From positions 1 through 20,498 of IMG/VR virus record IMGVR_UViG_3300006751_000194: 20,498 bases of DNA; one strand, given 5' to 3'. This DNA is from a virus. A model generated the notes under the pieces. The model saw only the letters and a list, made by a program, of their open reading frames with translations, had not been told where the DNA came from and did no database searches. Below, piece by piece: positions 1 to 20,498 of this stretch. Each line of letters begins with the position of its first letter. Within the stretch, counting starts at the first letter, position 1. A program made the position numbers and the translations under genes.

Positions 1-239
1 CAGAGACCACTTATGGTCATTCATTGATGATTAAAATAACACCCAATCATTGTGATTATATTGCAACGCCAACAGATAAAGGCAAAGTTATATTCTTTCA
101 ACAAGCAGAAAGCATGAAAGGTAAGACTTATGCAAGAGAATTTGCATTTTATGATCATGATAAAGCAGTAAATGAACATAATTGGCAAAATCAAAATGTA
201 CGTAGATGGGTATATGATCACTTTAATCTACCGAGATAA
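1..239 (+). CDS. Hypothetical protein, 5'-partial (cut by window edge)
   Basis: The reading frame is already open at the left edge. The residues before the first ATG read E-T-T-Y-G-H-S-L and continue without a stop into MIKITPNHCDYIATP, so this is probably the C-terminal part of a longer protein rather than a gene starting at the TTG (24) or ATG (27). The visible piece is about 79 residues and polar to charged, with a C-terminal helix-like stretch rich in Asn, His and Trp (NEHNWQNQNVRRWVYDHF). I recognise no family. Its TAA stop (237-239) lies inside the strong Shine-Dalgarno of the next gene, which places it in the same replication operon. If the gene really starts at 24 or 27 the protein would be 70-71 residues. 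Confidence 0.6.
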   Translation, partial: ETTYGHSLMIKITPNHCDYIATPTDKGKVIFFQQAESMKGKTYAREFAFYDHDKAVNEHNWQNQNVRRWVYDHFNLPR

Positions 240-246
240 GGAGGGG
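238..246 (+). promoter_or_regulatory. Strong Shine-Dalgarno for the 249 membrane peptide
   Basis: AAGGAGGGG overlaps the upstream TAA stop and precedes ATG 249 by about 4 bases. It is the strongest ribosome-binding site in the block. It supports 249, with ATG 258 as the less well-spaced alternative, as the start of a very short gene. Confidence 0.6.
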
Positions 247-248
247 AA

Positions 249-401
249 ATGTTAGTAATGGATATAGCAGAGTGGATAGGTAATATCTTAATACTAGGTA
301 TTGCCATGGTAATATGGGCTGTAGGCATCTTTATGGTTATGATGCTAATGTCAATGTTAAATAGGTTTATTAAAACACATATAATAAAGGAGAATGAATG
401 A
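249..401 (+). CDS. Small single-pass membrane peptide (50 aa), function unknown
   Basis: A 50-residue ORF starts at ATG 249 behind a strong Shine-Dalgarno and stops at TGA 399-401, sharing the ATGA junction with the ATPase gene at 398. After a short acidic N-terminus (MLVMDIAEW), residues about 10-38 are a continuous hydrophobic stretch rich in Ile, Val, Met and Ala. This is long enough for one transmembrane helix. A short basic/polar tail follows (NRFIKTHIIKENE). The size and layout fit small phage inner-membrane proteins, including some holins, but position inside a replication operon argues against assuming lysis. An alternative start at ATG 258 would shorten it by three residues. The perfect fit between flanking genes supports it being real. 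No family is recognised. Confidence 0.6.
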   Translation: MLVMDIAEWIGNILILGIAMVIWAVGIFMVMMLMSMLNRFIKTHIIKENE

Positions 402-1144
402 AATGTTTGATGTTTGATCTTGAACGTGGTTCGCAAACACTTGGAGGCCCAGATGAAATACAAGAGTTATTTGGATATCCAGTGCTTTCACCTACCACAT
501 TCGATCAATTTAAAAAGACCATATCTGAATTGTATACTGTTCAAAAAGCAGTACATAAGACAAAGATAGGTGAGTTAGAAATTGAACAAGAAGTGCTTGA
601 GACCGTTCCCAAAAATGGAACTCAAATAGATGCACTAATACTTGATACGTTCAGTGAACTATCAAAGAAGTACCAAAGAAGTCTTGTTGATAAAACAGGA
701 AAGATGAAGATGCAAGATTGGGGTAAACTCAAGAATACCCTTGACATGCTTCTAGAATTTATCACAAGAATACCAGGTGTTCTCGTAATGACCGTACATG
801 GGAAATTAAGAGACCTTGATGATGGTACAACAAAAGTATTGCCATATATAGATGGTAGCACCAAGGAAGACATAAGTAAATGGTTTGATTTTGTATTTTA
901 TACAAGAACTGTTGAAGCTCCAAATGGTGAGACTAAATATGTTTGGCAAACAAAGCATACTGAAAAGTATGATCATGCAAAAGACAGAACAAATCTATTA
1001 CCTTCTGAAATACCTCAAGATTTTCAGTTAGTGTTAGATGCTGTAAAAGAAAAGAACTTTACATCTGCAAAGATCCTCATCATAGGAAGTCCAGGATCGG
1101 GTAAGACGTGGAGTTTACAAACCTTAGTAAATAAGGAGTCATAA
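398..1144 (+). CDS. Sak4-like (AAA_24) RecA-superfamily ATPase, apparently circularly permuted
   Basis: Sak4-type proteins are ATP-dependent single-strand annealing/recombination ATPases, usually encoded beside an SSB, as here. The 248-residue protein starts (ATG 398, AAAGGAG 5 bases upstream) with MKCLMFDLERGSQTLG. That is the strand-plus-E-R-G segment that normally follows the P-loop helix. Walker B-like ALILD is at residues 79-83, DWGKLK near 107, a VMTVHGK strand with His134 after it, and WFDFVFYTRT at 162-171. The Walker A GSPGSGKT sits at residues 230-237, only 11 residues from the C-terminus, followed by WSLQTL. In ordinary family members Walker A is near residue 10. A TGA (395-397) directly before the start codon rules out an N-terminal extension. 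Joining C-terminus to N-terminus recreates the usual order. The stop overlaps the SSB start (TAATG). The family call is firm, and the permutation is read directly from motif order. Confidence 0.82.
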   Translation: MKCLMFDLERGSQTLGGPDEIQELFGYPVLSPTTFDQFKKTISELYTVQKAVHKTKIGELEIEQEVLETVPKNGTQIDALILDTFSELSKKYQRSLVDKTGKMKMQDWGKLKNTLDMLLEFITRIPGVLVMTVHGKLRDLDDGTTKVLPYIDGSTKEDISKWFDFVFYTRTVEAPNGETKYVWQTKHTEKYDHAKDRTNLLPSEIPQDFQLVLDAVKEKNFTSAKILIIGSPGSGKTWSLQTLVNKES

Positions 1145-1731
1145 TGGCTATTAAAACAATGAGTTCTGCCGGTGGAGATTGGTCTATCGGCTGGAAAGAA
1201 GTTACTTTGAAAGATGCTAAATACGGGATGTATAATGATATACGTTTAATTGATGCATGGTTCGAAGAATATCCTGATACAATAAACCTTCGTATGTACG
1301 AAGCGAAATCAAAAGATACTGGTGAGGAATTTGCAATAGCAAAACTATTCAGATTAGCAAATGCTGGTATTATTGGTGAAGTTCAGGATTCATCTGGTAA
1401 GAAAAGTCTTCAATATGATGATGAGGCTGCCAATTTAAATGGAAAGAAACTACAAGTTTTCTTCTATAAGAATGAGGATGGATACTTCAGAGTATTAAAT
1501 CGTGTCGCTCCAGTTGTCCAAGAAGGTGATGTAGTATCATTTGCTGAAAAGGACGTTGATTATTGGAAATCTCAAGGTGAAAAGTATTATGAACAATACA
1601 AGAAACCTTCTGAGTCTAATGATTCATTCATAACTGAAATGACAGTAGATGAAATAAAGGAGAAGGTTGCTGAAGTTTCTAAAGTAATAGAAACAACTAC
1701 TGCAACTAGTGGTGATGAACCTCCTTTTTAA
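1144..1731 (+). CDS. Phage single-stranded DNA-binding protein (OB-fold type, acidic tail)
   Basis: This 195-residue protein lies one base-overlap downstream of the Sak4-like ATPase. Residues about 10-125 are beta-rich with alternating hydrophobics (ITLKD-like strands, NLRMYEAKSKDTGEEF, LQVFFYKNEDGYFRVLNRV), compatible with an OB-fold. The C-terminal 60 residues are acidic and low in hydrophobics, ending D-E-P-P-F. An acidic tail with a terminal Phe is the protein-interaction tip of bacterial SSBs and of T7 gp2.5. In phages that pair such a protein with Sak4, the SSB binds displaced strands and recruits the annealase and primase. The family resembles the DUF669/phage SSB group by size, neighbours and tail, but I cannot confirm the exact family. 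Start ATG 1144 has AAGGAG 5 bases upstream. It is followed by a hairpin, so it may be more abundant than the downstream genes. Confidence 0.72.
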   Translation: MAIKTMSSAGGDWSIGWKEVTLKDAKYGMYNDIRLIDAWFEEYPDTINLRMYEAKSKDTGEEFAIAKLFRLANAGIIGEVQDSSGKKSLQYDDEAANLNGKKLQVFFYKNEDGYFRVLNRVAPVVQEGDVVSFAEKDVDYWKSQGEKYYEQYKKPSESNDSFITEMTVDEIKEKVAEVSKVIETTTATSGDEPPF

Positions 1732-1745
1732 TTAGAGTACGCCAA

Positions 1746-1785
1746 AGGGGGCTTTCTTCTCCTGTTACTCTATAGGAAGCCCCTT
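1746..1785 (+). terminator. Intra-operon hairpin (partial terminator or mRNA stabiliser)
   Basis: An 11-bp stem with wobbles is formed by 1746-1756 (AGGGGGCTTTC) and 1775-1785 (GGAAGCCCCTT) around an 18-base loop, then a pyrimidine-rich TCTCTTT. It sits directly after the SSB gene. The U-tract is imperfect, so partial termination or 3'-end protection of the SSB mRNA is more likely than a full stop. The flank 1733-1739 (TAGAGTA) is complementary to 1766-1772 (TACTCTA) within the loop, which allows an alternative or pseudoknotted fold. Confidence 0.55.
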
Positions 1786-1804
1786 CTCTTTAAAAGGAAT
1801 CATT

Positions 1805-2107
1805 ATGAGATACATAAAAGAAAAAACAATAAATATCATTAAGCATTTACTTAGTAACCATCCTCATTTAAGAGATGATGATAACAAATTACTTGCTACA
1901 GTATGGTATCATAAAATGTCAAAGATAGAAGAACCTGTAATGGATTTTCTACACATATTGGCTAAAGGTGATCTACCATCATCTGAATCAATAAGAAGAT
2001 GTAGACAAAGATTACAAGAACTTAATCCTGAATTGCGTGGAGAACTTTGGAATAAAAGACATCAAATGCAAAAACAGGTAAAAGATGAATTGAAGGAGAT
2101 GGAATGA
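1805..2107 (+). CDS. Conserved small phage replication-cluster protein (100 aa)
   Basis: A basic, largely helical 100-residue protein. Residues 57-82 carry the segment LPSSESIRRCRQRLQELNPELRGELW. I associate the S-x-E-S-I-R-R-x-R-x-x-L-Q-E-x-N-P-E-L-R-G pattern with small uncharacterised proteins found in phage replication clusters. The N-terminal half (about 10-50) looks like a helical bundle. No catalytic motif is visible. The start at ATG 1805 follows AAAGGA by about 7 bases, and the stop TGA overlaps the primase start as ATGA. Translational coupling to the primase-helicase suggests a replication accessory role such as loader, clamp or DNA-binding adaptor. That role is inference, and the function is unknown. 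Confidence 0.65.
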   Translation: MRYIKEKTINIIKHLLSNHPHLRDDDNKLLATVWYHKMSKIEEPVMDFLHILAKGDLPSSESIRRCRQRLQELNPELRGELWNKRHQMQKQVKDELKEME

Positions 2108-3849
2108 TCAAAGAGTTCGCTTTATCCCTATCAAACAGACATCATTTTCATGAAAGTAACAAGATGTCACAACTCGAAGGTACACCCCAAGATACCTTTA
2201 TGTCCTTATGGGACTATGATAAATATGTAATAGAATTTTTCAATAAGAAGAAGAAACTTGCTGGATTCGATGGTTTGATATACATGCCTGATGAATTAAT
2301 ACTTGATGTCGATGGAAAAGATGTTGATGAAGCAAAGTTTAAGACCCTTATGTTAATAGAACTATTATATAAGAAACAAATACCTTACCAAACATACTTT
2401 AGTGGACGTGGATTTCATGTGAACATACCTGGATCTGCATTTAAATGGGAACCTTGTAAAGATCTACATTTAAAAGTAAAGGACATGCTAACAGGAATAG
2501 GTGTATATAAATACGCTGATCCATCTGTAATAGACAAAACAAGGATAATAAGAGTTCCCAATACTCTTAATACCAAGTCAAAGAGATGGAAAATACCACT
2601 AACAGAAACAGAGTTTAGATCATTTTCATTAGAAAGTATTAAAAATCACCCAAGAGGAGACTTTAAATACCCTGAAATGAAATGTGATCCAGTGTTTAAT
2701 GTACTAGAAAGAGATAAAAAGACAGAAAAGAAAGAACCAATAGTTACAACTAAACTTGGAAGAGATCCTGATCCTACCAACTATACTTGTATACAATTAA
2801 TGTTAAAAGGTGTTGGTCAAGGTAGTAGGCACATGACAGCATTAAGATTGGGTTCACATTTAAGATGGAGATATCCTGAAAGTGTTGTTCGTCTCATAAT
2901 GGAAGATTGGAGACAACGTGTCGATAAACATAGCGTACCATTTACTAAGGAAGAATTAGATAAGATAATAACATCTTGTTACACTGCTAATGAAAATAGT
3001 GGTTACAACTATGGATGTAGTGATTCAATTAAAGATTCATTATGTCAACAAACTTGCTTTCTGTATAAATCAAAGAAAAATCAATCTGTGATGACAGCAA
3101 CTGACATGGAAAATGTCTTAATAGACTTCTATGCAAGTAATGTCAAGCCTATAAATTTCAATCAATTATATGAACAAGTAAAGAGTTTCCCTGTATACCC
3201 TGGTGAAGTAGTATTGTTACAAGCCCCTCCCAAGAGCATGAAAACAATGTTGCTGATGAACTGGATAAATTCATTCAAGAAGAACACTTACATGATGGAA
3301 TTAGAAATGTCCCCAAGACAGATGATGTCAAGATTCATCATGATAGAGAGAGGCTGGGATGAAGAGGATCTTGAAGTGCATTATTCAAGAAAGAAAAATG
3401 GACTCGATGTTGATTTTAGTTGGTTACAAGTTGACTATAACTCATGTTACCCATATGAAATAGAGAAACGCATACAAATGTTACCTGAAAAACCTGAAAT
3501 ACTTGTAGTTGATCATCTTGGTCTTCTAAGAAGTAGAATGAAGGATAATAACATGAAAGTAGAAGAAGCATCTCAAGTATTGACAGAATTAGCAGTTCAA
3601 CATGATCTGATAGTATTTGTCATAAGCGAGATAACAAAAAGTGCATTTCATGAAGGAATGAACATAGCATCTTCTAAAGGTTCATTTAGAGTAGCATATA
3701 ATGTTAATAAAGTATTATCCTTGGAACCCTTATTTGACGTAAAAGAGAAAAGTTTAATAAAGGGTTTAAAACTTGAGAGTACAGCAAATCGTGAAAAAGA
3801 AACACTATATGTAGATCTTTCACTAGATGGATTGAGGTTAGTAGGATGA
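2104..3849 (+). CDS. Bifunctional primase-helicase: AEP primase fused to DnaB/RecA-type helicase
   Basis: The 581-residue protein should make RNA/DNA primers and unwind DNA at the phage fork. The N-terminal archaeo-eukaryotic primase domain (about 35-185) shows motif I LILDVDG with D68 and D70, motif II FSGRGFHVNI with H105, and motif III RIIRVPNTLN (147-156). Residues about 230-325 form a helical connector ending in a Cys cluster (C305, C314, C318, perhaps C292), a PriCT-like or zinc-binding arrangement. The C-terminal RecA-like domain (about 345-581) has a P-loop APPKSMKT at 374-381 and Walker B ILVVD ending at D470. The P-loop is atypical: Ala replaces the first Gly and Met the Gly before Lys of G-x4-G-K-T. 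The start at ATG 2104 has AAGGAG 5 bases upstream, and both ends overlap neighbours as ATGA. No DNA polymerase is seen in this window. Confidence 0.85.
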   Translation: MIKEFALSLSNRHHFHESNKMSQLEGTPQDTFMSLWDYDKYVIEFFNKKKKLAGFDGLIYMPDELILDVDGKDVDEAKFKTLMLIELLYKKQIPYQTYFSGRGFHVNIPGSAFKWEPCKDLHLKVKDMLTGIGVYKYADPSVIDKTRIIRVPNTLNTKSKRWKIPLTETEFRSFSLESIKNHPRGDFKYPEMKCDPVFNVLERDKKTEKKEPIVTTKLGRDPDPTNYTCIQLMLKGVGQGSRHMTALRLGSHLRWRYPESVVRLIMEDWRQRVDKHSVPFTKEELDKIITSCYTANENSGYNYGCSDSIKDSLCQQTCFLYKSKKNQSVMTATDMENVLIDFYASNVKPINFNQLYEQVKSFPVYPGEVVLLQAPPKSMKTMLLMNWINSFKKNTYMMELEMSPRQMMSRFIMIERGWDEEDLEVHYSRKKNGLDVDFSWLQVDYNSCYPYEIEKRIQMLPEKPEILVVDHLGLLRSRMKDNNMKVEEASQVLTELAVQHDLIVFVISEITKSAFHEGMNIASSKGSFRVAYNVNKVLSLEPLFDVKEKSLIKGLKLESTANREKETLYVDLSLDGLRLVG

Positions 3850-4046
3850 TAGCAATAATAACAACAAAAGAACTTGAATGTCAGCATCCAAAAGATGAAA
3901 TGGAATATCAAGCAACGGAGGAGGATACAAACACACCTGAAGGACTTACCTGTGGAATGTGTGGAAAAGATCTTGACCCAGACTTGCTTGAACCAGATTG
4001 GGATGCAATAGGAAAAGAGGAAGATTATGAAGAGAACAATGAATGA
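3846..4046 (+). CDS. Small zinc-ribbon-like protein (66 aa)
   Basis: A 66-residue, strongly acidic protein with four candidate zinc ligands in the order C12-x-H14 ... C36-x2-C39, the latter in TCGMCGKDLD. This is the layout of a minimal treble-clef or zinc-ribbon-like knuckle, common among tiny phage proteins. The C-terminal 20 residues are almost all acidic (KEEDYEENNE at the end). It overlaps the primase-helicase stop by ATGA and overlaps the next gene by 20 bases, so it is translationally coupled in the replication operon. Its role could be a primase/helicase or SSB partner or a modifier of a host protein, but nothing in the sequence decides this. Zinc binding is inferred from residue spacing only. 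Confidence 0.65.
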   Translation: MIAIITTKELECQHPKDEMEYQATEEDTNTPEGLTCGMCGKDLDPDLLEPDWDAIGKEEDYEENNE

Positions 4047-4521
4047 GATAACTACTGACATAATGACTCAACAGATGAACATGGAAATGGCCATGGAGCC
4101 TGAACAGTTCAATGTACAGATAAAAGAGTTATTTGTAGAATTATATCAAAAAGAAGATGGTATATATTGGTTCTACCGTGATAATGAAAAAAAGATGCAA
4201 ATGGTAGATGAACATATGACCAAATGTAAGAACATAAAGAAAATGCTTCACAATACAAATGAACGGGTTAAGCAGCTTGTTATCCAATCCCATGAAGAAT
4301 TGAAGACAATGCCCAAGAACTCTGTTTTCAATCCCCTTAAGATAAGAAAATCCGCTGGTGCAGTTGAAGTAATAGACGAAAATGACATACCTGATGAATA
4401 CTGGATAACCGTTCAAACAAAGAAACTTGATAAGAAAAGAATACTAGAAGAGTTAAAAGATGGTACAGATATCCCTGGAGTAAGGCTTTTAAGAAAGAAC
4501 TTTGTAGGAGGATTTAGATAA
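4027..4521 (+). CDS. Gp157-family phage protein (siphovirus Gp157-like)
   Basis: A 164-residue protein with an N-terminal charged, helical half (about 25-92) likely to form a coiled coil. The C-terminal half (about 100-164) matches the Gp157 pattern: NPLKIRKSAGAVEVIDENDI, then IPDEYW (121-126), then DKKRILEELKDGTDIPGVRL (135-154). Gp157-type proteins sit in phage replication/recombination clusters beside SSB, Sak/Erf and nuclease genes, and the name comes from streptococcal phage work. A biochemical activity is not firmly established. The ATG 4027 start lies 20 bases inside the previous gene with a GAGG about 8 bases upstream. ATG 4039 is a possible later start. The stop TAA shares one base with the next ATG (TAATG). 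Confidence 0.75.
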   Translation: MKRTMNEITTDIMTQQMNMEMAMEPEQFNVQIKELFVELYQKEDGIYWFYRDNEKKMQMVDEHMTKCKNIKKMLHNTNERVKQLVIQSHEELKTMPKNSVFNPLKIRKSAGAVEVIDENDIPDEYWITVQTKKLDKKRILEELKDGTDIPGVRLLRKNFVGGFR

Positions 4522-4703
4522 TGGCCAAATCAATGAGAGTACCTGTTCTAGTATTTGAAAGTATACAAGAAACTGAAATATTGTTGGAAGGTCTTAAACT
4601 TGTAACATCTAAAGGAGGTTCCCATAAAAAGCAAGTTACGGGACACCTTATGTATGAAATACAAAAGATCAATTCAACAATGGCAATGACAAACAAAAAC
4701 TAG
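4521..4703 (+). CDS. Hypothetical protein (60 aa)
   Basis: A 60-residue basic protein starting at ATG 4521, with AGGAGG 9 bases upstream and one base overlap with the Gp157-like gene. The N-terminal half looks alpha/beta (VPVLVFESIQETEILLEGLK) and the C-terminal half is helical and Met/Asn-rich. No conserved motif is recognised. The good ribosome-binding site and tight junction support it as a real gene. It is the last gene before the 239-base gap, so its transcript would run into that non-coding stretch. Confidence 0.55.
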   Translation: MAKSMRVPVLVFESIQETEILLEGLKLVTSKGGSHKKQVTGHLMYEIQKINSTMAMTNKN

Positions 4704-4942
4704 GGGAGCTAACATTAACCATGTAAATAATGATACATTACTTAAAAATGGTGATAAATGCTTTGGTTGGCTACTGAAGAGTTTCCCTATATTTGGCTGA
4801 TAACCGGGTTGATTAAGTTCAACTGACTATCAAATAGCAGTAATCCTCGAAATACGGGACTGTGTAAGTCGGACTCATGGAAGATATGGGACTTCATCTA
4901 TGGGAAAATATATACTGCTATTTTAAATTAAGGAGCAATACA
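4704..4942 (+). other. Intra-operon gap without a convincing gene; possible structured RNA
   Basis: This 239-base stretch is by far the longest gap in the + block, where other genes overlap or nearly touch. It is poorer in the purine-rich coding texture of its neighbours. It can form several helices: 4809-4825 (GGTTGA with TCAACT), a 4-bp CTAT/ATAG hairpin near 4827-4837, and a long-range TTTCCC (4782-4787) with GGGAAA (4902-4907) that would enclose the middle of the region. GGACT occurs three times (4857, 4871, 4889). A 22-codon ORF (ATG 4758 to TGA 4824-4826) stays open after the TGA to TAA 4929-4931, but this is not enough to call a gene. A structured RNA, a decayed gene and a leader for the histone-fold gene are all possible. 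Confidence 0.35.
4930..4935 (+). promoter_or_regulatory. Shine-Dalgarno deciding the 4943 start
   Basis: AAGGAG lies 7 bases before ATG 4943. No comparable site stands before the in-frame upstream ATG 4877, so the shorter protein (62 aa) is preferred over the 84-aa reading. Confidence 0.65.
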
Positions 4943-5131
4943 ATGACAAAGAAAGAAATAAAACAAATATTCAAAGAAAATGAATTACAACTAGGTAAAG
5001 GTGCTGTTGAGTTTATCGATCATGAAGCCATGATGATGGTAAAAAGAATGGCTGTACGTTGTAAACAAGGAAATATAAAGAGATTAACACCAGAACTAAT
5101 GTATATTGCATTAGGCAACCTTAACAAATAG
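4943..5131 (+). CDS. Small protein with predicted histone fold (bacterial/phage histone-like candidate)
   Basis: The 62-residue basic protein has the length and helix pattern of one histone fold: helix 1 about 3-12 (KKEIKQIFKE), loop 13-19, long helix 2 about 20-42 (GAVEFIDHEAMMMVKRMAV onward), loop 43-49 (GNIKRLT) and helix 3 about 50-60 (PELMYIALGNL). Hydrophobic spacing in helix 2 and the basic KRLT loop before helix 3 resemble bacterial and archaeal histones, where this loop (typically R-K-T) contacts DNA. If correct, it would bind or compact phage DNA or act as a small transcription factor. The helix-3 Asp that usually pairs with the loop Arg is not aligned exactly; Glu51 is adjacent. 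The start is set by AAGGAG at 4930. The TAG stop is followed at once by the next ribosome-binding site. A generic three-helix phage protein is the alternative. Confidence 0.6.
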   Translation: MTKKEIKQIFKENELQLGKGAVEFIDHEAMMMVKRMAVRCKQGNIKRLTPELMYIALGNLNK

Positions 5132-5134
5132 GAG
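5131..5134 (+). promoter_or_regulatory. Shine-Dalgarno supporting a GTG start at 5140
   Basis: GGAG (5131-5134) begins at the last base of the upstream TAG stop and lies 5 bases from GTG 5140. There is no competing ATG at suitable spacing; the first in-frame ATG is codon 9. Confidence 0.55.
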
Positions 5135-5139
5135 TTACC

Positions 5140-5304
5140 GTGGAAGACAAACCTAAAATATCGATGAAAGATAAGATCTTTTCAAAGAAACCTGAGCAAC
5201 CCAAGGCTGAGGGTAAATTATCAAAGAGAATAAGAATAGTAGAACAATCGATCCAAGAAATGAAATCAAATATAAACATCATTAAGTCCCGTCTGGGATT
5301 ATGA
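5140..5304 (+). CDS. Small basic protein with a GTG start (54 aa), unknown function
   Basis: The GTG-started ORF reads (M)EDKPKISMKDKIFSKKPEQ, then a Lys/Arg-rich, helix-prone second half (KRIRIVEQSIQEMKSNINII) and ends with TGA 5302-5304 in an ATGA overlap with the next gene. Without it, 5132-5300 would be an unexplained gap in an otherwise gapless operon; with it, both junctions match the operon style. Residues about 27-52 have a heptad-like spacing of Ile, Val, Ile and Met, suggesting a short coiled coil. No family is recognised. Start at ATG 5164 (codon 9) is less well placed relative to the ribosome-binding site. Confidence 0.6.
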   Translation: MEDKPKISMKDKIFSKKPEQPKAEGKLSKRIRIVEQSIQEMKSNINIIKSRLGL

Positions 5305-5534
5305 CCTGGAATGAGATGCTCTTAGACGTAGAACAATACATGGAAAGATATAGAAATGCATTACAACAGATAATGAATGCAAAGAATATCAAAGACCCTG
5401 AGATACTGAGAGCATTAGCAATGGCAGCATTAGATGGAGAGCCTACTACTGCTGATGATTTTAATATAAATACTGGTGATGAAGTAGAATACAAGTTCAT
5501 ATCACTACATAATACGGGAGATGAAAATGACTGA
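5301..5534 (+). CDS. Hypothetical acidic protein (77 aa)
   Basis: A 77-residue acidic protein. Residues 1-30 are amphipathic helical (MTWNEMLLDVEQYMERYRNA), with a second helix about 33-45 (PEILRALAMAALDGE). The C-terminal third (from about 50) is rich in Thr, Asp, Asn and Glu and may pair as a beta hairpin (DEVEYKFISLHN). No independent ribosome-binding site is obvious; the ATGA overlap with the GTG-started gene suggests translational reinitiation. It overlaps the next gene by 8 bases if that gene starts at 5527. No known family is recognised. Confidence 0.55.
   Translation: MTWNEMLLDVEQYMERYRNALQQIMNAKNIKDPEILRALAMAALDGEPTTADDFNINTGDEVEYKFISLHNTGDEND
5516..5520 (+). promoter_or_regulatory. 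Shine-Dalgarno choosing ATG 5527 over ATG 5521
   Basis: GGGAG ends immediately before ATG 5521, which leaves no spacer, but is 6 bases from the in-frame ATG 5527. The later start is therefore preferred, giving 77 rather than 79 residues. Confidence 0.55.
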
Positions 5535-5760
5535 CCTAGCAACTTATGAATATGACCAAGCATATGTAAAACAAACTGAAGAGATGGTAGGAAAATATGA
5601 AAGGAAAATAGATATAATGCTTTCAGATACAGACATTATAGTTGAGCATTTAAATAAAGTACAAGAAAAGTTAAATAAAGCAGAAGAAAGAATAAAATTG
5701 ATAGCAAACACATATCATCTTACAGAAGCAGTAGGGTATTTTAAGGAACCTATTAAATGA
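5527..5760 (+). CDS. Coiled-coil hypothetical protein (77 aa)
   Basis: After a short N-terminus (MTDLATYEYDQAYVKQTEEM) the protein is a nearly continuous charged helix (about 13-63) with Leu, Ile and Met at heptad-like spacing, for example DIIVEHLNKVQEKLNKAEER. It is then a short non-helical tail (TEAVGYFKEPIK). This is the pattern of a dimeric coiled coil of the kind seen in small phage adaptor proteins. No catalytic or metal-binding residues are seen. It shares an ATGA overlap with the downstream nuclease gene (TGA stop 5758-5760), so the two are likely made in coupled fashion and might interact. Function is unknown. Confidence 0.6.
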   Translation: MTDLATYEYDQAYVKQTEEMVGKYERKIDIMLSDTDIIVEHLNKVQEKLNKAEERIKLIANTYHLTEAVGYFKEPIK

Positions 5761-6077
5761 CACATCCAAGTAAGATCAAAGGAAATACATTTGAAAGAGA
5801 ATGTGTTAATAAAGCGAAAAATAAGGGTATAAAGGCCAAAAGAGCCTATGGGTCTAATGGAATGTCACTTGGACTAGAAGAAGAGGTTGACGCCCTTATT
5901 GGAGAATATAAAGTACAGTGCAAAAGAAGAAAGCGTATCGCAAAATGGATTAAGCCTCCTGATTGTTGTGATATTGCACTAGTACGTGAAGATAGGGGAG
6001 AAGCCTATGTCATCATGGAATATGAAGAATGGTTAGACCTTATTAAAAGAGCAGAACTATACTTAGATCTAAGTTAG
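5757..6077 (+). CDS. Hjc-like / PDDEXK nuclease, probable Holliday-junction resolvase
   Basis: This 106-residue basic protein has the layout of short archaeal-type resolvases. KGNTFERE (8-15) supplies the N-terminal Glu (E13), RAYGSNGMSLG (29-39) is the basic loop around the active site, and VDALIGEYKVQCKRRKR (44-60) gives D45 and Q54-x-K56. In the canonical PDDEXK site the last part is E-x-K; here Gln replaces Glu, a substitution seen in some PD-(D/E)xK families. DIALVREDRGEAYVIM (72-87) forms the following strands. The probable role is cleaving branched DNA made during phage recombination and replication, fitting the Sak4/SSB neighbours. A general recombination endonuclease is the alternative. 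It is the last gene of the + block and overlaps the oppositely coded 958-aa gene by 9 bases. Confidence 0.7.
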   Translation: MTHPSKIKGNTFERECVNKAKNKGIKAKRAYGSNGMSLGLEEEVDALIGEYKVQCKRRKRIAKWIKPPDCCDIALVREDRGEAYVIMEYEEWLDLIKRAELYLDLS

Positions 6078-8945
6078 TAATGTTAAAGCCTGGAGAGCAG
6101 CATCCGTACTTTGTGCGGGCTGCTTTCTCTTCGGGTATTTATATCTCATCCAGTCCTGTTTAAATACAGGATATAAATTTCTTCCTACCCATTTTTTAGC
6201 CGAATCTCTTATATCTTTTATATCTTGATCTGGAAATACACCAGTTTCTAATCTCATTGCATCAATAAGACCACGTTCATAAAGAATAGGTGTACTATAT
6301 GTGAAAGTCCTTGCCATTTGAGAATTGATAAGTGCAAGTGTTTTATACTTCTTTACTCTATCATCTACAAATTGAAGATCTTCTCTATATACAGCATCTC
6401 TATCCATTTCTCTAAAATTCTTTACTTCTGCTAAAGACAAAAGAAAACCAACATTAGGCCCAAGAAAATAATAACCACCTTGACCAAATGTTTTCTTTTC
6501 AAGTTTTTTTACAGCTTCTGGATCTTCCCTATCAGTAGTAAACCATGAATATGCAGCATCTGCTGTTTGTGCAACATCATTACTTAATACACTATCAGTT
6601 CTAATGTTTGTAAGTGGTGCAAATATATTATTGATCATTCCTGTTACAACACCTAACCTCATCATTACAAACATTTCTTCACTTGTAAAATCACCCGCTT
6701 TCATTGATACCTTAGCCTTGTTGTACCAATCATACATCATATCAAAATTTGAAAATCTATAATGCATGAACTGACCAAGAAATGTTCCTGCTCTACCCTT
6801 TATACCTGGCCCGCCTTGTAGTGCCTTGGCTTTTGCCCATCTAGCATACTCATAATGAATGTCAAGAACTGAATTATATCCTATCTGACCTGCTTCATTA
6901 GCCATCCATTTTGCTATTTTTTCACTACTACCATCAGCTTTTATATTTATACCTGATTTTTTAGATATCCATTCAGGTGACATGTTTTGAAGATTTTTGT
7001 ATGCAATAGCAAATCCCATTCTAAATGTTCTTGATCTATTCCAATCCTCGACAACCTTATGCATAAAGGCTGCTTTATCAGATAGTTTAGATGCTTGTCT
7101 AGCAACTATATCAGTAACACCATCGGTTGACCTTACTATTTCACCTTCAGCACTTACTTTCAAACCCTTACCTGTTAAAAACGATTCTTGCAATGCTCCT
7201 TGTGATGCTGCAGATATGTCACCTTTACCTTTAAATGCATCAAGAATTGAAGAACTCGCTTCTTTGCCATCAAACCATAAAAGACCAAATCTTTTAGCCT
7301 GGCTATTTGCAAGTTCAGCATTCTCTGTTCCACCAGCCTCAGTATAAAACTTTCTAGCATCTTTTAATCCTTTAAATCCCCATCTATTTAATTCATATAC
7401 TCTTTGGGTACCGTTACGAAGAGCACTACGCATATTGCCGCCTAATAACCTAAAATATGTTAATGCACTTAATGTTCTCATAATATTATCACTAACCACA
7501 GTATCACCAGCATCAAGTTTTTGAACTGTATTATATACATCAGCAGCAACCCTTAAATGATGTTCTAATGCTTCAGTAACTGTTTCATTTTTTGCTATTT
7601 TTGCAGGAGCTAAGTGTTCATTCATTAATGTGTCAGTTGCACGTTTAAAACTGTCTTTTACGTGTATCTTATAATTAAACAAAGAAACATCACCAACGTA
7701 CTTATTTAGGAACATGAATGGATCCAGACTATATTCACTATCAGCAACAGATCTTGATTTAGCTCTATCTATGATTCCATCAAGATTGGTAACTTCTTCT
7801 CTAATACTTTTCATTAATTCGGGTAGAGTTTCTCCTTCAAGGGGTTCTTTTCTAAGAGCTCTCTCTATTTTTCCGAGTATTTTTGGAATACCTAATACAT
7901 ATTGTGGCATATATTGTCTATTTGCCACCATGTAGTTATTTCCCTTTTTTGCAACATAATCACTACCTTCAGTAAATCCAAACATTTGCATTTGCTCGTC
8001 TGCTTTAAAATAATCAAGATCCTTTATTGGTTTTTCATTCTTATCGAGAACTTTTTGAAATTCAATTTCTTTTATACGATTTTTCATATCTGCAAGTATT
8101 TTATCCATACCAGGGATATTACTATCCTTGTTAATTGATATTACCTTTTGTAGACCTCTTATTAAATTAGTTGAGGTTGTCTTTCTTACCTCATTCCATT
8201 CACGCTTCATGTTGTTTAATAAAGATTCCTCTCTAGCACCAAATCCATGTTTTTTTCTAAGCTCTGGTATACTTGCACCTTGAAACACTTCTGATAATAT
8301 TACATTTGCTTTACCAGCACCATTTGTAAGCATATTCATTTTTTTATGTCTTAGTTCTTGGTATAAACTCCGATTTATTGTTTTACCTGCAGATTTATTT
8401 GCAATAATTGGCTCTAATTGTGCTTCTAATTGGCTATATTCCTTAGGATTTCCACCTAACGCACCTGAAAACTTTTTAAAATTATGCAATATATCGTTTA
8501 TGCGTTTATTATTATCAACATTTTCCCTTCTAAAAAATCCTGTTTCAGCTACTAATTCCTGTTGATATTTATTAAGTTCTGGTAATCTCATTAATATACG
8601 CCTTGGAAGTTTAAGATTGGCCATTACAGCACCATCCTTAGTACCAAGTATTCCATTAAACTCTTGAAGTCTTATCTCAAACTTCTTAACATCCTTTAAA
8701 TTGGGTATGGCACCCTGTATTGGATCTAAGGGTATTCCTGTGGCTTCTTCATATATACGCTCAAATTGTTCAAATGTATTATATTTAGAGTCCCTTATGT
8801 TTTTATACCTTGCACCTGTTTGCCAATCAGCAGCTATTTTAGTCATACGCTCATGTACCTTCTTTTTCTTTTGCGGAGACATTCTTTCTCCCTTAGCTCT
8901 TTTCTTATTTAAAACATGAGAAGCGCAAGATAATATACTAGACAT
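6069..8945 (-). CDS. Large virion-associated (putative ejected internal) protein, 958 aa
   Basis: The protein begins with a very basic segment (about 12-35, KKRAKGERMSPQKKKKVHER), continues as a mostly helical, polar protein and has conserved-looking Arg/Gly/Asn-rich patches such as RLLGGNMRSALRNGTQ around 497-512. The C-terminal third is more hydrophobic (FLGQFMHYRFSNFDMMYDWY, then FVMMRLGVVTGMINNIFAPL). Proteins of this size and texture encoded after a giant protein in phages are usually internal or ejection proteins related to the large polyvalent protein class; this assignment is inference from context. Start ATG 8943-8945 has AGGAG 7 bases upstream on the minus strand. It lies 102 bases after the giant gene and is the last gene of the minus block. 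Its 3' end carries the + strand terminator hairpin within codons about 941-950. Confidence 0.7.
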   Translation of the reverse strand: MSSILSCASHVLNKKRAKGERMSPQKKKKVHERMTKIAADWQTGARYKNIRDSKYNTFEQFERIYEEATGIPLDPIQGAIPNLKDVKKFEIRLQEFNGILGTKDGAVMANLKLPRRILMRLPELNKYQQELVAETGFFRRENVDNNKRINDILHNFKKFSGALGGNPKEYSQLEAQLEPIIANKSAGKTINRSLYQELRHKKMNMLTNGAGKANVILSEVFQGASIPELRKKHGFGAREESLLNNMKREWNEVRKTTSTNLIRGLQKVISINKDSNIPGMDKILADMKNRIKEIEFQKVLDKNEKPIKDLDYFKADEQMQMFGFTEGSDYVAKKGNNYMVANRQYMPQYVLGIPKILGKIERALRKEPLEGETLPELMKSIREEVTNLDGIIDRAKSRSVADSEYSLDPFMFLNKYVGDVSLFNYKIHVKDSFKRATDTLMNEHLAPAKIAKNETVTEALEHHLRVAADVYNTVQKLDAGDTVVSDNIMRTLSALTYFRLLGGNMRSALRNGTQRVYELNRWGFKGLKDARKFYTEAGGTENAELANSQAKRFGLLWFDGKEASSSILDAFKGKGDISAASQGALQESFLTGKGLKVSAEGEIVRSTDGVTDIVARQASKLSDKAAFMHKVVEDWNRSRTFRMGFAIAYKNLQNMSPEWISKKSGINIKADGSSEKIAKWMANEAGQIGYNSVLDIHYEYARWAKAKALQGGPGIKGRAGTFLGQFMHYRFSNFDMMYDWYNKAKVSMKAGDFTSEEMFVMMRLGVVTGMINNIFAPLTNIRTDSVLSNDVAQTADAAYSWFTTDREDPEAVKKLEKKTFGQGGYYFLGPNVGFLLSLAEVKNFREMDRDAVYREDLQFVDDRVKKYKTLALINSQMARTFTYSTPILYERGLIDAMRLETGVFPDQDIKDIRDSAKKWVGRNLYPVFKQDWMRYKYPKRKQPAQSTDAALQALTLLT
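6096..6124 (+). terminator. Strong hairpin terminator at the convergent junction
   Basis: The arms are AGCAGC (6096-6101) plus CCGTAC (6104-6109), paired with GTGCGG (6113-6118) plus GCTGCT (6119-6124). This is 12 bp with a 2-base bulge and a TTT loop. On the + strand a pyrimidine-rich tract (TTCTCTTC) follows, as in an intrinsic terminator. The opposite strand has no good U-tract. The hairpin lies 19 bases after the nuclease stop and inside the 3' end of the minus-strand 958-aa gene (about codons 941-950). Confidence 0.75.
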
Positions 8946-9047
8946 GATATACTCCTAGAGGGTTTGAAAATTTAATCTGCTGGGGGGTGCCACTTTTAAA
9001 ATGGAATTTCAAATTTTTATATATATAGATAAACATTTTCGTTATTT
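8946..9047 (-). promoter_or_regulatory. Intergenic leader between the giant gene and the 958-aa gene; candidate promoter
   Basis: This is the only sizeable gap in the minus block. Read on the minus strand, it has an alternating TA tract (9018-9027), then the arm TTTGAAA (9007-9013), a TTTTAAAA palindrome (8994-9001), a C6 run (8982-8987, G6 on the + strand), the second arm (8963-8969), and the AGGAG ribosome-binding site. The arms can close a 7-9 bp stem. It could hold a promoter, including one read by the phage's own polymerase, or a processing hairpin. No clear sigma-70 -35/-10 pair is visible. Confidence 0.35.
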
Positions 9048-12000
9048 TTAATCCAATGTAAGACATTTGAATAACTCTTCGACCCTACCTTTAGTTGATT
9101 CTTTTATTGAACCACCTTGACCCATGTTTCTACCTCTATATGCATCGATCATACCAAAGTTTCTTACTTCTATATCACCAAATGTATTTGTCTGTCTATC
9201 ATAAACTTTCATCATGAATTGCTGATCAACGGGAATACCATTTCTTTCCATTTCTTTTGATGCTCTATAAAGAGTAGCAGAGTCAACAAGTTTTTTACCT
9301 GACATATAATCATACATGATGCCTGCTGCTTGACGTTGTTTTGAATTCCCATCTCTTAATAACTGGAATATTCCTTTGTCTAAATATTGAGCGTCGGTCA
9401 TATATCCGTTAGGTAATTCAGTAGGCTCTGTAAATCCTACCTTTTCTAATTTTCTCATATCAACTTCAATACCAGTACGTTCCTGCACATAATAATTTCT
9501 TGATGTAGCAATAAGGTCTCTAAGTAATTCATTAGCACTTATCTTATCTAACCCACCCTTTGCTTGAACACTTCCATTGGCAACCTGTGAAAGAGTATTA
9601 TATACAGTCTTTGCTAATTTGTTTTCTATGTATTTTACAGATCCTATGCTTGATGTTCTAGAATGGTTTCCAAACCTCATTGTTTCTATGGGAGACACAT
9701 TTGGATCCCAACTAGGTCTTAACATTCTAGCCAATAAAGCAAATTGCCGTGCTGGTTGATCAGCAAAATCAGGACTTGCAAGTTTATCGAGAATTAAAGC
9801 AGTACGCCTAGCAGCATACTCACCTAAAGCAGATTGAGTACGATCAGGTAAATTTGCATAAGCATTATTTATATCTGATCGTAAATTATTATATTCTCTG
9901 TCTATAAATACTTGTTCGGCTCTTGATATATGATCAATCCTTCCGTCTTTGTGAACATATCTTACTTCACCACCAAATGCTTTGTAATCAGCCCTTAGTC
10001 CCGTTTGGATCTCACCTTCAACTATCTCATATCTATGACCATTTATTACTAATTTATCTGAAGCGCCTAAAAATTTAATATTAGACTTACCGGGAAGTAC
10101 AACCTCTCTTGTTTCACCTTGTTTATTTATAATAACTACGGGCTTATTTTTAAAGTTTGTATATACCCCTGGCTTTCCTCCCTTTTTCTTTACAGGATTA
10201 TAGTCATAATCATTTTTTGGATTACCTGGATCATAAGATAATCTTTCTTCAATGATTGATTTTAATTCTTCTGTTCGTACTTTCTTTTCTAATAAACTTT
10301 TATATTCTGCAGTACTTTGTATATCATTACCTCTACCGCCTATGCTATTTAAGTATTCCAGCTTACCATTGATTCTTCTAAGATCTGCAGCCATAAAATC
10401 AAGCTGAGCAATATCACCAGATTTCATTTGCATTTCTCTCATTGCTGTTTCAGCTATCCTATTCATTTGAAATTGATCAGCTATTTCTGGTGCTATGTCC
10501 TTAGGTAGTGTCCAATTATTTGGAACCCTACCTGATTGTATGTATTCTAATATCCTATGCGAACTTGGTTTACTTTCGTCAAATGAATGATTTTTATTAG
10601 CAATGCTATTTAATCTTCTCATTGCAAAATCAAATGGATTTTGAGATCTATCAAAAAAGTTATTTGCAGATTCATACATACCTGTATTATCGTATATACC
10701 ATCTATTACCTTATGATTTCTACCGTGCTTTGGAAGAATAGAGAACATAAGACCTTGCCTTGCACGTTGATAGTCTTGTAAAGTTGCTGACATATCTCTA
10801 TTGGTCTCATCAACAGTAGTACCCTTATTATACCTCAAGTATTTATTTATAGGTGAAATGAGACCATAGTATATATCATCTCTTACTTGTTTCATCCTTT
10901 CAGACTGATAATTAATATTCTCTTTTAATATTGAACCATCTTTTCCATCACGAAGTTCAAATAGTCCTTTATGCTCTACCCCACCACGATTAAATCCAAA
11001 GAATAATTCCCTCATTAAGGCATCCGGATTTTCTGTATAAAATTTAGGATTCTGTTTATACATGTCTAAAAATAGTTTTACACTAGAAGATACCTCATCA
11101 ACTGTATCAAAATATCTAAGCTTATCTACATTTAATCTTACTTCCATCATTCTATGAGGGTCGTTTAAATGTTTCATATTTACTAGCAGAGGTGATTCTC
11201 TATATATATTATGTAGATATGTAAGAGTTTGATGCATTTTTACAAATCTACCCCTTGTTAGATCAGTAGCATTCATTTCGGCTTTATATTGCTGTGGATC
11301 TCCTTCAAAGGTAAATAGTTCTGGTGATGCTTTACTAAATACATCATCAAATATTGCATTTAACCCTTTAATATCATTAACTGTTCTATATCCAGAAAGT
11401 CTAGCAGCCTCAGCCCATAATCTATTAGGTGCAGCAACAAATGAAGATGATTTATCCATGTCATAATCAGCATCTTGTGGATTGATCGCATCAGCATGGT
11501 TCATTCTACTACTATTACCTGCAAGATCACCATTATGGGTAACAATTTTACCATCTTTACCTTCAAATGCTTTTAATCTAGATATCACAAGATCACCAGC
11601 TTGGTTCCTTGGTTGTCTATTATTTATTGAACCAACGGCCATTGTGTTATCGAATTGATAAAGTTCTGTCATGGCCTCACTATAATTAACATTATCTAAA
11701 TTTTCTAATCTTGCTAAGAATTCATTCTCTTTTTTCTCTACTTGCTTAAACAGATTTCTATTTAATGCTTGTGCCTTTTTAACATCTGAGTCTTTAGTTT
11801 TTGAATCAAGTTGGTACTCTAATTTAGAATCATTATATATATCCCTTAGATTACCATCCTTATCTATTGCTTTACCTTCTATGATAAGATATTTTTCACC
11901 ACCACGCTTAACCATGAATGCGTCAGATTTTCTTTGAACAAGTTCTCCACCAGAATTAGCATTAGAATGATCAACACGCTGTATTATAACACTTTGAACA

Positions 12001-15000
12001 TCTGGTCTATCTTGTGTTCCACCTAGTTTAAAAGGTTTTTCAGCAGAGTGCTTTGACTGTAAGAATTCTCCATATAATTGTACAGATCTTGTTCCGTCTG
12101 CTTCGCTTCTCATGACAGAGGTTTTTAAGCCACCCATGTCTGCTGTCATTACATCTAGAGACCCTTCTGGTACACGACCTGCTGCGATCATACCATTATT
12201 CATGAAATAGGGTATTATCTTTTCTTCTATCTTTGTTCTTTGCCAGGGTGATGTAAGCAAGCCATCATGTTTTAAGAAATGATCAATACCCGTGTTAAGC
12301 CATGTCATGTCACCTGTTTCAGATGAATGAGCAAATAGATCCTTGGCTAGTCTTGTGGCATAATATGGATCTACATAATTCTCAAATGAATGATATACAT
12401 TATCTAGTTTAGCATCAAGATTTATCCATTCTCTTATACCTACATTGTGGTGCATATGTACACCAAGATTGGAACCTACCAATGGGTCATGTGGTTGACC
12501 TAATGATTTTAAGTTAATAGACTCAAATGGTATCTCACTTATATTTGTCTTGTCAAAAATAATATTATCCTTAGAAAGCCAATCGCTAACAGATGCAAAA
12601 TCTTTAGATAGTTTATCAAAACTTTCTATGGGCTTAAGTGAAGCATGTACGTTTCTACCACCATCTCGTATAGTAGATTCCATTGCTTTAAGATCTGTAT
12701 TATACCAATCACTTGTGTTGTTATTTCTAAATTCATTTACTTTATTAGATGAATTAAATGTTATCCCATCTACTCCAAGCCTGTCAAGTAATGCATCAAA
12801 CTCAGGATTATATTTAAATGCTGTCTTTGAATAATATTCCTTAACCCTACCATACGATGCCATGTCAGACATATCTGTTTTGATGTCTGTATGTGATATA
12901 GTTGGTTTTATACCACCAACTTTTATTTCCTTTACACTTCCATCTGGATTAAAAGATACCATATCTGGACTTATGCCACCCATCATTGCAAGATTACCTA
13001 TGAATGCACGTTTAGATAAGAATGTCTCACCATCTACTATAGACTTTGTAAGTTTTTCATAACTTTGAATATTATCATCATATGTTCTTTGACTAATGAT
13101 CTCTTTACTTAAAAGTTCTGATAACTCAGCTTTCTTATGGTCGATAGATGAAAATATATTAACCTTGCCACCTTCATGAACCATTTCATCAGCAACGGTT
13201 AGCATTTTTAACTTTGGAAACTTTGCATTCTTATCCTTTGGTAGGAATATTCTAGCCTGATCTAGTACATTCTTAAAAAAACCAGACCTATCTGAATCTG
13301 CAGCCCCCTCTAAAAACGACCTTACCCTTGCAAGGTTTTCTTCATGACCTACGAATCCATTCTTCATCTCACTTAATTTGAGATACTTCCAGGCCTTTTT
13401 CCTTTCTTCTGTCGGTAGATCAGCCCATTTCCTTATTAAGGATGGTCTATCATTTATCAATCTTGTAAGAACTATTGCATCGTGAATATCATTATCTCTT
13501 AACTTACCCTCATTGATCCTGTCAACCAGTTCAAGCATTTTTGATGGAAATTGATTTTGATCTAATGAGGCTTGAAGTTTTTCATATAGATGCCCACCTG
13601 GCATTCTATCTCCATTAGCATCTTCCCCAGATCTACGAAAACCAGAAAGAAGATCTTGCTGTATTCTATTATCACGACCCATCCTAACAAGTATCAATGT
13701 ACTTTCATCGGCTGCTATAACTTTAAATCTTTGCTTGCTTAGATCAATGGTATTATTACCTTGTGCCTTTGCATGATCCTCTACTTTCTTCTTGTCGCCT
13801 AAGAACTCCCTGAATCCATTTTCCATTTCAACAGGAACACCTTCACCAGATTCTAACTCCTTTATTATACGATCCATCTGTCTTCTAGATGGTTTTGAAA
13901 CGTATTTCCCATCTATATAAAAACTATTACTTAGTAATGATATCTCAGATGTAGCATTTAAGGCTGAAATTATACCCTGTACGCCATGTTTTTCCGTATA
14001 GCCTACCTGCTTATTGGCTAACTCTAAACGACCTGTTTTATAAGTATATTGTTTTATAGGCATACTACTAAAGTATGCAGTAGTTATAGAACTTATATCA
14101 GATAATAGCCTTTGATTGAATGTGTTCCAACCACCTTCGGGCTCCATAACTGCCTTACTTCTATGCCTTATTTGCTCATTATATTTTATACCAGTCATTA
14201 GGGGCTCTACTATCTGCTGCCAAAATTTAGCGGGATCAGGTGTTCCTGATTTTTTTATTACACTGCTAACATACTCCCTAGTCCTTTGTATTTCTCTTAC
14301 CTGTTCTGGAGTAAAGACCCTTACCCCTCCATGCGTTGCTGTAGGATCTATCTTATTCAATACTCTCATGATACCTTCACCAGTCTTTTCCATGGTAGTA
14401 CTCATTGATTTATAAGATAAGAACATATCTGTCATATCAGTAATATTTAAATTATATCTCTGTGCAAACTGAGAAGAAGAAACACGCAAAGCAGTATCTA
14501 TCTGATCCTTGGCTGGTATTGTAAATCTTTCCATTTGTTTATGTGCTTCCTGTACAACGTTTAATTCTGTCCAACCATTTCTATGGGCTTCACTTAATGC
14601 CCTTTCTGCCTGTCTTAATATTTCTTGAGTATATTTAGCATGGGTTCCATCAACAGAAGATTCACGTACAAGTTCCAATAGATCAGAAACCTTGGTCATC
14701 CTTGACTCAAATGCATGAACCATTAACCCATCTCCTGAATCCAATGCTGTTTTAAACTGCCTTACTGCTTGTAGCATGTCTCCATGACTAGCATCATAAA
14801 GAGATTTTAATTTTTTTTGTTCAACTGTGTTCGCTCCACGTTGAGCAGCGGCTGCTCGAAGTTCAAGACCAAATACTTCTGCCTCACTTATTACATCTTG
14901 AAAATGATCTATGACCTCAGTTATTCTTTCAACAGCAAATTGGCTCGCTCTTCCCTTACCAGTGAGCATGGATGACCTAATAGCCTCATACCAGGCACCC

Positions 15001-18000
15001 GGTGTTTGCTCCACCATGTTTCTTATTTGTATGGAACCCAGCCTTGAATCTTGTATAGTACCTACAACCTTTTCATAATAATCCTTTACTTCTTCATATG
15101 TTTGTTTTTCCATGGCATTTGTTTCTCTTCTTGGAAACATTGCTTTTAACATATCTGTTACTTGGTTTACTTCAGGTATCTGCATGCCTGTATCACGCAT
15201 GAATTCTCTATTGGTTACAAGTTCATGTACTGCAGCATGCATATTATAACCACCAGATAAACGACTTATACCAAGTGTTTTTATTGATTTACCAACAAGG
15301 TATCTTTGCATGTTCTCATACATTTTATCATTAGTTACTACATCACCAAGCATTCGTGACCATTGTTCGTGTAGTTCTAGAAGTCTTGAATCTGAAATAC
15401 TTCTTTGTGCACCAGCATTATTCTCAGGCTTTACAAGATTAATAAGTTTATGCACACGCTTCATGTCTTTATGAGCAGTAGCGAGATCAGCATTAGGAGA
15501 GATTGAAATATCCTCTATTACTTCTTTTGTATCTTTATTGATTACATCTGGAAATCTATTCCCAGACAGTTCATCTCTTAATCCTTTATATAATTGATTA
15601 GCAGTATTCTCATCAAGCGAATGATCACCAGAGCCCTTTAATACTCTTTCAACGTTTAATCTATTAGCGGCCTCAGAAAGCCTTGTATGTACAACGTACC
15701 AAGGGTCTTGTCTTAATATGGAATGATCTCTTCCTTTTGCGTCCCAAGCATCTCCATAAACATATTGCATCAGTTTATCAACAGACCTTTCTTTAACGTT
15801 AATACTTTCCTTGATCATTTCTGTACTAGCTGTTTCATGAGTTGGACGTGCAAATCTTACAACATCTGCTGCTTCTAGTTTTTTAGTTGCCTCAACAAGA
15901 CTAAGTAATGCTTCTCCAGCATCAGATCTTGTACCATCACGCCTATTTGTATTAGCATCGAGGTAAGATGTAAACAGATCCTTGCTCAATCTAGGAACTA
16001 CTATCTTACCATTTATCTCTTCTACGTTAGGAACTCCAAGTTCTGTATACATGTCAATAACAAATTGCTTTATTATATTAATGGGTACATTTGCCTCTCT
16101 TTCTATTCTATTAGCATACCAATCATGTAGTTGATCTCTAGATTCTTTTTTAGTTAACCTTGTTCCATCAAACGTAGTTGAAGATAATTTTTCTATAAGA
16201 TTTGCCGCAGCCTCCTTTGTAAGACTTTGACTTATATCCATTGTTCTTGTTGAATTTGCATTATGAAACTCAACTATATTTTGAGCAATACTCAATTTGT
16301 CACGCCATTGTGTTTTTTCAACTGGATCTTTTACATTCTCTGCTATATACTTAGCACCAGCCGTTCTAAGACCTCCTGCTGGTTCCTGCCCTTCAGGCAC
16401 AACATACTTTTCAGTAGTATGAGGCTCTATTGTTTCCTTTATTGATTGTATTTCCTCAGAGCTTTCAAATGATTTACTGTATATTTTGTTATCCATTTTT
16501 TCAGGATTAACATCACTAAACCCACCATATTTCTGTGCTATTTTTAATGCACTTTCAAAGTTTTTACCACCTATTAAATTCAAACCAGTAACGGTTTCAC
16601 TAAACTGTTTCCCTTTTTGTGAAGCAAACTCTTTTACCTTGCCCGTTTGAAATGGCCCAGTTGGATAAGGAGAACCATGTAAATGAAATGAATGAGGTGT
16701 TCTTGTAAAATACATTGCAGTCATTATGTTTGAAATTTTCTCATAATCAGTTGCGCCAAAACCTTCCATGAAGTTTTTTACACCATGGTTCTTAACAGTT
16801 TCATAAAGACTTGTTAGATTCATTGCAACAGCACCTGTCATCATCCTAGGTAAACTATAGAACATATCTGCACCAACCACTCTTAAAAAATCACCAGGTG
16901 CATCCTTTAAAAATGTCTTACGGGCCTTTGTTAGAAATTCACGTAATTCTTTTAAAGCATCATCAGCATTTTCTTTCGACATTTTACTAATACCTTCCCA
17001 AAACTTTCCTCTTCCAGCATAGCCTAGATCAATTAATATATTACCTCCACTCAAATTATGTAATAACTCAGCATTTGTTTCAAGTTGAGTAGGGGTCATT
17101 TTACTTACAGGTCTTAAAGAATTAATAACACCACGTGTCATATCACGGGTTTTGGTTATAGAACTAGTACGACTACCACCTCTTATAAATTTAACTGGCC
17201 CTAGTATTGAAAATATTGCTGCTTCATGCCCTGCTGTTTCAAGTACATGACCTAATGCAGATTTATGAAGAGCCATTGAATCTTCAGGATTCTCCCAATT
17301 ATAACTTTCATTTATCTTATACTCACCAAAGCCTCTTACTGCACCAATAACAGTACCAAGTATTGCATCATAAGTACTAGCACCTGCTATCCCCCCTGCA
17401 ATTCTAGCTTTATCAGTATCCCCAAATGCCTTCTTTGCTAAATTTAAAGCAGCATTGTCTATTAAGTTCTTTCCTTCACTAGGACTTCTTCTTAGTGCTA
17501 TTTGAAATGCTTCATCTGCAAATTCTGTTAAAAGCGCATCATCAATATTTCCTAATATTGGACGCAAAGCCTCTTCCTTTATTGCAAGCTTTGCTCCTTG
17601 TTGAAAAGCCCCATCAGCAAGTTTTTTATTTGCCTGATAAAATGCACCAGACTTTGATACAATATCAAGAGCACTTGTTGCTATATCAGTCGCTACTTCT
17701 TCTGTTAATTCCTGTGCTCCCTCCTTTTGACCAGCAGTATAGACAACCTTTCCAAATGTTTGAACAATATCATCCTGTGCTAATTTAGTTGCAGTCTTTA
17801 AGCCACCTTGTCCTACACCTATAAGTTGCGCACCTTTAGCAGTCGCTCTTACTCCACCACCCATGACCCTCCCTAACCAACCAAAACTAACTAACATACC
17901 TGCAGCATTACCTACGGTATATCCTATCTTACCAGGGAGTGTAAGCTCTCTGTCTGTTGCTGATGCGGTAAAGTCACCAGCGTATGATTCTTTATCTTGA

Positions 18001-18263
18001 CCTAGCGTAAGAGCTTTTGCTGGTATACTTGTTACAATATTTTCCCATCTATTTGTTTTACCAGTAGCGGCTTCTTCAACTGCATCTGATATTTCAGGAA
18101 TACTCCATCCGAAACCAGTTGAGAATCCCCATGCTGTTTGACCCAATGCTTCAAATACAGTAGGTATAACACCTTCTCTTTGAGAAGGCATGGTTTCTGT
18201 TGAGATTTCAGGGTTCTGTATCTCTTCTAAAAGAGAATCTATATTATAAGGATCGTATCCCAT
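9048..18263 (-). CDS. Giant virion protein (3071 aa) containing a double-psi-barrel RNA polymerase active site
   Basis: Residues about 111-137 (GKIGYTVGNAAGMLVSFGWL onward) and 286-313 are Gly-rich hydrophobic segments, as in ejection proteins that touch membranes. Around 2216-2225 is R-x-P-x4-G-D-L (NRQPRNQAGDL), and about 40 residues later DADYDMDK at 2264-2271. This matches the spacing and order of the RNA polymerase beta'/RDRP active-site barrel (R-x-P, then N-A-D-F-D-G-D in bacteria, D-x-D-G-D in QDE-1). Upstream, DGITFNSSNK ending at K1841 may hold the lysine of the partner barrel. The remaining ~2000 residues are helical, polar and unassigned. The likely role is a packaged polymerase ejected with the genome to transcribe early genes, as shown for the crAss-like phage phi14:2 enzyme. 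T7/N4-type motifs were not found. The gene starts 2 bases after the upstream stop with no clear ribosome-binding site, so it is probably translationally coupled. Confidence 0.8.
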   Translation of the reverse strand: MGYDPYNIDSLLEEIQNPEISTETMPSQREGVIPTVFEALGQTAWGFSTGFGWSIPEISDAVEEAATGKTNRWENIVTSIPAKALTLGQDKESYAGDFTASATDRELTLPGKIGYTVGNAAGMLVSFGWLGRVMGGGVRATAKGAQLIGVGQGGLKTATKLAQDDIVQTFGKVVYTAGQKEGAQELTEEVATDIATSALDIVSKSGAFYQANKKLADGAFQQGAKLAIKEEALRPILGNIDDALLTEFADEAFQIALRRSPSEGKNLIDNAALNLAKKAFGDTDKARIAGGIAGASTYDAILGTVIGAVRGFGEYKINESYNWENPEDSMALHKSALGHVLETAGHEAAIFSILGPVKFIRGGSRTSSITKTRDMTRGVINSLRPVSKMTPTQLETNAELLHNLSGGNILIDLGYAGRGKFWEGISKMSKENADDALKELREFLTKARKTFLKDAPGDFLRVVGADMFYSLPRMMTGAVAMNLTSLYETVKNHGVKNFMEGFGATDYEKISNIMTAMYFTRTPHSFHLHGSPYPTGPFQTGKVKEFASQKGKQFSETVTGLNLIGGKNFESALKIAQKYGGFSDVNPEKMDNKIYSKSFESSEEIQSIKETIEPHTTEKYVVPEGQEPAGGLRTAGAKYIAENVKDPVEKTQWRDKLSIAQNIVEFHNANSTRTMDISQSLTKEAAANLIEKLSSTTFDGTRLTKKESRDQLHDWYANRIEREANVPINIIKQFVIDMYTELGVPNVEEINGKIVVPRLSKDLFTSYLDANTNRRDGTRSDAGEALLSLVEATKKLEAADVVRFARPTHETASTEMIKESINVKERSVDKLMQYVYGDAWDAKGRDHSILRQDPWYVVHTRLSEAANRLNVERVLKGSGDHSLDENTANQLYKGLRDELSGNRFPDVINKDTKEVIEDISISPNADLATAHKDMKRVHKLINLVKPENNAGAQRSISDSRLLELHEQWSRMLGDVVTNDKMYENMQRYLVGKSIKTLGISRLSGGYNMHAAVHELVTNREFMRDTGMQIPEVNQVTDMLKAMFPRRETNAMEKQTYEEVKDYYEKVVGTIQDSRLGSIQIRNMVEQTPGAWYEAIRSSMLTGKGRASQFAVERITEVIDHFQDVISEAEVFGLELRAAAAQRGANTVEQKKLKSLYDASHGDMLQAVRQFKTALDSGDGLMVHAFESRMTKVSDLLELVRESSVDGTHAKYTQEILRQAERALSEAHRNGWTELNVVQEAHKQMERFTIPAKDQIDTALRVSSSQFAQRYNLNITDMTDMFLSYKSMSTTMEKTGEGIMRVLNKIDPTATHGGVRVFTPEQVREIQRTREYVSSVIKKSGTPDPAKFWQQIVEPLMTGIKYNEQIRHRSKAVMEPEGGWNTFNQRLLSDISSITTAYFSSMPIKQYTYKTGRLELANKQVGYTEKHGVQGIISALNATSEISLLSNSFYIDGKYVSKPSRRQMDRIIKELESGEGVPVEMENGFREFLGDKKKVEDHAKAQGNNTIDLSKQRFKVIAADESTLILVRMGRDNRIQQDLLSGFRRSGEDANGDRMPGGHLYEKLQASLDQNQFPSKMLELVDRINEGKLRDNDIHDAIVLTRLINDRPSLIRKWADLPTEERKKAWKYLKLSEMKNGFVGHEENLARVRSFLEGAADSDRSGFFKNVLDQARIFLPKDKNAKFPKLKMLTVADEMVHEGGKVNIFSSIDHKKAELSELLSKEIISQRTYDDNIQSYEKLTKSIVDGETFLSKRAFIGNLAMMGGISPDMVSFNPDGSVKEIKVGGIKPTISHTDIKTDMSDMASYGRVKEYYSKTAFKYNPEFDALLDRLGVDGITFNSSNKVNEFRNNNTSDWYNTDLKAMESTIRDGGRNVHASLKPIESFDKLSKDFASVSDWLSKDNIIFDKTNISEIPFESINLKSLGQPHDPLVGSNLGVHMHHNVGIREWINLDAKLDNVYHSFENYVDPYYATRLAKDLFAHSSETGDMTWLNTGIDHFLKHDGLLTSPWQRTKIEEKIIPYFMNNGMIAAGRVPEGSLDVMTADMGGLKTSVMRSEADGTRSVQLYGEFLQSKHSAEKPFKLGGTQDRPDVQSVIIQRVDHSNANSGGELVQRKSDAFMVKRGGEKYLIIEGKAIDKDGNLRDIYNDSKLEYQLDSKTKDSDVKKAQALNRNLFKQVEKKENEFLARLENLDNVNYSEAMTELYQFDNTMAVGSINNRQPRNQAGDLVISRLKAFEGKDGKIVTHNGDLAGNSSRMNHADAINPQDADYDMDKSSSFVAAPNRLWAEAARLSGYRTVNDIKGLNAIFDDVFSKASPELFTFEGDPQQYKAEMNATDLTRGRFVKMHQTLTYLHNIYRESPLLVNMKHLNDPHRMMEVRLNVDKLRYFDTVDEVSSSVKLFLDMYKQNPKFYTENPDALMRELFFGFNRGGVEHKGLFELRDGKDGSILKENINYQSERMKQVRDDIYYGLISPINKYLRYNKGTTVDETNRDMSATLQDYQRARQGLMFSILPKHGRNHKVIDGIYDNTGMYESANNFFDRSQNPFDFAMRRLNSIANKNHSFDESKPSSHRILEYIQSGRVPNNWTLPKDIAPEIADQFQMNRIAETAMREMQMKSGDIAQLDFMAADLRRINGKLEYLNSIGGRGNDIQSTAEYKSLLEKKVRTEELKSIIEERLSYDPGNPKNDYDYNPVKKKGGKPGVYTNFKNKPVVIINKQGETREVVLPGKSNIKFLGASDKLVINGHRYEIVEGEIQTGLRADYKAFGGEVRYVHKDGRIDHISRAEQVFIDREYNNLRSDINNAYANLPDRTQSALGEYAARRTALILDKLASPDFADQPARQFALLARMLRPSWDPNVSPIETMRFGNHSRTSSIGSVKYIENKLAKTVYNTLSQVANGSVQAKGGLDKISANELLRDLIATSRNYYVQERTGIEVDMRKLEKVGFTEPTELPNGYMTDAQYLDKGIFQLLRDGNSKQRQAAGIMYDYMSGKKLVDSATLYRASKEMERNGIPVDQQFMMKVYDRQTNTFGDIEVRNFGMIDAYRGRNMGQGGSIKESTKGRVEELFKCLTLD
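11454..11618 (-). other. RNA polymerase catalytic motif (R-x-P ... GDL ... DxDxDxD) within the giant gene
   Basis: This segment codes residues 2216-2270. R2216 and P2218 start the R-x-P element, G2223-D2224-L2225 matches the P-G-D element of RDRP-type enzymes, and D2264, D2266, D2268 and D2270 form the metal-binding cluster. The best-conserved triad is probably D2266/D2268/D2270. Bacterial beta' has about 35 residues between R-x-P and NADFDGD; here it is about 48. The Gly of DGD is Met here, so it is closer to crAss-like/YonO-type variants than to cellular enzymes. Confidence 0.72.
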
Positions 18264-18265
18264 TA

Positions 18266-19282
18266 CTATTGGTCTGAGTAGTCATATTGTGGATCCCAAA
18301 CGTCTATTTCTTCAGTAAATGTAATTGGATCCACTTGTGAAGAATCTGCTTGATAGTCCTTTATGGCTGCTAATGCCTCATCGGCTTGCATAAAAGGATT
18401 CCTGTCAAATCCTTCAAGCCTTGCTATTTCCTCAGGTATTGGTAGAAAATCAGGAGGGCCTTCTCTTAATGGATCAACCATTCTAGATAAAGCCATTAAA
18501 GGCTCAGGATCATTGGCCATGGGACTCAGTGGTTGAGGATCCATTTCGGATGAAGGAGTATGTAAAACAAAATCTTCATTACTAGCAGTAACTGCTCTAC
18601 CAAGAGGGTTGGCTTCGATTATCCCTATATATCTTTCTCTCATATCTCTATATTCTTCAGTATCAGGTATTGTCTTATATACTTCACCTAATTGCCTTGT
18701 TAAATCATCCCTTATTTTTAAATTTCTATTTAATTCCGTTAATTTTTCACCAAATCTTTCATCACCGTAAGACGCAGGACTTAACAGAACATCGCTTTCC
18801 TTAGATAGTTCTTTACTATATTGATATAATACCCTATCAAAGTATTCCATTCCCTCTGTTGGTGGAAGTTTAAAAAGATAAGATTCGGGCCTAAGATGAA
18901 ACTTAACACCAGTTTCTGGCCTTAAACCCTCAGCCTCTTCGGCTTTTTCTTTCCCAGCAATACTCATTTTCTCTCTCCAACCAGGTATAGCGCCTTTGGG
19001 CTTAGAAGTGATTATGTCTGGAAAGTCAATAGAATGTTCTGGAGTATCTATTGTATTTATTAAACTATCCAATCTAATACTGTCTGCTTTTATACTATCA
19101 GTTACAGCAGTGTATGCTTGATCAAATACAGTAGAATCCATATTCCTTAATGAATCTGGAGTTATGTTTAAAAATTGTGCAGTCTCCTTTACTTTAAACA
19201 CATTATCCATTGAGTCTATTTTAGTCTCGACTGCCTCATCAAATTCAGTTTCGGCTATCATATCTATTAACCAATCACTCAT
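18266..19282 (-). CDS. Acidic virion-block protein (338 aa), unknown function
   Basis: The protein is strongly acidic and mostly low-complexity helical/disordered. The N-terminal 90 residues contain repeated D-S-I/L patterns (TDSIKADSIRLDSLINTID). The middle (about 130-225) is more globular and charged. The C-terminal third is Pro/Asp/Glu-rich with the repeated D-P-x-P-L motif (MDPQPL, NDPEPL) and ends DPQYDYSDQ. The start at 19282 is supported by GGAG 8 bases upstream on the minus strand and overlaps the upstream gene by 8 bases; 2 bases separate it from the giant gene. Its context suggests a small partner, chaperone or scaffold for the giant RNA-polymerase protein. That is inference only; no family is recognised. 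Confidence 0.65.
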   Translation of the reverse strand: MSDWLIDMIAETEFDEAVETKIDSMDNVFKVKETAQFLNITPDSLRNMDSTVFDQAYTAVTDSIKADSIRLDSLINTIDTPEHSIDFPDIITSKPKGAIPGWREKMSIAGKEKAEEAEGLRPETGVKFHLRPESYLFKLPPTEGMEYFDRVLYQYSKELSKESDVLLSPASYGDERFGEKLTELNRNLKIRDDLTRQLGEVYKTIPDTEEYRDMRERYIGIIEANPLGRAVTASNEDFVLHTPSSEMDPQPLSPMANDPEPLMALSRMVDPLREGPPDFLPIPEEIARLEGFDRNPFMQADEALAAIKDYQADSSQVDPITFTEEIDVWDPQYDYSDQ

Positions 19283-20498
19283 CTGACCACTCCGCTATTG
19301 ATTTTAATACCTCAGCTCTACCATATTTTTGAATTATTTGAGGCACTAATGTTTTTGTAAGTTCTTTATCTCCAGAATCATGAGCATTCTTTAATAAAAG
19401 ATAATCAGTTGTAAGTTTAAATGGCTTGTTAGAGTCTTTCCCAGGTGTTATTAGACTTTGTAAGGAAGCGTCATCAATTGAAACAAAACCTTCATTATTA
19501 ACTTTTAATTGAAACTCATCCATTGCTTCTTGACTTGATACATCTATACCTGTAACCTGTTCAAAAGCAAAAGCAAGTTCTTGAGCCTCCATCAGTTTCC
19601 CTTCCTTTATTAAATCATTATAGTCCATTGCTCTTTTTTTCGATAGAGACATTAGATCCAATCCTGTGCCTGGCACACCAGAGGCTCCCTTTAAGCCTTG
19701 AACTGCATTAAACCCCTCTACATAGATAGTTTCTAATGCTTGCTGAATTTTAGGAGCAACATTAGTAAGTGTTGCTTGTTGAAGCTCAGTTAAACCCTTT
19801 GGCATCTGTCCAGTTGAATTATATTTCCTAATAATATCTAAACTTAATCCTTGCCCCTTGACACTTTGTAATATTTTATTATAACTAAGGGGATCAATAC
19901 TAGCGGCTAAATTATCTTTTGCTCTTTGAAGCTTTGCTACGTCTAATGCATATGCTGCCCTTTCTCCAATTCTTTCTTCATCACTATAGCCAGAAACAAT
20001 AGTTGACTGCTTTAATAGATCACTAAATGGATTTAAAGTATTAGTCGCCACATTTGTATAAATAGACTTATATGCTTTATCTGTTGCTTGGGTGTCTAAT
20101 TTACCCTGAGTAGTCTCATTAGATTCCCTACTTGCATCTATGACATGTTGCTTATATTCTATATTTATAAGACTCATGGCATCTAGACCCATTGCCTTAT
20201 TCATTGCCGCAATATCCATTTGAGTAGGTTTAACATAAGCATCTTTAAGCCATGGTTTTATATCTAGATCAATACCGCTTACGTCTGCATAACCACCCTC
20301 ACCCTCAAGCATAAAATCGCCTGGATCATATGCTTTTGAATCGGTACCACCCTCATATCCTCCTGCACCACCACTGATGTATTTTTTCATTTTACTAATA
20401 TCTTCAATCCTAGATAAGGCTTGCATTTTACCAGTGTCTAAACGATCAATAAGTTTATTTATATCTGTTATTTCTTGTTTTAATTTACCAAAAACCCC
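19275..20498 (-). CDS. Virion-block protein, 5'-partial at the right window edge (>=407 aa)
   Basis: Although an ATG lies at 20424-20426, the frame stays open to the right edge (24 more codons reading GVFGKLKQEITDINKLIDRL and on). The gene therefore probably starts outside the window, and the N-terminal visible part looks coiled coil. The protein is helical and polar, with a Gly/Tyr-rich patch (GGAGGYEGGTDSKAYD) about 40 residues into the visible part. No catalytic motif is recognised. The stop TGA overlaps the start of the 338-aa gene by 8 bases, indicating coupled translation. By position at the head of the giant-protein cluster it is likely a virion structural or ejection component. This assignment rests only on context. 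Confidence 0.6.
   Translation of the reverse strand, partial: GVFGKLKQEITDINKLIDRLDTGKMQALSRIEDISKMKKYISGGAGGYEGGTDSKAYDPGDFMLEGEGGYADVSGIDLDIKPWLKDAYVKPTQMDIAAMNKAMGLDAMSLINIEYKQHVIDASRESNETTQGKLDTQATDKAYKSIYTNVATNTLNPFSDLLKQSTIVSGYSDEERIGERAAYALDVAKLQRAKDNLAASIDPLSYNKILQSVKGQGLSLDIIRKYNSTGQMPKGLTELQQATLTNVAPKIQQALETIYVEGFNAVQGLKGASGVPGTGLDLMSLSKKRAMDYNDLIKEGKLMEAQELAFAFEQVTGIDVSSQEAMDEFQLKVNNEGFVSIDDASLQSLITPGKDSNKPFKLTTDYLLLKNAHDSGDKELTKTLVPQIIQKYGRAEVLKSIAEWSDE

Follow-up and report, generated by a model that had tools for sequence, protein, structure and literature searches.

What does a phage make from an open reading frame of 3,071 codons among its structural genes, and does the virion carry the product? 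The question arises in IMG/VR record IMGVR_UViG_3300006751_000194, a 20.5-kb virus record whose positions 1 to 20,498 are the window analysed here. A preliminary description of this DNA had noted RNA polymerase-like motifs within the encoded giant protein, P0001, and had proposed a virion-borne polymerase of possibly separate lineage. The analysis reported here makes it quite likely that P0001 is a packaged, ejected, single-chain two-barrel virion RNA polymerase that transcribes early genes. The polymerase assignment is the firm part of this reading; virion location and early transcription would follow from gene position and from the example of gp66, the virion RNA polymerase of the crAss-like phage phi14:2.

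The gene and its motifs are arranged as follows (window coordinates):

9048-18263, minus strand: P0001, the 3,071-aa giant with the predicted polymerase; about 1,600 aa precede the core and about 500 aa follow it.
10464-13436, minus strand: predicted two-barrel RNA polymerase region, residues 1610-2600 (the span modelled with AlphaFold2 and matched to PDB 6vr4, gp66).
13020-13046, minus strand: KSIVDGETF, residues 1740-1748, paired with gp66 DAQAWIT in the profile alignment.
12804-12827, minus strand: KTAFKYNP, residues 1813-1820, with K1813 invariant in alignment A5; gp66 LKYS resembles it by eye.
12741-12770, minus strand: DGITFNSSNK, residues 1832-1841, conserved, with K1841 aligned to gp66 K1065.
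11589-11618, minus strand: R2216-x-P-x4-G-D-L, predicted start of the catalytic (DPBB-A) barrel, with R and P invariant.
11451-11474, minus strand: DADYDMDK, residues 2264-2271, picked out by invariance and aligned with gp66 SDFDIDK.

Three of these motifs had been named beforehand (RxPx4GDL at 2216-2225, DADYDMDK at 2264-2271, and DGITFNSSNK at 1832-1841), and each is present at those residues; the region first delimited, 10614-13166, corresponds to residues 1700-2550. The arginine motif reads R2216-Q-P2218-RNQA-G2223-D2224-L2225. Residues D2266, D2268 and D2270 are predicted to bind Mg2+, and K1841 may be the lysine of the partner barrel (DPBB-B), in the position of gp66 K1065.

P0001 and its relatives' giants matched nothing in Pfam or PHROG, and a profile search of PDB sequences with the giant returned chance matches to TCP-1 eta only. 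Neither tblastn of the P0001 region, and of giants or cores from four relatives, against a set of 50,697 phage records (phi14:2 included), nor a search of GTDB genomes for relatives of the giant, found any. No published description of the family was found among openly available papers; the BFVD database of predicted viral structures holds unnamed entries that are related proteins already deposited.

Relatives came from four IMG/VR scans, which yielded 41 loci; a DNA-pattern scan for QDAD[FY]DxDK recovered nearly the same contigs, plus three more. The giant-protein family comprises about 44 viral contigs, with identity down to ~20%, and every complete relative is a single ORF of ~2,950-3,210 aa at the same genomic position. 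There are two clades, about 80% different from each other: clade A, which includes the window's giant, carries N-x-R-Q-P-R-N...DAD[FY]DxDKS; and clade B carries [LV]R-x-P...ND...DADFDLDKS.

Fourteen residues are invariant across 38 relatives: R2216, P2218, G2249, N2255, D2258, Q2263, D2264, A2265, D2266, D2268, D2270, K2271, S2272, and D2400. Nine others are at least 90% conserved within this family, whose pairwise identity falls to ~20%: K1786, P1787, K1813, T1814, P1820, D1832, F1836, S1838, and K1841. Invariance extends to K1786, K1813 and K1841 in A5, an alignment drawn from both clades. When the whole ~3,000-aa protein was ranked by conservation (35 full-length copies, gap-rich columns set aside), these nine positions, along with R2216, P2218, D2258 and P2262-S2272, proved the most conserved of all; alignments A4 and A5 concur. 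Since such residues persist among relatives at identities down to ~20%, the P0001 motifs are not chance occurrences. The DxDxD metal motif preceded by R-x-P, one mark of two-barrel RNA polymerases, is invariant in the 38 relatives; a second, a conserved lysine N-terminal to the catalytic barrel, is supplied at the sequence level by K1841. Lysines in a predicted first barrel, with R-x-P and DxDxD in a predicted second, form the layout expected of these enzymes. A motif scan of four related contigs found no second protein with R-x-P plus DxDxD, bar a second giant on the composite contig G006.

Substitution patterns agree that the region is maintained: purifying selection acts on the polymerase core, with dN/dS of 0.085 against an 88%-identical relative and 0.19 against another. 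A catalytically dead or repurposed two-barrel derivative, kept as a structural or ejection protein, would accord with the giant size of P0001, and with the 2,830-aa second giant of G006, in which what can still be recognised is the N-terminal ~400 aa. Nevertheless, all the catalytic-type residues have stayed invariant in a protein otherwise diverged to ~20% identity; with relaxed function these residues would have been lost, and we regard a dead enzyme as very unlikely.

Structure prediction also points to a polymerase fold. The first AlphaFold2 model, of residues 1610-2600, was built from a 38-sequence alignment and has pLDDT 82.2 and pTM 0.83, with only ~60 pLDDT in the catalytic loop. Among 350,542 PDB chains, Foldseek returned a sole match at E <= 1e-3: 6vr4, phi14:2 gp66 (E 6.3e-6, probability 1.00, TMq 0.33, a partial fold match). 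The predicted P0001 core thus has a significant global fold match to gp66. Lower ranks include QDE-1 and the largest subunits of cellular RNA polymerases, among them Rpb1 (81 columns, 3.0 A, 21% identity). In BFVD, crAss-like phage proteins match at 1e-5 to 3e-8 and make up most of the named matches with E <= 1e-3; the "Putative RNA polymerase" cr111_1 matches at 1.5e-3. A second model, of the ~20% identical clade-B relative L038 (pLDDT 76, pTM 0.79), again placed 6vr4 gp66 on top, at a non-significant E of 0.011 (probability 0.95), above non-significant matches to RNA polymerases and Cas9. This is a repeat rather than a fully independent test, because some sequences occur in the alignments of both models.

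A sequence link to gp66 (Phi14:2_gp077 in KC821624, 2,180 aa) was sought with profiles. In 81 crAss-type RNA polymerases the near-invariant residues are K1012, K1027, K1065, R1322-I-P1324, and D1361-F-D-I-D-K (gp66 numbering). Comparison of 36 giants with 55 crAss RNA polymerases gave four local matches, individually weak but all collinear: P0001 1729-1762 with gp66 949-980; 1822-1851 with 1046-1075, in which K1841 equals K1065; ~1969-2090 with 1176-1324; and 2264-2284 with 1359-1377, in which D2266/D2268/D2270-K2271 equals D1361/D1363/D1365-K1366. DADYDMDK is thereby equated with GSDFDIDKM of the crAss enzymes. The best single match scored 27.9 versus 26.1 in decoys, whereas the collinear chain scored 93.6 versus 42.5 for the best of 60 decoys, block-shuffled and reversed. 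With the first alignments hhalign had done no better than shuffles; it was the improved alignments and the chain test that rose above all 60 decoys. The chain supports, but does not prove, homology between the giants and crAss RNA polymerases.

DxDxD loops are also found in Ca-binding proteins, and a giant without a sequence-family match could be a large structural protein in which DADYDMDK is an unrelated metal loop (EF-hand or dockerin-like). We consider this the least probable account: the fold matches are to RNA polymerases, the distant R-x-P and lysine motifs are conserved along with DADYDMDK, and the whole is collinear with the crAss enzymes. Fold search, residue conservation (K1841 included) and collinear profile matches together support the double-psi-barrel polymerase originally proposed. 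For the C-terminal half of P0001 the prediction is a two-barrel RNA polymerase that is a distant relative of the crAss-like virion enzyme.

Which tailed phages carry this gene? Related contigs of 50-60 kb encode a phrog_38 terminase, a portal of the P22 type (phrog_156), and a major head protein (phrog_1328), in the order terminase, portal, capsid, tail and smaller ORFs, giant, and a ~1,000-aa ORF. This structural operon, with the giant gene at its end, faces a convergent module of Sak4, a ~195-aa ORF, and a primase-helicase. In the window the corresponding genes are:

398-1144, plus strand: Sak4-like annealing ATPase of the convergent replication module (PF13479, 5.8e-16; phrog_124, 8.5e-26).
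2104-3849, plus strand: primase / DnaB-like helicase of the replication module (phrog_16345, 3.5e-16; phrog_19, 4.9e-18).
6069-8945, minus strand: P0002, a 958-aa ORF with no family match, adjoining the giant gene in every relative with a sequenced flank.
18266-19282, minus strand: 338-aa ORF in the same structural operon as the giant.
19275-20426, minus strand: 383-aa ORF in the same operon, whose longer frame runs off the window.

P0002 is possibly an accessory or partner virion protein. The window also encodes a 106-aa RusA-like Holliday junction resolvase (5757-6077, plus strand; phrog_244, E 1.2e-7). In the related contig G002, a Prok-JAB peptidase gene adjoins a ThiF/E1-like gene just upstream of Sak4 (L087:1941-3468, plus strand), together a pair of ubiquitin-like conjugation genes within the early region; by eye, G015 has similar ORFs. 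The structural operon of G002 (L088:11230-12701, minus strand) further encodes a 357-aa protein that weakly matches an IS1595-type zinc ribbon and a 126-aa M15-type peptidase, a possible lysin.

The phrog_38 and phrog_156 families are present in all 15 of 15 contigs, and the lineage's terminase shares ~24% identity with its counterparts in phages including ICP2 and ICBM2. These are not the crAss terminase, portal and major capsid families; those of phi14:2 are phrog_6681, 6547 and 11589. Because the families differ, the phage is not crAss-like by its head genes, even though its overall genome layout resembles that of phi14:2. The suggestion of a separate lineage is supported by the terminase, portal and major capsid families. 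Its original argument, that a Sak4, OB-SSB and primase module is not usual in crAss-like phages, falls, since phi14:2 has Sak4, a ~200-aa ORF and primase in the same order (gp045-047).

As regards active-site barrel geometry, packaging, ejection, promoter use and early transcription, we infer the following. Residues ~1700-2560 would form a single-chain double-psi beta-barrel DNA-dependent RNA polymerase. One barrel would provide K1841, probably with K1786 and K1813; R-x-P and the metal site DADYDMD would belong to the other. Gene order, with the giant gene following the tail genes, would put the protein in the ejection-protein slot, where the structural operon of a phage of the short-tailed type ends. 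The polymerase would probably be packaged in the virion and ejected into the cell ahead of the DNA or together with it, and would there transcribe the early genes before the host's RNA polymerase is required or taken over. For carriage in the virion, as first proposed, the support is gene order. A search of one relative's early region for a repeated virion RNA polymerase promoter motif yielded nothing convincing. A non-virion RNA polymerase was also sought with PF00940, which gave no match in 15 related contigs, a weak negative because its control was silent everywhere too.

Two-barrel folds are not confined to virion enzymes: the class includes RNA-dependent RNA polymerases (QDE-1) and PolD (PMC10770324), so the giant might instead be a primer-making or replicative polymerase, or an RNA polymerase made during infection. 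This is unlikely, though less so than a dead enzyme, for the giant gene sits among structural genes at the ejection-protein position, the top fold match is a virion-packaged polymerase, and the replication module already has its own primase-helicase. These phages probably inject, along with their DNA, a transcription machine of their own.

The 82.9-kb contig G006 (L090-L094) adds a further form. Its replication and structural modules are repeated, and it looks like two related phage genomes joined end to end, either an assembly chimera or a concatemer. Its second giant (2,830 aa; L093:3962-12451, minus strand) shares ~400 N-terminal aa with the family (hmmsearch E 6.6e-21), whereas its motif, at residue ~2038, is R-G-P-R-K-G-P-S-D...GDWDGDH rather than that of the family. 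Judged by these motifs, it appears to be a third clade with a more canonical-looking active site. The common N-terminus suggests a packaging or ejection module that may carry different polymerases. A bolder proposal, to which we give slightly less than an even chance, is that these two-barrel virion RNA polymerases make up a third lineage, separate from the others, in phages whose head genes are unrelated to those of Crassvirales, within a podovirus-type ejection protein, and with at least three clades (including the DWDGD site on G006), so that one giant scaffold bears very different active sites.

If the virion polymerase reading is true, injected cellular-type RNA polymerases reach beyond crAss-like, Thermus and jumbo phages, and such injection is standard in a phage lineage known only from metagenomes. 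The family would enrich the tree of two-barrel polymerases with many diverged sequences, and would suggest more than one incorporation of such polymerases into giant ejection proteins. K1841, D2266/D2268/D2270 and the fragment ~1600-2600 of P0001 are directly expressible, testable targets.

The closest known system is phi14:2 gp66 (Crassvirales, PDB 6vr4), the top fold match of both the P0001 and L038 models. Each is a single chain with collinear K...R-x-P...DxDxDK motifs, and each gene lies near the end of a structural block convergent with replication genes. The differences are substantial: the window's region has no BLAST-level similarity to phi14:2; DADYDMDK stands against SDFDIDK; lysine and Asp motif are 425 residues apart rather than 296; the proteins are 3,071 and 2,180 aa long; and the terminase, portal and capsid families differ. 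The gp66 protein was found in phi14:2 virions by MS/MS; the virion location of P0001 is proposed from gene order. RNA-polymerase-associated proteins of crassviruses travel as cargo in the virion and are probably partly unfolded when ejected (PMC10172136).

P0001 is also giant in the manner of the N4-type virion RNA polymerases, with virion location and ejection suggested by its genomic setting. The N4 enzyme has a T7-like single-subunit fold, unlike the two-barrel fold predicted for P0001. According to PMC12633501, the N4-type enzyme of Schitoviridae is a giant virion protein of ~3,500 aa ejected in a DNA-ejectosome.

Thermus phage P23-45 gp96 likewise places a two-barrel polymerase with DxDxD inside a giant virion protein: a clamp-less RNA polymerase that forms the N-terminal part of a tape measure protein of 5,002 aa (PMC10770324). 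It was absent among the matches listed in the two PDB fold searches. P0001 does not have an N-terminal polymerase on a tape measure protein; its polymerase lies in the C-terminal half (~1700-2560 of 3,071) of an ejection-type protein. Giant virion proteins with two-barrel RNA polymerases are thus already known in gp66 and gp96, and the best reading of P0001 is that of a new lineage of virion RNA polymerases, single-chain and two-barrel, within a giant ejection-type protein.
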